Assembly: GCF_003244315.1 (NCBI RefSeq) | Contig: NZ_QKWH01000001.1 | Span: 372,001 to 436,000, forward strand | Reading direction: 5' to 3' | Length of the DNA stretch: 64,000 nt | Source: Xylanimonas oleitrophica | GTDB taxonomy: Bacteria; Actinomycetota; Actinomycetes; Actinomycetales; Cellulomonadaceae | In this document: in pieces, positions 1-64,000 of the stretch | Numbering within the stretch: the stretch's first letter is position 1 | How the letters are laid out: each line of letters begins with the position of its first letter | Made by a program: the position numbers and the translations under genes | Notes under the pieces: model-generated | Seen by the model: only the letters and a program-made list of their open reading frames with translations | Databases searched by the model: none | Told to the model about the DNA's origin: nothing

Positions 1-1328
1 AGCGTGACGACTTCCAGGGCGCCGCCTCCGTGACCAAGCGCGTCTACGAGGTGGACCTGCGCCGCACCGACCACGAGGGGTACGTCACCAAGTCGCTCGT
101 GCTCGACGCCCTGCGGATCGAGAACCCGCACCGCATCGACGCCGGCGAGGGCTACGGGCTGGGAGAGACGTACTCGCTGCCCGTCCAGTCGTTCGAGACG
201 GTGCTGCGCCTCAAGGACGGCCGCGTGTTGATCGGCAACGACAACAACTATCCCGGCAACGACTCGCGCGTGCCCGGCACGCCCGACGACACCGAGATGG
301 TGGTGGTCGAGCTCAAGAAGGTGCGCTCGCAGGACGCCGGCGTGCCCGTCGTCGCCCACCGTGGCGCCTCCGGCTACCGCCCCGAGCACACCCTGGCCGC
401 CTACCAGGAGGCCATCCTCCAGGGCGCCGACTACATCGAGCCCGACGTCGTCGCCACCAAGGACGGCGTTCTCGTGGCCCGCCACGAGAACGAGATCGGC
501 GCCACCACGAACGTCGCCGACCACCCCGAGTTCGCCGACCGCCGCACCACCAAGACCATCGACGGGCGGCCCGTCACCGGCTGGTTCACCGAGGACTTCA
601 CCCTCGCCGAGCTGCGCACCCTGCGCGCCAAGGAGCGCATCCCCGCGACCCGGCCCCAGAACACCGAGTTCGACGGCCTCTACCAGGTGCCCACGCTCGA
701 CGAGGTCATGGACCTCGCACGCCACTCGCGCACCCTCACCGGCAAGCCCGTCGGCGTCTACCCCGAGACCAAGCACCCCACGTACTTCGCCTCCATCGGC
801 CTGCCCCTCGAGGAACCCCTCGTCCACGAGCTGCGCAACAACGGCCTCGACTCCGCCAAGGCGCCTGTCATCGTGCAGTCGTTCGAGACCGGCAACCTGC
901 GCAAGCTCGACCGGCTCACCAAGGTGCGTCTCGCGCAGCTGGTCTCCAGCAGCGGCGCACCCTACGACCTGGTCGCCGCCGGGGACCGGCGCACCTACGC
1001 CGACCTGGTCACCCCCGCCGGCCTGCGCGAGATCGCCCGCTACGCCGACGCCGTCGGGCTCGAGAAGAACGTCATGATCCCGCGCCAGGCCGACGGCACC
1101 CTCGGCCGCCCGACGCCGGTGATCCGCGACGCGCACCGCGCCGGTCTCGAGGTGCACGGCTGGACCTTCCGCCGGGAGAACCAGTTCCTGCCCGCCGAGC
1201 ACCGCTCCTCTGCCGACCCCCACGGCATCGGCGACGTCGAGGGCGAGATCCGTGCGTTCCTGCGCGCCGGCATGGACGGGTTCTTCACCGACAACCCCGA
1301 CCTGGGTGTCGCCGCGCTGCGCCCCTGA
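1..1328 (+). CDS. glycerophosphodiester phosphodiesterase with phytase-like N-terminal region (5' partial)
   Basis: The frame is open from base 3, so the gene starts left of the window; about 441 codons are visible. The first ~105 residues (GNDNNYPGND, VQSFETVL) resemble the end of an 'esterase-like activity of phytase' beta-propeller. A GDPD TIM barrel follows from about base 348, with VVAHRGASG (catalytic His-Arg), the metal-ligand run IEPDVV and the second catalytic His in ARHENE. C-terminal FFTDNPD is the usual GDPD ending. By family it hydrolyses glycerophosphodiesters to glycerol-3-phosphate and an alcohol, probably outside the cell, but the signal peptide would lie upstream and cannot be seen. 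GDPD activity is well supported; the role of the propeller part is not. Confidence 0.88.
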   Translation, partial: RDDFQGAASVTKRVYEVDLRRTDHEGYVTKSLVLDALRIENPHRIDAGEGYGLGETYSLPVQSFETVLRLKDGRVLIGNDNNYPGNDSRVPGTPDDTEMVVVELKKVRSQDAGVPVVAHRGASGYRPEHTLAAYQEAILQGADYIEPDVVATKDGVLVARHENEIGATTNVADHPEFADRRTTKTIDGRPVTGWFTEDFTLAELRTLRAKERIPATRPQNTEFDGLYQVPTLDEVMDLARHSRTLTGKPVGVYPETKHPTYFASIGLPLEEPLVHELRNNGLDSAKAPVIVQSFETGNLRKLDRLTKVRLAQLVSSSGAPYDLVAAGDRRTYADLVTPAGLREIARYADAVGLEKNVMIPRQADGTLGRPTPVIRDAHRAGLEVHGWTFRRENQFLPAEHRSSADPHGIGDVEGEIRAFLRAGMDGFFTDNPDLGVAALRP

Positions 1329-1441
1329 CCCACCCACCGGCACCACCTACCCGGCAGGGCCCGGGCCGCCACCGCGGCCCGGGCCCCGCCACACCCCGTC
1401 CCCACCGGCGTGATCGGCCTCCCACCCCCTAGGGTCGGAGC

Positions 1442-2746
1442 GTGCCCACCACCCTGCCGCGGCACGCGGCCCACCGGCGTGCCCACCGCATCGCGCGCGG
1501 CACCGCCATGGTCCTCACCGCCGTGCTCGCGTTCGCCGGAACCGGCGCCGTCGCCGCATACCTCGACTTCAAGGACGACATCGACGTCTCCGACGTCGAC
1601 GCGCTCCTCGGCACCGACAGGGCGACGCCGTCGCGCGACCCTGACGACCCGTTCAGCGGACGAGCCCTCAACATCCTCGTCATGGGCACCGACTACCGCG
1701 GCGAGGGCAACGACGCGCTCGCCGGGGACGGCGACGAGTTCCACTCTGACACCACGCTGCTCGTGCACGTCGCCGGGGACCGCAGCCGCATGGAGATCGT
1801 CTCTATCCCGCGCGACTCCCTCGTCGACATCCCGGCCTGCCCGCTGCCCGGCGGCGGCCAGAGCTCCCCGCGCCGCAACGCCATGTTCAACTCCGCCTTC
1901 GCCATCGGCGGCGGGCCCAGCAAGGACGTCACCGGCGCCGCCGCATGCACCATCCGCACCGTCGAGACCCTCACCGGGGTGCCCATCACCGACCACGTCG
2001 TCGTCAAGATGAACGGCGTCATCGGCGTGGTCGACGCCATCGGCGGGGTGCCCATGTGCCTCCCCGAGCCCGTCAAGGGCAACAACCACGTGGACCTCGA
2101 CCTGCCCGCCGGCGAGGTGCGCCTCGACGGCTACCAGTCCATCAACTTCCTCCGCGCCCGCAAGGGCCGCGGCATGGGCCTGGAGCTGGGCAGCGACCTC
2201 GCTCGCATCCAGCGCCAGCAGTCCTTCGTCGACGCGATGGTCCGCGAGATCCTCGCCCAGAACGTCATCACCGACTCGCCGCGCCTCTACCGGCTCGTCC
2301 AGGCCGTGCTCAAGTCCATCTCCACCAACCCCGGCCTCGCCGACCCCGCGGCGCTCGCCGGCCTCGCCTGGAGCGTGCGCGGCATCGACCCGGCCGACAT
2401 CGTGTTCACCTCGCTGCCCGTGGTCAACGCGCCGCGCGACCCCAACCGCGTGGTGTGGGTCGAGCGCGAGACGGACAAGATCTGGGAACGCATCGCCGCC
2501 GACCAGCCACCGGGCTGGGATCCGTCCCAGGAGCCCGAGCCGTCCGACGGCGGTGGCGACGCAGGGGGCAGCTCCACCGGCCCGTCCGGGTCGCCGGCGC
2601 CGTCCGCGCCCGACGCCGCCAGCCCGCCGCCGGACGAGCCGGCCCCGGGCGACACCGGTGTGCCGTCGCCCGGCTCCAGCGCCCCCGCGGCCGAGGAGCC
2701 GTCGCCCAGCCCGACACCGTCCCTGCTGCCCGGCGTCTGCGGCTGA
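1442..2746 (+). CDS. LytR-CpsA-Psr (LCP) family wall-polymer transferase
   Basis: A 434-residue membrane-anchored LCP protein. Residues ~20-40 form one hydrophobic segment (MVLTAVLAFAGTGAVAAYL) after a basic start. The LCP domain follows: NILVMGTDYRG, SDTTLLVHV, the arginine/aspartate motif IVSIPRDSLVDIP and INFLRARKG. The last ~85 residues are a Pro/Ser/Gly/Glu-rich low-complexity tail. LCP enzymes move lipid-linked polymers such as arabinogalactan or teichoic acid onto peptidoglycan at the outer membrane face. GTG 1442 is chosen because a TAGGGT hexamer lies 6 nt upstream, suggesting a leaderless transcript. It converges on the aminotransferase gene. Confidence 0.9.
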   Translation: MPTTLPRHAAHRRAHRIARGTAMVLTAVLAFAGTGAVAAYLDFKDDIDVSDVDALLGTDRATPSRDPDDPFSGRALNILVMGTDYRGEGNDALAGDGDEFHSDTTLLVHVAGDRSRMEIVSIPRDSLVDIPACPLPGGGQSSPRRNAMFNSAFAIGGGPSKDVTGAAACTIRTVETLTGVPITDHVVVKMNGVIGVVDAIGGVPMCLPEPVKGNNHVDLDLPAGEVRLDGYQSINFLRARKGRGMGLELGSDLARIQRQQSFVDAMVREILAQNVITDSPRLYRLVQAVLKSISTNPGLADPAALAGLAWSVRGIDPADIVFTSLPVVNAPRDPNRVVWVERETDKIWERIAADQPPGWDPSQEPEPSDGGGDAGGSSTGPSGSPAPSAPDAASPPPDEPAPGDTGVPSPGSSAPAAEEPSPSPTPSLLPGVCG

Positions 2747-2887
2747 CAGCGGCACGGCCGCTCGAAGGACCACCGGTGGTCGCCGCCTGGGGTCGGCGTA
2801 CGGCGGTGGGCGAGGGCGGTGCACGACGGCGGTCGGCCTGGGCCTGCGTCCGCGCCTCGCGCGCCCGGGTGGCTCGGGGCGCCGGGC

Positions 2888-4138
2888 CTACGGGTGGCGC
2901 AACGCGACCAGGCGGTCCACCGCTTCCCGCAGCACGTGCTCCTGCTTGACGAACGTGAACCGCACCGCCGTGCGAAGACGCTCGTGCGTCGCCGAGCCGG
3001 CCCGGCAGAACGCCGTCATCGGGATCGCCACCACCCCGGCGAGCTCGGGCAGCCGGCGGCACAGCTCGACGCCGCCGGCCGGTGACCCCTCGACGTCCGT
3101 GAGACCGAGCCGCTCCACCAGGCGCGCGCCGTCCGCCACGACGAAGTACGTGCCGCGAGGCACGATCACGTCGAAGCCCGCCTCGCGCAGCCCGCTGCAC
3201 AGCAGGTCCCGGCGCGCCGCCAGCGACCTGGCCAGCGCACGCGGCGTCTCGTCGTCGGCCAGCGCCTGCGCGATCGCTGGCTGGAACGGCGCCCCCGAGA
3301 CGAACGTCAGGAACTGCTTCACCGTGCGCGCCGCCGTCACCAGCTCCGCAGGGCCGTGCACCCACCCGATCTTCCACCCGGTGAGGCTGAACGTCTTGCC
3401 GCTGGAGGAGATCGTCAGCGTGCGCTCGGCCATGCCCGGCAGGGTCGCGACCGGCACGTGCACCGCACCGTCGAACGTGAGGTGCTCGTAGACCTCGTCC
3501 GTGACCACGATCGCGTCCCGCTCGCGCGCCACCTGCGCCACCACCTCCAGCTCGGCGCGCGTCAGCACCGTGCCGGTGGGGTTGTGCGGGGTGTTGACCA
3601 GGATGATCCGGGTACGGTCGCTGGCCGCGGCGCGCAGGGCCTCGACGTCGAGACGGAAGCCCTCGGGGGTGGGTGCGAGCGCGACCGGCACGTGCGTGGC
3701 GCCGGCGAGCGCGACGACGGCGGCGTGCGCGTCGTAGAACGGTTCGAGCGTGATCACCTCGTCGCCAGGTCCGGCGAGTGCGAGCACCGAGGCGGCCAGG
3801 GCCTCGGTGGCCCCGGTGGTGACCAGCACCTCGGTGTCCGGGTCGACGTCGAGCCCGTAGCGGCGCCGCTGGTGGTCGGCGACGGCGGCGCGCAGCTCGG
3901 GGATGCCAGGCCCGGGCGGGTACTGGTTGACGCCCGCCTGGATCGCCGCGACCGCGGCTGCTTTGACGTCGTCCGGCCCGTCGACGTCGGGGAACCCCTG
4001 GCCCAGGTTGATCGCTCCCGTGCGCGCGGCCAGCGCGGACATCTCCGCGAAGACCGTGGCGGCGACCTCGCCGCCGGGGGAGAGCAGTCCGGTGGCGCGG
4101 GCGACGTCCTGCCAGGCGCCGCGGGGGAGGGACGTCAT
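2888..4138 (-). CDS. class I/II PLP-dependent aminotransferase (DapC/YbdL-like)
   Basis: A 416-residue fold-type I aminotransferase. INLGQGFPDVDGP and NQYPPGPGIPELR are the substrate-entry motifs, NTPHNPTGTV and VVTDEVYEHL carry the Asn and Asp/Tyr that hold PLP, and SSSGKTFSLTGWKIGW holds the Schiff-base lysine; the C-terminal Arg is in RFTFVK. Closest in style to the group that includes mycobacterial DapC (N-succinyl-diaminopimelate aminotransferase) and YbdL/kynurenine-type enzymes; the exact substrate cannot be read from the sequence. ATG 4138 is chosen because TAGTCT lies 7 nt upstream (leaderless pattern); the frame stays open slightly further. Monocistronic, divergent from nothing and downstream of the tad operon. 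Confidence 0.85.
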   Translation of the reverse strand: MTSLPRGAWQDVARATGLLSPGGEVAATVFAEMSALAARTGAINLGQGFPDVDGPDDVKAAAVAAIQAGVNQYPPGPGIPELRAAVADHQRRRYGLDVDPDTEVLVTTGATEALAASVLALAGPGDEVITLEPFYDAHAAVVALAGATHVPVALAPTPEGFRLDVEALRAAASDRTRIILVNTPHNPTGTVLTRAELEVVAQVARERDAIVVTDEVYEHLTFDGAVHVPVATLPGMAERTLTISSSGKTFSLTGWKIGWVHGPAELVTAARTVKQFLTFVSGAPFQPAIAQALADDETPRALARSLAARRDLLCSGLREAGFDVIVPRGTYFVVADGARLVERLGLTDVEGSPAGGVELCRRLPELAGVVAIPMTAFCRAGSATHERLRTAVRFTFVKQEHVLREAVDRLVALRHP

Positions 4139-4217
4139 GGTCGCGAGACTAGCCCTGAGCACGTGGCCAGGCCGGGGCGTCTCACCGGGTGCCGCGGGGA
4201 GCCCGGGACGCCGGTGG

Positions 4218-4694
4218 CTACCCGCCGACGTCGGCGTAACGGTCCACGACCGCCACGTGGCCCGCCTCGACCGGGACGGCCAGCGGGACCCAGCCGCGCA
4301 GGCCGCTGGGCACGAACGGCAGCGGCACCTCCAGCCGTACCCGCACGCCCACGCTCGCGTCCGGGGTCAGGCACGGGTCCGCCGAGCACTCGAACGTCAG
4401 CACGCCCGGCTCGTGCGCCGCCCCGCGGTCGAAGCCCTGGTCCGCGAAGGCGATGGCCGTCGCCGTGTGGGCCCGGGCGAGCCCCTGACCGGTGCTCGAC
4501 GCCGTCACCATCGCGCGGGCAGCCTCCCGCGCGGCGCCCTCGGCCGCGAAGGCTCCTGCCTGCAACCGCCCGGCCACCAGCACGAGGTAGATCAGGGGGA
4601 TCAGGAGGAGCACCGCCGTGCCGATGAACTCGACCACGGCGCTGCCGCGCTCGCCGTCGCCCTGCTGCTGCGGTGGCTCGTCCTGCACGCTCAT
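4218..4694 (-). CDS. TadE/TadF-like pseudopilin
   Basis: A 158-residue protein with the class III prepilin layout: a short acidic N-terminus, the cleavage-type motif ERGSAVVEF (Glu at +5 after Gly) and then a ~20-residue hydrophobic helix (TAVLLLIPLIYLVLVAG). The rest is a soluble domain with a Cys pair (FECSADPC). TadE-family pseudopilins take part in assembly of Flp pili at the membrane. It is the last gene of the tad operon; its ATG overlaps the stop of the preceding tadE by ATGA, with GGAGGG immediately upstream, so translation is coupled. Assignment to TadE versus TadF is uncertain. Confidence 0.8.
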   Translation of the reverse strand: MSVQDEPPQQQGDGERGSAVVEFIGTAVLLLIPLIYLVLVAGRLQAGAFAAEGAAREAARAMVTASSTGQGLARAHTATAIAFADQGFDRGAAHEPGVLTFECSADPCLTPDASVGVRVRLEVPLPFVPSGLRGWVPLAVPVEAGHVAVVDRYADVGG

Positions 4695-5143
4695 CCCTCC
4701 TCCAGCGCGTGACCCTGGACGGTCATGGCCCCCGACGGCCCGAGGACGCCGACCACCGGGAACGGCGTCCGCACCGTCACCTCCACCACCGGCAGGCCGT
4801 CCACGTGGGTGCGGCCGACGGTCACGTCGCTCGCGTAGCGGGCCGACAACGACGTGCTGAGCAGCTCACGGGTCCGCGCGGCGCCGTCAGCCGCCGTGCG
4901 GTCTGCGCGTGCGGCGACACGCGCACCCTCGGCCGCGGCGTCGATCGCCAGCGCGCGGACGTGCTGCACGAACCCCACCTGGGCAACGGCGAGGAAGATC
5001 GCGACGACGAGGGCCGCGACCATGGCGAACTCGGCCACGGCCGACCCCCGCTCGTCGGCACCGCCATGACCCGGGTCGGGTTCTGAGCTGCTCGCACCCG
5101 CCGAGCCAGGGGCGCGGACGCCGCCACGCGGCACCGCCCTCAC
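4691..5143 (-). CDS. TadE-family pseudopilin
   Basis: About 150 residues when started at GTG 5143, which overlaps the preceding stop as GTGA; longer in-frame starts would run into the upstream gene. ERGSAVAEF is a class III prepilin-peptidase type site, followed by a hydrophobic helix (MVAALVVAIFLAVAQVGF) and a small polar domain. By family it is a minor pseudopilin of the Tad (Flp) secretion/pilus machine. It resembles the next gene in layout but not closely in sequence, so the pair look like an old duplication or the usual TadE/TadF couple. Confidence 0.8.
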   Translation of the reverse strand: MRAVPRGGVRAPGSAGASSSEPDPGHGGADERGSAVAEFAMVAALVVAIFLAVAQVGFVQHVRALAIDAAAEGARVAARADRTAADGAARTRELLSTSLSARYASDVTVGRTHVDGLPVVEVTVRTPFPVVGVLGPSGAMTVQGHALEEG

Positions 5144-5340
5144 CCCGTGACGCTCGAGATCGCCTGACGGAACGCGTCCTCCAGGAGAGGCCCGGCGATA
5201 GCCCACAGGGCGACGACGAGGCCCGCCGTCATGAGGGTGACGAGCACCCAGCCGGGCACGTCCCCGCGCTCAGGGTCGTGGACGGCGGGCAGCGCCGTGT
5301 CGTGCTCCGTCGAGGCGGGGGTGTCGCGAAGTTCGGTCAT
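5140..5340 (-). CDS. Flp-like small pilin candidate of the tad operon
   Basis: A 66-residue protein sitting exactly where actinobacterial tad loci carry their small pilin gene, between tadC and tadE. An acidic/polar N-terminus is followed by ERGDVPGW and one hydrophobic helix (VLVTLMTAGLVVALWAIAG). The canonical Glu at +5 of a class III prepilin is not obvious, so processing by a TadV/CpaA peptidase is uncertain. ATG 5340 is preferred over an ATG 24 nt upstream because AGGAAAGGA lies at good Shine-Dalgarno distance. The strong separate ribosome-binding site fits a major structural subunit. Confidence 0.7.
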   Translation of the reverse strand: MTELRDTPASTEHDTALPAVHDPERGDVPGWVLVTLMTAGLVVALWAIAGPLLEDAFRQAISSVTG

Positions 5341-5367
5341 GGGGGTTCCTTTCCTGGGCTGCATCGG

Positions 5368-6306
5368 TCACAGACCGATGCGGAGCGTGGCGAACGAGGG
5401 GAAGACGGCGAAGACGACGGTCACGGGGAGGATGAGGAAGACGACCGGGACGAGCATCGCGACCTCCTTCTTGCCACCCGCCTCCATGAGAGCGCGGCGC
5501 CCCGCCTCCCGGACGTCCTGCGCCTGTGCGCGCAGCACCTCCGCGAGCGGTGTGCCGCGCTCGAGGGCGACGGCGACCCCCTCCGCGAAGCGGGTCAGCG
5601 AGGGCAGGCCGGTGCGGTCGGCCATGTCGACCAGCGCCGTCGCGATGGGGGCACCGGCACGCACCGCCGCGAGCATGTGCCCGATCTCCACCGAGAGCTC
5701 GCCGCGCGCGGTCGTGGCGACCCGTTCCAGCGCCGACACCGGCGCCTCCCCAGCGGTCACGGCGAGGGCGAGGAGCTCGGCGACAGTCGGGAACTCCGCC
5801 GCCATGCGTTCCTCGCGCTGCGTGATCTGGCGGCTGAGCGCCTGGTCGCAGGCCACGAACCCGCACGCCCCGCTGATCACGACCAGCAGGAGCAGCGGCA
5901 GCACAGCGAACCCGCGCGTCGCCCCGATGAGGAGGGCGAGCGCGAGGCCGGCCGTGAGACCCGCGACCGTCCACACCACCTGGCGTGCACGGAACTGGTC
6001 GACGGTCTCCGACGACCCGGCCCGGTCCAGCCGCCGCCGCACCTCGGCCCGCGGCGAGCCCAGACGCTCGAACCAGTGGGCCACGTCCGCAGCCCACGGT
6101 GCCAAGAGCCGCTCCACCACGGGGAACGGTGAGCGGACAGGCATCTCGCGCAGCAGCCCGCTGGTCGAGTCCCGCGGTCGCAGGGCAGGGGCGAGCCGCT
6201 CCACCAACGTCATGCGGCGCGCCCGCACACCGACGACGACCAGCAGCACGCCCAGACCGCCCACCAGTCCCAGCAGCGCCCCGAGAGGCGAGAACCACTC
6301 GCTCAT
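5368..6306 (-). CDS. tadC: TadC-like type II/IV secretion inner-membrane protein
   Basis: A 312-residue T2SSF-family protein. There is an N-terminal membrane segment (LGALLGLVGGLGVLLVVVGV), a central hydrophobic pair (residues ~110-150), the cytoplasmic helical domain with EEFPTVAEL-like sequence (MAAEFPTVAELLALAV) and a C-terminal membrane helix (VPVVFLILPVTVVFAVFPSF). With TadB it forms the platform that couples the TadA ATPase to pilin assembly. Start ATG 6306 overlaps the tadB stop as ATGA. Confidence 0.85.
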   Translation of the reverse strand: MSEWFSPLGALLGLVGGLGVLLVVVGVRARRMTLVERLAPALRPRDSTSGLLREMPVRSPFPVVERLLAPWAADVAHWFERLGSPRAEVRRRLDRAGSSETVDQFRARQVVWTVAGLTAGLALALLIGATRGFAVLPLLLLVVISGACGFVACDQALSRQITQREERMAAEFPTVAELLALAVTAGEAPVSALERVATTARGELSVEIGHMLAAVRAGAPIATALVDMADRTGLPSLTRFAEGVAVALERGTPLAEVLRAQAQDVREAGRRALMEAGGKKEVAMLVPVVFLILPVTVVFAVFPSFATLRIGL

Positions 6307-7160
6307 CGCAGCACCCGGCCTTCCTCGGGCAGCCGGCCGATCTGGATCATGATCTGGTAGGCCACCACCGAGCACGCCGCTCCTCCGGCCAGCACGGCCA
6401 CGCCCGCGGCGGAGTCGTACGCGCGCGCCGTCTCCGGCCGGGTCGCGAGGAACGCCAGCACGAGCCACGGCCCGGCAGCCGCCAGCCGGGCCCCGTTGAC
6501 GGTCCAGGACTGCCTGGCCTCCAGCTCGCCGCGGGTGCGTGCGTCCTCGCGCAGGAACGTCGACAGGGTGCGCAGCAGGCGCCCCAGGTCGGTACCGCCC
6601 ACCTCCCGCGTGAGCCGCAGCGCCTCGATGATCCGGTCCGCCACCGGGTCGGCCAGCCGTGCCTTGAGCAGGTCGAGGCACTCGGAGAAGCGGCCCGTGG
6701 CCCGGTAGTCGGCGGCGAACCGCGTGAACGGCTCCCGCAGCTCCGCCGGCCCCCGCTCGCCCAGCTGGCTCACCGCCTCGGGGAGGGAGAGCCCGGCGCG
6801 GACGCCGGAAGCCAGATGGTCCACCACCTCCGGCCACACGTCCCGCAGGTCCCGCCGCCGCTTGCGCGCCCGAGCGCGGACGAGGGCGGACGGCGCGGCA
6901 GCGGCCATGACGGTGAAGCACACGGCGATGGCGGGTGACCGGGTGGTGGCCAGCACGGCCAGGAAGACGACGGACGCGACCGCGGCGCTCGCGCCGTAGA
7001 GCGCACCAGGTGTCACACCGCTCGCCCCCGCCTGGACCAGTAGGTCCTGCGTGCGGGCACGGCGTGCGGCGACGCGTGTCGATCTCGCCGGCGGCTCCCA
7101 GAAGGACCACCAGACGCAGAAGAGCCCCAGCCCCAGCACCAGCCCGACGAGCACGCCCAT
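6303..7160 (-). CDS. tadB: TadB-like type II/IV secretion inner-membrane protein
   Basis: A 285-residue T2SSF-family protein: membrane helix at the start (MGVLVGLVLGLGLF), further hydrophobic segments around residues 60-95, a soluble helical domain with DVWPEVVDHLASGVRAG, and two C-terminal membrane helices. It is the partner of TadC in the Tad assembly platform. ATG 7160 follows the tadA stop after a single base and has GGAGGTGG upstream, so it is likely translated from the same message. Longer in-frame starts would overlap tadA by ~90 bp and encode only a basic run. Confidence 0.85.
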   Translation of the reverse strand: MGVLVGLVLGLGLFCVWWSFWEPPARSTRVAARRARTQDLLVQAGASGVTPGALYGASAAVASVVFLAVLATTRSPAIAVCFTVMAAAAPSALVRARARKRRRDLRDVWPEVVDHLASGVRAGLSLPEAVSQLGERGPAELREPFTRFAADYRATGRFSECLDLLKARLADPVADRIIEALRLTREVGGTDLGRLLRTLSTFLREDARTRGELEARQSWTVNGARLAAAGPWLVLAFLATRPETARAYDSAAGVAVLAGGAACSVVAYQIMIQIGRLPEEGRVLR

Positions 7161-7161
7161 G

Positions 7162-8433
7162 TCAGCCCGCCACCTCCGCCGTCGACGACGCGAGCAGCGC
7201 ACGCACGTCCACACCGACCCGGGCGAACCGCTCCTCGCCCGTGGGGAAACCGTCACCCCGCACCAGCTGCCCGCCCTGCGAGGCCGGCAGGCGGTGGAAC
7301 AGACCCGCCGTCTCGACCCTGCCCTCCTCGACCCGGCCGGTGACGGCCACGATCTCCCGGACCTGCCGCTCGCCGTCAGGCGTCACCCCCAGGTGCACGA
7401 CGACGTCGATCGCCGAGGCCACCGTCGGCACCACGAAGTGGTGCGTGACGTTCTCGCCCGCCAGCAGCGGCAGGGTGCACATCTTGTTGATGGCCTCCCG
7501 GGCGCTGTTCGCGTGCAGCGTGCACGTCCCCGGGATCCCCGCGTTCAGCGCCACGAGCATGTCGAAGCTCTCCGCCTCGCGGACCTCGCCGATGACGATG
7601 CGGTCGGGCCGCATCCGCAGGGCCTCCTTCACCAGGCGGCGCAACGGGATCTCGCCGGTGCCCTCGAGGCTCGGCTGGCGGCACTGCATCGCCACCAGGT
7701 CGCGGACGTCGAGCCGCAGCTCGAACACCTCCTCGCACGTGATGACGCGCTGACCCGACGGGATCGAGCCCGACAACGCGTTGAGCATCGTCGTCTTGCC
7801 GCTCTGCGTCGCCCCGGCCACGAGGATGTTCAGGCCGGCGCGCACGGCCGCGTCCAGGAACGCCGCCGCGTGCGGCGTGAGCGAGCCCAGCCGGACGAGG
7901 TGCTCCAGCCGGGTCGCGCGCACCACGTGCTTGCGGATGTTGACCGCCATGTGCTCGCGGGTGACGTCGGGGATGACCACGTGGAGCCGGGAACCGTCGG
8001 GCAGCGCCGCGTCGACGAACGGCGAGCTGAGGTCCAGGCGCCGCCCGCTGGCCTTGAGCATGCGCTCCACCAGGTCGCGCACCTGCTGGGTGGTCAGGAG
8101 GGTCGTCGTCAGCTCGGACACCCCGCCGCGTGCCACGAACACCTGGGCGGGTGAGTTGACCCAGATCTCCTCGACGGACGGGTCGTCCAGGTACTGCTGC
8201 AGCGGGCCCAGCCCCGCCAGGGCGTCGACGATGACGCGCGCGGTGGCGTCGGCGTCGTGCAGCGGCGGCACGAGCCCGCGCGCGCTGCGCTCGACGTAGT
8301 CGCCCACGGCCTCGGCCACGAGGCTGGCGAGCTCGGGGCGCTCGCGGACCGGGTCGATCCCGCGGCGGCGCACGAGCTCGCGGACCTCGCGCTCGAGGAG
8401 CGTCGCCCCTGCGTCCTGGCTCGCGACAGTCAT
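7162..8433 (-). CDS. tadA: TadA/CpaF-family secretion ATPase
   Basis: A 423-residue hexameric AAA-type ATPase. Motifs in order: N1-domain helices, WVNSPAQVFVARGG, Walker A GATQSGKTT, the Asp box CEEVFELRL, Walker B RIVIGEVRE and the His box GTCTLHANS. It powers Flp pilus assembly or secretion. ATG 8433 has AGAGGAAA at good distance; upstream in-frame starts would extend into the divergent SDR promoter region. First gene of the six-gene operon. No tadZ/ssd or prepilin peptidase gene precedes it, unlike many actinobacterial tad loci. Confidence 0.92.
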   Translation of the reverse strand: MTVASQDAGATLLEREVRELVRRRGIDPVRERPELASLVAEAVGDYVERSARGLVPPLHDADATARVIVDALAGLGPLQQYLDDPSVEEIWVNSPAQVFVARGGVSELTTTLLTTQQVRDLVERMLKASGRRLDLSSPFVDAALPDGSRLHVVIPDVTREHMAVNIRKHVVRATRLEHLVRLGSLTPHAAAFLDAAVRAGLNILVAGATQSGKTTMLNALSGSIPSGQRVITCEEVFELRLDVRDLVAMQCRQPSLEGTGEIPLRRLVKEALRMRPDRIVIGEVREAESFDMLVALNAGIPGTCTLHANSAREAINKMCTLPLLAGENVTHHFVVPTVASAIDVVVHLGVTPDGERQVREIVAVTGRVEEGRVETAGLFHRLPASQGGQLVRGDGFPTGEERFARVGVDVRALLASSTAEVAG

Positions 8434-8657
8434 GCGTTTCCTCTGGTCGGTGCTTCGGTGCGCGACCGTCCCAGCCGCTGCAGCGCCGCCTGCTGCGGAG
8501 CCAAGCCCAGAGGGTAGGGGAACTGGGTGACCTCCGGGAACGGCCTGTGGAGAACCTCCGGAGGAGGTGGCCGGCCTCTGTTCGCACCCACCCTGGACGG
8601 GTGGCCCGGGCTCGCTCTCGGATTGCGACCCGCGCTGGCCGCGGGTCACCTGTACCG

Positions 8658-9575
8658 GTGACCACCGACCCCAGGAACGTCCCAGGCGCGACCACGGACC
8701 GAACGCCCGGCGTCCTGCACCACCAGGCGTCCGCCCGGCCGCTCGCCGTCGTCACCGGCGCGTCCAGCGGCATCGGCCTGGAGCTGGCGCGCGAGCTCGT
8801 CGCCCGCGGGTTCGACGTCGTCGCCACCGCCGAGGACGACGTCGCCGCCGCGACCCGCGACCTCGCCCCTCCCCGCGACCTCGCCCGTCCCCGCGACCTC
8901 GCCGAGGCGGGGGCGTGGGTGCAGCCCGTGCAGGCGGACCTGCGCACCACGGCGGGGCTGCGGGCGCTGGAGGAGGCGGTGCTCGCCGTCGGGCGCCCGG
9001 TCGAGGTGCTGGCGCTCAACGCCGGCGTCGGCAACTCCGGGGCGTTCGTGGACACGCCGCTGGAGAAGGACCTCGACGTCGTCGCGGTCAACGTCACCGC
9101 CCTGGTGCACCTGGCCAAGCGGCTGGTACCGCCCATGGCGGAGCGCGGGCGGGGGAGGGTGCTGGTCACGTCGTCCGTGGCAGCCCTGATGCCCGGGCCC
9201 TACTACGCCACCTATGCGGCCTCCAAGGCCTTCGCCCTCTCGTTCGCCGAGGCGCTGCGCCACGAGCTGCGCCGTACCGGTGTCACCGTCACCGCCCTGC
9301 TGCCCGGCCCCACCGCCACCGACTACTTCGCGGGCGGCCCCCAGACCACCACGCCGATGGGCCGGGGCCCCAAGGACAGCCCCGCCAAGGTGGCGAGGGA
9401 CGCCTGCGACGCCCTGTTCGCCGGCAAGGACAAGGTGGTGGTGCGCTCGGTCAAGGCCCGCACGATGGCCCTGCTGGGCTCGGTGCTGCCGCTGCGTGCG
9501 CGCACCGCCGTCCACGCCCTCGCCGCCCGGCCGTCGCGCGCCGGGCGCGAGGCGAGCCGCCGCCACGATCGGTAA
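8658..9575 (+). CDS. short-chain dehydrogenase/reductase
   Basis: About 305 residues of classical SDR. VVTGASSGIGLELAREL is the nucleotide-binding TGxxxGxG, LALNAGVGNSG is the NAG motif, VTSSVAALM holds the catalytic Ser and YATYAASKAF the YxxxK pair, with LLPGPTATDYF after it. Substrate unknown; family members reduce or oxidise alcohols with NAD(P)H. GTG 8658 is preferred; the frame is open further upstream over low-quality sequence. The start lies inside an inverted repeat (GGTCACC, 6 nt, GGTGACC; 8644-8663). An 18-bp tandem repeat adds RDLAPP/RDLARP/RDLAE between strands 2 and 3 (8856-8903). Confidence 0.85.
   Translation: MTTDPRNVPGATTDRTPGVLHHQASARPLAVVTGASSGIGLELARELVARGFDVVATAEDDVAAATRDLAPPRDLARPRDLAEAGAWVQPVQADLRTTAGLRALEEAVLAVGRPVEVLALNAGVGNSGAFVDTPLEKDLDVVAVNVTALVHLAKRLVPPMAERGRGRVLVTSSVAALMPGPYYATYAASKAFALSFAEALRHELRRTGVTVTALLPGPTATDYFAGGPQTTTPMGRGPKDSPAKVARDACDALFAGKDKVVVRSVKARTMALLGSVLPLRARTAVHALAARPSRAGREASRRHDR
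8856..8903 (+). repeat. in-frame 18-bp minisatellite inside the SDR gene
   Basis: Two full 18-bp units (8856-8873 and 8874-8891, differing at one base) and a 12-bp partial copy (8892-8903) of CGCGACCTCGCCCCTCCC. Because the unit is a multiple of three it keeps frame and encodes repeated RDLA(P/R)P. Confidence 0.85.
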
Positions 9576-9585
9576 CGTCACGGCC

Positions 9586-10008
9586 ATGAGCGACGCCAAC
9601 ACCCCCGGCCCGGACCCCACGGCAGGCACCTCCGAGAAGCCGGACCGGCTGCCCGTGGACCTCGCGCAGATGTTCGACCTCGCCCGGGCGGGCGCCGACC
9701 TGCTGCTGGAGTTCGTCGACGCGGGCGTGGACCCCAACCTCACCAACGAGCAGGGCGACAGCCTCCTCATGCTCGCCGCCTACCACGGGCACGCCGAGCT
9801 GGTCCGCGGGCTCGCGGCCCGCGGCGCCGACGTCGACGCCCTCAACCTGCGCGGCCAGTCGCCGCTCGCCGGCGCCGTCTTCAAGGCCAACGACACCGTG
9901 ATCGAGGCGCTCGTGGAGCTCGGCGCCGACCCCGACGTCGGGGTGCCCACCGCCCGCCAGACGGCGCAGCAGTTCGGGCGCACCCTGCCCGAGCGGCCCG
10001 TCGCCTGA
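9586..10008 (+). CDS. ankyrin-repeat protein
   Basis: A 140-residue cytoplasmic protein made almost wholly of three to four ankyrin repeats: [56 protein letters not shown] and [15 protein letters not shown]. Such proteins are protein-binding scaffolds; the partner is not evident. ATG 9586 lies 7 nt after TAACGT, a leaderless-type -10 that overlaps the TAA stop of the upstream SDR gene. Followed by a strong hairpin before prfB. Confidence 0.85.
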
Positions 10009-10016
10009 CCCGCCCC

Positions 10017-10051
10017 TCCGGCGGCGCCGCACCGCACCCGGCGCCGCCGGA
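10017..10051 (+). terminator. hairpin between ankyrin gene and prfB
   Basis: Perfect 12-bp stem TCCGGCGGCGCC / GGCGCCGCCGGA with an 11-nt loop, directly after the ankyrin stop. There is no T tract, as is common in this GC-rich group. Confidence 0.6.
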
Positions 10052-10087
10052 CGCCCGACCCGCTCGGCGCGGGTAACCTTGAACCTC

Positions 10088-11203
10088 GTGGCATCCATCG
10101 ACTTCCCCGCAGAGATCAAGGCGCTCCGCGCCACCCTCGAGTCCATCGAGGGTGTGAGCGACCCCGAGGTGCTGCGCCGGAAGGTCGCCGAGCTCTCCGA
10201 GCAGGCCTCGGCCCCCGACCTGTGGGACGACCCCGAGGCTGCCCAGAAGGTCACCTCCGCGCTCTCGGCCACGCAGGCCGAGCTGAACCGCGTCAAGGAC
10301 CTCGGCCAGCGCATCGACGACGTCGAGACCCTGGTCGAGATGGGCCAGGAGATGGAGGACGAGGCGACGCTGGAGGAGGCCGAGGCCGAGGTCGCCGCCA
10401 TCCGCAAGGACCTCGACGCGCTCGAGATCCGCACGCTCCTCGCCGGCGAGTACGACGCCCGCGAGGCCGTCGTCACCATCCGCGCCGGCGCCGGCGGCGT
10501 CGACGCCGCAGACTTCGCCGAGATGCTCATGCGCATGTACCTGCGCTGGGCCGAGCGGCACGGCTACCCCACGCGGGTCATGGACACCTCGTACGCCGAG
10601 GAGGCCGGCCTCAAGTCCGCCACGTTCGAGGTCAACGCGCCCTACGCGTTCGGCAACCTGTCGGTCGAGGCCGGCACCCACCGCCTCGTGCGGATCTCGC
10701 CGTTCGACAACCAGGGCCGCCGCCAGACGTCGTTCGCGGCGGTCGAGGTGATCCCGCTCATCGAGCAGACCGACTCCATCGAGATCCCCGAGTCGGAGAT
10801 CAAGGTGGACGTGTTCCGCTCCTCGGGCCCGGGCGGGCAGTCGGTCAACACGACCGACTCCGCCGTGCGCATGACGCACATCCCCACGGGCATCGTCGTG
10901 TCGATGCAGAACGAGAAGTCGCAGATCCAGAACCGCGCCGCCGCCCTGCGCGTGCTCCAGTCGCGCCTGCTGCTGGTGCGCCAGCAGGAGGAGGCGGCCA
11001 AGAAGAAGGAGCTCGCCGGCGACATCAAGGCGAGCTGGGGCGACCAGATGCGCTCCTACGTGCTGCAGCCGTACCAGATGGTCAAGGACCTGCGCACGGA
11101 GCACGAGTCGGGCAACCCGGCCGCGGTGTTCGACGGCGCGATCGACGACTTCATCGAGGCGGGCATCCGCTGGCGCCGCTCGGCGCAGACCGCCGACGCC
11201 TGA
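10088..11203 (+). CDS. prfB: peptide chain release factor 2
   Basis: A 371-residue class I release factor. An N-terminal coiled coil (residues 1-90) precedes domain 2 with the UGA/UAA-reading motif SPF ([10 protein letters not shown]) and domain 3 with GGQ ([17 protein letters not shown]), which triggers peptidyl-tRNA hydrolysis. The coding sequence is continuous: the programmed +1 frameshift at an early UGA seen in many bacterial prfB genes is absent. GTG 10088 is chosen because TAACCT lies 8 nt upstream; a TTG three codons earlier is less likely. It sits upstream of ftsE-ftsX-smpB, the conserved actinobacterial order. Confidence 0.95.
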
Positions 11204-11253
11204 GCCACGAGCGCGACGCGAGGTGGCCCCAGCACGGGGTGACCGCGGACCAC

Positions 11254-11287
11254 GGAGGGACCGGGCGCAGCCGCGCCGGGTCCCTCC
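11254..11287 (+). terminator. terminator hairpin after prfB
   Basis: Long stem GGAGGGACCGGGCGC / GCGCCGGGTCCCTCC with one mismatch and a 4-nt loop. It lies in the ~300-base gap between prfB and ftsE; the rest of that gap holds a second weaker inverted repeat (GGGACCG...CGGTCCC near 11449-11474) and no convincing gene. Confidence 0.65.
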
Positions 11288-11506
11288 GCCGTCTCTCCGG
11301 CCCCGGGTGCCGGGACGGTCGGGGGAGCGGTGGTGCCCGTCGTCAACGCCGCGCAGCGGGTGACGTTGCCCCGGGCGACGCGGTGATCCGCGGCACGCCG
11401 CGTGTCACTGCCCCGGCGCGGGCGGCGTGCGTGCGACTCTCGTTGACCGGGACCGCCGGTCGTCGTCGGTCCCGCAGCACTGTCCCCGAGCACGGGAGCC
11501 CGCGCC

Positions 11507-12850
11507 GTGATCCGATTCGAGAACGTGACGAAGGTCTACGCCAGGGGGGCGAGGCCTGCGCTCGATGAGGCGAGCGTGGACATCGCCCGTGGCGAGTTCG
11601 TCTTCCTCGTCGGCGCCTCCGGCTCCGGCAAGTCGACCTTCCTGCGCCTGGCCCTGCGCGAGGAGCGTCCCACCCGCGGCAAGGTCTACGTGGCCGGCCG
11701 CGACCTCTCGCGCCTGTCCTACTGGAAGGTGCCGTCGCTGCGCCGCAACATCGGCATGGTCTTCCAGGACTTCCGCCTGCTGCCCGGCAAGACGGTCTAC
11801 GAGAACGTCGCGTTCGCGCTCCAGGTGATCGGCCGGCCCCGTCACGTCATCAAGACGACCGTGCCCGAGGTGCTGGAGATGGTGGGCCTCGACGGCAAGG
11901 AGAAGCGCCGCCCGCACGAGCTGTCCGGTGGTGAGCAGCAGCGCGTGGCGATCGCCCGCGCGTTCGTCAACCGGCCGCCGATCCTGCTGTGCGACGAGCC
12001 CACCGGAAACCTGGACCCCACCACGTCGCTGGGCATCATGCGCCTGCTGGAGCGGATCAACCGCACCGGCACCACCGTCATCATGGCCACCCACGACGAC
12101 GAGATCGTCAACGAGATGCGCAAGCGCGTCGTCGAGCTGTCCGCGGGGCACGTGGTGCGCGACGAGGCCGCCGGCGTGTACGGCGAGCGGGAGCGGATCC
12201 TGCCCGACGTCGCGGCCACGCCGGTGCTCGACGCCCCGGTGAAGGTGGCCCGCTCGGCCGAGCCGCGCATCGAGATCACGCCCGAGGTGGGAGACATCGA
12301 GGCCGAGCGGGCTGCGGAGGCTGCCGCCGCCCGGGCCGCGCAGGAGGCGGCCGCCGGCGCTCCGGTGCCGACCGCCAGCGCTCCGCTGCCCGCTGTCAGC
12401 GCCCCGACGGCGCCCGCCAGCCCCGCCGCTCCGACGCGCCGGCGTCGCCAGGGCGCCCTCAGCCGTGCCGAGCGGCGCATCAGCCTCGGCACCGTGACCG
12501 CTCCGGGCCAGCCGACGCCGTCGGCCCCCGTCCCCGCCGTGCCCGCGACCCCGATGCGGCCGCAGTGGGCCGCCACGCACACCGGGACGCTGCCGCAGGT
12601 GGCGCCCGTGCACGAGCGGCAGACGGTCCAGCAGCCGCTCCAGCAGACGGTCCAGCAGGTCGTGCCGCAGCCCGCCGCGGAGCCCACGCCTGAGCCGCCG
12701 ACCCCGGCAGAGCCCGTCACCTATGGCCGCCCGGCGCCCTACGGCGCCGGTCGCCGCACCGACCCCGCGGGCCGCCCGCCGTCGGACGCCGACGACGTCG
12801 TGCAGCAGGTGCTGCGCGAGAACGCGGTCCGCGCGGGCCGGGAGGGCTGA
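11507..12850 (+). CDS. ftsE: cell-division ABC ATPase FtsE with long C-terminal extension
   Basis: Residues 1-~225 are a full FtsE ATPase: Walker [11 protein letters not shown]-loop VFQDFRLL, signature LSGGEQQR, Walker [13 protein letters not shown] and H-switch MATHDD. With FtsX it sits at the divisome and regulates wall hydrolases. Most FtsE proteins end near 230 residues; here a further ~220 residues follow, rich in Ala, Pro and Gln with charged patches ([13 protein letters not shown]), probably disordered and cytoplasmic. The stop is 3 nt from ftsX. The extension keeps normal GC-rich codon use and is read to the natural stop, so it is not a frameshift artefact. Confidence 0.93.
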
Positions 12851-12853
12851 GCG

Positions 12854-13765
12854 GTGCGTCTCCAGTTCGTCCTCACCGAGGTGGCGCACGGTCTGCGCCG
12901 CAACCTCTCGATGGTCGTCTCCGTCGTGCTCGTCACCTTCGTCTCCCTCGGGTTCGTGGGCTCCGCGGCCCTGATCCAGAAGCAGGTCGACAAGCTCAAG
13001 GGCGACTGGTACGACCTCGTCGAGGTCTCCGTCTTCCTGTGCCCCACCGGCTCGACCGCCGCCACGTGCGCGGCGGGGGAGGCCACGCCCGAGCAGATCG
13101 ACACGATCGAGAACGTCATCTCCACCGAGCTCGGCTCCGAGGTGGCACACACCTACTTCGAGTCCAAGGGCGACGCGTTCGCCGCGTTCCAGGAGCGCTA
13201 CCCCGACGGGTACCAGGGCACGCAGCTCACCGAGGACGACATGCAGGCGTCGTTCCGGCTCAAGCTGGCCGACCCCGAGAGCTTCGAGGTGGTCTCCGAC
13301 GTCCTGTCCGGCCGTGACGGTGTCGAGGTGGTCGAGGACCAGCGGGCGGTCTTCCAGCCGCTGTTCCTCGCCCTGAACCGCGCCTCGCTCATCGCGGCGG
13401 GCCTGGCCGTCGTCATGCTGCTGACGGCCGGCCTGCTCATCACGACGACGATCCGCCTCTCGGCGGTGTCCCGGAAGCGCGAGACCGGCATCATGCGGCT
13501 GGTCGGTGCCTCCAACCTGTTCGTCCAGCTGCCGTTCATCCTGGAGGGGGCCATCGCCGCCGTCGTGGGCTCGTTGCTCGCCGTCGGTGGCCTGTGGCTG
13601 GGAGTGCGGTACCTGGTGACCGACTGGCTCGAGAAGTCCGTGGACTGGGTGGCCTACATCGGCACCACCGACGTCCTGCAGGTCGCCCCCCTCCTGGTCG
13701 GCATCGCCGTCGCGCTCGCGGTGGTGTCGTCCGTGGTGACGCTCAACCGCTACACGAGGGTGTGA
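12854..13765 (+). CDS. ftsX: cell-division permease-like protein FtsX
   Basis: A 303-residue FtsX: one N-terminal membrane helix (MVVSVVLVTFVSLGFVGSAA), an extracellular loop of ~130 residues with a Cys pair (LCPTGSTAATC), and three C-terminal membrane helices of the MacB/FtsX fold with SRKRETGIMRLVGAS between them. It transmits ATP hydrolysis by FtsE to periplasmic-side peptidoglycan hydrolases; the M23 protein encoded 1 nt downstream is the obvious candidate partner (like RipC or EnvC). Start GTG 12854. Confidence 0.95.
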   Translation: MRLQFVLTEVAHGLRRNLSMVVSVVLVTFVSLGFVGSAALIQKQVDKLKGDWYDLVEVSVFLCPTGSTAATCAAGEATPEQIDTIENVISTELGSEVAHTYFESKGDAFAAFQERYPDGYQGTQLTEDDMQASFRLKLADPESFEVVSDVLSGRDGVEVVEDQRAVFQPLFLALNRASLIAAGLAVVMLLTAGLLITTTIRLSAVSRKRETGIMRLVGASNLFVQLPFILEGAIAAVVGSLLAVGGLWLGVRYLVTDWLEKSVDWVAYIGTTDVLQVAPLLVGIAVALAVVSSVVTLNRYTRV

Positions 13766-13766
13766 C

Positions 13767-15197
13767 ATGAGAACGACCAGGATCCTCCGGGCCGCGATGG
13801 CCGGGGTGCTCGCCGCGACCCTGGGGCTCGGGGTGGCGGCCACGGCCGTCGCGGACGACATCGACGACCGGCGTGCTGCGGCCGAGGCGCAGGCGCGGGC
13901 CAAGAAGGCCGAGCGCGAGGAGCTGCAGAACGACCTGGAGCACTCCAACGCGAAGCTCAGCCAGGCCGTGCTCGCACTCAACGAGGTGGAGGGCAGGCTG
14001 CCGCTCGCGGAGGCGGAGCTGGCCGCCGCGCAGGCGAAGCTCGAGAAGGCGCGCCGCGAGGCGGAGATCCTCGCCCAGCGCCTGCAGGACGCGCAGGACG
14101 AGGAGGCGTCCGTCACCGCGCAGATCCAGGCGGGCGCCGGCCAGGTCGACGCGGCCCGCGCCGACATCGTGCAGATGGCGCGGGAGGCCGCGCGCGGCAA
14201 GGGCGAGGTCTCCGCCCTCGGCCTGGTGACCGGTGCGCAGAGCACCGAGGAGTTCCTGCAGAGCTACGCCGTCACGTCCTCCGCCGCCCGCAGCCAGGCG
14301 CGCACGCTCACCGAGCTGCAGGACGCCGAGGCCGTCGCGCGCAACCAGCAGGCCCGTCTGGAGGCGATCCGGCAGACCATCGGGCAGCTGAAGAAGGCGG
14401 CCGACGACAACGTGGTGGTCGCCCGCAGCGCCCAGCAGCAGGCCCAGCAGCGCAAGTCCGAGGTCGAGGGGCTCATCGCCCAGCAGCGCCGGCTCAAGGC
14501 CGAGGTCGAGGCCGAGCGCGCGACAGCCCTGCAGGAGATCGAGCAGAACAAGAAGGAGCAGGCTGCCGTCGAGGCGGACATCAAGCAGCTCATCCAGCAG
14601 CAGAAGCAGCGCGACGCCGAGATCGCGGCGCGGCGTGCGCAGGAGGCGGCGGCGGCCGCCGCCGCCCGGGAGCAGGCCAACGCGGGCAGCGGGTCGGGCG
14701 GAGGGTCGGGCAGCACCTCCGGTGGCGGGTCCGGCGGTGGCGGAGGCGGCTCCGCCGGCGGGGGCGGCGGGGGCGGCGGGGGCTCCAGCTCCAGGAGCTT
14801 CCTCGGATGGCCCACTGACTCCCGCGTGGTGACGAGCCACTACGGGATGCGCCTGAGCCCCACGTACGGCGTGTGGATGCTGCACGCGGGCTCGGACTTC
14901 CGCGCCGGCTACGGGGCGCCCATCTACGCCGCGCAGGACGGCGAGGTCGACGCCTCCTACTGCGCCGACGGTCCCGGGTGCAACGTGCGCATCAACCACG
15001 GCAGCTACAACGGCCAGAACGTGCGCACCCGCTACCTGCACCTGGCGAACAACGGCCGCGCCCAGGTGGGCCAGTGGGTGCGCAAGGGGCAGATCATCGG
15101 GTACTCCGGCGGCACCGGCCGCATCACCGGACCGCACCTGCACTTCGAGGTGTACGTCAACGGCTCCTCCACCAACCCGGTGGCCTGGCTGCCGTGA
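13767..15197 (+). CDS. coiled-coil M23 (LytM) peptidase, EnvC/RipC-like
   Basis: A 476-residue exported protein. A signal peptide (residues ~1-31, ending ATAVADD) leads into a long coiled coil (to ~300), a Gly/Ser linker (~305-345) and a C-terminal M23 domain. Zinc ligands are visible: HAGSDF (HxxxD), and the HLHFE motif near the end; both are intact, so an active endopeptidase is expected. By context it is the FtsEX-controlled hydrolase of septal peptidoglycan: coiled coil for FtsX binding, M23 for cleavage. The stop is followed by a strong terminator. Confidence 0.9.
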   Translation: MRTTRILRAAMAGVLAATLGLGVAATAVADDIDDRRAAAEAQARAKKAEREELQNDLEHSNAKLSQAVLALNEVEGRLPLAEAELAAAQAKLEKARREAEILAQRLQDAQDEEASVTAQIQAGAGQVDAARADIVQMAREAARGKGEVSALGLVTGAQSTEEFLQSYAVTSSAARSQARTLTELQDAEAVARNQQARLEAIRQTIGQLKKAADDNVVVARSAQQQAQQRKSEVEGLIAQQRRLKAEVEAERATALQEIEQNKKEQAAVEADIKQLIQQQKQRDAEIAARRAQEAAAAAAAREQANAGSGSGGGSGSTSGGGSGGGGGGSAGGGGGGGGGSSSRSFLGWPTDSRVVTSHYGMRLSPTYGVWMLHAGSDFRAGYGAPIYAAQDGEVDASYCADGPGCNVRINHGSYNGQNVRTRYLHLANNGRAQVGQWVRKGQIIGYSGGTGRITGPHLHFEVYVNGSSTNPVAWLP

Positions 15198-15257
15198 CGC
15201 GTGCGGCGACGACCGCGCCGCGGCGGACCCGCCGGGACTAACCGGGCCCGGCCGCCC

Positions 15258-15297
15258 GCGCCGCGGGGACCAGGAATTCCCTGGCTCCCCGCGGCGC
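15258..15297 (+). terminator. terminator after the M23 gene
   Basis: Stem GCGCCGCGGGG / CCCCGCGGCGC continued by CCAGG/CCTGG, closing the ftsE-ftsX-M23 unit. A TATCCT hexamer just downstream (15308-15313) may be the -10 of the smpB promoter. Confidence 0.7.
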
Positions 15298-15377
15298 TGC
15301 GCGTATCCTGGGACGTCGCGCTCCGCCGTCGTGCCTCGTAGCACCGGCAGGAGCGTGCGACGAGGAAGGAGCACACC

Positions 15378-15905
15378 GTGGCCAAGGCGCCCAAGCAGGT
15401 ACCGCAGGCTCAGCCGAAGCAGAAGCCGAAGGCCCCGCAGGGACCGGCGCGCCAGATCGTGGCGAACAACAAGAAGGCGCGCCACGACTACGTGATCGAG
15501 GACGTCTACGAGGCGGGCATCGTGCTCTCCGGCACCGAGGTCAAGGCCCTGCGCATGGGCCGGGCGTCGCTCGTGGACGGGTTCGTGCTGGTGGACCGTG
15601 GCGAGGCGTGGCTCGAGGGCGTGCACATCCCCGAGTACTTCCAGGGCACCTGGAACAACCACGCGCCGCGGCGCAAGCGCAAGCTGCTGCTGCACAAGGA
15701 CGAGATCCTGCGCCTGCAGTCCAAGGCTCAGGAGAAGGGCCACACCGTGGTGCCGCTGTCGCTGTACTTCCTCGACGGGCGGGCCAAGGTGGAGATCGCC
15801 CTCGCCCGAGGCAAGAAGGAGTACGACAAGCGGCAGACGCTGCGCGAGAAGCAGGACATGCGCGAGGCGCAGCGTGCCATGCGGCACAAGGAGATGCTGG
15901 GCTGA
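15378..15905 (+). CDS. smpB: SsrA-binding protein SmpB
   Basis: A 175-residue SmpB with a Lys/Gln/Pro-rich N-terminal tail (~25 residues), the OB-fold core ([42 protein letters not shown]) and the basic C-terminal tail ([14 protein letters not shown]) that enters the ribosomal decoding site. It binds tmRNA, encoded immediately downstream, for rescue of stalled ribosomes. GTG 15378 has GAAGGAG at the right distance. Confidence 0.96.
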
Positions 15906-16020
15906 GCCGGGGCTGCGGCGGAATACGCTCGCACCACGTCCGGTTGACCCACTACGATGGGACTCCCGGGGCACGCCCCGGGACCTGGCCTCGGTCAGGG
16001 CAAGATTGACAACTGCACAT

Positions 16021-16391
16021 GGGGCTGATCGGTTTCGACGGTGGTCGTGCCTCGAGGAGAAGCGGGCCGAGGATGCAGGCTCATCTCGTAAACGCATTGC
16101 CTGCGAACCAATAGTTGCCGATAAGTCGCGCAACGACTTCGCCCTCGCCGCCTGAGCGAGCCTCGAAGTCCGTGAGCCCGGGATCGCTCTCGACCCGGTA
16201 GCTCGCGTCATCTAGAGAGCCACTGCTCCTAGCCCACGTCGTCGGGGCTAGGGGGACTCTTAGACGACTGGGCCCGTCTACGAATGTGTCTGCGCAAGCG
16301 TAGGGGCCGAGAAAATCCACAGCAGACTGCGCCCGGAGAAGTCCTCGACAAGCGTCACCGGACCAGGGTTCGATTCCCTGCAGCTCCACCA
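16021..16391 (+). ncRNA. ssrA: transfer-messenger RNA
   Basis: Starts GGGGCTGATCGGTTTCGACG and ends GGTTCGATTCCCTGCAGCTCC + ACCA; the 5' GGGGCTG pairs with 3' CAGCTCC as acceptor stem and the T-loop is canonical. The tag frame at 16117-16155 reads ADKSRNDFALAA then TGA, the ALAA ending being the ClpXP degron. Direct neighbour of smpB, its protein partner. CCA is encoded. Confidence 0.95.
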
Positions 16392-16406
16392 CCGACAGTT
16401 GTCGTA

Positions 16407-16438
16407 CGAAGGCCGCACCCCTCGGGGTGCGGCCTTCG
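16407..16438 (+). terminator. tmRNA terminator
   Basis: Near-perfect stem CGAAGGCCGCACCCC / GGGGTGCGGCCTTCG starting 16 nt after the mature tmRNA end. Confidence 0.8.
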
Positions 16439-16555
16439 TGCTGTTCGCCCTCCTGCTGTTCGCGCCGCGGTGTCCTGGGCCGCCCGTGCGGACGGCGGAA
16501 CCTTCCGCCCCGGGCCGGGGCCGCACGGGCCGGCTCGCGCCCTACGCTCGGCGAC

Positions 16556-17599
16556 ATGGACGCCCTGACCCAGCCTTCCGGCGCCGGCCGATCGCCAGCA
16601 CGGCGCCGCCGGCCCGCGCTCGTGGCTCTCGTCGCGGCGCTCGCCGTGCTCGTCCCGGCGACCGTGGCAGCCGCCGTGCTGGTGCCCGCGCACCTGGAGC
16701 GGCAGCGCGTCGAGCGGCTCACGGCGCTCGCCGCTGCCGACGCCCGGCTGCTCACGGACGCCCTGGAGGAGGCCCGCGCAGCCGTCGCCGCACGGCAGGA
16801 CGCGCAGTCCGCCGCACGCGACCTGCTCGACGACGTGGCGCTGCCGTTCACCGAGGCGGCGATGGAGGTCGCCGACGAGGAGACGGCAGGGCGCCTGAGC
16901 GCAGGGGTCGAGGCGCTGGCGGCCGTGCTGACGTCCGAGGAGCAGCCGCTCCCGTCCCTCGCGCCGGACCTCGACGAGAAGCCGCTCGCCGACGTCCTGG
17001 CCGCCCGGTACGTCGGCACGGGCGACGACGCCGCGCTGGCCGAGGCGGAGCGGGTGCGTGACGCCGAGGTGGCTCGGCTGGCAGCGGTGGCGGCGGAGGC
17101 TCGCGCGCAGGAGACCGAGGTCCACGCTGCTGCGCGCGGTTACGTGGGGCTGCTGGCCGCGGTCGCGCCGGCCGTCGTCGAGCCGGCACGCGCCACGCCG
17201 CACCAGCACGAGCGCGCGGGGGAGGAGCCCCGCGCGCGCCTGGCGGCGGCGGCCGCGGCCGTCGAGGAGCTGGGCGCGCTCGTGCCCTCGGACGCCGCGA
17301 CCGCCCCCGAGGTGCGTGGCGCGGCGCTCGGGCTCGACCCTGGCGCCGCCGACCGCGTGCGTGAGCTGGGGGCCGCCGCGGAGGCGGTGCGGGCCTCTCA
17401 CGCCGAGGTCGTCGCCGCCGAGGAGGCCGCTGCCCGCCAGGCCGCGGCACGTCGTGCGGCCGCCGGGTCCTCCGGCGGCGGGTCCTCCAGCACCGGTGCG
17501 TCCTCGGGCGGGAGCGGGGCGTCGGACGGCGGCGCGGGCTGCCGCATGATCCCCGTGGCGTCCTGGAGCGGCGTCACGATGACCTTCGTGTGCCACTGA
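16556..17599 (+). CDS. membrane-anchored coiled-coil protein, function unknown
   Basis: A 347-residue protein I do not recognise. A basic N-terminus (RSPARRRRP) precedes one hydrophobic helix (ALVALVAALAVLVPATVAAAV), then ~260 residues of Ala/Glu/Arg-rich helix likely to form coiled coil outside the membrane, a Gly/Ser linker (~residues 300-325) and a short tail bounded by two cysteines (CRMIPVASWSGVTMTFVC) before a final His. ATG 16556 lies 7 nt after TACGCT (leaderless pattern). The layout anchor/helix/linker/Cys-bounded tail matches that of the frameshifted gene at 57353-58448, suggesting one family. Confidence 0.75.
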   Translation: MDALTQPSGAGRSPARRRRPALVALVAALAVLVPATVAAAVLVPAHLERQRVERLTALAAADARLLTDALEEARAAVAARQDAQSAARDLLDDVALPFTEAAMEVADEETAGRLSAGVEALAAVLTSEEQPLPSLAPDLDEKPLADVLAARYVGTGDDAALAEAERVRDAEVARLAAVAAEARAQETEVHAAARGYVGLLAAVAPAVVEPARATPHQHERAGEEPRARLAAAAAAVEELGALVPSDAATAPEVRGAALGLDPGAADRVRELGAAAEAVRASHAEVVAAEEAAARQAAARRAAAGSSGGGSSSTGASSGGSGASDGGAGCRMIPVASWSGVTMTFVCH

Positions 17600-17600
17600 C

Positions 17601-17627
17601 GGTGGCCCCGGCGGTGGCCGGGGCACC
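17601..17627 (+). terminator. hairpin after the coiled-coil gene
   Basis: GGTGGCCCCGG / CCGGGGCACC stem with one bulge and a short loop, directly after the stop. Confidence 0.5.
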
Positions 17628-17733
17628 GCTCGCGCACGCCGCGGCGCGCGGTCACCATGGTGGCGTCGGCGCGGGGGCCCTCAGCCCCGGTAGCGTCGCC
17701 CTCTCCGAGAGCTGACACCCCGAGAGGCGCCCT

Positions 17734-18774
17734 GTGAACCGACCCCGACCCGCGCGCGACGAGCTCGTGCGCCCCGCCGTGACGCCGGGCGACGCCCACC
17801 CGGCCGCCGAGGGGGCCACGGACCCGCGGGTGGGCGCCCGGTTGACCGTCGCGGTGCTGGTGGCGGTGGGCAGCGGTGCGCTCATCTCGCTGCAGGGCCG
17901 ACTCAACGGCGACCTCGCCACGGCGGGGACGGGGCCGGTGCTCGCCACGTGGTTCTCGTACGTGGGCACGCTCCTGGCAGCCGTGCTGCTCGTGGTGGCC
18001 CGACGGCGTGTGGCGGTCACCGTCAGCCTGCTGCGCGGCGCGGCCGCCTGGTGGTGGTTCGCGGTGGGGTTGTGCAGCGTCCCGTTGGTGGTGGCGATGT
18101 CCGCGGGCATCCCGCTGGTGGGCGTGGCGGTGGCGTCCGTGTGCACGGTCGCAGGGCAGACGATCGCGGGCCTGGCCCTGGACGCGCGCGGCGTCGCCGT
18201 GCCGGCCCCGATCCGGTTGTCGCCGCGGCGGCTCCTGGCGGGCGCGCTGGCGCTGGCGGGCCTGGGGTTCGCGGTGCTGGGCGGCGCGTCGGCGTCGGGT
18301 GCGGGCTGGCCGGTGGTGGTCGCGGTGGCGGCGTTGTTCCTGAGCGGTGCGCTGCTGTGCGTCCAGCAGGTGGGCAACGGACGGGTGACGCACCTGACGG
18401 GCGACCCGGTGCTGGCCACGCTGACGTCGGTCACCGGCGGCCTGGTGGGCATCTCGGCGGTGTGCGCCGTGCTGGTGCCGTTCGGGCTGCTCGACGGCGT
18501 ACGTCTGCCGTCGCAGTGGTGGCTGTACCTGGGCGGCCCGCTGGGCACCCTGATCACGATCGCGGCGGCGTACGCGGTGCGCCACCTGGGCACGTTCGTG
18601 CTGACCATCACCGTGGTCAGCGGGCAGATGGTGATGGCCCTGGGCCTGGACGTGCTGGGCGTGGTGCCCGTGCGATGGCCGACGCTGGTGGCCACGACGG
18701 CGGTGGCGGTCGCCGCGCTCCTGGTGGTGCAGCGGCCGAGGCGGGCGGGCGCCCGGAGGGCGGCCCGCCGGTAG
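17734..18774 (+). CDS. DMT-superfamily transporter (DUF606/YdcZ type)
   Basis: A 346-residue integral membrane protein with about ten hydrophobic helices in two similar halves. The DUF606 hallmark LQGRLNGDLA occurs near the start of half one with ATWFSYVGTL after it, and CVQQVGNGRV marks the matching place in half two. Fused two-domain DUF606 proteins are predicted drug/metabolite exporters; substrate unknown. The ~35-residue polar N-terminus is long for the family, so the true start could be a little downstream. Confidence 0.82.
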   Translation: MNRPRPARDELVRPAVTPGDAHPAAEGATDPRVGARLTVAVLVAVGSGALISLQGRLNGDLATAGTGPVLATWFSYVGTLLAAVLLVVARRRVAVTVSLLRGAAAWWWFAVGLCSVPLVVAMSAGIPLVGVAVASVCTVAGQTIAGLALDARGVAVPAPIRLSPRRLLAGALALAGLGFAVLGGASASGAGWPVVVAVAALFLSGALLCVQQVGNGRVTHLTGDPVLATLTSVTGGLVGISAVCAVLVPFGLLDGVRLPSQWWLYLGGPLGTLITIAAAYAVRHLGTFVLTITVVSGQMVMALGLDVLGVVPVRWPTLVATTAVAVAALLVVQRPRRAGARRAARR

Positions 18775-18866
18775 TGCCGGCCGTCTGCCGACGAGGCCGG
18801 ACCAGCGGGCACGCGACCACGGTGCCAGGGGAGCTGTGGCCTCCACCACATCGCTAGGGTGGCCGC

Positions 18867-20663
18867 GTGGCTGCTCCGCCGACCGACCCGAACCTCGGAC
18901 TCGTCCCTGCTCCCGCGACGGCGAGCGGGGGAGAGGGCTCCGTGGTGGTGCCCGACGGGACCCCGCTTGTCTGCGCGCCCGAGCTCGCGCCGGCGGCGCG
19001 CTGGTGGCGGCGAGTGATCGACGAGGCGTTCGCCGTCACGCTCCTCCCGGTGCAGGCACCCGCTCAGGCACCGGTCCGGCCACCGGCTCAGGCGCCGGCT
19101 CGGCTCCCGGCGGGCGGTACCGCCGTCGTCCTCGACCTGGACCCGGCGCTGCCGGTGGGCGGCTACCGGCTCGAGACCGGCGGGCGCACCGCCCTCGTGC
19201 ACGCCGCGTGCGCCGACCTCGCCGGGGCGCACGCCGCCGCCCAGACGCTGCGCCAGCTCGCCGGCCCGCAGGCGTTCCGCCGGGCGGCGTCCGGAGCGCC
19301 GCTGGTGCTGCCCGTGGGCACGGTGCAGGACGCACCGAGGTTCCCCTGGCGCGGTGTGCTGCTCGACGTCGCCCGCCACTTCCTGCCCAAGGCGGACGTG
19401 CTGCGCTTCGTGGACCTGGCCGCCGCCCACCACCTCAACGTCCTGCAGCTGCACCTGACGGACGACCAGGGCTGGCGCGTCGAGATCGAGCGGTACCCCC
19501 GGCTGACCGAGGTCGGCGGCTGGCGGCGCGAGTCCACCGTCGGCACGTGGCGCACCGGCACGCCGGACGGGCAGCCGCACGGCGGCTGGTACACCAAGTC
19601 CGACCTGCGCGAGATCGTCGCCTACGCCCGCGAGCGCGGGGTCACCGTGGTGCCCGAGATCGACGTGCCCGGCCACGTCGAGGCAGCCGTCGCCGCCTAC
19701 CCCGAGCTGGGCACGCGCAAGGTGCCGCACGAGGTACGGACCACGTGGGGCGTCAGCACGGACGTGCTCGACCCGTCCCCGGAGGCGCTCGCGTTCTTCC
19801 GCGACGTGCTCGACGAGGTCTGCGAGGTGTTCGACGCGCCCTGGGTGGCCCTCGGTGGCGACGAGGTGCCCACGACGCTCTGGCGCGCCAGCCCCCAGGT
19901 CGTCGCGCGGGCCGCTCGGCTCGGCCTCGTGGACGATGCGGGTGAGCCGGACGTCGCCCGCCTGCACGGCTGGTTCCTGGCGCGCCTCGCCGCGCACCTG
20001 CGCGCCCACGGGCGGCGTGCGGTCGTGTGGGACGAGGCCTTCGGGCCGGACCTTCCCGCCGACGCCGTGGTCACCTGCTGGCGCGGGTGGGCGGTCGGGG
20101 CACGGGCGCTCGCGGCCGGGCACGACGTGGTGATGGCGCCGGAGCAGTCCGTCTACCTCGACCACCGCCAGTCCGACCACCCCGGCGAACCCGTGCCCGT
20201 GGGGTTCGTGCGCACCCTCGAGGACGTGCACGGCTTCGAGCCGTTCCCCGCGGGGATGGACGTGCCGGACGGGCCCGGGCGGCTGCTCGGGGTGCAGGCG
20301 CAGGTGTGGACCGAGCACCTCGACTCCGCCCGCCGGGTGGACTACGCCACCTTCCCGCGACTCGCCGCGTTCGCCGAGGCGGCCTGGACCAGCACCCTGC
20401 CGGGGCGGCGCGGTCCCTGTACGCCCGCCACCACGGCGTTCGTCGAGCGGCTCCGGCGCGACCACCTGCCACGCCTGGACGCCGCCGGCGTGGAGCACCG
20501 CCCGCTCGACGGGCCCCGGCCCTGGCAGACCCGCCCGGGGGTGGCCGGCCACCCGCGCGACCTCGACGCCGAGCTCGCCGCGGGCGGCTGGGAGGGCGTC
20601 GGGGGCTGGGTCGAGGAGCCCGCACCGGCCGGAGCCCCTGACGACGGGAAGGACGGCGCATGA
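18867..20663 (+). CDS. beta-N-acetylhexosaminidase, GH20
   Basis: A 598-residue glycoside hydrolase of family 20. An N-terminal GH20b-like alpha/beta domain (to ~150) is followed by the TIM barrel from FPWRGVLLDVARHF; HLTDDQGWRVEI carries conserved substrate contacts and WVALGGDEVP the catalytic Asp-Glu pair. It removes terminal GlcNAc/GalNAc by substrate-assisted catalysis. No signal peptide is visible, so it probably acts in the cytoplasm on imported oligosaccharides. GTG 18867 follows TAGGGT by 6 nt. Its stop overlaps the start of the deacylase gene (ATGA), giving a coupled four-gene run. Confidence 0.93.
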   Translation: MAAPPTDPNLGLVPAPATASGGEGSVVVPDGTPLVCAPELAPAARWWRRVIDEAFAVTLLPVQAPAQAPVRPPAQAPARLPAGGTAVVLDLDPALPVGGYRLETGGRTALVHAACADLAGAHAAAQTLRQLAGPQAFRRAASGAPLVLPVGTVQDAPRFPWRGVLLDVARHFLPKADVLRFVDLAAAHHLNVLQLHLTDDQGWRVEIERYPRLTEVGGWRRESTVGTWRTGTPDGQPHGGWYTKSDLREIVAYARERGVTVVPEIDVPGHVEAAVAAYPELGTRKVPHEVRTTWGVSTDVLDPSPEALAFFRDVLDEVCEVFDAPWVALGGDEVPTTLWRASPQVVARAARLGLVDDAGEPDVARLHGWFLARLAAHLRAHGRRAVVWDEAFGPDLPADAVVTCWRGWAVGARALAAGHDVVMAPEQSVYLDHRQSDHPGEPVPVGFVRTLEDVHGFEPFPAGMDVPDGPGRLLGVQAQVWTEHLDSARRVDYATFPRLAAFAEAAWTSTLPGRRGPCTPATTAFVERLRRDHLPRLDAAGVEHRPLDGPRPWQTRPGVAGHPRDLDAELAAGGWEGVGGWVEEPAPAGAPDDGKDGA

Positions 20664-22375
20664 CGGACCTCGTGGTGCGCGGCGCCCTGCTCCCGCAGCC
20701 CGACCGCGGCCTGAGCGCCCCGCACGACCTGCACCTGGCCGGCGGCCGGGTCTCCGCCGTCGTGCCCTCCGGCAGGCCCGCGCCGCCGGGCGTCCGGGTG
20801 CTGGACGCGGGCGGACGCGTCGCCGTGCCGGGGTTCGTGGACGCCCACGTGCACGGCGCCGCCGCCGTGCTCGACCCGGACGTGCAGCTGGCGATGCTGC
20901 GCCAGGGCGTCACCAGCATCGTCGTCGGGCAGGACGGCGTGGGTTTCGCCCCGTCGGACGAGCGCACCTGCGCCTGGGCGGCGCAATACTTCGCCGGGAT
21001 CGACGGCGTCCACCCGACCTTCCGCGGCGGCAGCGTCGCCGAGCTGCTGGCCACGTACGACGGCACGACGGCGGTCAACGTGGCCACGCTCGTCCCGCAC
21101 GGCACCGTGCGCCTCCTCGTCATGGGAGCCGCCCAGCGGCCCGCGACGGCCGACGAGACCGGCCGCATGGCCGCGATCGTGGGGCAGGCGCTCGACGACG
21201 GCGCCGTCGGCCTCTCCACCGGGCTCGAGTACGTCCCCGCCGCCTGGGCCGACGAGGCCGAGCTCGTGGCCCTCGCCCGGGTGGTGGCGGAGCGCGGGCT
21301 GCCGCACGTCTCCCACATGCGCGGCTACGAGGCCGCCGCCCCCACGGCCTTCGCCGAGCTGGTGCGCATCGCCCGCGCCACGGGCGTGGCCACGCACGTC
21401 TCCCACCTTCACGGTCCCTCCGACGCGCTGGGCGCGATGGTCGAGGATGCCGGCCTGGCCGGTCTCGACGTCACCTTCGACTCCTACCCCTACCTGCGGG
21501 GCTGCTCGATCCTCGCCATGGTGGCCCTGCCCACCTGGCTCCCGCTCGCCGACCCGGACGCGACCCTCGCGGCGCTCACCGGCCCCGCCACGGCCGACCG
21601 CCTGCACGCGCACCTGGCCACGCTCGACGACCTGTGGCCCCGCACCACGCTCGCCTGGGTGCCGGGCACAGACCCGGTGACGGGGGAGGCGCTGCGCTGG
21701 GCGGAGGGGCTCACGGTGCCGCAGGTGGCCGAGGGCCTCGGTGTGCGGCCTGCCGACGCGGCGCTGCGCCTGCTGGTCGCCTCCCGGCTGCGCGCCTCGT
21801 GCGTGTTCGCGCAGCCGCCCACCAACAGCGCCGAGTCGGTGCGCGTGCTGGCCGACCACCCGGCGCAGGTCGCCGGGTCCGACGCGATCTACGCGCCGTT
21901 CGGCCTCGCGGCCGAGGCGGGCGGCGAGGTGGGGGGCGGCGGGTTCCCGCACCCGCGCGGCTGGGGCGCCTTCGCCCGGTTGCTGGCGGGCCGGGTGCTG
22001 GGGCGCGCCACCGACCTGCACGACGGCGCCGGGGCCGACCTGCTCGGCCTGCCCGGCCCGCAGGAGGAGGCGGTCCCACGGTGGAGCTGGGCCGACGCCG
22101 TCGAGCACATGTCTGCCCGTGCGGCGCGCCGGTTCCGGCTGGCGGGGCACGGCTCGCTCGCGCCCGGGGCCGCGGGCGACGTCGTGCTCGTCGACCCGCA
22201 GGCCGTGCAGGACCAGGCCACGTACGCCGACCCGCGCCGGCCGGCGTCGGGCATCGACGACGTCGTGGTGGCGGGGGTGCCCGTGCTCGCCCGCGGCCGG
22301 CTCACCGGGGCGACACCGGGACGGCCGCTGCGGCCGGCGCCCGTGGGCGTCCCGCGGGCGCCGGGACGCCAGTAG
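20660..22375 (+). CDS. amidohydrolase of the N-acyl-D-amino-acid deacylase family
   Basis: A 571-residue TIM-barrel amidohydrolase. PGFVDAHVHG supplies the HxH metal ligands, HVSHMRGY and THVSHLHG further histidines, AGSDAIYAP the catalytic Asp, and FPHPRGWGAFARLL the C-terminal family signature. The position usually occupied by the metal-binding Cys of D-aminoacylase (NCG) is QDG here (VVGQDGVGFAP), and the usual SHLK is SHLH, so specificity may differ from D-aminoacylases. Related to NagA in fold; with no nagA in the window it could act on an N-acetylated sugar or peptide, but this is inference. Coupled to GH20. Confidence 0.82.
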   Translation: MTDLVVRGALLPQPDRGLSAPHDLHLAGGRVSAVVPSGRPAPPGVRVLDAGGRVAVPGFVDAHVHGAAAVLDPDVQLAMLRQGVTSIVVGQDGVGFAPSDERTCAWAAQYFAGIDGVHPTFRGGSVAELLATYDGTTAVNVATLVPHGTVRLLVMGAAQRPATADETGRMAAIVGQALDDGAVGLSTGLEYVPAAWADEAELVALARVVAERGLPHVSHMRGYEAAAPTAFAELVRIARATGVATHVSHLHGPSDALGAMVEDAGLAGLDVTFDSYPYLRGCSILAMVALPTWLPLADPDATLAALTGPATADRLHAHLATLDDLWPRTTLAWVPGTDPVTGEALRWAEGLTVPQVAEGLGVRPADAALRLLVASRLRASCVFAQPPTNSAESVRVLADHPAQVAGSDAIYAPFGLAAEAGGEVGGGGFPHPRGWGAFARLLAGRVLGRATDLHDGAGADLLGLPGPQEEAVPRWSWADAVEHMSARAARRFRLAGHGSLAPGAAGDVVLVDPQAVQDQATYADPRRPASGIDDVVVAGVPVLARGRLTGATPGRPLRPAPVGVPRAPGRQ

Positions 22376-22385
22376 GGTCGCTCGC

Positions 22386-23588
22386 GTGACCCGGATCGAC
22401 GACCCCGCGTACTCCTGGCCCCTCCTGACGCTCGACGACGACGCGCTGGAGCACAACCTCGCCACCGTGGCGGCCGCCGTCGCCGCGGCGGGTGCCGAGC
22501 ACGCTCCGCACGTGAAGACGGCGATGTCCCGCGACCTGTTCGCCCGGCAGCTGGCTGCCGGCGCGTGGGGCGGCACCGTGGCGACGCCGGCGCAGCTGCG
22601 CACGCTGGTGCGCTGGGGGCTGCCCCGGGAGCGGGACGGCGTGCGGGCGCTGCTGGCGAACGAGCTCGTGGACCCGCGGGAGCTGGCGTGGCTGCGTGAG
22701 GTCCTCGACGCCGGTGCGGCCGCCGAGGTGTGGCTCTACGTCGACTCGGCGCGCGGCGTCGAGCTGCTCGCCCGCGCCTTCGCGGGCGCGTCGGCGGCGA
22801 CGACGGCGCGCCTGGGCGTGCTGGTCGAGCTCGGCGTGCCCGGCGGGCGGACGGGGGTGCGCGGTGTCGAGGCCGCCGTCGCGCTGGGTCGCGCCGTCCA
22901 CGACGCCGGTCTGCGGCTCGTCGGCGTGGCCGGCTACGAGGGACCCGTGGCCGCCGGCACGAGCGAGGCGGAGCTCGCCGCCGTCGGCGCGTGGTGCGCC
23001 GGGCTGCGCGAGGCGGCGGCGGGGGTGGCCGGCCTGGTCGAGGGGCCCGTCGTGCTCAGCGCGGGCGGCAGCGCGTTCGCCGACGTGGTGCTGCGCGAGC
23101 TCGTCGCGCCGGCAGGCGCCGCGACCCGGGTGGTGCTGCGGTCCGGCGCCTACGTCACGCACGACCACGGCCACTACGCGCGCACCGACCCGTGGACGCG
23201 GCTGGGCGCGGCCCCGCTGCGCCCGGCCATCACCGTGTGGGGCCAGGTGCTCTCGGTGCCCGAGCCGGGCCTCGTCGTGTGCGGCGTCGGACGGCGCGAC
23301 GTCTCGTACGACATCGACCTGCCCACGCCGCTCGCCGTCCGGCCCGTGGGGGAGGACGGACGCCTCGGCACCCCGCGGGAGCTCGCGGGCGCGCGGGTCA
23401 CCGCCCTCAACGACCAGCACGCCTACCTCGCCGTGACGGAAGACCAGGGGATCGAGCCCGGGGACGTCGTCGCCTTCGGCGTCTCGCACCCGTGCACCAC
23501 GCTCGACCGGTGGCGCACCGCAGTCGTCACGCGCGGCGACGCCGTCGTCGCGCACTACCCGCTCGACCTCCGGGAGGACCTCGCATGA
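22386..23588 (+). CDS. fold-type III PLP enzyme, D-serine dehydratase/D-threonine aldolase-like
   Basis: A 400-residue DSD1-like enzyme. The N-terminal alanine-racemase barrel has APHVKTAMS with the PLP lysine; AGGSAF binds the PLP phosphate; the C-terminal beta domain carries the metal pair His...SHPC. Relatives cleave D-threonine/D-beta-hydroxy amino acids or dehydrate D-serine. A RidA protein starts within its stop codon, which favours a dehydratase that releases 2-aminoacrylate (inference). GTG 22386 lies 7 nt after TAGGGT, whose first three bases are the stop of the deacylase, so an internal leaderless promoter is possible. Confidence 0.83.
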   Translation: MTRIDDPAYSWPLLTLDDDALEHNLATVAAAVAAAGAEHAPHVKTAMSRDLFARQLAAGAWGGTVATPAQLRTLVRWGLPRERDGVRALLANELVDPRELAWLREVLDAGAAAEVWLYVDSARGVELLARAFAGASAATTARLGVLVELGVPGGRTGVRGVEAAVALGRAVHDAGLRLVGVAGYEGPVAAGTSEAELAAVGAWCAGLREAAAGVAGLVEGPVVLSAGGSAFADVVLRELVAPAGAATRVVLRSGAYVTHDHGHYARTDPWTRLGAAPLRPAITVWGQVLSVPEPGLVVCGVGRRDVSYDIDLPTPLAVRPVGEDGRLGTPRELAGARVTALNDQHAYLAVTEDQGIEPGDVVAFGVSHPCTTLDRWRTAVVTRGDAVVAHYPLDLREDLA

Positions 23589-23989
23589 CCGTCAAGACCG
23601 CACTGTCCACCACCGGCGCGCCGGCGCCCGCGCACACCTTCCACCAGGGGGTGCGCAAGGGGCCGTTCGTCCAGGTGAGCGGTCAGGGCCCGCAGGACCC
23701 GGCCACGGGCGAGTACCTGTACCCGGGGGACGTGGCCGCCCAGACGACGCGCACGCTGGAGAACGTCCGTGCGATCGTCGAGGCCTCGGGCGCGACGTTC
23801 GACGACGTGGTGATGCTGCGGGTGTACCTGACGAAGCGCGAGGACTTCGCGGCGATGAACGAGGCCTACGGCGCCTTCGTGGCGGCGCACTCCCCGTCGG
23901 GCGTGCTGCCCAGCCGCACCACGGTGTTCGTGGGGCTGCCGCGCGAGGAGATGCTCGTGGAGATCGACGCCCTGGCTGTCGTGGACTGA
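23585..23989 (+). CDS. RidA/YjgF-family enamine deaminase
   Basis: A 134-residue RidA-family protein: QVSGQGPQDPATGE, TLENVRAIVEASGATFDDVV, RVYLTKREDF and PSRTTVFVGLP with the conserved arginine, and MLVEIDALAVV at the C-terminus. The family hydrolyses reactive enamine/imine intermediates such as 2-aminoacrylate made by PLP dehydratases. Its ATG overlaps the stop of the PLP enzyme (ATGA), an unusually direct pairing of a likely producer with its quencher. Confidence 0.9.
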   Translation: MTVKTALSTTGAPAPAHTFHQGVRKGPFVQVSGQGPQDPATGEYLYPGDVAAQTTRTLENVRAIVEASGATFDDVVMLRVYLTKREDFAAMNEAYGAFVAAHSPSGVLPSRTTVFVGLPREEMLVEIDALAVVD

Positions 23990-24037
23990 CACCGCCCGCC
24001 CCCGTGCCCGCCCGTGCCCTCGCTCTCGCCGTCAGCC

Positions 24038-25090
24038 TCAGGGGGCGGTGGGGGCGGGGGCCGAGCCGCTGCGACGGGCACGGACCTCGAGGAGGGCGCG
24101 CCACCCCAGGCGGCCGACGGCCAGGAGCACCCCTGCCGCCGCGGCCCACGGCAGCAGCGTGCCCACCACCACGAGCGCCCAGCGGCCGGCGACCACCAGC
24201 GCCTCCCAGCCTGCGCTGAGCCCGCCCAGGAACCCGGGCGGGGGAGGCGCGGTCGCGGCCAGCGCGCTCGCGTCCGCGGTGATCCAGACCTCGAGCGTGG
24301 ACATCGCGACCTGCTCGCTGAGCGACGCCCGCCGGGAGCGCAGCGCGTCGAGCTCGGCCTGGCGGTCGGAGAGCTCCTTCTCGACGCGCAGCAGGTCGGC
24401 GGTGTCGGCGGCCTGGACCATGAGCTCCCGCAGCCGGTCGGTGGACGTGGTGAGGGCGGCGACGCGGGCGTCGAGGTCGCGTCCGGTGGCGGTGACGTCC
24501 TCCCTGGTGACGGAGACGTCGGCGACCTCACCGAGATCGGCCAGGGCGTCGACGGTGCGGCTCACATGATCGGCCGGCAGGCGCAGCACGAGCGTGGCGC
24601 TGGGTGCGGTGGAGGGGGATCCGCGCCGTTCCTCGCGGCTCTCGACGTGCCCTCCGGCCTCCTCGGTGAGCACGGAGAGCCGCTGGGCGGCGGCGGCCGG
24701 GTCGGCGGAGACGACGGAGGCGGTGCCGCGGGTGATCACCTCGCGGGCGGTCTCCTCGGCGGTGCCGTGGACGGCGCCCTCGGGGCCCGTGCCCTCGGCG
24801 GCCTCGGGAGCAGCGGCGCCGGTGGCCGGGGTCTCAGCGGTGTCGGCGGTGCCGGCGGCTGCGGCGTCGGGCGCTCCGGCAGAGGCGTGGTGCTGGACCA
24901 CCGCGCCGCCCGGGGCGACGTGGTCGCCGGCGAGGCTCTCGGCGGCACCGTGCGGCGGGGCGCCGCAGGCGGCGGTGACGGTGACGAGGGAGACGGCCAG
25001 GAGCAGGGCTGCCGAGGCCCGGGCAGCGGCCTCGCGGGGGCGGGCTGCCGCCCGGGTGCTGCCGGTCGGAGCGGTGCGGGGGGTGCTCAT
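24038..25090 (-). CDS. DUF4349 lipoprotein
   Basis: A 350-residue DUF4349 protein. N-terminal signal with lipobox (VTVTAACG, Cys at ~42), an Ala-rich linker to ~115, the DUF4349 beta/coiled-coil domain (ADPAAAAQRLSVLTEEAGG, KELSDRQAELDALRSR, then LEVWIT) and a C-terminal membrane helix (WALVVVGTLLPWAAAAGVLL). Lipid-anchored and membrane-spanning at the far end; function not known for the family. It lies between the RidA operon and the ROK regulator, divergent from the latter. Confidence 0.82.
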   Translation of the reverse strand: MSTPRTAPTGSTRAAARPREAAARASAALLLAVSLVTVTAACGAPPHGAAESLAGDHVAPGGAVVQHHASAGAPDAAAAGTADTAETPATGAAAPEAAEGTGPEGAVHGTAEETAREVITRGTASVVSADPAAAAQRLSVLTEEAGGHVESREERRGSPSTAPSATLVLRLPADHVSRTVDALADLGEVADVSVTREDVTATGRDLDARVAALTTSTDRLRELMVQAADTADLLRVEKELSDRQAELDALRSRRASLSEQVAMSTLEVWITADASALAATAPPPPGFLGGLSAGWEALVVAGRWALVVVGTLLPWAAAAGVLLAVGRLGWRALLEVRARRSGSAPAPTAP

Positions 25091-25186
25091 GCCCTGTCTG
25101 TGTCGTGGGCGGGAGAGGCTTGCGACGGCCGTGTTTCGAGGCGGTCACGATTCGGCATCGGCGTCGACAGGGTATGGACCGACCTT

Positions 25187-25210
25187 GGTTAAGCCGCTTT
25201 ACTAACAAAC
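25187..25210 (+). promoter_or_regulatory. AT-rich candidate ROK operator/promoter
   Basis: GTTAAGCCGCTTTACTAAC followed by AAAC directly abuts the ATG of the ROK gene. It is a marked AT island in a GC-rich background, with imperfect symmetry (GTTA...TAAC). No Shine-Dalgarno fits between it and the ATG, so the transcript may be leaderless and the motif may be both promoter and autoregulatory operator. By-eye inference only. Confidence 0.4.
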
Positions 25211-26365
25211 ATGTCCGCGACGACCGGTACCGGCGCCACCCGGCGAGCACTCGGGTTCGGCCTGCGTGCCACCGCCAAGGTGCTCCCCGAGCACACCCGC
25301 GCCCACAACCGCGCGATGGTGCTCCAGCACCTGTTCCACGCAGGCCCCACCTCGCGCGCCGACCTCGCCCGCGCCACCTCCCTCACTCGCGTCACCATCT
25401 CCGACCTCGTGAGCGTGCTCATCGCGGAAGGGCTCGTGGAAGAGCTGGGCGTGCAGCGCGGGGGAGGGGTCGGCAAGCCGGCGATGCTCGTCGGGATGCG
25501 CACCCACGCGTTCCAGATCGTGGCCGTCGACCTGTCGGACGACACCGTGATGCGCGGTGCCGTGCTCACCCTGACCGGCGAGGCCGTGGAGCGCCGCTGC
25601 CTGGAGGTGGACGACCGCACCGGCGACGAGCTCGTCGACCTGGTGGAGGAGTTCACGCGCGGGCTCCTCGACGCCGCGACCCAGCCGGTCGTCGGCGTCG
25701 GCATCGGGTCGCCCGGTGTCATCGACGTCGACGGGCGCGTGCTCGAGGCCCCCAACCGCCGCTGGACCGACCTGCCGCTCGCCGCGCTCCTGTCGGAGCG
25801 CCTCGACCTGCCCGTCCACGTCGCCAACGACGCCGACGTCGCAGCCCTGGGGGAGTACACCTTCGGCGGCGCCGAAGGCTCCATGCTGCTGGTCGCCGTC
25901 GGCCAGGGCGTCGGTGCCGGCGTCATGGTCGACGGCGCGCGCGTCCACGGCGTGCGTCACGCGGCCGGCGAGCTCGGCCACGTCACCGTCGCCGACGACG
26001 GTCTGCCGTGCGCCTGCGGACGCCGCGGCTGCCTCGAGACCCTGCTCTCCGCCCCGGCCCTGCGCCGTGCCGTCGCCGGCCTCGACACCGAGGCGGCCGA
26101 CGTGGCGCTCGCCGCCGTGGGCCGCACGCTCGGAGTCACGCTCGCCCCCGTGGTCTCCGCCCTGAACCTCGGCGAGGTGCTGCTCAGCGGCCCTGCCGAC
26201 CTGCTCGACGGCGCCCTGCGCGAGGCGGCCGAGGCCGCCGTCGTCGAGCGCACCATGCCCGCCGTCCACACCGGCCTGCGTGTGCGGATGGCGACCCTCG
26301 ACGAGGACGTGGTGCTCTCGGGCGCCGCCGTGCTCGTCCTCGCCGCCCAGCTGGGGATCTCGTGA
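25211..26365 (+). CDS. ROK-family transcriptional repressor
   Basis: A 384-residue ROK regulator (NagC/XylR type). The N-terminal winged helix-turn-helix spans ~residues 30-80 (RAMVLQHLFHAGPTSRADLA, TRVTISDLVSVLIAEGLV). The ROK domain follows: GVGIGSPGVID, HVANDADVAALGEY, the substrate/metal region AAGELGHV and the zinc motif CACGRRGCLE. The ATPase DxGGT motif is absent (AVDLSDDTV), as in regulators. Directly upstream of a sugar ABC importer, kinase and nagB, which it probably represses until an amino sugar or its phosphate binds. Confidence 0.9.
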   Translation: MSATTGTGATRRALGFGLRATAKVLPEHTRAHNRAMVLQHLFHAGPTSRADLARATSLTRVTISDLVSVLIAEGLVEELGVQRGGGVGKPAMLVGMRTHAFQIVAVDLSDDTVMRGAVLTLTGEAVERRCLEVDDRTGDELVDLVEEFTRGLLDAATQPVVGVGIGSPGVIDVDGRVLEAPNRRWTDLPLAALLSERLDLPVHVANDADVAALGEYTFGGAEGSMLLVAVGQGVGAGVMVDGARVHGVRHAAGELGHVTVADDGLPCACGRRGCLETLLSAPALRRAVAGLDTEAADVALAAVGRTLGVTLAPVVSALNLGEVLLSGPADLLDGALREAAEAAVVERTMPAVHTGLRVRMATLDEDVVLSGAAVLVLAAQLGIS

Positions 26366-26515
26366 CCCCGCCGGCCCGGCATCGTCCCTGACCCACGAAC
26401 GACCTCACCGACGACGACGTCACCACCCCGCCTGCGACGACGCAGGGAGCACCGCACGGTGCAGCGCCACCCGGCCGGCGGCACGCCGCCGGCACCAGCG
26501 AGAGGAACTACCCCA

Positions 26516-27811
26516 GTGAAGAGGAACCGTCTCGTCGCCACCACCGTGGCCACGACCACCACCCTGGCGCTCGGCCTGAGCGCCTGCGCGTCCGGCAGCA
26601 CCGGCACCGGCACCGACGGCACGTCCGAGGGCGGCGCCGGCGACATCCGCGTCTGGCTCGTCGGCTCCGACACGCCCGACGAGGCCCGCGAGTACCTCAA
26701 GACGACCTTCGAGGCCGAGAACCCTGGCTCCACGCTCACGATCGAGGAGCAGTCCTGGGGCGGGCTCGTGGACAAGTACACGACCGCGCTGTCGGGCTCC
26801 GACAGCCCCGACCTCATCGAGATCGGCAACACGCAGGCCGCGGCGTTCACCTCTGCCGGTGCCTTCGAGGACCTCACGGACCGGTACGAGGAGCTCGGCG
26901 GCGACGACCTGCTGCCCAGCTTCGTGGAGGACGGCACCTACGACGGCAAGTTCTACGCCGCGCCGTACTACTCGGGCGCCCGCGTGGTCGTGTACTCCAA
27001 GGAAGTCGTCGGTGACACGCCGGTGCCCACCACCTGGGACGAGTACGTGGCCACCGTCAAGGCCGCCACGACCGACACCGTCTCCGGCCTCTGGACGCCG
27101 GGCAAGGACTGGCGCAACGGCATGACGTTCGTGTGGGCCAACGGCGGGCAGATCGCCACGCAGGCCTCCGACGGCACCTGGGAGGGCGGCTTCTCCACCC
27201 CCGAGGGCATCAAGGGCCTCGAGCAGCTCCAGGACGTGATGCTCACCGCCAACCGCGCGCCCGCCGACTCCGACGAGCAGGAGCCGCAGGTGCCGTTCTG
27301 CGCCGGCCAGGTCGCCTACCTCGCCGCCCCGGCGTGGGTGTCGGGATCGATCGGCGCGGACGAGGACGCCGAGGTGCCGGGCTGCGGCTCGGGCATCGGC
27401 TCGCCGGAGAACCTGTCGGCCTTCGCTGCGCCCGGCAAGACCGCGGGTGAGGCGGCCCCCGTCCTCGCGGGCGGCTCCAACATCGCGATCCCCATGCGCT
27501 CGGCGAACAAGGAGCTGGCCTACGAGGCGCTGAAGATCATGCTCTCGGACGAGTACCAGGGGCTCCTGGCCGAGGCCGGCCTCGTCCCCGCGAAGGTCTC
27601 GCAGGCAGACCTCATGCCGGACGGCGTGTTCGCGCAGGCCTCCGCGGCTGCTGCCGCCGAGGCGATCAGCACGCCGGCCTCCCCGAAGTGGGCCGACGTC
27701 GAGGCCTCGGGCGTGCTCGAGGACTCGTTCGTGAGGCTCGCCCAGGGCGGTGACGTCACCGAGATCGCCGCAGCGCTCGACGCGGCGATCGAGAGGACGC
27801 TCAACGGCTGA
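26516..27811 (+). CDS. sugar ABC transporter substrate-binding lipoprotein
   Basis: A 431-residue family 1 solute-binding protein. GTG 26516 is preceded by GAGAGGAAC; the signal ends in lipobox LGLSACAS. IRVWLVGSD, ENPGSTLTIEEQSWGG, DSPDLIEIGNTQ and the hinge/tryptophan-rich middle are typical of carbohydrate binders, in style like actinobacterial chitobiose/GlcNAc binders (DasA/NgcE), an inference supported by the ROK kinase and NagB downstream. Lipid-anchored outside the membrane. A strong hairpin separates it from the permease genes. Confidence 0.9.
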   Translation: MKRNRLVATTVATTTTLALGLSACASGSTGTGTDGTSEGGAGDIRVWLVGSDTPDEAREYLKTTFEAENPGSTLTIEEQSWGGLVDKYTTALSGSDSPDLIEIGNTQAAAFTSAGAFEDLTDRYEELGGDDLLPSFVEDGTYDGKFYAAPYYSGARVVVYSKEVVGDTPVPTTWDEYVATVKAATTDTVSGLWTPGKDWRNGMTFVWANGGQIATQASDGTWEGGFSTPEGIKGLEQLQDVMLTANRAPADSDEQEPQVPFCAGQVAYLAAPAWVSGSIGADEDAEVPGCGSGIGSPENLSAFAAPGKTAGEAAPVLAGGSNIAIPMRSANKELAYEALKIMLSDEYQGLLAEAGLVPAKVSQADLMPDGVFAQASAAAAAEAISTPASPKWADVEASGVLEDSFVRLAQGGDVTEIAAALDAAIERTLNG

Positions 27812-27816
27812 CGGCC

Positions 27817-27860
27817 GGGGCGCGGCGGGCGTGGACGACCGTGGCCGCCCGCCGCGCCCC
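27817..27860 (+). other. intercistronic hairpin between SBP and permease genes
   Basis: Perfect 15-bp stem GGGGCGCGGCGGGCG / CGCCCGCCGCGCCCC with a 14-nt loop, 6 nt after the binding-protein stop. Such hairpins often stabilise or partly terminate the upstream message so that the binding protein is made in excess over the permeases. Confidence 0.7.
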
Positions 27861-27918
27861 CGCGCCGCGCCCTCGGCGCAGGCGACCTCCTGACGACCCT
27901 CGACACCGGAAGCCTCCG

Positions 27919-28869
27919 ATGACCTCCTCCACCACCGTCGCGCCCCCGGGCACCGGGCTGGACGCGCCGCCCCGCCGACGACGCCGCCGCGGGTCGCCCT
28001 TCCCGTATGTGCTGCTCGCGCCGTCCCTGGCGGTGCTGCTCGTGCTGGTCGGCTACCCGCTCGTCAACCTCATCATCACGTCGTTCCAGCACTACGGCCG
28101 CGAGCAGGCGTTCGGCCAGCCCCCCACGTGGGCAGGCCTCGAGAACTACACGACCGTGCTCACCAGCGAGACCTTCTACCGGGTCCTCGGCCGCAGCTTC
28201 GCGTTCATGGTCGTGGCCGTCGTGACGACGTTCGTGCTCGGCACCCTGCTGGCGCTGCTGATGATGCGGCTCGGCAAGGCGATGCGCATGCTCGTGTCGA
28301 TCGGGCTGCTGCTCGCGTGGGCCATGCCCGCCCTGACGTCCGTCATCGTCTGGGGCTGGATGTTCGACACCCAGTTCGGCGTGGTCAACCACGTGCTCAC
28401 CCTCATCACCGGGCAGCAGTGGGCTGGGCACTCGTGGCTGATCGATCCGCTCAGCTTCTTCGGCGTGCTGCTCCTGATCATCGTGTGGCAGGGCGCGCCG
28501 TTCATCGCCTTCACGATGTACGCCGGGCTGACCCAGGTGCCGCACGAGGTGCTCGAGGCGGCCCAGCTCGACGGCGCGGGCGCGGCCCAGCGCTTCTTCC
28601 GCATCCAGGTGCCGTACGTGCGCACCATCATCACGGTGCTGATCGTGCTCTCGATCATCTGGGACCTGCGCCTGTTCGCCCAGGTGTACGCCCTGCAGGG
28701 CATCGGCGGCATCGTCGAGGAGACGTCCACGCTCGGCGTGTGGATCTACCAGGTCGGCACCGCGTCGGGGAACTACGGGATGTCCGCGGCCGCCGCCGTC
28801 GTCATGGTCGTCATCATGCTCGTCATCTCCTCCGCCTACGTCCGCCAGACCCTGAAGGAGGAGGACTGA
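27919..28869 (+). CDS. sugar ABC transporter permease (MalF type)
   Basis: A 316-residue inner-membrane permease with six helices after a basic N-terminal tail (PPRRRRRRGSP). The EAA loop that docks the ATPase reads EVLEAAQLDGAGAAQRFFRI. ATG 27919 is taken over longer starts because those add only Arg/Pro-rich low-complexity sequence. Its stop overlaps the next gene's ATG by one base (TGATG). No ATPase gene accompanies the system; a shared MsiK-type ATPase elsewhere is expected from actinobacterial practice. Confidence 0.9.
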   Translation: MTSSTTVAPPGTGLDAPPRRRRRRGSPFPYVLLAPSLAVLLVLVGYPLVNLIITSFQHYGREQAFGQPPTWAGLENYTTVLTSETFYRVLGRSFAFMVVAVVTTFVLGTLLALLMMRLGKAMRMLVSIGLLLAWAMPALTSVIVWGWMFDTQFGVVNHVLTLITGQQWAGHSWLIDPLSFFGVLLLIIVWQGAPFIAFTMYAGLTQVPHEVLEAAQLDGAGAAQRFFRIQVPYVRTIITVLIVLSIIWDLRLFAQVYALQGIGGIVEETSTLGVWIYQVGTASGNYGMSAAAAVVMVVIMLVISSAYVRQTLKEED

Positions 28870-29795
28870 TGGCCACCGCCACGACCACCCCGTCCCTGCC
28901 GACGACGGCGGCTGCCCGTCCGCTGCCTGCGGGCGCCGCACGCTCCCCTCGCAAGAAGCGGTCCGCGAACGTGGTGTTCGCCGTGCTCGGCGTGATCGTC
29001 TTCGTCTGCTCGGCGTTCCCCGTGTACTGGATGGTGTCGAGCTCGTTCCTGCCCACCAACAAGGTCCGCGCCGCGACGCCGACCTTCTTCCCCGGGCCGG
29101 ACGACTTCACGCTGCGCAACTACGAGACGGCGATCTTCGGGCAGAACCGCGCACCGTTCCTGCCCGCCCTCGAGACCTCCCTCAAGGTCACGTTCATCTC
29201 GCTCCTGGTGGCTCTCGTCATCGCCTTCCTCGCGTCGGTGGCGCTCGGCCGGTTCCGCTTCCGCGGGCGGCGCGCCTTCATCGTCTCGATCCTGATCGTG
29301 CAGATGATCCCTGGCGAGGCGATGCTGCTGACGTACTTCCGCATGATCGACTCGTGGCAGATGCTGAACACGATCATCGGGCTCACGATCCTCTACATCG
29401 CGAGCGTGCTGCCCTTCACGGTGTGGACGCTGCGGGGGTTCGTCGCCGCCGTGCCCATGGAGCTGGAGGAGGCCGCCATGATCGACGGGTGCTCGCGCAC
29501 CGGTGCGTTCTGGCGGGTCACGTTCCCGCTGCTGGCGCCCGGCCTGGTGTCCACCGGCGTCTTCGCGTTCATCCAGGCGTGGAACGAGTTCGTCCTGGCT
29601 CTGGTCATCATGTCCCGGCCGGAGTCGATGACCCTGCCCGTGTGGCTGCGGACCTTCCAGCAGGCCACGAAGGCCACCGACTGGGGCGCTCTCATGGCGG
29701 GGTCCACGCTCGTGGCCATCCCCGTGGTGATCTTCTTCCTCATCGTGCAGGGCCGGATGACCGGTGGGCTCGTCGCCGGGGCGGTGAAGGGCTGA
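28869..29795 (+). CDS. sugar ABC transporter permease (MalG type)
   Basis: A 308-residue permease. Helix one is VVFAVLGVIVFVCSAFPVYW; the EAA loop is ELEEAAMIDGCSRTGAFWRV, followed by FPLLAPG. The C-terminal GLVAGAVKG is the usual MalG-type ending. Pairs with the preceding permease to form the channel for the sugar delivered by the upstream lipoprotein. Followed at 1 nt by the ROK kinase. Confidence 0.9.
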   Translation: MATATTTPSLPTTAAARPLPAGAARSPRKKRSANVVFAVLGVIVFVCSAFPVYWMVSSSFLPTNKVRAATPTFFPGPDDFTLRNYETAIFGQNRAPFLPALETSLKVTFISLLVALVIAFLASVALGRFRFRGRRAFIVSILIVQMIPGEAMLLTYFRMIDSWQMLNTIIGLTILYIASVLPFTVWTLRGFVAAVPMELEEAAMIDGCSRTGAFWRVTFPLLAPGLVSTGVFAFIQAWNEFVLALVIMSRPESMTLPVWLRTFQQATKATDWGALMAGSTLVAIPVVIFFLIVQGRMTGGLVAGAVKG

Positions 29796-29796
29796 G

Positions 29797-30786
29797 GTGA
29801 ACCTCCCTCGTGCCACCGTCGGGCTGGACATCGGCGGTACCAAGACGCTGGCGGCGCTGCTGGCCCCGGACGGCCTCGTCGTCGCTCAGGCCCGCATCGC
29901 CACCACCCGGGGTGCGGACGGCGTGGTCGACGGCGCCGTCCGCGCCGTGCAGGGGGTGCTGCGTCAGGCGGGGCAGGATGCCGCGGCCCTGGGCGGGGTG
30001 GGGGTGGGCGTGCCCGGCATCGTGGACCCCGCCACGGGGACGGTGCGCCACGCCGTCAACCTCGGCGTCGACGGCGTCCCCCTGCCGCTGGCCCGCCGGC
30101 TGGCCGACGAGCTCGGCGTGGGCGCCGTCGTCGAGAACGACCTCAACGTGGCCGCCGTCGGCGCCGCCCACCTGCTGCCCGAGCCGGACGGCCGGTCCGA
30201 CGACCTGGCGTTCCTCGCCCTCGGCACCGGCCTCGCGGCAGGCCTCGTGCTCGACGGCGCGCTGCGCCGCGGCTCGACCGGCGCCGCCGGCGAGATCGGG
30301 CACGTCCCCGTGCACCCGGACGGGCCGGTGTGCGCCTGCGGGCAGCGCGGCTGCCTGGAGCTGTACGCCTCGGGCAGCGCCGTCGAGGCGCTCTGGCCGC
30401 CCGGCACCCACGGGCGCTCGCCGGACGTCCCGGCCCCGGTGGCCCTCTTCGAGGCCGCCACGGCGGGGGACCCGGCGGCGACGGCCGCCGTGCAGCGGTA
30501 CGCCGACGCCGTGGCCGCAGCGGTGCGCATGCTGGTGCTGAGCGTCGACGTGCGTCACGTCGTGCTGGGCGGGGGAGTGGCCCAGCTCGGCGAGCCGCTC
30601 CTGGAGGCGGTGCATGCCGCGCTCGTCCGGCAGGAGGCGGCCTCCGCGTTCGTCGCCTCCCTGGCGCTGCCCGGACGGGTCCGGCTCGCGCCCGGGCACG
30701 TGCCCGTCGGCGCGGTGGGCGCCGCCGTCCTGGCCCGCGCGATCCCCGCCCGCCCGGCCGCCGTCCGGCCAGCCGAGACCGCCTGA
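29797..30786 (+). CDS. ROK-family sugar kinase (N-acetylglucosamine/glucose type)
   Basis: A 329-residue ROK kinase. Phosphate-binding VGLDIGGTKTLAALL, GVGVPGIVDP, VVENDLNVAAVG with the catalytic Asp, LGTGLAAGLVLDG, AAGEIGHVPV and the zinc motif CACGQRGCLELY, then VVLGGGVA. Context (ABC importer before, nagB after) favours phosphorylation of imported GlcNAc or glucosamine at O6, but glucose cannot be excluded. Start GTG 29797 lies 1 nt after the permease stop. Confidence 0.88.
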   Translation: MNLPRATVGLDIGGTKTLAALLAPDGLVVAQARIATTRGADGVVDGAVRAVQGVLRQAGQDAAALGGVGVGVPGIVDPATGTVRHAVNLGVDGVPLPLARRLADELGVGAVVENDLNVAAVGAAHLLPEPDGRSDDLAFLALGTGLAAGLVLDGALRRGSTGAAGEIGHVPVHPDGPVCACGQRGCLELYASGSAVEALWPPGTHGRSPDVPAPVALFEAATAGDPAATAAVQRYADAVAAAVRMLVLSVDVRHVVLGGGVAQLGEPLLEAVHAALVRQEAASAFVASLALPGRVRLAPGHVPVGAVGAAVLARAIPARPAAVRPAETA

Positions 30787-30799
30787 GAACGGAGACGAG

Positions 30800-31582
30800 A
30801 TGGAAGTCGTGATCGCCACGCCCCAGGAGCTGGCCGTGCTGGCCGCCGACGCGGTCGAGGCGCTGCTGCGCCGCAAGCCCGACGCCGTGCTCGGCCTGGC
30901 GACCGGGTCGAGCCCGCTGCGGGTCTACGACGAGCTGGCGCGGCGGCACGCCGAGACCGGGCTGTCGTTCGCCCAGGCCCGCGGGTTCATGCTCGACGAG
31001 TACGTGGGGCTGGCTGCCGACCACCCCGAGCGGTACCGCAACGTGATCGAGAAGGAGATCGTCTCCCGGGTGGGCTGGGCGCCCGAGCGGGTGCAGGGGC
31101 CCGACGGGCTCGCCGAGGACCTCGCCCAGGCGTGCGCCGCCTACGAGGAGTCGATCGCGGCCGCGGGCGGCGTGGACCTGCAGATCCTCGGCATCGGCAC
31201 CGACGGGCACATCGGGTTCAACGAGCCGGGCTCCTCGCTCGCCTCGCGGACCCGGATCAAGACGCTGACCCGCCAGACGCGGGAGGACAACGCCCGGTTC
31301 TTCGGCGGCGAGGTCGACCAGGTGCCGCGTCACTGCCTCACCCAGGGGCTGGGCACGATCATGGAGGCGCGCCACCTGGTGCTGCTGGCCACGGGCAAGG
31401 GCAAGGCGGAGGCGGTGCACCAGCTCGTCGAGGGTCCCGTCTCGGCGATGTGGCCCGCCACGATCATGCAGATGCACCCGCACGCCACGGTGCTGCTGGA
31501 CGAGGCCGCGGCCTCGCGTCTCCAGCTGGCCGGGTACTACCGCCAGACGTACGCCTCCAAGCCGCAGTGGCAGGGGCTGTGA
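30800..31582 (+). CDS. nagB: glucosamine-6-phosphate deaminase
   Basis: A 260-residue NagB: MEVVIATPQELAVLAADAV, GLATGSSPLRVYDEL, FMLDEYVGL with the general-base Asp, and ILGIGTDGHIGFNEPG with the catalytic Asp-His-Glu set; C-terminal HPHATVLLDEAA. Converts glucosamine-6-phosphate to fructose-6-phosphate and ammonia, the last committed step of amino-sugar breakdown. Length matches the family. ATG 30800 follows ACGGAGAC. Last gene of the ABC-kinase-nagB operon, closed by a hairpin. Confidence 0.95.
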   Translation: MEVVIATPQELAVLAADAVEALLRRKPDAVLGLATGSSPLRVYDELARRHAETGLSFAQARGFMLDEYVGLAADHPERYRNVIEKEIVSRVGWAPERVQGPDGLAEDLAQACAAYEESIAAAGGVDLQILGIGTDGHIGFNEPGSSLASRTRIKTLTRQTREDNARFFGGEVDQVPRHCLTQGLGTIMEARHLVLLATGKGKAEAVHQLVEGPVSAMWPATIMQMHPHATVLLDEAAASRLQLAGYYRQTYASKPQWQGL

Positions 31583-31587
31583 CCTTC

Positions 31588-31625
31588 CCCGGGCAGGCCT
31601 CGCGGGCACCGGAGGCCTGCCCCGG
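31588..31625 (+). terminator. terminator after nagB
   Basis: Stem CCGGGCAGGCCTC / GAGGCCTGCCCCGG with one bulged C and a 10-nt loop, starting 6 nt after the nagB stop. Confidence 0.7.
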
Positions 31626-31655
31626 TGTCGGTCCCTGCGACGTAGACTCCACCGC

Positions 31656-31970
31656 ATGAGCGATCCCTTGTCGTCCCCCTCCGTCCAGCCGGCCGACCCG
31701 TCCGAGCAGACCGGCACGGGGACCGGGCTGCTCGAGCGCGAGGAGACCCGGCAGGAGGTCGAGCCGGGCGACCACGAGCGCTTCGCGCACTACGTGCGCA
31801 AGGAGAAGATCATGGAGTCGGCGATGACGGGCAAGCCCGTCATCGCGCTGTGCGGCAAGGTGTGGGTCCCCGGGCGCGACCCGAACAAGTTCCCCGTGTG
31901 CCCGGTCTGCAAGGAGATCTACGACGGCCTCCGCGACCCGCAGGACGGCGAGGGCGACTCGAGCAAGTGA
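31656..31970 (+). CDS. DUF3039 small zinc-ribbon-like protein
   Basis: A 104-residue DUF3039 protein: HERFAHYVRKEKIMES, KPVIALCGKVWVPGRDP and FPVCPVCKEIYDGL. Three cysteines (C in ALCG and CPVC) look like a metal-binding ribbon. Found widely in Actinobacteria, function unknown. ATG 31656 lies 7 nt after TAGACT (leaderless pattern). The stop overlaps the helicase start as GTGA, so the two proteins are made together. Confidence 0.88.
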   Translation: MSDPLSSPSVQPADPSEQTGTGTGLLEREETRQEVEPGDHERFAHYVRKEKIMESAMTGKPVIALCGKVWVPGRDPNKFPVCPVCKEIYDGLRDPQDGEGDSSK

Positions 31971-33877
31971 GCGCCCAGTCGCTTCCCGACCCCGAGCCCG
32001 ACCCCTTCGACCTCTTCGCCTCCGCGCAGGAACCCGGGGACACCCCTGAGCGGTCCGCCGCCGGGACGTCCGGGGCTCCCGGCCCGCAGGGGCGCCCGGT
32101 GCCGCAGTCGCCCTCGGTCTCGGCGGCCGAGCAGCTCAGCCCGGCGTTCCCGCGGCGGGCCCCCTGGGGCACGGCGTCGAACCTGCGTGCCTGGCAGGCC
32201 GAGGCGCTGGAGCTGTACCGGTCCAGGGAGCCGCGCGACTTCCTCGCCGTCGCCACCCCGGGCGCCGGCAAGACGACGTTCGCGCTGCGGGTGGCGACCG
32301 ACCTGCTGGACCGGGGCGTGGTGCGCCGCGTGACGGTGGTGGCGCCCACGGAGCACCTCAAGACGCAGTGGGCCGACGCCGCAGCGCGCGTGGGCATCCG
32401 GATCGACCCGCAGTTCAAGAACAGCCAGGGCCGCCACGGTGCCCACTACGACGGGGTGGCGCTCACGTACGCCCAGGTGGCCGCCAACCCGGCGCTGCAC
32501 CGGGCCCGGACGGAAGCCGCCCCCACGCTGGTGATCCTCGACGAGGTGCACCACGGCGGCGACGCCCTCAGCTGGGGCGACGCGGTGCACGAGGCGTTCG
32601 AGGACGCGACGCGGCGCCTGTGCCTGACGGGCACCCCGTTCCGCTCGGACACCGCCCCGATCCCGTTCGTCACCTACGAGGCCGACCAGCACGGGATCCG
32701 CCGCTCGAAGGCCGACTACACCTACGGCTACGGCGACGCGCTGCGCGACCACGTGGTGCGCCCCGTGCTGTTCATGACGTACTCGGGCAACATGCGCTGG
32801 CGCACCAAGGCGGGGGACGAGGTCTCGGCCCGCCTGGGCGAGGCGATGACCAAGGACATGACGCAGCAGGCGTGGCGCACCGCCCTGGACCCGAACGGCG
32901 AGTGGATCCCGTCGGTGCTCGCGGCGGCGGACAAGCGCCTGACGGAGGTGCGCCGGTCGGTGCCCGACGCGGGCGCGCTCATCATCGCCACCGACCAGAC
33001 GGCGGCCCGGGCGTACGCCGGGCACCTGGCCCGTCTCACGGGCGAGAGCCCCACCGTGGTGCTGTCCGACGACGACGGCGCCTCCGCACGCATCGACGAG
33101 TTCTCCCAGAGCGACAAGCGGTGGATGGTCGCGGTCCGGATGGTCTCGGAGGGCGTGGACGTCCCCCGCCTCGCCGTGGGCGTCTACGCGACCTCGACGT
33201 CCACGCCGCTGTTCTTCGCCCAGGCCGTGGGGCGCTTCGTGCGCGCCCGGCGCCGCGGGGAGACGGCGTCGGTGTTCCTGCCCAGCGTGGCCCCGCTGCT
33301 CGAGCTGGCGGGCGGCATGGAGATGGAGCGCGACCACGCCCTCGACCGCCCCAGGACGGCGGAGGAGGAGGGCGCCGAGTACGACCCGGAGGCCGAGCTG
33401 CTCGCTGCGGCGAACCGGGAGGAGAAGGCGTCGGGCGAGCTGCTCGGCTCGTTCGAGGCGATGGAGTCCCAGGCGTCGTTCGACGGCGTGCTCTTCGACG
33501 GCGGCCAGTTCGGCACAGGGGCCGACGTCGGCTCGGCCGAGGAGCTCGACTTCCTGGGGCTGCCCGGCCTGCTGGAGCCGGACCAGGTGGCCACGCTGCT
33601 GCGTCAACGCCAGGCCGAGCAGATGCGCGGGCGCGGCCAGGCTCAGCGCCAGATGACGGAGGCCGAGGCGGAGCTGGAGCACCGCCGGGCCGCTGCCCTG
33701 CGCAAGGAGCTCTCCAAGCTCGTCTCGGCATGGGCGCGCAAGAGCGGCCGGCCCCACGGCTCCGTGCACACCGAGCTGCGCCGCCGCTGCGGGGGCCCCG
33801 AGGTGCCCATGGCCACCGCCGACCAGCTGCAGGCGCGGGTCGAGATGGTGCGCGGCTGGTTCGTCGGCGCCAGGTGA
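31967..33877 (+). CDS. SF2 DEAD/DEAH-box helicase
   Basis: A 636-residue superfamily 2 helicase. A disordered acidic N-terminus (~85 residues) precedes RAWQAEALELY (Q-motif region), Walker A ATPGAGKTTFAL, motif Ia VAPTEHLKTQW, Walker B VILDEVHHGGD, motif III LTGTPFRSD, then the second RecA domain with MVSEGVDVPRLAVGVYAT and QAVGRFVRARR (motif VI). A charged C-terminal region follows. Role (DNA repair or RNA metabolism) is not settled by sequence. Start GTG 31967 overlaps the DUF3039 stop. Confidence 0.9.
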   Translation: MSAQSLPDPEPDPFDLFASAQEPGDTPERSAAGTSGAPGPQGRPVPQSPSVSAAEQLSPAFPRRAPWGTASNLRAWQAEALELYRSREPRDFLAVATPGAGKTTFALRVATDLLDRGVVRRVTVVAPTEHLKTQWADAAARVGIRIDPQFKNSQGRHGAHYDGVALTYAQVAANPALHRARTEAAPTLVILDEVHHGGDALSWGDAVHEAFEDATRRLCLTGTPFRSDTAPIPFVTYEADQHGIRRSKADYTYGYGDALRDHVVRPVLFMTYSGNMRWRTKAGDEVSARLGEAMTKDMTQQAWRTALDPNGEWIPSVLAAADKRLTEVRRSVPDAGALIIATDQTAARAYAGHLARLTGESPTVVLSDDDGASARIDEFSQSDKRWMVAVRMVSEGVDVPRLAVGVYATSTSTPLFFAQAVGRFVRARRRGETASVFLPSVAPLLELAGGMEMERDHALDRPRTAEEEGAEYDPEAELLAAANREEKASGELLGSFEAMESQASFDGVLFDGGQFGTGADVGSAEELDFLGLPGLLEPDQVATLLRQRQAEQMRGRGQAQRQMTEAEAELEHRRAAALRKELSKLVSAWARKSGRPHGSVHTELRRRCGGPEVPMATADQLQARVEMVRGWFVGAR

Positions 33878-33912
33878 ACGTCAGGTAGGTGCCCGAAGGC
33901 GGCAGGCAGCCG

Positions 33913-35307
33913 TCAGCCCAGGCGGTGCTCGACCGTGGGGATGGCCGGGTCGCCCGAGGAGAGGCGGCGGGCACCGCGCGGCAGCTCCGCCCGGGAGGTC
34001 TGGTGAGTCCGGGCGGCGTTCTGCACCCCGTACGCCCCCGTCCAGCGTGAGTCGACCGCGCCCTCCATCACGAGGGGGGCCAGCAGCGGGCGCAGGTCGT
34101 CCGACTCCGGTGCCCAGGCCGCCACGAGCGCGTCCGGCCCGGTGACCAGCACCTCCTCGGTGGCGCGGCCGTCCTCACCGATGCGGCGGGCGGCCTGCTT
34201 GCGCCCGCCCTGGCTGGTCTTGTTCGCCGACGCCTTGGCGACGGGCTGGAGCACGCCGTGGGCGTCGGCGCGGGCCACCAGCTTGTAGACCATGCCGCAC
34301 GTGGGCGCGCCCGAGCCGGTGACGAGGGAGGTGCCCACCCCGTAGGAGTCGACGGGCACGGCTGCCAGGGAGGCGATGGCGTACTCGTCGAGGTCGCTGG
34401 TGACGGTGATCTTGGTCCCCGTGGCCCCCAGCTCGTCGAGCTGGCGGCGCACCTCGACGGCCAGCCCGCCCAGGTCGCCCGAGTCGAGCCGGACGGCGCC
34501 CAGCCCCGTGCCCGCGGCCGCGACGGCGTTCTCGACGCCGCGCCGCACGTCGTAGGTGTCGACCAGCAGCGTGGTGCCCGGTCCCAGCGCCGCCACCTGC
34601 GAGCGGAACGCCGAGAGCTCGTCGTCGTGCAGCAGCGTGAACGCGTGGGCAGCGGTGCCGATCGTGGGGAGCCCGTACCGGTAGCCGGCCTCGAGGTTCG
34701 AGGTGCCCGCGAAGCCGGCGACGACGGCGGCACGTGCGGCCGCGACCGCGGCCTGCTCGTTGGCGCGGCGGGCCCCCATCTCCAGCACCGGGCGGTCGAC
34801 CGCGGCGCTCGTCATGCGCGAGGCGGCCGAGGCGACGGCGGAGTCGTAGTTGAGGATCGACAGCACGAGCGTCTCCAGCAGCACCGCCTCGGCGAACGTG
34901 CCCTCCACCTGCAGCACGGGGGAGCCGGGGAAGAAGGTCTCGCCCTCGGCGTAGCCGAGCATGGTGCCGGTGAACCGGTAGCCGCTGAGGAAGTCGATGG
35001 TGCGGGCGTCGACCACCTGCGCCTCCTCCAGGAACGCCAGCTCGGCGTCGTCGAACCGGAAGTGCGGCAGCGCCTCCAGCACCCGCCCCGTCCCGGCGAG
35101 GACGCCGTAGCGGCGGCCGGCGGGCAGCCGCCGGGTGAACACCTCGAAGACGCAGTGGCGGTGCGCCGTCCCGTCCGCGAGGGCGGCCTGGAGCATCGTC
35201 AGCTCGTACTTGTCGGTCAGCAGCGCCGTCGAGGGGCGCAGGGCCGGGGGCACGGCGGCCGGCAGGCCGGCGTCGGGGGCGGCGGTGCCCCGCTCTGGCT
35301 CGGTCAT
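33913..35307 (-). CDS. pncB: nicotinate phosphoribosyltransferase
   Basis: A 464-residue type II phosphoribosyltransferase: [15 protein letters not shown] and [12 protein letters not shown] at the start, [38 protein letters not shown] with the active-site His, LDSGDLG for PRPP/phosphate binding. Makes nicotinate mononucleotide from nicotinate, PRPP and ATP in the NAD salvage pathway. Divergent from clpS, an arrangement shared with mycobacteria (established synteny around pncB1/clpS). Confidence 0.93.
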
Positions 35308-35459
35308 CGCAGGGTCCAGGTGCTCGAGGCGGAAGGGTCGGTGGACACGTTAGGGCTCCGGCGGCGTCTGCGCTGGTCGAGGCCGGGATCCGGACGCCGC
35401 GGTGGACACCTGCGTGCGGGGCGCGTGCGGGCCCCGTCCTGGTCCGTAGGCTGGGGCCC

Positions 35460-35816
35460 GTGACCGTCACGACGTCCGGGCCCGGCTCGCAGACCGCGGA
35501 GGAGACCACCACCGAGGAGGTGGTGCGGCTCGCCGATCCCTGGGTCACGATCGTGTGGAACGACCCCGTCAACCTGATGACGTACGTGGCGTACGTGTTC
35601 GAGAGCTACTTCGGGTACTCGCCTGCCCGGGCGCGCACCCTGATGCTGCAGGTGCACCGCGAGGGCCGGGCGGTGGTGTCGACCGGGCCGCGCGAGCGCA
35701 TGGAGGTGGACGTGCAGGCGATGCACGGGTTCGGGCTGTGGGCCACGATGCAGCGGTCCGACGACGCCGCCGGCGGTCCTGGTGCCGCAGCGGGCGGGGC
35801 GGGGGCGGGCGCATGA
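35460..35816 (+). CDS. clpS: ATP-dependent Clp protease adaptor ClpS
   Basis: A 118-residue Clp[21 protein letters not shown] carries the N-degron pocket residues, followed by [21 protein letters not shown] and the conserved C-terminal helix; the N-terminal 30 residues and Gly/Ala tail are disordered. Delivers N-end-rule substrates to ClpC/ClpA. GTG 35460 lies 7 nt after TAGGCT (leaderless pattern). Stop overlaps the DUF2017 gene as ATGA. Confidence 0.94.
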
Positions 35817-36589
35817 CGCCGTTCCGGGCCACGCCGGCCGGCTACGAGGCCTTCTGGGAGGACGCCGAGCGCCAGGTCATCGCCGGGGTGGCCCGCGAGG
35901 TGGCGGTGATGCTGCGCGACCAGGCGGGGCTGCCCGAGCGGGACGAGGAGGACCCGCTCGGTGCCCTGGAGGCCACCACGCAGTCCACCGGCACGCCCCG
36001 GGAACCCGACGACCCCGCCGCGCGACGCCTGCTGCCGGACGCCAGCCGCCGCGACGACGACGTCTCCGCCGAGTTCCGGCACCTGACGCAGACGGACATC
36101 GCGGCAGGCAAGGTGCGCGCGCTGGAACGCTTCGCCGACCTCGTCGACGGGGGTGACGGGCGTGACGGTGCCGGCGGCGGCTACGGCGACGCGGACGACG
36201 AGGCCGACCTGGGCCTCGACGACCTCGAGGCCCTCGGCGGGGCCGACACCGTCGCCGACCTGGTCGACGACCTCGACGGCCCCGAGGACGGCGGCACCGC
36301 GCGTCCCGGCATCGTCGTCATCGGGCACGACGCCGCCCGCGACGCCGCCGCAGCCCTGACCGACGTGCGCCTGGTCGTGGCACAGCGACTGGGCCTCGAC
36401 ACCGACGACGACGTGGAGCTGCTCCACGACGAGGTGCTCGCCGACGTCGTCAGCGACGACCCCGTGCGCGGCCTGGACGCCGACGTGCGCCGCTACTGGG
36501 GCGGGATCTTCGTGGCCACCGGGTTCGCCCAGCAGTCCCTCGTGGAGGCCATGCTGGACGACCTGCGCGGACGGCGCCGACCCGCCTGA
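35813..36589 (+). CDS. DUF2017 protein
   Basis: A 258-residue acidic protein with the DUF2017 pattern: [19 protein letters not shown] near the middle, and [21 protein letters not shown] plus [20 protein letters not shown] at the C-terminus. An Asp/Glu/Gly-rich insert (~residues 110-165) interrupts the domain. Conserved next to clpS in actinobacteria, so a role in proteolysis is possible, but none is established. Translationally coupled to clpS. Confidence 0.85.
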
Positions 36590-36693
36590 CCGGCCCGACC
36601 GGCCGCCCCACGACCACCTTGTGGCGGCCACCACGCGTGGTGCTGGTCACCCGGACCGGAGATGACGGGACGTCAGGGCTACGCTTGCCGATC

Positions 36694-37500
36694 GTGAACG
36701 ACGCGCCCATCGGGATCTTCGACAGCGGTGTGGGTGGCCTGACCGTCGCTCGCTCGATCCTCGACCAGCTGCCCCACGAGCAGGTGCTCTACATCGGCGA
36801 CACCGCGAACTCGCCGTACGGGCCCAAGCCGCTCGCCGCCGTGCGCGCCATGGCGCTCGCCGTCATGGACCAGCTCGTCGACGACGGCGTCAAGATGCTG
36901 GTCATCGCGTGCAACTCCGCCACCGCCGTCGCGCTGCCCGACGCCCGGGAGCGCTACGAGGTGCGGCGGGGCATCCCCGTCATCGAGGTCATCAAGCCTG
37001 CCGCGCGGCGTGCCGTGGTGACGTCCCGCAGCGGGCGCATCGGCGTCATCGGCACCAAGGCCACGATCAACTCCCGCGCCTACGAGGACGCCTTCCACGT
37101 CACGCCCGGGCTGGAGATCACCACGCAGGCGTGCCCGGAGTTCGTGCCGCTGGTGGAGAAGGGCATCACCTCGGGCGAGGAGATCCTCGGCTACGCGCAC
37201 GAGTACCTCGACCCGGTCAAGACCGCCGGGGTGGACACCCTCGTGCTGGGCTGCACGCACTACCCGCTGCTGACCGGCGTCATCTCCTACGTCATGGGCG
37301 AGGACGTCACCCTGGTCTCGAGCGCCGAGGAGACGGCCAAGGACGTCTACCGCACCCTGGTGGCCCACGGCCTCGAGCGTTCCCCGCAGGCCGGTGCGCC
37401 GCAGCACCGGTTCCTGGCCACGGGCCCTGCCGCCCCGTTCGAGCAGCTGGCCCGCCGGTTCCTCGGGCCGGAGGTGCGTCTGGTGGAGGCTGCCCGATGA
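36694..37500 (+). CDS. murI: glutamate racemase
   Basis: A 268-residue cofactor-independent racemase: [43 protein letters not shown] with catalytic Cys one, and [14 protein letters not shown] with catalytic Cys two. Supplies D-glutamate for peptidoglycan. GTG 36694 lies 8 nt after TACGCT. Overlaps the MBL gene by ATGA; murI followed by an MBL phosphodiesterase and rph/rdgB is also the mycobacterial order. Confidence 0.95.
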
Positions 37501-38351
37501 GGCTGCGGACGCTCGGGGTCTCGGGCTCCGCCCCGCGCGCGGACTCGCCGGCGTCCTGCTACCTCGTCCAGGTGCCGGCCGCTGTCGTCGCGGCGGGGGT
37601 CGCTGCCGGCGTCGTGCCCGGCGACGTCGAGGTGCGCGACTGGAACCTCGTCATGGACCTCGGCAACGGAGGCCTCGGGCACCTGCTGCGGCACGTCGAG
37701 GTGCACGACCTCGACGCCGTGGCACTCAGCCACCTGCACCCCGACCACTGCGCCGACCTCTCGGGCCTGTACGTGCACCTGAAGTACCACCCGGTGCGCG
37801 GCTCCAGCCGCACGGGCGTCCCCACCCGCCTGCCCGTGCTGGGCCCGGCGGCCGTGGCCGAGCGCGCCGGGCAGATGTACGGGCTCGAGCCGGGCGAGAC
37901 GATGGAGGGCGTCTACGACTTCCGGCCGCTGGTCGAGGGAGCCCCCGTGACGCTCGGCCCGCTCGAGCTGACCCCCTTCCGGGTGTTCCACCCGGTCGAG
38001 GCGTACGGGTTCCGGGTCACCGGCCCGTCCACCGTGCACGACGGACGGCGTGTGACGCTCGCCTACACGGGCGACACCGACTACTGCCCCGGCGTCGTCG
38101 AGGCCGCCCGCGACGCCGACCTGCTGCTGTCGGAGGCCGCGTTCGCCGAGGGGCGCGACGACGGCGTCGAGCCGGGCATCCACCTCACGGGAAAGCGGGC
38201 CGGACGGCTCGCCTCGGAGGCCGCGGTGGGCAGCCTGCTGCTGACCCACCTGCCCGCCTGGAACGACCCGCAGGTGGCGCTGGCCGAGGCCCGCACCGAG
38301 TACGACGGCCCGGTGGCCGTGGCCCAGCCCGACGGCGTCCTGGACCTGTGA
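37497..38351 (+). CDS. metallo-beta-lactamase-fold hydrolase, Rv1339-like
   Basis: A 284-residue MBL protein. [15 protein letters not shown] is the HxHxDH zinc motif, [11 protein letters not shown] the bridging Asp and LLLTHLPAW the last His. In mycobacteria the gene between murI and rph (Rv1339) was reported as an atypical cyclic-nucleotide phosphodiesterase lowering cAMP; synteny here is the same apart from order, so the same activity is a fair inference. Coupled to murI by ATGA. Confidence 0.82.
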
Positions 38352-38373
38352 GCGTGCGGGTTACCCTCGACGC

Positions 38374-38754
38374 GTGACCAAGGTTTCGGTGTGGGCCGCG
38401 CTCGCCTGCGACGTGCTCGTCGTCCTGGTGTTCACCGCGGTGGGCAGCGCCAGCCACGCCAGCCTCGAGCACGGGGTGGCCCACGTGGTGCTGCTGGGCG
38501 TGTCGTTCCTGCTGGCGCTGGGCGTGGGCTGGGCTGCGGCCCGGGCATGGCGCGCCCCCGCCCAGCCGTGGCCCACCGGCGTTGCCGTGTGGTTCGCCAC
38601 CGTGGTGCTGGGCATCTGGTTCCGAGCGCTGCTCGTGCCCGGCGCGGGGGTCGCGGTGTCGTTCGTGCTTGTCACCGCGCTGTTCCTCGGTGCGACGATG
38701 CTGGGCTGGCGCACGGTCGACACCCTCGTCCGCCGGCGTGCCGCCCAGCACTGA
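38374..38754 (+). CDS. DUF3054 membrane protein
   Basis: A 126-residue protein with four hydrophobic helices: ALACDVLVVLVFTAVG, VVLLGVSFLLALGVGWAAA, GVAVWFATVVLGIWFRALL and VSFVLVTALFLGATMLGW. Matches the DUF3054 family, function unknown. GTG 38374 lies 6 nt after TACCCT (leaderless). Ends against a bidirectional terminator shared with rdgB. Confidence 0.85.
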   Translation: MTKVSVWAALACDVLVVLVFTAVGSASHASLEHGVAHVVLLGVSFLLALGVGWAAARAWRAPAQPWPTGVAVWFATVVLGIWFRALLVPGAGVAVSFVLVTALFLGATMLGWRTVDTLVRRRAAQH

Positions 38755-38802
38755 CGCCGCGGCGGCCCGGCTCCTCGCGAGGAACCCGGCCGCCGCGGCG
38801 TC
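38753..38802. terminator. bidirectional terminator between DUF3054 gene and rdgB
   Basis: Very long stem GACGCCGCGGCGGCC / GGCCGCCGCGGCGTC capped by a smaller CTCCTCGCGAGGA hairpin, beginning inside the DUF3054 stop codon and ending 3 nt from the rdgB stop. Confidence 0.85.
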
Positions 38803-38805
38803 AGG

Positions 38806-39486
38806 TCAGAGCGCTGCGGCCACCAGGGGCGCCAGGGCGCGGAACGCCTTGCCCCGGTGGCTGATCGCGTTCTTCTCCTCGGGGCTCAGCTCGGCCGCCG
38901 TCCGCGTGCCAGCAGCACCGTCCGGGCCGGGGGCCTGCTCGTCGGGCACGAGGACCGGGTCGTAGCCGAACCCGTGCTCCCCGCGCGGAGCACCGACCAG
39001 CACGCCGCGCATCTCCCCGCGCCGCACCTCCTCGACACCGTCGGGCGTGACCAGTGCGGCCGCGCACACGAAGCCCGCGCGACGGTGCTCCGGCACCTGG
39101 ATGGCCGAGAGCTGGGCCAGCAGCAGGTCCAGGTTCGCCTGGTCGTCACCGTGCCGGCCAGACCAGCGTGCGCTGAAGATGCCGGGGGAGCCGCCGAGCA
39201 CGTCCACGGCCAGGCCCGAGTCGTCCGCGACGGCGGGCAGCCCCGTCGCCCGGGCCAGGGCACGCGCCTTGATCAGCGCGTTCTCCTCGAACGTGACGCC
39301 GTCCTCGACCGGCTCGGGCGCGCCGAGCCCGCCCGCCGTGACCACGGCGTCCTCGGGCAGCGCGTCCAGCCCCGGCTGGGAGCGCAGGATCGCCACCAGC
39401 TCGACGAGCTTCTTGCGGTTGTGGGTGGCGAGGACCAGGCGCGCCCCAGCAGGAACCTCGATCGTCCCCGCGCCGGCGTCCGTCAT
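38806..39486 (-). CDS. rdgB: RdgB/HAM1 non-canonical purine NTP pyrophosphatase
   Basis: A 226-residue Rdg[59 protein letters not shown] and [12 protein letters not shown] with [10 protein letters not shown] at the end. Hydrolyses dITP/XTP to monophosphates, keeping them out of nucleic acids. A 15-residue insert ([15 protein letters not shown]) precedes [15 protein letters not shown] 39486 overlaps the rph stop by ATGA. Confidence 0.94.
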
Positions 39487-40247
39487 CGCCCGAGCTCCTG
39501 CGCGAGGGCCGCCCGCTGGATCTCGGCCAGCCGCGCGTTGCCCGCCACGGCGAGGTCGAGCAGCACGTCCAGCTCCGCGCGGTCGAACGGCGCGTGCTCG
39601 GCGGTGCCCTGCACCTCGACGAACGTGCCCGAGCCGGTGACCACCACGTTCATGTCGGTGTCCGCCCGCACGTCCTCCACGTACGGCAGGTCCAGCATCG
39701 GCACGCCGTCGATGATGCCCACGCTCACCGCCGACACGGAGTCGGTGAGCACCGGCCTGCCACCCTTGACGTGCCCGTGCCGCTGGCCCCAGGCCACGGC
39801 GTCCGCCAGCGCCACGTAGGCACCCGTGATCGCCGCGGTACGGGTACCGCCGTCGGCCTGCAGCACGTCGCAGTCGAGAACGATCGTGTTCTCGCCCAGC
39901 GCCGCGACGTCGACGACCGCGCGCAGCGACCGGCCGACCAGGCGCGAGATCTCGTGCGTGCGCCCGCCCACGCGCCCCTTGACCGACTCGCGGTCCGAAC
40001 GCGTGGACGTGGCCCGCGGCAGCATCGCGTACTCGGCGGTGACCCAGCCCTCGCCCGAGCCCTTCTTCCACCGCGGCACACCCTCGGTGAAGGACGCCGC
40101 GCACAGCACACGGGTACCGCCGAACTCCACGAGCACCGACCCCTCGGCGGCGTCCAGCCACCCCCGGGTGATCGTCACGGGACGCAGCTCGTCGGGGGCG
40201 CGCCCGTCGGCGCGCACGATGCCGGAGGAAGAAGCGGGGGAGGTCAT
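39483..40247 (-). CDS. rph: ribonuclease PH
   Basis: A 254-residue phosphorolytic exoribonuclease: [57 protein letters not shown] (phosphate/RNA binding), [19 protein letters not shown] and [17 protein letters not shown]. Trims tRNA 3' ends. ATG 40247 is preceded 6 nt upstream by TAGGGT and also has a GGAGG-type site, and is divergent from the ABC-F gene. Coupled to rdgB. Confidence 0.96.
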
Positions 40248-40324
40248 GGCGCCACCCTAACCGGGCGCACCGGCCGCGCACCGGCCCGCTCTGGCCGGCC
40301 CTGCGCGGAACGTAGGGTTGAGCG

Positions 40325-41986
<1,662 letters not shown>

Positions 41987-42034
41987 GCGGTGCCAGAACG
42001 AGCGCGCTCCTGTGCGTGCTCGCCCTGCCACGGG

Positions 42035-42607
42035 TCACGGCAGCCGGCCGACCCAGCCCATCGCCTGCTTGACCAGCACGCCCTGCCCGCCCACGAACTC
42101 CGACTGCACGTCCTCGCTGCACGCCTCCTCCGGCGTCAGCCAGTCCAGGTCCAGGGCGTCCTGCTGCGGACGGCAGTCGCCCGTCACCGGCACGACGTAC
42201 GCCAGCGACACCGCGTGCTGACGCGGGTCGTGATAGGCCGTGATCCCCGGGGTGGGGAAGTACTCCGCCACCGTGAACGGCTGCGGCGACGTCGGCACCT
42301 GCGGCAGCGCCACCGGGCCCAGGTCCTTCTCGATGTGGCGCAGCAGGGCGTCCCGGATGCGCTCGTGGTACAGCACCCGGCCCGAGACCAGCGAGCGGGT
42401 CAGGCCCCGCGGGCCCATCCGCAGCAGCAGACCCACCGAGACCACGTCCCCGGACTCGTCCACGCGCACCGGCACGGCGTCCACGTACACCAGCGGCAGC
42501 TGGGCGCGGACCACGGCCAGGTCCTCCGGGGTCAGCCACCCGGCCGGGCGCGGGTTGTCGGGCCGCCAGTCGTCGGGCGGTGGGGGCATCTCGGCTGACG
42601 CGGTCAC
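42035..42607 (-). CDS. DUF4916 NUDIX-like protein
   Basis: A 190-residue protein of the DUF4916 group: GWLTPEDLAVVRAQLPLVYV, DAVPVRVDESG, LVSGRVLYHERIRDALLRHI and AVSLAYVVPVTGDC, followed by LDWLTPEEA. The fold is NUDIX-like, but the full GX5EX7REUXEEXGU box is not recognisable, so catalysis is uncertain. GTG 42607 divergent from thioredoxin. Confidence 0.75.
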   Translation of the reverse strand: MTASAEMPPPPDDWRPDNPRPAGWLTPEDLAVVRAQLPLVYVDAVPVRVDESGDVVSVGLLLRMGPRGLTRSLVSGRVLYHERIRDALLRHIEKDLGPVALPQVPTSPQPFTVAEYFPTPGITAYHDPRQHAVSLAYVVPVTGDCRPQQDALDLDWLTPEEACSEDVQSEFVGGQGVLVKQAMGWVGRLP

Positions 42608-42653
42608 CCGTCGTTCCTACCACGCCACCCCCGGCCAGGCCGGGAGCACCACG

Positions 42654-42679
42654 GGGAATATGGGAAGGCCCACGTGCGC
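42654..42679 (+). promoter_or_regulatory. possible SigR/SigH-type promoter of thioredoxin gene
   Basis: GGGAAT at 42654-42659 resembles the -35 of thiol-stress ECF sigma promoters (GGAAT, about 18 nt, GTT). A GTG at 16 nt is the nearest -10 match, so the fit is partial. Thioredoxin genes are known targets of this sigma factor in actinobacteria. Confidence 0.3.
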
Positions 42680-42710
42680 TGCCCATGACGTACCGACGAG
42701 AGGAAGAACC

Positions 42711-43106
42711 ATGGCTACCGTCGAGCTCACCGACGAGACGTTCGAGAAGACCGTCACCGACAACGACATCGTGCTGGTCGACTTCTGGGCCTCCTGGTGC
42801 GGCCCGTGCCGCCAGTTCGCCCCGATCTTCGAGCAGTCCTCGCAGGAGCACCCCGACGTCGTCCACGGCAAGCTGGACACCGAGGCGCAGCAGCGCATCG
42901 CCGCCGCCGCGGGCATCACCGCCATCCCCACGCTGATGGCGTTCCGCGAGGGCATCATGGTGTTCAACCAGGCCGGCGCGCTGCCCGCGCCCGCCCTCCA
43001 GCAGGTCGTCGAGGCCGTCAAGGGCCTCGACATGGATGAGGTGCGCAAGACCCTCGCCGAGCACGAGAACGGGCACGCCGAGGCGGGCGGCCAGCCGCAG
43101 GCCTGA
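42711..43106 (+). CDS. trxA: thioredoxin
   Basis: A 131-residue thioredoxin: VLVDFWASWCGPCRQFAPIF with the redox WCGPC, and ITAIPTLMAF with the cis-proline. A ~25-residue acidic C-terminal tail (EHENGHAEAGG) is extra to the ~105-residue fold. Reduces protein disulfides and peroxiredoxins in the cytoplasm; bcp lies 1 kb away. ATG 42711 has GAGAGGAAGAA upstream. Ends in a strong hairpin. Confidence 0.93.
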   Translation: MATVELTDETFEKTVTDNDIVLVDFWASWCGPCRQFAPIFEQSSQEHPDVVHGKLDTEAQQRIAAAAGITAIPTLMAFREGIMVFNQAGALPAPALQQVVEAVKGLDMDEVRKTLAEHENGHAEAGGQPQA

Positions 43107-43126
43107 GCGGGCCTCCTTCGCCCGAA

Positions 43127-43163
43127 GACGGCGCTGCCACCCTCCGAGGGTGGCAGCGCCGTC
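43127..43163 (+). terminator. terminator after trxA
   Basis: GACGGCGCTGCCACCCTC / GAGGGTGGCAGCGCCGTC, an essentially perfect 17-18 bp stem with a tiny loop. Confidence 0.8.
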
Positions 43164-43194
43164 GTCGTTCCTGACCTGCGGTGATGTCGGAGGT

Positions 43195-43210
43195 TCGAAC
43201 TAGCGTTCTA
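43195..43210 (+). promoter_or_regulatory. LexA (SOS) box overlapping the -10 of the HNH gene
   Basis: TCGAACTAGCGTTCTA matches the actinobacterial SOS box TCGAAC-N4-GTTCGA at 11 of 12 positions. TAGCGT (43201-43206), a leaderless-type -10, lies inside it, 7 nt before the ATG. LexA bound here would occlude RNA polymerase directly. Confidence 0.75.
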
Positions 43211-43213
43211 TCC

Positions 43214-43891
43214 ATGGCTGCACGGCAGAAGTACACGTACGAGCGGTTGGCGGAAGCGGCCGCGAGCTCGACGTCGATGACGGAAGTGATGCGTCACCTG
43301 GGTGCACCCCTGCGTGGCGGGTCCATGAGTCATGTCAGCAAGCGTCTGAAGGCGCTGGGAATCGACACCAGCCACTTCCCACGCGGCCAGAAGTACTCGC
43401 CAGAGCTGCTTGCCGAGGCGGCGGCCAGCTCGGACTCGGTTGCGGGGGTCCTGCGATTTCTGGGACTGATCCAGGCGGGCGGCACGCACGCGCACATCAG
43501 CCGACGGCTCAAGGCGCTGGGAATCGACACCAGTCACTTCCGGCGGGACCAAGGTGGCCGCAAGCGCGTGAACCGCCTGGAGGCGTGCCAGGTGTTGGTG
43601 CTCGATCCGACCGCGACGAAGCGCCGGGATCCCAAACGTCTGCGTCGGGCCCTGCTCGAGATCGGTCGCGAGTATGCGTGCGAGGTGTGCGGTTGTGATG
43701 GCCGGTGGCAAGGCTTGCCTCTGACCCTTCACGTCGATCACATCAGCGGTGACTTCCGCGACAACCGCCAGGAGAACCTGCGGTTCCTCTGCCCGAACTG
43801 CCACGCCCAGACGCCGACCTTCGCCGGTTTGGGCACGGGGAGATACAGCCGGCCCACCGTCCTGCCTCGGGCGATCGACCAGGTGGTCTGA
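43214..43891 (+). CDS. HNH endonuclease with duplicated N-terminal module
   Basis: A 225-residue protein. Two ~50-residue modules are tandem copies: KYTYERLAEAAASSTSMTEV...LGIDTSHF and KYSPELLAEAAASSDSVAGV...LGIDTSHF, each probably a helix-turn-helix. The C-terminal HNH domain has CEVCG, LHVDHISGDFRDNR and NLRFLCPNCHAQT, giving two zinc CxxC pairs and the HNH triad (H-H/N-H), all intact. ATG 43214 is chosen because the LexA box and -10 lie just before it. Less GC-biased than its neighbours in places, hinting at acquisition. A DNA-damage-induced nuclease is inferred. Confidence 0.85.
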   Translation: MAARQKYTYERLAEAAASSTSMTEVMRHLGAPLRGGSMSHVSKRLKALGIDTSHFPRGQKYSPELLAEAAASSDSVAGVLRFLGLIQAGGTHAHISRRLKALGIDTSHFRRDQGGRKRVNRLEACQVLVLDPTATKRRDPKRLRRALLEIGREYACEVCGCDGRWQGLPLTLHVDHISGDFRDNRQENLRFLCPNCHAQTPTFAGLGTGRYSRPTVLPRAIDQVV

Positions 43892-43895
43892 GGCG

Positions 43896-43934
43896 GCACG
43901 AGGGCGTCGGCCGCTGAGGTCGCCGCCCTCGTGC
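43896..43934. terminator. hairpin between HNH gene and tRNA-Leu (convergent)
   Basis: GCACGAGGGCG / CGCCCTCGTGC, 11-bp perfect stem with a 17-nt loop; sits between convergent transcripts. Confidence 0.7.
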
Positions 43935-43936
43935 TC

Positions 43937-44020
43937 TGGTGCGCGCGACGGGACTCGAACCCGCACGCCTCTCGGCACCAGGGCCTAAACCTGGCTCGTC
44001 TCCCATTCCGACACGCGCGC
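43937..44020 (-). tRNA. tRNA-Leu (anticodon UAG)
   Basis: Minus-strand gene with acceptor GCGCGCG / CGCGCGC, anticodon loop ..TTTAGG.. (UAG), a long variable arm typical of tRNA-Leu, T-loop GGTTCGAGTCC and encoded CCA. Reads CUA/CUN leucine codons. Confidence 0.93.
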
Positions 44021-44110
44021 GACCACAGCCTAGAGCGTGCTCAGCGTCGAGGCGGGGCTCAGGTGTCTCCGACGGGCGCCGAAGAGCCCAGGGGCATGCT
44101 GGGCCAGGGT

Positions 44111-44596
44111 TCAGCCGGCGTCGAGCCCGAGCGTCTTGCGCAGACGGGCCACGTGGCCCGTCGCCTTGACGTTGTACTGCGCGACGGTGACCTTCCCGTC
44201 CGGGCCCACGACGACGGTCGAGCGGATGACGCCCGTGACCTCCTTGCCGTAGAGCTTGCGCACGCCCCAGGCGCCGTACCCCTCCAGCACGCCGTGGTCG
44301 GCGTCGGACGCCAGCGGGAACGTGAGCTGGTCGCGCGCGGCGAACTTCGCCAGCTTGTCCGTGGTGTCGGGAGAGATGCCGACGACGGTGTAGCCGGCGC
44401 CCTGCAGCGACGCCAGGGAGTCGCGGAAGTCGCACGCCTGTGTGGTGCAGCCCGGCGTCATCGCGGCCGGGTAGAAGTACACGACGACGCCCTGGAGCCC
44501 CGGCTCGGCCAGCGCGGCGGAGAGCGAGAAGTCGCTGCCTTCAGCGGTGGGCAGCGTGAAGTCGGGGGCGGTGTCGCCGACGGCGAGACGGGGCAC
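44111..44596 (-). CDS. bcp: thioredoxin-dependent peroxiredoxin Bcp
   Basis: A 161-residue BCP/PrxQ peroxiredoxin: GDTAPDFTLPTAEG, VVVYFYPAAMTPGCTTQACD with the peroxidatic Cys and the resolving Cys five residues on, and GISPDTTDKLAKF. The usual PKDxTPGC is PAAMTPGC here. Reduces hydroperoxides using thioredoxin. GTG 44596 has GAGGAGCAA upstream. Divergent from the GroES-like gene. Confidence 0.93.
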   Translation of the reverse strand: MPRLAVGDTAPDFTLPTAEGSDFSLSAALAEPGLQGVVVYFYPAAMTPGCTTQACDFRDSLASLQGAGYTVVGISPDTTDKLAKFAARDQLTFPLASDADHGVLEGYGAWGVRKLYGKEVTGVIRSTVVVGPDGKVTVAQYNVKATGHVARLRKTLGLDAG

Positions 44597-44673
44597 GGGT
44601 TGCTCCTCGGGGCGGGTGGGCAGGGCTGGGGGAGAGCCTAGTTGCCGCGCCCGCGTCGACTAGCGTTGGTCGC

Positions 44674-45033
44674 GTGAGCACCACCGCACCGCACAGCACC
44701 ACCTCCTCCGGCACGACGCCGGACGTCCCCGTCCGCATGCTGTTCGACCGGCTGCTGGTGCAGCCGGAGGTCGACGCCTCGGAGCGGCAGACGTCGGCCG
44801 GCCTGGTCATCCCCGCCACCGCGCAGGGGCCCAAGCGCCTGGCCTGGGCGGTGGTGGTCGCCAAGGGGGAGCACGTGCGGCAGGTGGCCGTGGGTGACCG
44901 GGTGCTGTTCGACCCGGAGGAGCGGGCCGAGGTGGAGATCGGGGGCACGGACTACGTGCTGCTGCGCGAGCGGGACGTGCACGGCGTGAGCCAGGCCGAG
45001 ACCGAGTCGGGCACCACGGGCCTGTACCTCTGA
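44674..45033 (+). CDS. GroES-like (Cpn10-fold) protein
   Basis: A 119-residue protein with a Cpn10 domain: VRMLFDRLLVQPEVDASERQ, TSAGLVIPATAQ, AWAVVVAKGEHVRQVAVGDRVLFD and YVLLRERDV. Extra Ser/Thr-rich N-terminus (~20 residues) and Gly/Thr tail; no groL gene follows, so it is a stand-alone paralogue rather than the main groES. Function unproven. GTG 44674 follows TAGCGT by 7 nt. Confidence 0.82.
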   Translation: MSTTAPHSTTSSGTTPDVPVRMLFDRLLVQPEVDASERQTSAGLVIPATAQGPKRLAWAVVVAKGEHVRQVAVGDRVLFDPEERAEVEIGGTDYVLLRERDVHGVSQAETESGTTGLYL

Positions 45034-45129
45034 GCGCTCCGACAGGGCCTGTCGTGCAGGTCACAGGCCCGCAGCCGGTCCTCGGTTACCGCCCGGCCCC
45101 GGCCGGCTGCTAGTGTTTCTCTCCGTTGC

Positions 45130-45205
<76 letters not shown>

Positions 45206-45283
45206 GCGAAGCCCTCACCGTCAGGTGGGGGCGTCGTCGTGAGAGCAACGTTCCAGCCTCGTGCTGGTAGCGTTCCTCCTCGC

Positions 45284-45356
<73 letters not shown>

Positions 45357-45378
45357 CAACGCACGAGAGCTTCGACGC

Positions 45379-45412
45379 ACGAGAGCCCGGCCGGGATCGG
45401 CCGGGCTCTCGT
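45379..45412 (+). terminator. terminator after tRNA-Lys pair
   Basis: ACGAGAGCCCGGCC / GGCCGGGCTCTCGT, 14-bp perfect stem with a 6-nt loop; lies between the tRNA and the convergent cueP-like gene. Confidence 0.75.
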
Positions 45413-45444
45413 CGTCTCCGGGGCGTGACAGGAGCGCGCAGCGG

Positions 45445-46002
45445 CTACGCGAGGCGCAGCGTGGTGATGCAGGTGGGCGAGCCAGGTGCCGTCTCGAACG
45501 GGACCTGGCCGGTGCGCCCGTCGTGCTCCACGGTGATGGTGCCGCTCACGTCCTGGGGCAGCCAGAAGCCTGCGAACCCGTTCGCCGCGGTCCGTGCGGT
45601 CTCCTGGAGCAGCACCTGCCCGTCGTCGTCGGTGAAGGTCACGGTGATCTCCGTGTCCGTGAGCTCTCCGCGGCACGTCGCGAGGTTGTGGAAGTAGCAC
45701 TCGTGCGTGCGGTCCACGTACGGGGCCACGGAGACGTAGCGCTCGTCAGCGGGCAGTGCGAGGCGGCTCTCGGCGCCGCCCGCGTCCACCACGGTCAGCT
45801 CCTCTTCGCCCACCGACACACCCTGGTAGCCGGCGAGCGGCCGGGCGTCGCTCGAGTCCTCGAGCTGGGCGATCAGCTGCTTGACGTCGCCTCCAGGCGC
45901 CGTCGCCTGCTCTGCCGGTGGTTGCGTCGTGCAGGCGGCCAGCGAGGCGGCGGCGAGGGTGGCGGCGAGCACGGCGGCGGCAAAGGGGCTGCGGTTCCTC
46001 AT
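45445..46002 (-). CDS. CueP-family metal-binding lipoprotein
   Basis: A 185-residue CueP-like protein. Signal with lipobox LAAASLAACTT; then DVKQLIAQLEDSSDA, the metal motif HECYFHNLATCRGEL, ETARTAANGFAGFWLP and the C-terminal GSPTCITTLRL supplying the third cysteine of the copper site. In Salmonella CueP stores and delivers periplasmic copper; here it would be lipid-anchored outside the membrane. No copper regulator or exporter is adjacent. Confidence 0.88.
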   Translation of the reverse strand: MRNRSPFAAAVLAATLAAASLAACTTQPPAEQATAPGGDVKQLIAQLEDSSDARPLAGYQGVSVGEEELTVVDAGGAESRLALPADERYVSVAPYVDRTHECYFHNLATCRGELTDTEITVTFTDDDGQVLLQETARTAANGFAGFWLPQDVSGTITVEHDGRTGQVPFETAPGSPTCITTLRLA

Positions 46003-46110
46003 CCCTCCATCCTGGCGGTGCGGTGGCGCCCGGTCGGGGGCCGATGGGCCCGTAGGGGCCGTGCCGGAGGTCAGGCGGGGGCGTGGGCTGTGCGGCCGTA
46101 CCCTGGTCCG

Positions 46111-46878
46111 GTGCACGACCTGACCCCCGACATGCCGCCTGCGGCCGCGCAGCCCGAGCCGATGTTCCGCACCCAGCCGGTGAGCTTCGTGCGCCGTAGC
46201 GGGAGGCTCACCGCGAGCCAGCAGCGTGCGTGGGACGAGCGGCGGGACGCCTACCTGGTCGAGGTGCCACGCGCGGTGGCCCGCACCTCGGTGGACCCGG
46301 CGTGGCGGTTCGACGCCGAGGCGGTGTTCGGGCGGCGTGCGCCGCTGGTGGTGGAGATCGGCTCGGGACAGGGCGAGAACGTCGTCGAGGCGGCGGACGC
46401 GCACCCCGAGCGGGACCACCTGGCCGTGGAGGTGTATGTGCCCGGGCTGGCGCAGACGATCGTGCGCGCGGGGCAGCGCCGTGACCGTCAGGGGCTGGCG
46501 AACCTGCGCCTGGTGCAGGCGAACGCGGCCGAGCTGCTGGCCACCTCGCTGCCGGAGTCGAGCATCGACGAGCTGTGGGTGTTCTTCCCGGACCCGTGGC
46601 ACAAGGCGCGTCACCACAAGCGGCGGCTGGTCACCCCTCGGTTCGCAGAGCTGGCGGCGCGGGTGCTGCGGCCGGGCGGCACGTGGCGCCTGGCCACCGA
46701 CTGGGCGGAGTACGGCGAGCAGATGCTCGAGGTGGCGGAGGCGAGCCCGGCCTTCCGCAACGCGCACGGGGCAGGTGCGCGGGCCCCTCGCTTCGCCGGC
46801 CGCGTGCTGACGAGCTTCGAGCGCAAGGGGCTGGCGGCTGGGCGCAGCGTCACGGACCTGGAGTACGTACGCGTCTGA
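46111..46878 (+). CDS. trmB: tRNA (guanine-N7-)-methyltransferase
   Basis: A 255-residue TrmB: PLVVEIGSGQGENVVEAA for SAM, LAVEVYVPGLAQTI, LRLVQANAAELL, and the signature LWVFFPDPWHKARHHKRRLV, then ATDWAEY. Methylates G46 in the tRNA variable loop. The ~55-residue N-terminal extension includes FVRRSGRLT, normal for actinobacterial homologues. GTG 46111 follows TACCCT by 6 nt. Confidence 0.94.
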   Translation: MHDLTPDMPPAAAQPEPMFRTQPVSFVRRSGRLTASQQRAWDERRDAYLVEVPRAVARTSVDPAWRFDAEAVFGRRAPLVVEIGSGQGENVVEAADAHPERDHLAVEVYVPGLAQTIVRAGQRRDRQGLANLRLVQANAAELLATSLPESSIDELWVFFPDPWHKARHHKRRLVTPRFAELAARVLRPGGTWRLATDWAEYGEQMLEVAEASPAFRNAHGAGARAPRFAGRVLTSFERKGLAAGRSVTDLEYVRV

Positions 46879-46962
46879 CCAGGGCGCTCTCGCTGGGAGG
46901 GCCGATGCGGTCGCTCGCCGCGTGTCGGGGTGCCGTGAGCGCTCGCATCCCCGAACATCGGT

Positions 46963-46978
46963 CGTGACAGATGTCACG
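46963..46978 (+). promoter_or_regulatory. CRP/GlxR-like site upstream of the acetate-symporter operon
   Basis: CGTGACAGATGTCACG contains the exact GTGA-N6-TCAC core of CRP-family sites and is nearly palindromic. It lies ~125 bp before the DUF485 start, in the 224-base gap after trmB; the rest of this gap has no gene. Confidence 0.6.
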
Positions 46979-47102
46979 ATGTGGCTTGCCTCACTGCTGA
47001 TAGTCGGGCACTCTGAGGCCCCTGGACGCGTCCTGGACGTGCCCACCCCGTGCGCAGCGACGCGCACGGCGAACTGCCGACTGCAATGCCAACGGAGGCA
47101 TC

Positions 47103-47441
47103 ATGGCCGACACTTCCGACCTCGCCGGCGAGACCGACTACCAACGGGTCCAGAGATCGCCGGAGTTCCAGGACCTGCGCCGCCGGTTCCGGAACTTCGT
47201 CTTCCCGATGACGGGCCTGTTCCTCGTCTGGTACTTCGTCTACGTCCTGCTCGCCAACTACGCCCACGGGTTCATGAGCATCCGTCTCGGGGACAGCGCC
47301 ATCACGGTGGGTCTCGTGCTCGGGCTCGGGCAGTTCGTCTCGACGTTCGTCATCACGATGCTCTACGCCCGCTGGGCCAACCAGAAGTTCGACACCCAGG
47401 CGGACGCGCTGCGCCGCGAGATCGAGGGGGACGTCCTGTGA
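47103..47441 (+). CDS. DUF485 membrane protein (symporter accessory)
   Basis: A 112-residue protein with two membrane helices (FVFPMTGLFLVWYFVYVLLA and VGLVLGLGQFVSTFVITMLY) and the DUF485 start YQRVQRSPEFQDLRRRFRNF. DUF485 genes sit before ActP-type symporters (yjcH-actP) and are thought to be accessory. GGAGG lies 6 nt before ATG. Stop overlaps the symporter start as GTGA. Confidence 0.92.
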   Translation: MADTSDLAGETDYQRVQRSPEFQDLRRRFRNFVFPMTGLFLVWYFVYVLLANYAHGFMSIRLGDSAITVGLVLGLGQFVSTFVITMLYARWANQKFDTQADALRREIEGDVL

Positions 47442-49069
47442 GCACCGCGACCACCGCCGTCCTGGCCGCCACCGGCACCGACGTCGGCAACCCAGTCGTC
47501 AACATCGCCATCTTCGGCGCGTTCGTCGCCGTGACGCTCACGATCGTCATCCGCGTCTCGCGCCAGAACAAGTCCGCCGCCGACTTCTACGCCGGCGGCC
47601 GCAACTTCACCGGCGGGCAGAACGGCACCGCCATCGCGGGCGACTACCTGTCGGCGGCCTCGTTCCTCGGCATCTGCGGCGCCATCGCGCTGAACGGGTA
47701 CGACGGCTTCCTGTACTCCATCGGGTTCCTGGTCGCGTGGCTCGTGGCCCTGCTGCTGGTCGCCGAGCTCCTGCGCAACACCGGCAAGTTCACGATGGCG
47801 GACGTGCTCTCCTTCCGCCTGCGCCAGCGCCCGGTGCGCATGGCGGCCGCGCTGGCCACGCTGCTCGTCGTCTTCTTCTACCTGCTGGCCCAGATGGCCG
47901 GTGCCGGCGGCCTCGTGGCCCTCCTGCTCGGCATCGACAGCGCTGCCGGCCAGAACCTCGTCATCGCGGTCGTCGGCGCCCTGATGATCCTCTACGTGCT
48001 GGTGGGCGGCATGAAGGGCACCACCTGGGTGCAGATCATCAAGGCCGTGCTGCTCATCGCGGGCGCCGCCGTGATGTCGCTGTGGGTGCTCGCAGAGTTC
48101 GGCTTCTCGCTCTCCGGCGTGCTGCAGGGCGCGGTCGACGCAGCAGGCCCGGGCGGTGAGGCTCTTCTCGAGCCGGGCGCGCAGTACGGCGCGACGGCGG
48201 TCTCCAAGCTGAGCTTCCTGTCCCTCGGGCTCGCGCTCGTCCTCGGCACCGCAGGCCTGCCGCACGTGCTCATGCGCTTCTACACGGTGCCGACCGGCAA
48301 GGAGGCCCGCCGCTCGGTCGTCTGGGCCATCTGGCTCATCGGCGTCTTCTACCTGTTCACGCTGGTGCTGGGCTACGGCGCCGGCGCCCTCGTCGGCCCC
48401 GAGACCATCAACGCCGCCCCCGGCGGCGTCAACTCGGCGGCACCGCTCCTGGCGTACGCCCTGGGCGGCGAGGTGCTCCTGGGCGTCATCGCGGCCGTCG
48501 CGTTCGCCACGATCCTCGCGGTCGTGGCCGGGCTGGCCATCACGGCGGCGGCCAGCTTCTCGCACGACATCTACGCCAACGTGATCCACAAGGGCAAGAT
48601 GAAGGCCGACTCCGAGGTCAAGATCGCCCGCTGGACCGTGGTGGTCATCGGCGCCATCGCGATCGTGGGCGGCATCTTCGCCAAGAACCAGAACGTGGCC
48701 TTCCTGGTGGCGCTCGCGTTCGCCGTCGCGGCGTCCGCGAACCTGCCCACCATCGTGTACTCGCTCTTCTGGAAGCGGTTCAACACCGCGGGCGCGCTGT
48801 GGAGCATCTACGGCGGCCTGGCGTCCTGCATCCTGCTGATCACGCTGTCGCCCACGGTCTCCGGATCGGAGACGGCGATGTTCCCGAACGTGGACTTCGC
48901 GATCTTCCCGCTCACCAACCCGGGGCTGGTCTCGATCCCGATCGGGTTCCTCGCGGGCATCGTGGGCACCTTCCTGTCGAAGGAGAAGCCGCACCCGGAG
49001 AAGTTCGCGGAGATGGAGGTGCGGTCGCTGACCGGCGCCGGCTCGGAGCGTGCCGTCGTGAACCACTGA
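47438..49069 (+). CDS. ActP-like cation/acetate symporter
   Basis: A 543-residue sodium:solute symporter with ~13 helices: SAADFYAGGRNFTGGQNGTA, AIAGDYLSAASFLGICG, LLAELLRN, GLPHVLMRFYTVPTGKEARR and FSHDIYANVI. Imports acetate or short monocarboxylates with sodium or protons. The gene pair with DUF485 and the CRP-like site upstream support acetate use. GTG 47438 is fixed by the GTGA overlap. Confidence 0.9.
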   Translation: MSTATTAVLAATGTDVGNPVVNIAIFGAFVAVTLTIVIRVSRQNKSAADFYAGGRNFTGGQNGTAIAGDYLSAASFLGICGAIALNGYDGFLYSIGFLVAWLVALLLVAELLRNTGKFTMADVLSFRLRQRPVRMAAALATLLVVFFYLLAQMAGAGGLVALLLGIDSAAGQNLVIAVVGALMILYVLVGGMKGTTWVQIIKAVLLIAGAAVMSLWVLAEFGFSLSGVLQGAVDAAGPGGEALLEPGAQYGATAVSKLSFLSLGLALVLGTAGLPHVLMRFYTVPTGKEARRSVVWAIWLIGVFYLFTLVLGYGAGALVGPETINAAPGGVNSAAPLLAYALGGEVLLGVIAAVAFATILAVVAGLAITAAASFSHDIYANVIHKGKMKADSEVKIARWTVVVIGAIAIVGGIFAKNQNVAFLVALAFAVAASANLPTIVYSLFWKRFNTAGALWSIYGGLASCILLITLSPTVSGSETAMFPNVDFAIFPLTNPGLVSIPIGFLAGIVGTFLSKEKPHPEKFAEMEVRSLTGAGSERAVVNH

Positions 49070-49243
49070 CGACACGCCCCGTCAGGGGGAAGGGGAGGGC
49101 GGGCGGCCCGGCACGGTCGCCCCCCCTCTCCGCGCCCGGCCAGGTGTGCGGAGCTGGTGCCCGTGTCCCGGGGCGGCAGGAGCGGCGGGTCCGGCGCGCC
49201 CCGCGCCGTGCGGGGTGGCCCCCTCCGGGGGGACGATGCCTGC

Positions 49244-50857
49244 ATGACGCAGCGCGAGCAGGTCGGCAGCCAGAGCGGCGAGCAGGGCAGCGAGCAGTTC
49301 GAGGAGACGTACGACGTCGTGGTCGTCGGCGGCGGACCGGTGGGGGAGAACGCCGCCGACCGCGCCGGGCGCACCGGCCTGTCGGTCGCGCTGGTGGAGG
49401 GCGAGCTGGTGGGGGGCGAGTGCTCCTACTGGGCCTGCATGCCCTCCAAGGCGCTCCTGCGGCCCGGCGCGGCCCTGGCCGCCGCCGCGCAGGTCCCCGG
49501 CCTCCAGGGGACGCTCCAGGGCGTGCACGTGGACGCGGACGCGGTGCTCGCCTGGCGTGACCAGGTCACGAGCGACTGGGACGACACCGGCCAGGTGGGC
49601 TGGCTGGAGTCCGCCGGGATCACGCTGGTGCGCGGCCACGCCCGGCTCGCCGGAGAGCGGCTGGTGCGGGTCGAGGCTCCCGAGGTGGGCGCTCCCTCGC
49701 CTGACGGCGTGGTGGACGACGCCGCCACCAGGTCCGCCGACCGTGCCCGGACGCGGCTGCTGCGCGCCCGCCGGGCGGTCGTGGTCGCCACGGGCAGCGT
49801 GCCTGTCCTGCCGGACGTGCCGGGGCTGGCGGAGGCGGCCCCGTGGAGCAGCCGGGAGGCCACCGGGGCGGACCGCGCGCCCGCTTCGCTGGTGATCGTG
49901 GGTGGCGGCGTCGTGGCCACCGAGATGGCCACCGCCTACGCCGACCTGGGATCGCACGTGACGCTCCTGGCGCGCAGCGGGCTGCTCTCGGCCGCCGAGC
50001 CCTTCGCGGGGGAGCTCGTCGGCCAGGCGCTGCGGGACGCGGGGGTGGACGTGCGGCTGGGCGTGGAGGTGCGCCGCGTGGACCGGGCGGCGCCCGGAGA
50101 ACCCGTCACGGTGACGTTCGCCGCCCGGGAGGGCGAGCCCCGCGAGGAGCAGGTCGAGGCGGAGGAGATCCTGGTGGCCACGGGCCGGGTGGCCCGAACG
50201 TCCGACCTGGGCGTGGACGCCGTCGGGCTGGAGCCCGGCCAGCCGCTCGCCGTGGACGACACGATGGCCGTGCTCGACGTCGCGGCCGGGTCTGAGGGGC
50301 CGTGGCTGTTCGCGTGCGGTGACGTCACGGGCCGCACCCAGACCACGCACCAGGGCAAGTACCAGGGGCGGGTCGCCGGGGACGTGATCGCTGCCAGGTT
50401 CGGGGACGGCCGTGACGGCGTCCCGACGGCGGGCGAGACCCCGCCGGCGGCGGGGCACGAGGCGCGCCCCTGGTCCCGGTACGCGGCCACCGCCGACGCC
50501 GTGGCGGCGACCCAGGTGGTGTTCACCCGTCCGCAGGTCGCCTGGGTGGGCCCCACGGAGCGGACGGCTCGCGAGCAGGGCCTGCACGTCCGCGCGGTCT
50601 CCTACGAGCTGGGGGACGTCGCGGGCGCCACCGTCACCTCGCCCGGGTACGCCGGGCGAGCGCAGGTGCTCGTGGACGTCGAGCGCCGCATCGTGGTGGG
50701 TGCCACCTTCGTCGGGCCGGACGCGGGCGAGATGCTGCACGCGGCCACGGTCGCCGTCGTCGGGCAGGTGCCGCTGGAGCGGCTGTGGCACGCGGTGCCG
50801 GCCTACCCGACGGTCAGCGAGGTGTGGTTGCGGTTCCTGGAGTCGTACGGGCTGTAG
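49244..50857 (+). CDS. class I pyridine-nucleotide disulfide oxidoreductase
   Basis: A 537-residue FAD enzyme: VVVVGGGPVGENAADRAG, redox pair GGECSYWACMPSKALLRP (CX4C), second Rossmann LVIVGGGVVATEMATAYADL, FAD-binding LFACGDVTG, and C-terminal dimerisation domain ending HAVPAYPTVSEV. It resembles dihydrolipoamide dehydrogenase/mercuric reductase but CSYWAC differs from the usual CLNVGC, and no 2-oxo-acid dehydrogenase genes are near, so the substrate is open. ATG 49244 lacks a clear ribosome site. Confidence 0.85.
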   Translation: MTQREQVGSQSGEQGSEQFEETYDVVVVGGGPVGENAADRAGRTGLSVALVEGELVGGECSYWACMPSKALLRPGAALAAAAQVPGLQGTLQGVHVDADAVLAWRDQVTSDWDDTGQVGWLESAGITLVRGHARLAGERLVRVEAPEVGAPSPDGVVDDAATRSADRARTRLLRARRAVVVATGSVPVLPDVPGLAEAAPWSSREATGADRAPASLVIVGGGVVATEMATAYADLGSHVTLLARSGLLSAAEPFAGELVGQALRDAGVDVRLGVEVRRVDRAAPGEPVTVTFAAREGEPREEQVEAEEILVATGRVARTSDLGVDAVGLEPGQPLAVDDTMAVLDVAAGSEGPWLFACGDVTGRTQTTHQGKYQGRVAGDVIAARFGDGRDGVPTAGETPPAAGHEARPWSRYAATADAVAATQVVFTRPQVAWVGPTERTAREQGLHVRAVSYELGDVAGATVTSPGYAGRAQVLVDVERRIVVGATFVGPDAGEMLHAATVAVVGQVPLERLWHAVPAYPTVSEVWLRFLESYGL

Positions 50858-50878
50858 CCGGCGCCGACCGGCAGTGCG

Positions 50879-51910
50879 TCAGTCGGTGGCGAGCGAGCCG
50901 TCGGAGCTGAACACGAGCCCCAGCGTGATCTCGCCGCTGCGCAGCGCCGCCTTGGTGAGCGGACCGCCCGCGTCGAGCGAGCGGAAGTCGCTGAAGGTGA
51001 GCCCGTAGGTCTCCTCGAGCCCCGGCTGGCAGAACGGCCGCTCGGTGCACTCCGGACCGGCGCCCAGCACCAGCCCCTCGCAGGCATCGGCGAGGTCGGA
51101 GAGCGTCGTCAGGTCGTGCTCCTGGGCGAACGCCTGGGTGACGGCGAACGCGTTCTGGTCCTGCGCGGCCGACGGCGCGCCGAAGGTGAGCCCCACCTGC
51201 TGGCCGAGGGAGGTCAGGGCGTCCACGGTGGCGTCCAGGTCGCCGCTGGCCACGGGCTCGGCGTCGGCGCCGTTGACGTCCCTGTTGATGAACTCGGCCA
51301 GGGTGCCGACGTACTCGGGCACGACCTGCACCTGGTCGCCCGCCTCGAGCGCCGGCAGGTACGTCTCCCGGTTGCCGATGGTCACGACGTCGGCCTGGTA
51401 GCCCGCCTCGCGCAGCACGGCGGCGTAGATGTTGCCGAGCGTGGCGCTCTCGGCGAAGTCGGCGGCGCCGACCTGGACCGCGGCGCCCTGGGCGGGGCCG
51501 GTGACGCCCGGCGTGATGCCGGCCGAGGCCACCCACTCCGCGGCGACCTCCTGGGAGCTGCGCCGGTCGACGTCGACCGCCTTGTTGAGCGAGATCAGCG
51601 CGTCCGTGTCGAGAGCGGCCGAGACCTGGTCGAGCAGCGGCACGAGCCCGGGGTCGGCGGCCGCGGCCTCGGCGTTGACCGCCGGGATCACGTTGTCGAC
51701 CGTCTGGAGGTGCTGGTCGTCCTCGAGCACGACGAGCTGGTCGCCGGGCACGGGCTCGCACGTCGCCGTCACCGGAGCCTGGGCGCCGGTGCCGCCCGGG
51801 CTGGGGGAGGCGCCCTGGGAGGAGCCGGGAGCCCCGCAGGCACCGGCCAGCAGGAGGGCGGCCGCGGAGGCGGCGAGGGCGAGCGGACGGCGGGCAGGGT
51901 GGGCGTTCAT
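50879..51910 (-). CDS. OpuAC-type substrate-binding lipoprotein with apparently permuted domain
   Basis: A 343-residue lipoprotein (lipobox LLAGACG, Cys ~25) of the glycine-betaine/choline binder family. Residues ~57-132 (QLVVLEDDQHLQTVDNVIPA, LDQVSAALDTDALISLNKAV, EVAAEWVASAGI) match what is normally the C-terminal end of OpuAC domains. The usual beginning (VQVGAADFAESATLGNIYAA, GNRETYLPALEAG, VVPEYVGTLAEFI) starts only at ~143, and the protein stops at GLVFSSDGSLATD, exactly where the moved segment would continue. Last gene of the minus-strand permease-permease-SBP run. Confidence 0.88.
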   Translation of the reverse strand: MNAHPARRPLALAASAAALLLAGACGAPGSSQGASPSPGGTGAQAPVTATCEPVPGDQLVVLEDDQHLQTVDNVIPAVNAEAAAADPGLVPLLDQVSAALDTDALISLNKAVDVDRRSSQEVAAEWVASAGITPGVTGPAQGAAVQVGAADFAESATLGNIYAAVLREAGYQADVVTIGNRETYLPALEAGDQVQVVPEYVGTLAEFINRDVNGADAEPVASGDLDATVDALTSLGQQVGLTFGAPSAAQDQNAFAVTQAFAQEHDLTTLSDLADACEGLVLGAGPECTERPFCQPGLEETYGLTFSDFRSLDAGGPLTKAALRSGEITLGLVFSSDGSLATD

Positions 51911-52071
51911 CGTCGGCTCCTGGTCCGGGGCAGGGGTGCAGGCGCCGGAGGACCCGACGTCCTGCTCATTCGACCGCGAGCCACCGACAAGGGCAACATC
52001 CGCGCCCGGCGCGTGCGCAGGTCACGGCGTCGACGGGAGCGGTGCGGCCCGGCGCCGGCCCCACCCGGTGC

Positions 52072-52758
52072 CTAGCGGGCAGCGACCGCGTGGTCCGCCC
52101 GCAGCCGGGCTGGGGTGGCGAGCCGCTGGAGGACGGCGAGCGCACCGTCGACCACCAGGCACAGCGCCGCGACCAGCAGGCCGCCGGCCAGCACCTGGCC
52201 GTAGCGCTGGGTGCCCATGCCGAGGGCGACGACCTGCCCCAGGCCCCCTCCGCCGGCCAGCGCGGCGAGCGGGATGGTGGCGACCACCTGCACGACGGCG
52301 GTGCGCACGCCCGCGGCCAGCAGCGGCACGGCGAGCGGCAGCTCGACCTGGCACAGCACGCGCCAGCCCGGCATGCCCAGACCCCGGGCGGCGTCCCGGG
52401 CGGCGGGGTCGGCGCCCCGCACGCCCTCGTAGGCGCCCACCAGAAGCACGGGCACCGCGAAGACGGCGGCGGCCACCACCGTGGCGCCGTTGCCGAAGAG
52501 CCCGCCCGTGGCCAGCAGCAGGATGATCGCCAGCGTGGGCAGCGCGCGCGAGGTGTTGGAGAGCGCGACGACGACGCCGGAGCCGCGCCCGCTGTGGCCG
52601 AGCAGGGCGCCCAGCGGGAGGGCGAGCGCAGCAGCCAGCCCGGCGGCGAGCGCGGTCATGCCCAGGTGCTCGACCGTCAGGTCCAGCACGCCGCCCGGCC
52701 GCGTCCACACCAGCGGGTCGTTGAGGTAGCGAAGGGCCTCACCCAGCACGCCGTTCAT
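52072..52758 (-). CDS. osmoprotectant-type ABC transporter permease
   Basis: A 228-residue OpuBB/ProW-type permease with five to six helices. HLGMTALAAGLAAALALPLG and SNTSRALPTLAIILLL are typical; EAA-type loop RDAARGLGMPGWRVLCQVELPL; GGGGLGQVVALGM near the end. Forms the channel with the upstream permease. ATG 52758 overlaps the preceding stop by ATGA. A 161-base gap with no recognisable gene separates it from the binding protein. Confidence 0.9.
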   Translation of the reverse strand: MNGVLGEALRYLNDPLVWTRPGGVLDLTVEHLGMTALAAGLAAALALPLGALLGHSGRGSGVVVALSNTSRALPTLAIILLLATGGLFGNGATVVAAAVFAVPVLLVGAYEGVRGADPAARDAARGLGMPGWRVLCQVELPLAVPLLAAGVRTAVVQVVATIPLAALAGGGGLGQVVALGMGTQRYGQVLAGGLLVAALCLVVDGALAVLQRLATPARLRADHAVAAR

Positions 52759-53414
52759 GCCGGCCTCCGGCGCAGCCACGGCGTGGCAGCGCGCCCCGCC
52801 GCCCAGAGGGCGACGTCGAGCACGAGGGCCAGCAGCAGGGTGGCCAGGGTGGCGGCGGTGATCTCGGCCCGGAAGAAGTTGTTGCGGAACCCCTCGAACA
52901 TCAGCTGCCCGAGGCCGCCGTAGCCGACCACGACGCCCACGGTGACGAGGGCGACCGTGGACACGGTGGCCAGGCGCAGCCCGGCGACGACGGCGGGGAG
53001 CGCCGCGGGCAGGCGCACCAGCCACGTGAGCTGCCACGGGCCGTAGCCGAGGCCGCGCGCCGCCTCGAGGGCGGCCGGGTCCACCGACTGCAGCCCGGCC
53101 AGCGTCTGGCGCAGGATCACCAGCACCGCGTAGACCACCAGGCCCACCAGCACCGGGGTGCGGCCGATGCCCAGCACGGGGGCGAGGATGGCGAACAGGG
53201 CCAGCGACGGCACGGTGTACAGCACGGAGGCCAGCGCGACCAGCGCGCCGGCCACGCGGCGTCGGCGGACCACGAGCAGGGCGAGCGGCACGGCGACCAG
53301 CGCGGCGAGGGCGACCGCCTCGACGGTCAGGAGCAGGTGCTGCCAGGCGCGGGTGCCGAGCACCTCGCGGTGGGTCACCACCCACTCCCAGGAGAACCAC
53401 GGGTTGCCGGGCAT
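52755..53414 (-). CDS. osmoprotectant-type ABC transporter permease
   Basis: A 219-residue OpuBB/ProW-type permease: HLLLTVEAVALAALVAVPLA, ALASVLYTVPSLALFAILAP, EAA loop LEAARGLGYGPWQLTWLVRL and VGYGGLGQLMFEGF. First gene of the minus-strand unit; ATG 53414 lies 7 nt after TAGGTT, a leaderless-type promoter facing away from an identical element serving the ATPase gene. Confidence 0.9.
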   Translation of the reverse strand: MPGNPWFSWEWVVTHREVLGTRAWQHLLLTVEAVALAALVAVPLALLVVRRRRVAGALVALASVLYTVPSLALFAILAPVLGIGRTPVLVGLVVYAVLVILRQTLAGLQSVDPAALEAARGLGYGPWQLTWLVRLPAALPAVVAGLRLATVSTVALVTVGVVVGYGGLGQLMFEGFRNNFFRAEITAATLATLLLALVLDVALWAAGRAATPWLRRRPA

Positions 53415-53421
53415 GCGCTCG

Positions 53422-53443
53422 AACCTACCCGGTCACGTAGGTT
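53422..53443. promoter_or_regulatory. back-to-back divergent promoters (inverted -10 elements)
   Basis: AACCTAC-N8-GTAGGTT is a perfect inverted repeat formed by two TAGGTT -10 hexamers, one per strand, each 7 nt from its start codon (53414 minus, 53451 plus). The polymerase footprints must overlap completely in this 36-bp gap. Confidence 0.65.
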
Positions 53444-53450
53444 GGGGGGC

Positions 53451-54506
53451 GTGTCCGCACGCATCGAGCTCGACGCCGTCAGCAAGGCATACCCGGACGG
53501 GACGGTCGCGGTGGGCTCCCTGAGCCTCGTGGTCGAGCCCGGCGAGGTGCTCGCCCTGGTGGGGCCGTCGGGCTGCGGCAAGTCGACCACGCTGCGGATG
53601 ATCAACCGGCTCGTCGAGCCGACGGGCGGCCGGGTGCTGATCGACGGTGTCGACACCTCCACCATCGACCCGGTCCGGCTGCGCCGCCGCACGGGGTACG
53701 TCATCCAGGACGTCGGCCTGCTCCCGCACCGCACGGTCGCCGCGAACGTCGCCACGGTGCCCCGCCTGCTGGGCTGGGACCGGCGCCGCACGCGCGAGCG
53801 GGTCGGTGAGGTGCTGGAGCTGGTGGGCCTGCCCGCCGCCACCTACGGGCGCCGGTACCCGCACGAGCTGTCCGGGGGAGAGCGCCAGCGGGTGGGCGTG
53901 GCCCGCGCGCTGGCCACCGACCCGCCGGTGCTGCTGCTGGACGAGCCGTTCGGTGCCGTGGACCCGGAGCTGCGCCGGTACCTGCAGGCCGAGCTGGCGC
54001 AGATCCTGGCCGACGTCGGCTCCACCGTGGTGCTGGTCACCCACGACATCGACGAGGCCGTGCGCCTGGGACGGCGCGTGGCCGTCCTGTCGCGCGGCGG
54101 TCACCTGGAGCAGGTGGCACCGCCCCTGGCCGTGCTGGCGCACCCCGCCACCGAGCGGGTGCGGGAGTTCGTGGGGGAGGGGGCCGCGCTCCGGGTCCTC
54201 CAGCTCGCCCGCGTCGCGCCGGAGGACCTGGGACGCGATCCGGGTCACCTCGCGCTCGACGGCGCTCCGCGGGTGCCGCTGGGCGCGACGCTCGCCGACG
54301 CGTTCGACGCGCTGGCCGCACTGCCTGCGGGCGCCGGCGCGCCGGCGCGCGTCGCGGTGACGGACACGGCGGGCACCGTCGTCGGCGTCCTCACGGCCGA
54401 CGGCGTCCTGGCCGCCCTGCGCCGGGCGACAGACGGCGCGGCACCCCGCGCCGACGTGCCGCCCGCAGCGGCGGGCGGGGCCCGGATGGGCACGGGGACC
54501 GCCTGA
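53451..54506 (+). CDS. osmoprotectant-type ABC transporter ATPase
   Basis: A 351-residue ATPase of the OpuBA/ProV type: Walker A GPSGCGKSTTLRM, Q-loop VIQDVGLLPH, signature LSGGERQR, Walker B LLLLDEPFGAVD, H-loop VTHDIDEA. The C-terminal ~110 residues resemble a degenerate CBS region (VAVTDTAGTVVGVLTADGVL), the part that senses ionic strength in related systems. Divergent from the permeases and binding protein it should energise. Confidence 0.9.
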   Translation: MSARIELDAVSKAYPDGTVAVGSLSLVVEPGEVLALVGPSGCGKSTTLRMINRLVEPTGGRVLIDGVDTSTIDPVRLRRRTGYVIQDVGLLPHRTVAANVATVPRLLGWDRRRTRERVGEVLELVGLPAATYGRRYPHELSGGERQRVGVARALATDPPVLLLDEPFGAVDPELRRYLQAELAQILADVGSTVVLVTHDIDEAVRLGRRVAVLSRGGHLEQVAPPLAVLAHPATERVREFVGEGAALRVLQLARVAPEDLGRDPGHLALDGAPRVPLGATLADAFDALAALPAGAGAPARVAVTDTAGTVVGVLTADGVLAALRRATDGAAPRADVPPAAAGGARMGTGTA

Positions 54507-54566
54507 CCCTGGAGCGGGGGTCGCTCGGCCCCGGCCTCGGCGCGCCGTGCCCGTTAGGCTCGGTCC

Positions 54567-55478
54567 GTGACCACCAAGCGCGTTGCTCTCGCCACCTGCT
54601 CCGACCTGCCCCAGCTCGACGCCGACGACAAGCCGCTGGTCGCCGCGCTCGCGGACCGCGGCGTCACGGCGGAGCCCGTCGTGTGGGACGCCCCCGACGT
54701 CGACTGGCCCGCCTACGACCTGGTCGTGGTGCGCTCGACGTGGGACTACTCGACCCGTCGCGAGGAGTTCGTCGCCTGGGCGGAGTCGGTGCCGCGCATC
54801 GCCAACTCGGCGGACGTGCTGCGCTGGAACACGGACAAGTCGTACCTGCGGGCGCTCGAGGCCGCCTCCGTGCCGGTCATCCCCACCATCTGGCTCGACC
54901 CCGCGAGGCACTTCTCCAAGCGCGCGGTGCACACCCGCATGCCGGCGTTCGGCGACTTCGTGGTCAAGCCGGTGGTCTCGGCGGGGGCCAAGGACACGGG
55001 CCGCTACCAGCCGGTGAGCGCCCAGTCGCGCGCCCTGGCGATCGAGCACGCGCGGCGGCTGCTCGACTCGGGCCGCTGGGTGATGATCCAGCCCTACGTG
55101 ACCAGCGTGGACACCACCGGCGAGACCTGCCTGACCTTCGTGGACGGCGTCTTCCAGCACGCGACCCGCAAGAACGCCCTCCTCACCGGTCCGTCACGCC
55201 CCACCGTGGGCCTGGGCCTGTACATGGAGGAGAAGATGTCGCCGGTCGAGGCGACGCCCGAGCAGCTCTCCGTGGCGACGAAGGCCCTCGAGGTGGCCGC
55301 CGCCGAGCTGGGGCTGACCGACCCGCTGCTGTACGCCCGCGTCGACCTGGTCTCCGGGGACGAGGGCCCGCTGGTGATCGAGCTGGAGCTGACCGAGCCG
55401 TCGCTGTGGATGCAGTACTCCGGTGCCGTCCCCACGCTGACCCGGTTCGCCGACGCGATCGCGGCGCGCGTGGCCTGA
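54567..55478 (+). CDS. ATP-grasp domain protein
   Basis: A 303-residue ATP-grasp protein similar to RimK/glutathione-synthetase-type ligases: VVVRSTWDYSTRREEFVAW, RWNTDKSYLRALE, FVVKPVVSAGAKDT (nucleotide lysine), WVMIQPYVTSV, and ARVDLVSGDEGPLVIELELT with the metal-binding acidic residues. Forms an amide or ester bond using acyl-phosphate chemistry; substrate unknown and no peptide substrate gene is adjacent. GTG 54567 follows TAGGCT by 6 nt. Ends at a strong terminator. Confidence 0.83.
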   Translation: MTTKRVALATCSDLPQLDADDKPLVAALADRGVTAEPVVWDAPDVDWPAYDLVVVRSTWDYSTRREEFVAWAESVPRIANSADVLRWNTDKSYLRALEAASVPVIPTIWLDPARHFSKRAVHTRMPAFGDFVVKPVVSAGAKDTGRYQPVSAQSRALAIEHARRLLDSGRWVMIQPYVTSVDTTGETCLTFVDGVFQHATRKNALLTGPSRPTVGLGLYMEEKMSPVEATPEQLSVATKALEVAAAELGLTDPLLYARVDLVSGDEGPLVIELELTEPSLWMQYSGAVPTLTRFADAIAARVA

Positions 55479-55499
55479 CGCCCCCCTTCTCGCACGACG

Positions 55500-55533
55500 A
55501 CGAGGCCCCGCACCGGTCGGTGCGGGGCCTCGT
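55500..55533 (+). terminator. terminator after the ATP-grasp gene
   Basis: ACGAGGCCCCGCACC / GGTGCGGGGCCTCGT, perfect 15-bp stem, 4-nt loop. The remaining ~145 bases to tRNA-His hold a second, weaker GGCCCGGG-rich palindromic stretch and no gene. Confidence 0.85.
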
Positions 55534-55677
55534 GTCTCTCGGCGGTCGCGCGGGCCCCGGCTGCTCGGGGGGTGCGGCGGACCTGCGCGCTGTCCCGATG
55601 CCCTCGGGCCACGACGACGAAGGCCCGGGACCCGACCGCCGTCTCCGGCGATCGAGGCCCGGGCCTCGTCTCTGCGG

Positions 55678-55751
55678 GGTGAGTAACGGGACTTGAACCC
55701 GCGACCCCCTGGACCACAACCAGGTGCTCTACCAGCTGAGCTATACCCACC
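55678..55751 (-). tRNA. tRNA-His (anticodon GUG)
   Basis: Minus strand GGTGGGTATAGCTCAGCTGG start including the extra G-1, anticodon loop TTGTGGT (GUG), T-loop GGTTCAAGTCC, acceptor TACTCAC + C73. CCA is not encoded (CCG follows). Confidence 0.94.
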
Positions 55752-55806
55752 ATGACCGGGCGCTCGCGCACCGGCCGACGGAAAGCATACCCGAGGGTTC
55801 GGGCGG

Positions 55807-56445
55807 TCAGGACACCGTGGGCCGCTTGGTGACCGACGTCTCGGAGATCCGGGCCGCCACGGCGCGCGCGGTCGCCGAGTCCGGGCCCGGCTGGGGCACG
55901 AACAGCGCCTCGCGGTAGTACCGGAGCTCGTCGATCGACTCCAGGATGTCCGCCAGCGCGCGGTGGCCGCCGTCCTTCTTCGGAGAGGCGAAGTACACGC
56001 GCGGGAACCACCGGCGGGCCAGCTCCTTGATCGAGCTGACGTCGATGATGCGGTAGTGCAGGTGGCCCACCAGCTGCGGCATGTCCCGATCGAGGAACAT
56101 CTTGTCCGTGCCCACCGAGTTGCCCGCCAGCGGCGCCTTGCGCGGGTCCGGCACCCACTCGGTCACGTACTCCATGACGGCCTTCTCGGCGTCGGCCATC
56201 GTGCCCGCCGTCTTCAGCTCCTCCAGCAGGCCGGAGCGGGTGTGCATGTCACGCACGAAGTCGTCCATGCCCTCCAGCGCCTCGGCCGGCGGGGCGATCA
56301 GGACGTCGACGCCGTCGCCCAGCACGTTGAGCTCGGAGTCGGTCACGACGGCGGCGACCTCCACCAGGGCGTCCGAACGGACGTCCAGGCCGGTCATCTC
56401 GCAGTCGATCCACACGATGCGGTCGTTCGGGGAAGCAGGGCTCAC
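55807..56445 (-). CDS. orn: oligoribonuclease
   Basis: A 212-residue DEDDh exonuclease: IVWIDCEMTGLD (first Asp-Glu), LVEVAAVVTDSELNVLGDG, GNSVGTDKMFLDRDMPQL, HYRIIDVSSIKELARRW and KKDGGHRALADI (catalytic His and last Asp). Degrades 2-5 nt RNAs, including pGpG. GTG 56445 follows TAGGCT by 7 nt. Confidence 0.95.
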   Translation of the reverse strand: MSPASPNDRIVWIDCEMTGLDVRSDALVEVAAVVTDSELNVLGDGVDVLIAPPAEALEGMDDFVRDMHTRSGLLEELKTAGTMADAEKAVMEYVTEWVPDPRKAPLAGNSVGTDKMFLDRDMPQLVGHLHYRIIDVSSIKELARRWFPRVYFASPKKDGGHRALADILESIDELRYYREALFVPQPGPDSATARAVAARISETSVTKRPTVS

Positions 56446-56595
56446 GCGGGTCAGCCTACGTGCCCCGTACGGCGAGAGCCCCGATCCCCGGCCGCTCGTG
56501 GCGAGCGCGCGGGGGAGCGGGGCTCTCGGACCCGGGCGTGCTGCCCGGGCTGGTGCGGCACCGGCCCTGGGGGGCCGGCGTCGGGACTCCTGCTG

Positions 56596-56802
56596 TCATG
56601 CGGTTCGCCAGGCGGACGCCGCCGCAGGGCGGCTGCTGCGGTCGGCCTGCTCGGCACGCTCGGTGCGGCGCAGACGACGCCGCTCCTTGCGCTCCTCCCG
56701 ACGCTGCCGTCGCAGCGTCCGGGCCAGGCGCTCCTGCTCGGCCCTGGCGAGCCGTTCCTCGTGGTCGGCCCGCGCCAGCGCGTGGACCATCTCGGGGTGC
56801 AT
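56596..56802 (-). CDS. small basic protein, function unknown
   Basis: A 68-residue product, MHPEMVHALARADHEERL then a run of Arg/Glu-rich helix and a Ser/Ala tail. Short proteins beginning MHPE(M/I)V.AL are common in actinobacteria and are not characterised. ATG 56802 has AGAGAAGAA at ribosome-site distance; a longer start is possible. No membrane segment. Confidence 0.5.
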   Translation of the reverse strand: MHPEMVHALARADHEERLARAEQERLARTLRRQRREERKERRRLRRTERAEQADRSSRPAAASAWRTA

Positions 56803-56996
56803 GGGGTTCTTCTCTCTCGTGACGTGGAGTGGCGGGACGGGCCAGGTCCCCTCCACCACCGGCACAGAGCCGGCGGATCGTCACCGCGGTGCGTTCAGAA
56901 CTCTCCCAGGAGGCACCGACACGGAGCGAGGCATTTTCGACGGCCCCGTCCGCCGCATCGGTAGCATGGCCGCCGACGCCCCACCCGTGGGGCCGC

Positions 56997-57069
<73 letters not shown>

Positions 57070-57352
57070 CGCTGAGCAGGGGCGGCCAGGTGTCTCCTGC
57101 ACGACGTCGCCAGTGGGCGGTGTCGTTCGCCCATCGAGGGTTCCGCCCCGAACGACCTGACCCCGGCTCACGCTCTGCCGGTCTCACCCCTGGCCCACGC
57201 GAACGTCACGGCGACGGTCCGGTGGGCCTGCTCACGGTCGGGCAGTGCTAGCCGATCCGAACGGAGGATCTTCTGGAGCGTGCTGCTCCGGGGGTTCTGT
57301 GCAGCACGGCGGGGCAGGATGCCTGCCGCCAGCCCAGGGAAGGGAGACGCGG

Positions 57353-58448
57353 ATGGTGGAGCCGGGGCAGTTGGACGACGGGACCGAGCGGCACTGGTGG
57401 CGGGGGCGACCGCGCCGCCGGGTGACGGTCGCCGCCGGTGTGGCGGCGGCCCTTGTGCTGTCCGGTGTCGGCGGAGTCGCCTACGCGCGGCACAGCAACC
57501 AGGTCAGGATCGACCAGACGCTCACCCAGGTGGTGGCGGCCCAGGACCAGCGAAGCGCGCGCCGCGACGCTGACCACCCAGGTGCAGGCCGCCGAGGAGC
57601 TTCTTGCCCAGACGGACGGCAAGGTCGACGATCCCGCCGTGCGCCCCGCCCTGGAGCAGGCCGTCGCCCAGGCGCGGCGGGCGTCTGACGTCCGGGCACC
57701 GCGCACCGGCGACACCCTGGACGAGGCGCGCTCGGCGCTTGCCGAGGTGGAAGCGGCGCTGGCTGCGCTCAACGAGGCGGCGAGCACCCTCGACCAGGCG
57801 GTGCGGGCGGTCGAGGGCTCCCACGCCGAGTTCCTCTTGCGGGAGGCGGTCGCTCAGCTGGAGGAGGCGAAGGCGGCGCTGGGCCAGTCGGTGATCACCG
57901 GCGAGGAGGTGCTGGCTGCCACCGAGGGCAAGGTCGCGGACAACCAGGTCCGTCAGGCCCTGCGTGACGCCCTGGACGCCGCGCTGGCGATCACGGGCGA
58001 GGTGGACACCCAGAGCCTCGAGGCGGTGCAGTCCGCCACCAAGGTGCGTACGGACGCCAAGGGCTCGGTGGAGTCCACGACCCAGCAGGTGCAGGACGCG
58101 ACCAAGGCGTGGGAGGAGGCGGAGCGGGCCCGGATCGCTGCGGAGCGTGCCGCTGCCGAGCGGGCTGCGGCGGAGAAGGCCGCTGCGGCTCAGCGGCAGG
58201 CTGCTGCCAAGTCCTCGTCCGGCTCGGGTACCAAGTCCTCGACCTCGACCAAGTCGGGCGGCAGCACGGCCAAGTCGGGTTCGTCGGGCTCCTCGGCTCC
58301 GAAGTCGTCGGGTGGCACCCCTAGCGGCGGTTCATCGGGTGGCGGGTCTTCGGCGGACTGGGACTCCATCATAGACAAGGTGTTCGGTGGCGGTACTTGC
58401 ATCCACATGGACGAGGCCGGCAATACTTGGACTAGCAACAACTGCTGA
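57353..58448 (+). pseudogene. frameshifted membrane-anchored repeat protein, function unknown
   Basis: ATG 57353 (good site GGAAGGGAG) opens 66 residues with an anchor (VTVAAGVAAALVLSGVGGVA) up to QVVAAQDQ. Near 57551 the coding signal jumps +1 into a frame continuing EARAATLTTQVQAAEELL to the stop at 58446-58448, as if one base were inserted. Removing it gives ~364 residues: anchor, two related helical repeats (LLAQTDGKVDDPAVRPALEQ and VLAATEGKVADNQVRQALRD), an Ala/Arg/Glu coiled coil, a Ser/Lys/Gly linker and a Cys-bounded tail (CIHMDEAGNTWTSNNC). Either a sequencing error, a recent mutation or a recoding site. Confidence 0.7.
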
Positions 58449-58461
58449 CCACTCCTGATCC

Positions 58462-58498
58462 ACTGACCCGCACCGCTCTCGTGGCGGTGCGGGTCAGT
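58462..58498 (+). terminator. terminator after the repeat protein
   Basis: ACTGACCCGCACCGC / GCGGTGCGGGTCAGT, perfect 15-bp stem, 7-nt loop. The ~230 bases that follow contain nothing I can support as a gene. Confidence 0.8.
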
Positions 58499-58729
58499 GT
58501 CATTTCGAGGCCTGAGCCCTCCGAAAGACCCTCTTCCAAAACCCGGATCACGAGGTTCAGGCTGCGCCACCCCGCGACGGCTGAGCCCGGGTAGAGCGGG
58601 AGGCTCCCCGTGGGGCGAGATGGAGCTGGTGATAGTCCACTCGGTGAGTTCAGGACGCGCTAGGCATCCGCGCCATGACGGCGGACGACGTCTTGGAGCC
58701 ACGGGGCTCGATGAACTCCGAGTGCCGAA

Positions 58730-58882
58730 TCATGGGCAGTTGGGCATCGCGTAGTTGATGCCGTCCACCCGGTTCTCCACAAGCTCACATCGTGGTGTGC
58801 CCTCGCCAATGAGGAACAGGATGGCAACGAGGCAGGCGAGAAGAGCTCCCACCAGGGCCGCGAGCAAGCCCCAAGTCCTCAT
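58730..58882 (-). CDS. 50-residue single-pass membrane or secreted peptide (candidate)
   Basis: Begins MRTWGLLAALVGALLACLVA, a hydrophobic helix to ~26, then a short outside segment with two cysteines (CELVENRVDGINYAMPNC) and stop. GGAGG directly touches the ATG, which is closer than ideal. Codon third positions are mixed in GC, so the call rests on the clean anchor-plus-tail layout. Unrecognised; it lies between the repeat protein and the thiC riboswitch. Confidence 0.4.
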   Translation of the reverse strand: MRTWGLLAALVGALLACLVAILFLIGEGTPRCELVENRVDGINYAMPNCP

Positions 58883-59009
58883 CCTCCGATGTTTCCATAC
58901 CGCGATTCTCGACCTCCGCCGTGACGCCCCCTCAAGTCACAGGCGCTCGGAGCGCTCGGACCGGCTCGTGACGCGCGGGGTGACCTGCCCGCCTGCTCTC
59001 CTCGGCTGA

Positions 59010-60956
<1,947 letters not shown>

Positions 60957-60962
60957 CCGGCA

Positions 60963-60995
60963 CCGCGCACCGGGTCCCGACGGCCCGGTGCGCGG
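60963..60995 (+). terminator. terminator after thiC
   Basis: CCGCGCACCGGG / CCCGGTGCGCGG, perfect 12-bp stem, 9-nt loop, 6 nt past the stop. Confidence 0.75.
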
Positions 60996-61030
60996 CCTGG
61001 CGAGCGCCTGGGCGAGGTCCTGGGCACGCT

Positions 61031-61064
61031 CTCGGCGGGTGCTGCTCGTGCGGCACCCGCCGAG
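61031..61064 (-). terminator. hairpin after the small lipoprotein gene
   Basis: CTCGGCGGGTGC / GCACCCGCCGAG, perfect 12-bp stem; it begins 3 nt beyond the minus-strand lipoprotein stop and may also stop thiC read-through. Confidence 0.7.
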
Positions 61065-61067
61065 ACC

Positions 61068-61397
61068 TCAGTCGAGGTTCGTGCAGAGCGCGGAGGCCTC
61101 CAGCGCGGGCTCGAACTCGCACTGGGTCCTCGCGTAGGTCTCGGGGACCACCTCGCCGAGCACCTCGGGGTGCGCGGAGGCCGCGGCGGCGAAGTCGTCG
61201 AGGGTGGCGCACTCCTCGAACGCGGGCCACAGGGCCTGGCGGGAGTCCTGCATCTCGTCCGCCTCGAGCGCCTGGGCGAACGCCTCGTGGCACGCCTGGG
61301 CGGGCTCGACGGCGTGCTCGGTCTGCTCGGCGCCGCCGCCGCACCCGGCGAGGAGGATCGTCGCTGCGGCCACGGTCACGAACCCTGTGCGCTTCAT
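61068..61397 (-). CDS. small lipoprotein, function unknown
   Basis: A 109-residue lipoprotein: signal TVAAATILLAGCGGG with the lipobox Cys at ~19, then a helical domain with four cysteines (ACHEAF, ECATL, QCEFE, LCTNLD) that could form two disulfides. No family recognised. ATG 61397 lies 8 nt after TACGTT (minus strand). A CRP-like site is centred about 30 bases upstream of the putative leaderless start, a position that would block the polymerase. Confidence 0.75.
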   Translation of the reverse strand: MKRTGFVTVAAATILLAGCGGGAEQTEHAVEPAQACHEAFAQALEADEMQDSRQALWPAFEECATLDDFAAAASAHPEVLGEVVPETYARTQCEFEPALEASALCTNLD

Positions 61398-61419
61398 GGG
61401 CGTCCAACGTAGCGGCGAT

Positions 61420-61435
61420 CGTGACGCATGTCACC
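61420..61435 (-). promoter_or_regulatory. CRP/GlxR-like site upstream of the small lipoprotein gene
   Basis: CGTGACGCATGTCACC has the GTGA-N6-TCAC core, sharing the form of the site at 46963-46978. It overlaps where the -35 of the lipoprotein promoter should be. Confidence 0.5.
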
Positions 61436-61450
61436 AAACGGGCGAAACGC

Positions 61451-62095
61451 TCAGGGCGAGACGAATGCCACCGGGTCCCCGAGGTCGGCGTCGGGCTCCG
61501 CCACGCGTGCCACCGCCCAGAAGAGCAGCGCGACGCCGAGCGCGCCGGCGTCGGGCGCACCCTTCGCTCGGTCGCCGAGGTAGCTGGCGCGGCCCTGGCG
61601 GGCGCGCAGGTCGGCGGTGTCCAGGGCGCCCTGCCGGGCCCGACGGGCGACGTCGGCGTACCCGGCGCCCTCGGCCAGCGCGTCGGCCGCGGGGCTGAGG
61701 GCGTCGACAAGGGTGCGGTCGCCCACCTCGGCCTCGCCCACGCGCTGGATGGCCGCGAGCCCCTCCCGGACGCCGTCGGCGAACGCGTGCCGCTCGTCGC
61801 CCGCGGCGCCGGCCGTGCCGAGGGCCTGGGCCACCGACTGCAGCAGCAGCCCGAGCAGCGGGCCGGACGTGCCGCCCACCTCGTCGAGGAACACCTGCGC
61901 GCCGGTGCGGAACGCCGGCTCGCCGGGTGCGGCTTCGATCCCGGCACGCACGGCGGCCAGCCCCTCGCGCAGGTTGTCGCCGAAGTCGCCGTCACCGGCG
62001 AGCTGGTCGAGCCGGGTGAGCTCGTCGCGCGCGGCGACGGCGGCGTCGGCGTACGCCTGGAGGATGGCGTGCTGGTCGAGGGCGGGAGCGCTCAT
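61451..62095 (-). CDS. dhaL: dihydroxyacetone kinase ADP/ATP-binding subunit DhaL
   Basis: A 214-residue DhaL: LTRLDQLAGDGDFGDNLREG with the Asp residues that hold Mg-nucleotide, DEVGGTSGPLLGLLLQSVA, ERHAFADGVREGLAAIQRVG and LRARQGRASYLGDRAKGAPD. Transfers phosphate to dihydroxyacetone bound on DhaK. ATG 62095 overlaps the dhaK stop by ATGA. No DhaM phosphotransferase gene is present next to the pair. Confidence 0.92.
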   Translation of the reverse strand: MSAPALDQHAILQAYADAAVAARDELTRLDQLAGDGDFGDNLREGLAAVRAGIEAAPGEPAFRTGAQVFLDEVGGTSGPLLGLLLQSVAQALGTAGAAGDERHAFADGVREGLAAIQRVGEAEVGDRTLVDALSPAADALAEGAGYADVARRARQGALDTADLRARQGRASYLGDRAKGAPDAGALGVALLFWAVARVAEPDADLGDPVAFVSP

Positions 62096-63150
62096 CGGGT
62101 CGCCTCCACGGGTGCGGGGGAGCCGGTCGGGGTGCCGGCCGGGATGTCGGTCGGTGCCGGGAACGCGGGGGTGACGGCGGGTGCGCGCCACAGGTCGAGC
62201 CAGTCGTCGCGCAGGCGGGTCACGGTCAGGGAGAACCCGGCCATGTCCAGACCGGGCACCAGCGTCCCCACCGCCTGCGCCGCCACCCGTAGCCCGCGCT
62301 CCTCCAGGGCACCGGCCGCGGCGTCGTGCACCGTGTACAGCTCGAGCAAGGTCGTGGCGCCCATGCCGTTGGTGAGCAGCAGCACGTCGTCCCCGGTGGC
62401 CTCCGCGCGCTCGAGGCTGTCCAGCACGTCGCTCACCATCCGCGGCACGAGGTGCTCGAGCCCCTCGTAAGAGACGGTGCGCTGCGCGCGCTCGCCGTGG
62501 ATGCCGACGCCGTACTCCAGCTCGCCGTCGGGCAGCTCGAACGCGGGGCCACCGTCGGCCGGTCGGGTCTGAGCGCGGGAGGCGACGGCGAGGCTGCGCG
62601 AGGCGGCCACGACGCGCTCGCCCAGGTGAGCCAGCTCGTCGAGCCCGAGGCCGGAGTCGGCGGCGGCGCCGAGCAGCTTCTCCACGACAGGGGTGGCCCC
62701 CGTGCCGCGCCGACCGGTGCCGGTCTCCTCGCTCTCGGTGGCGACGTCGTCGTCCACCAGGACCCGGCGCACCTCGACGCCGTCGGCGCGCAGGCGCTCG
62801 GCCGCGATGCCGAAGTTGATGCGGTCCCCGGTGTAGTTCTTCACCACCAGCAGCACGCCGTCGGGGCCGGCCACCGCCTTGCCGGCCTCGTAGACCTGCC
62901 GGTTGTGGGGCGAGGCGAAGACGCGGCCGGGGACGGCGGCGTCCAGGAGGCCGCGGCCCAGGAACCCCGCGTGCATGGGCTCGTGGCCCGAGCCGCCGCC
63001 CGAGACGATTCCCACCCGGCGGTCGGGGTGGCGCTCGCGGGCCAGCAGGTAGGTCGGGTCCTCGTGCAGCTCCACGAGCCCGGCGTGCGCGCGGGCGAAG
63101 CCGCGCAGCGACGCGTCGACGCCCTCGGTCGGGAGGAAGAGGCGGTCCAT
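62092..63150 (-). CDS. dhaK: dihydroxyacetone kinase substrate-binding subunit DhaK
   Basis: A 352-residue DhaK: VGIVSGGGSGHEPMHAGFLG, VFASPHNRQVYEAGKAV, LLVVKNYTGDRINFGIAAE, DDDVATES, and GVGIHGERAQRTV with the His that binds dihydroxyacetone covalently. C-terminal ~25 residues are an Ala/Pro/Thr tail. ATG 63150 follows GTGGAG. First gene of dhaKL; divergent from the quinone-reductase gene across a perfect inverted repeat. Confidence 0.92.
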   Translation of the reverse strand: MDRLFLPTEGVDASLRGFARAHAGLVELHEDPTYLLARERHPDRRVGIVSGGGSGHEPMHAGFLGRGLLDAAVPGRVFASPHNRQVYEAGKAVAGPDGVLLVVKNYTGDRINFGIAAERLRADGVEVRRVLVDDDVATESEETGTGRRGTGATPVVEKLLGAAADSGLGLDELAHLGERVVAASRSLAVASRAQTRPADGGPAFELPDGELEYGVGIHGERAQRTVSYEGLEHLVPRMVSDVLDSLERAEATGDDVLLLTNGMGATTLLELYTVHDAAAGALEERGLRVAAQAVGTLVPGLDMAGFSLTVTRLRDDWLDLWRAPAVTPAFPAPTDIPAGTPTGSPAPVEATR

Positions 63151-63221
63151 GCGCTCCACACTCTCATCGGGTCCGGGCGGGACGCGCGCCGAGCCGGACC
63201 GCGCCACCGACGGCGCCCGAG

Positions 63222-63270
63222 CGTAGGGGTCTGTCACGGGACGACCCCGGTTCCGTGACAGACCCCTACG
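63222..63270. repeat. perfect 18-bp inverted repeat with 13-nt spacer
   Basis: CGTAGGGGTCTGTCACGG (63222-63239) and its exact complement (63253-63270) lie in the 184-base gap between divergent dhaK and the quinone-reductase gene. Could be an operator, a cruciform-type palindrome or one copy of a dispersed REP-like element; only one copy is in this window. Confidence 0.8.
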
Positions 63271-63334
63271 GTCGGCGGGGGGCGGGGGCGCTGGGTCGCC
63301 GTGCGGGTGCGGCAGACCTGGCTAGCGTGGCGGC

Positions 63335-64000
63335 ATGCGCGCGATCGGAGTGACGACGACGGGCGGTCCGGACCGGCTGCAGGTGCTCGACCTCCCCGAC
63401 CCGCAGCCCGGCCCGCACGAGCTCGTGGTGGCGGTGCACGCTGCGACCGTCAACCCCACCGACATCGCCCTGCGCGAGGGCGTCGGCATCCCCGACGGGC
63501 TCGAGCCGCCCTACGTGCCCGGCATGGACCTCGCCGGCGTGGTGGTGGCGGTGGGCGACGGTGTCGAGCTCTCGCCCGGGGACCGCGTCGTCGCGGCGGT
63601 CAACCCGAGGCGCCCCCAGGGCGGCGCCTACGCCGAGCGCGTCGTCGTGCCGGACACGTCGGTGGCCCTGCTGCCCGACGGCCTGGACCTGGTGGCCGCC
63701 GCGACCCTCCCGCTCAACGGGCTCACCGTGCAGCGGGCGCTCGAGCTGGCCGACCTGCCGCCCGCCGGCACGCTCGCCGTGACCGGCGCCGCCGGCGCCG
63801 TGGGCGCGTTCGCGGTGCAGCTCGCCCACCACCGCGGCTACCGCGTGGTGGCCGACGCCGCGGACGAGGACCGGGAGCTGGTCGAGAGCCTGGGCGCCGA
63901 CACGGTGCTGCCGCGGGGTGACGGGTTCGCCGCGGCGGTGCGGGCCGCCGAGCCCGGCGGCGTCGACGCCGTGCTGGACGCCGCCCTGCTGCAGGTGGCC
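63335..64000 (+). CDS. NADP-dependent quinone reductase-like oxidoreductase (3' partial)
   Basis: The first 222 codons of a zinc-independent MDR-type dehydrogenase: LQVLDLPDPQPGPHELVV, ATVNPTDIALREG, PYVPGMDLAGVVVAVGDGV, LPLNGLTVQRAL and the cofactor motif VTGAAGAVGAFAVQLAHHRG. The zinc-binding cysteines of alcohol dehydrogenases are absent. ATG 63335 follows TAGCGT by 6 nt (leaderless). The gene runs off the right edge. Confidence 0.9.
   Translation, partial: MRAIGVTTTGGPDRLQVLDLPDPQPGPHELVVAVHAATVNPTDIALREGVGIPDGLEPPYVPGMDLAGVVVAVGDGVELSPGDRVVAAVNPRRPQGGAYAERVVVPDTSVALLPDGLDLVAAATLPLNGLTVQRALELADLPPAGTLAVTGAAGAVGAFAVQLAHHRGYRVVADAADEDRELVESLGADTVLPRGDGFAAAVRAAEPGGVDAVLDAALLQVA

Follow-up and report, generated by a model that had tools for sequence, protein, structure and literature searches.

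Circular permutation in a PF04069-family binding lipoprotein, and rotated segment orders among its relatives in the Actinomycetota

The window, by which is meant the whole stretch of 64,000 nucleotides that was analysed, encodes a lipoprotein whose domain order is rotated relative to its canonical relatives, and the evidence supports its reading as a natural circular permutant of the PF04069 family. The canonical chain is described here as three segments in the order N-T-C, and in the window protein the order is C-N-T. It is very likely, in our judgement, that this is the binding lipoprotein of an OpuB/OsmF-like ABC importer in which the chain was permuted from N-T-C to C-N-T, the fold and most of the pocket were kept and a clamp between Cys51 and Cys277 was probably acquired. 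Natural circular permutations are usually ancient and are seen as single structure pairs. Here the canonical order and several rotated orders are found together in one transporter family, mostly with common neighbour genes and pockets, and the protein identity to the nearest canonical relatives is 48-60% in the case of the window protein, rising to 76-83% in the youngest permutant. The gene, its parts and its neighbours are located in the window as follows.

50879..51910, minus strand: lipoprotein gene encoding the permuted OpuAC/ProX-type substrate-binding protein of 343 aa, an intact ORF.
51836..51910, minus strand: signal peptide as far as the lipobox Cys25 (LAGAC), read from the sequence.
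51758..51760, minus strand: Cys51, a C-N-T-specific cysteine 8 residues ahead of the LVVL strand, from ORF comparison.
51515..51742, minus strand: segment C, residues 57-132; by alignments it supplies the final strand of lobe II, then the second hinge strand and the C-terminal portion of lobe I.
51482..51514, minus strand: new linker, residues 133-143, from the old C-terminus to the old N-terminus.
51083..51481, minus strand: segment N, residues 144-276, the putative lobe I core, first hinge strand and start of lobe II (Pfam, ORF segments, AF2 model).
51080..51082, minus strand: Cys277 at the N-T junction, the proposed partner of Cys51, from ORF comparison.
50891..51079, minus strand: segment T, residues 278-340, the putative remainder of lobe II including the ancestral Cys288/Cys294 (Pfam, ORF segments).
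52072..52758, minus strand: ABC permease (PF00528), the presumed partner (Pfam; start judged by eye).
52755..53414, minus strand: second ABC permease (PF00528; Pfam).
53451..54506, plus strand: ABC ATPase (PF00005), divergent from the permeases (Pfam; start judged by eye).

Segment C is C-terminal in the canonical relatives, and across the C-N-T proteins the gap between the C model and the N model is 8-11 residues. The binding-protein gene is downstream of the two permease genes and is encoded beside permeases and an ATPase, as in ABC importers. The gap at 53414-53451, between the permease-permease-binding protein operon and the divergent ATPase gene, is very short; neither a promoter nor a terminator was detected when 50700-53700 was scanned. 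The convergent neighbour at 49157-50857 resembles, by eye, an FAD/NAD-linked disulfide reductase.

Pfam recognised a single family in the protein, PF04069, in two stretches (144.6 bits, E 5.6e-42, cut-off 21.2). The best stretch aligns residues 144-340 with positions 2-183 of the 257 in the profile, and in a six-frame search of the genome profile positions 187-256 matched ahead of these residues (E 3.4e-12), within one and the same open frame, so that the profile is not matched in order from end to end, positions 2-183 coming after 187-256. Likewise, when PDB sequences were searched with phmmer, query 143-314 aligned with chain 6-172 of Archaeoglobus fulgidus ProX (1SW1), and query 54-132 with chain 196-273. 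The original prediction had located segment C at 51515-51742, which corresponds to residues 132-57, and had placed this C-terminal segment before the N-terminal part (here residues 144-340); the coordinates are correct, and Pfam, the six-frame search and phmmer agree on the order. It had also described the protein as ending at SSDGSLATD, which is the case, and a second copy of the segment was looked for and is absent. The NCBIfam OsmF profile matches the canonical relative L155 in one stretch and the window protein in two, and the OsmF equivalog NF049931 scored 84.4 bits, below its curated cut-off of 400 bits. The relatives among the PDB sequences include the engineered sensors iNicSnFR and iAChSnFR, and the natural cut sites may therefore help sensor design.

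The homologue survey that had been proposed with the original prediction found the same order in every close relative fetched. A contig scan of the named genomes, which finds close relatives only, produced 26 loci from Promicromonosporaceae, Cellulomonadaceae or nearby, and all 26 are C-N-T. For the wider samples a profile was made from the window protein and 11 of these 26 homologues, and chain order was inferred from the span of the match. Matches spanning C-N-T were found in at least 57 of 396 genomes in the order sample (that of G030 is truncated at a contig end), at least 17 of 394 in the class sample (three of these are also in the order sample) and at least two of 296 in the phylum sample, counts in which C-N-T proteins are favoured by the permuted order of the query profiles; very divergent permuted proteins may lie outside the matches listed. 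In the order sample the lowest C-N-T score before the drop is 290 bits (G067); canonical spans set in at 225 bits, and among the matches listed some genomes of the window's own family are without a C-N-T match. The fetched loci contained 155 segment-bearing ORFs which, with duplicates counted, comprise 81 C-N-T, 58 N-T-C, 15 T-C-N and one C-N. The distinct sequences number 73 C-N-T, 51 N-T-C and 10 T-C-N, and with the later loci included 73, 80 and 12, respectively. A lipobox-like motif was found in all 73 distinct permuted ORFs with a loose pattern of our own making.

Misassembled tandem copies could imitate a permutation, and some of the sampled genomes are fragmentary, so displacement of the gene end by an assembly or frameshift artefact was considered. 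However, in each of the 73 distinct sequences the frame is open and single, a lipobox is present and the two new cysteines are invariant, and the carriers include single-contig genomes (e.g. G283 and G220); an artefact of this kind is hardly conceivable.

A search of plasmids returned 299 records, each with less than 60% identity, one of which covers 80% of the query. The binding protein on the Mycobacterium ulcerans plasmid NZ_CP083743.1 matches query 59-277 in one piece, and may thus be permuted too.

An AF2 model was built from 53 permuted sequences, namely the window protein and 52 of 72 candidates (56 of the 72 were kept at a 92% identity limit, from which L007, L014, L060 and the truncated L064 were removed by hand). 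It forms one compact domain with a pLDDT of 94.3 and a pTM of 0.89. In VIA-align, model residues 1-230 superpose on OpuAC 2b4l (Z 16.6, rmsd 4.5, 196 aligned) and residues 98-297 on AfProX 3mam (Z 14.3, rmsd 2.1, 190 aligned), and the model together with these matches shows a two-lobed overall fold of the Cluster F type. Collinearity with 2B4L does not extend over the full model, the aligned part being residues 1-230 only, and among the 50 chains listed of Foldseek's top 1000 no solved chain matches the C-N-T model at full length. This split superposition is what is expected of a permutant between OpuAC and ProX, and it is evidence against an N-terminal domain that folds separately.

Such a domain would be present if residues 57-132 came from another OpuAC-family gene and were fused to a truncated binding protein, an event that likewise puts a C-terminal-like segment first, and with which the order alone is compatible. 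The original prediction had named a separate domain as one of the results that would speak against it. The AF2 model, however, is a single compact unit in which confidence stays high throughout residues 57-132, and the OpuAC superposition takes in the C and N segments together. In addition, the C and N-T segments indicate the same canonical group (see below), and no canonical C segment follows T in the C-N-T ORFs scanned. A fusion is accordingly considered very unlikely, and the natural circular permutation that had been predicted is borne out by the profile order, by 73 permuted and 80 canonical distinct relatives and by the confident single-domain model.

The position of the cut was read from an alignment with EgtUC, for which the sections available of the published description give D1 as 233-331 and 445-506, D2 as 341-432 and the second linker as 433-444 (PMC9732360). 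By profile alignment (chain positions +229), the window chain would open between EgtUC residues 425 and 429, inside D2. As this is before the second linker, both hinge strands should survive. A reading in which the cut removes one hinge crossing was dropped, given that the cut falls inside D2 by the EgtUC limits. The original prediction had the hinge-crossing C-terminal lobe moving to the lipid-anchored end; the C-terminal segment has been relocated, but it is not the whole lobe, and by alignment the cut is in a lobe II loop with both hinge crossings apparently retained. The N-terminus and the lipid anchor would then belong to lobe II after the permutation.

A pair of cysteines accompanies the C-N-T order. 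All 73 distinct C-N-T proteins have a cysteine within 12 residues ahead of segment C and another at the N-T junction, an equivalent of neither Cys51 nor Cys277 is present in any of the 80 N-T-C proteins, and none of the 12 T-C-N proteins has both, one of them carrying an unrelated cysteine at the first position. Past the lipobox cysteine there are exactly four cysteines in 71 of the 73 C-N-T proteins, and exactly two in 64 of the 78 N-T-C proteins having a recognised lipobox. In L062 the ancestral Cys288/Cys294 is lost and the new pair is kept. In the DSSP assignment, residues 5 and 233 of the model, which adjoin Cys51 and Cys277, are one-residue bridges, as are 205 and 224; as support for a Cys51-Cys277 disulfide the bridges in the model are only suggestive. 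Such a disulfide probably fastens the strand at the new N-terminus to lobe II and so substitutes for the chain connection that was lost. The 73 C-N-T sequences are probably one event followed by long retention, and with a single ancestry the cysteines and the permutation may represent one evolutionary coincidence that was later retained.

It might also be that the permutation is real but neutral and that the cysteine pair serves otherwise, for example in protecting the leader from proteolysis, with no hold on lobe II. Most pocket positions and the gene order are indeed unchanged by chain order, and the T-C-N relatives manage without the new pair. Both cysteines are nevertheless kept in 73 of 73 proteins, including L062 which is without the older pair, and one of them is next to the new N-terminus, the other within lobe II. 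A purely neutral permutation of this kind seems rather unlikely to us, and the disulfide clamp is retained in the proposal given below.

The canonical relatives indicate where segment C came from. Across 80 of them the segment C score follows the N+T score (Spearman rho 0.75). The best canonical match of the window C segment is L156 (48% identity) and that of the window N-T part is L155 (60%), which belong to one canonical group; for C, L105 and L075 from other groups are nearly as good. On this comparison of segments, C is a piece that moved within its own gene lineage. Over 4.5 kb, the gene order permease-permease-binding protein is present at 30 of the 33 C-N-T loci and at 18 of the 22 N-T-C loci, the C-N-T exceptions being L005, L062 and L158. 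The divergent C-N-T protein L062 (ORF 4586-5737) has no recognised permease or ATPase gene within its 10.5 kb locus. Divergent placement of the ATPase gene across a very short gap is common to most C-N-T loci and most canonical sisters, and in six of 10 T-C-N loci the ATPase, the permeases and the binding protein are all on the same strand.

Most pocket positions are alike across the three orders. Tyr200 is found in all three. Asn253 is present in 72/73 C-N-T, 47/51 N-T-C and 10/10 T-C-N proteins, and Arg291 in 73/73, 49/51 and 6/10, respectively. Phe334 is variable (55/73, 29/51 and 10/10). In the part of the EgtU description available, the cage is formed by F293, Y341, Y419 and Y443, which align with Tyr200, Asn253, Phe334 and Asp72, and the window protein does not reproduce this aromatic cage. 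With Y341 and Y443 replaced by Asn253 and Asp72, a classical betaine ligand appears doubtful.

T-C-N proteins, a second rotated order, were found in at least 10 of 296 genomes of the phylum sample, and family f36 contributed a further two (together L139-L148, L204 and L205). A T-C-N model (pLDDT 88.6) superposes on Bacillus subtilis OpuAC 2b4m over 245 of 264 residues (Z 18.5, rmsd 4.2), and a T-C-N profile searched against PDB sequences, with E up to 1, found ProX-type proteins and not OpuAC. Since the order is OpuAC-like but the sequence matches are of the ProX type, we read T-C-N as having reached the arrangement of OpuAC independently. Genomes G779, G803, G994, G916, G926 and G808 have a T-C-N protein plus a canonical-span match on another contig, and the second copies of G779 and G803 are N-T-C at ORF level (L193 and L194).

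The number of origins was examined in trees built from the joined segments: a 99-row tree (132 rows thinned at 85% identity, the window protein absent and the truncated L148 and L149, order CN, omitted), and trees of 54 and 50 hand-picked rows with the window protein included. A topology uniting all permuted proteins was rejected (p-AU 1.0e-7, 54 hand-picked rows), as was one uniting all T-C-N proteins (p-AU 2.4e-6). By the AU test, T-C-N therefore arose at least twice, apart from C-N-T. For the f60/f101 T-C-N rows a single clade is not rejected by the AU test (0.639, 0.1 and 0.134), but starred branches in the 54-row tree split these rows, and T-C-N may thus have arisen three times. One C-N-T clade is likewise not rejected (p 0.762, 0.237 and 0.261). 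The C-N-T protein L158, which has a long branch, groups with the canonical L102 or L102/L106 in three trees (support 85 in the 99-row tree; 96/83, starred, in the 54-row tree; 88/95 in the 50-row tree), and C-N-T forms one clade in at most 1% of the bootstrap trees for the 54- and 50-row trees. Both new cysteines are present in L158 and, like its long branch, count for a single C-N-T origin, whereas its grouping and the bootstrap values count against, so there was perhaps a second.

A further order, T2-C-N-T1, was observed in a paralogue (L149, which is the same gene as L209, and L210). At least two of the 35 genomes in this family carry it, and the remaining 18 fetched loci are canonical. Its pieces share 83% and 76% protein identity with canonical L211, and the DNA flanking the gene on either side runs collinear with that of canonical genomes (e.g. 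L216). The permutation seems to have happened in place and comparatively recently, and its cut, in our reading of the alignments, is also in lobe II.

We think it likely that the PF04069 binders of the Actinomycetota are a permutation hot spot, with at least four events (C-N-T once, perhaps twice; T-C-N at least twice; T2-C-N-T1 in the paralogue) at three cut sites, all in lobe II. With all cuts in lobe II by alignment, each would transfer the lipid anchor out of lobe I and onto lobe II; the anchor would thus have changed lobe repeatedly, once with a new disulfide in place of the lost chain connection. The spread of the permutations, the preference for cuts in lobe II, the role of the anchor-bearing lobe in permease docking and the compensation of a cut chain by a disulfide are thereby opened to experiment.

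For the window protein the following architecture is proposed, in which we infer the lobe limits (via the EgtUC alignment), the disulfide, the lobe II tethering, transport and the tandem origin. The old ends in lobe I would be joined via the short linker, and the chain opened at a lobe II loop immediately ahead of the last lobe II strand, with retention of the two-lobed fold, of the two hinge strands and of the greater part of the ligand pocket. The protein is accordingly predicted still to close around its ligand and to hand it over to the permeases encoded alongside. The N-terminal strand of lobe II would bear the lipid tether and be held to lobe II by the Cys51-Cys277 disulfide. The original prediction had suggested that the permutation could alter how the binder is tethered; we likewise infer an altered tethering. 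It had also suggested a tandem duplication followed by end loss, which is plausible as the route to C-N-T, and a non-systematic hunt for a four-segment ORF, the tandem intermediate, found none among the 155 segment-bearing ORFs or the later loci.

Permuted binding proteins are already known, and the kind of event described here is therefore a known one. In the literature searched, largely without subscription papers, no report was found of the C-N-T cut, of the cysteine pair or of repetition in one family, which is weak evidence, and a word search of PMC2861598 found no mention of permutation in the text covered. The window protein resembles A. fulgidus ProX, OpuBC/OpuCC, OsmF/YehZ and EgtUC in that both pieces are clearly homologous and several pocket residues are common, but these proteins start with N-T, and C then follows in the aligned ProX and EgtUC. 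M. tuberculosis ProX is described, in the portion of the paper available, as without aromatic residues for trimethylammonium (PMC5894108), and the window protein, as far as that portion allows comparison, is similar in being without a full aromatic cage. The glycine betaine binder OpuAC of B. subtilis (PDB 2B4L) is reported, in the part of the CPSARST paper available, to have a circular-permutation relation to other betaine binders (PMC2395249). Lobe I of the window model matches that of OpuAC, but OpuAC is T-C-N and the window protein C-N-T, with a different cut. TpMglB-2 of Treponema pallidum is, like the window protein, a permuted, lipid-anchored binding protein; the available sections of its description present it as naturally permuted, remark that its homologues are mostly tethered and consider adaptation as one possible explanation (PMC4990184). 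On the same sections it differs in belonging to fold cluster B, in having another cut and an added fourth hinge crossing, and in its poor (13%) match in the permuted part.
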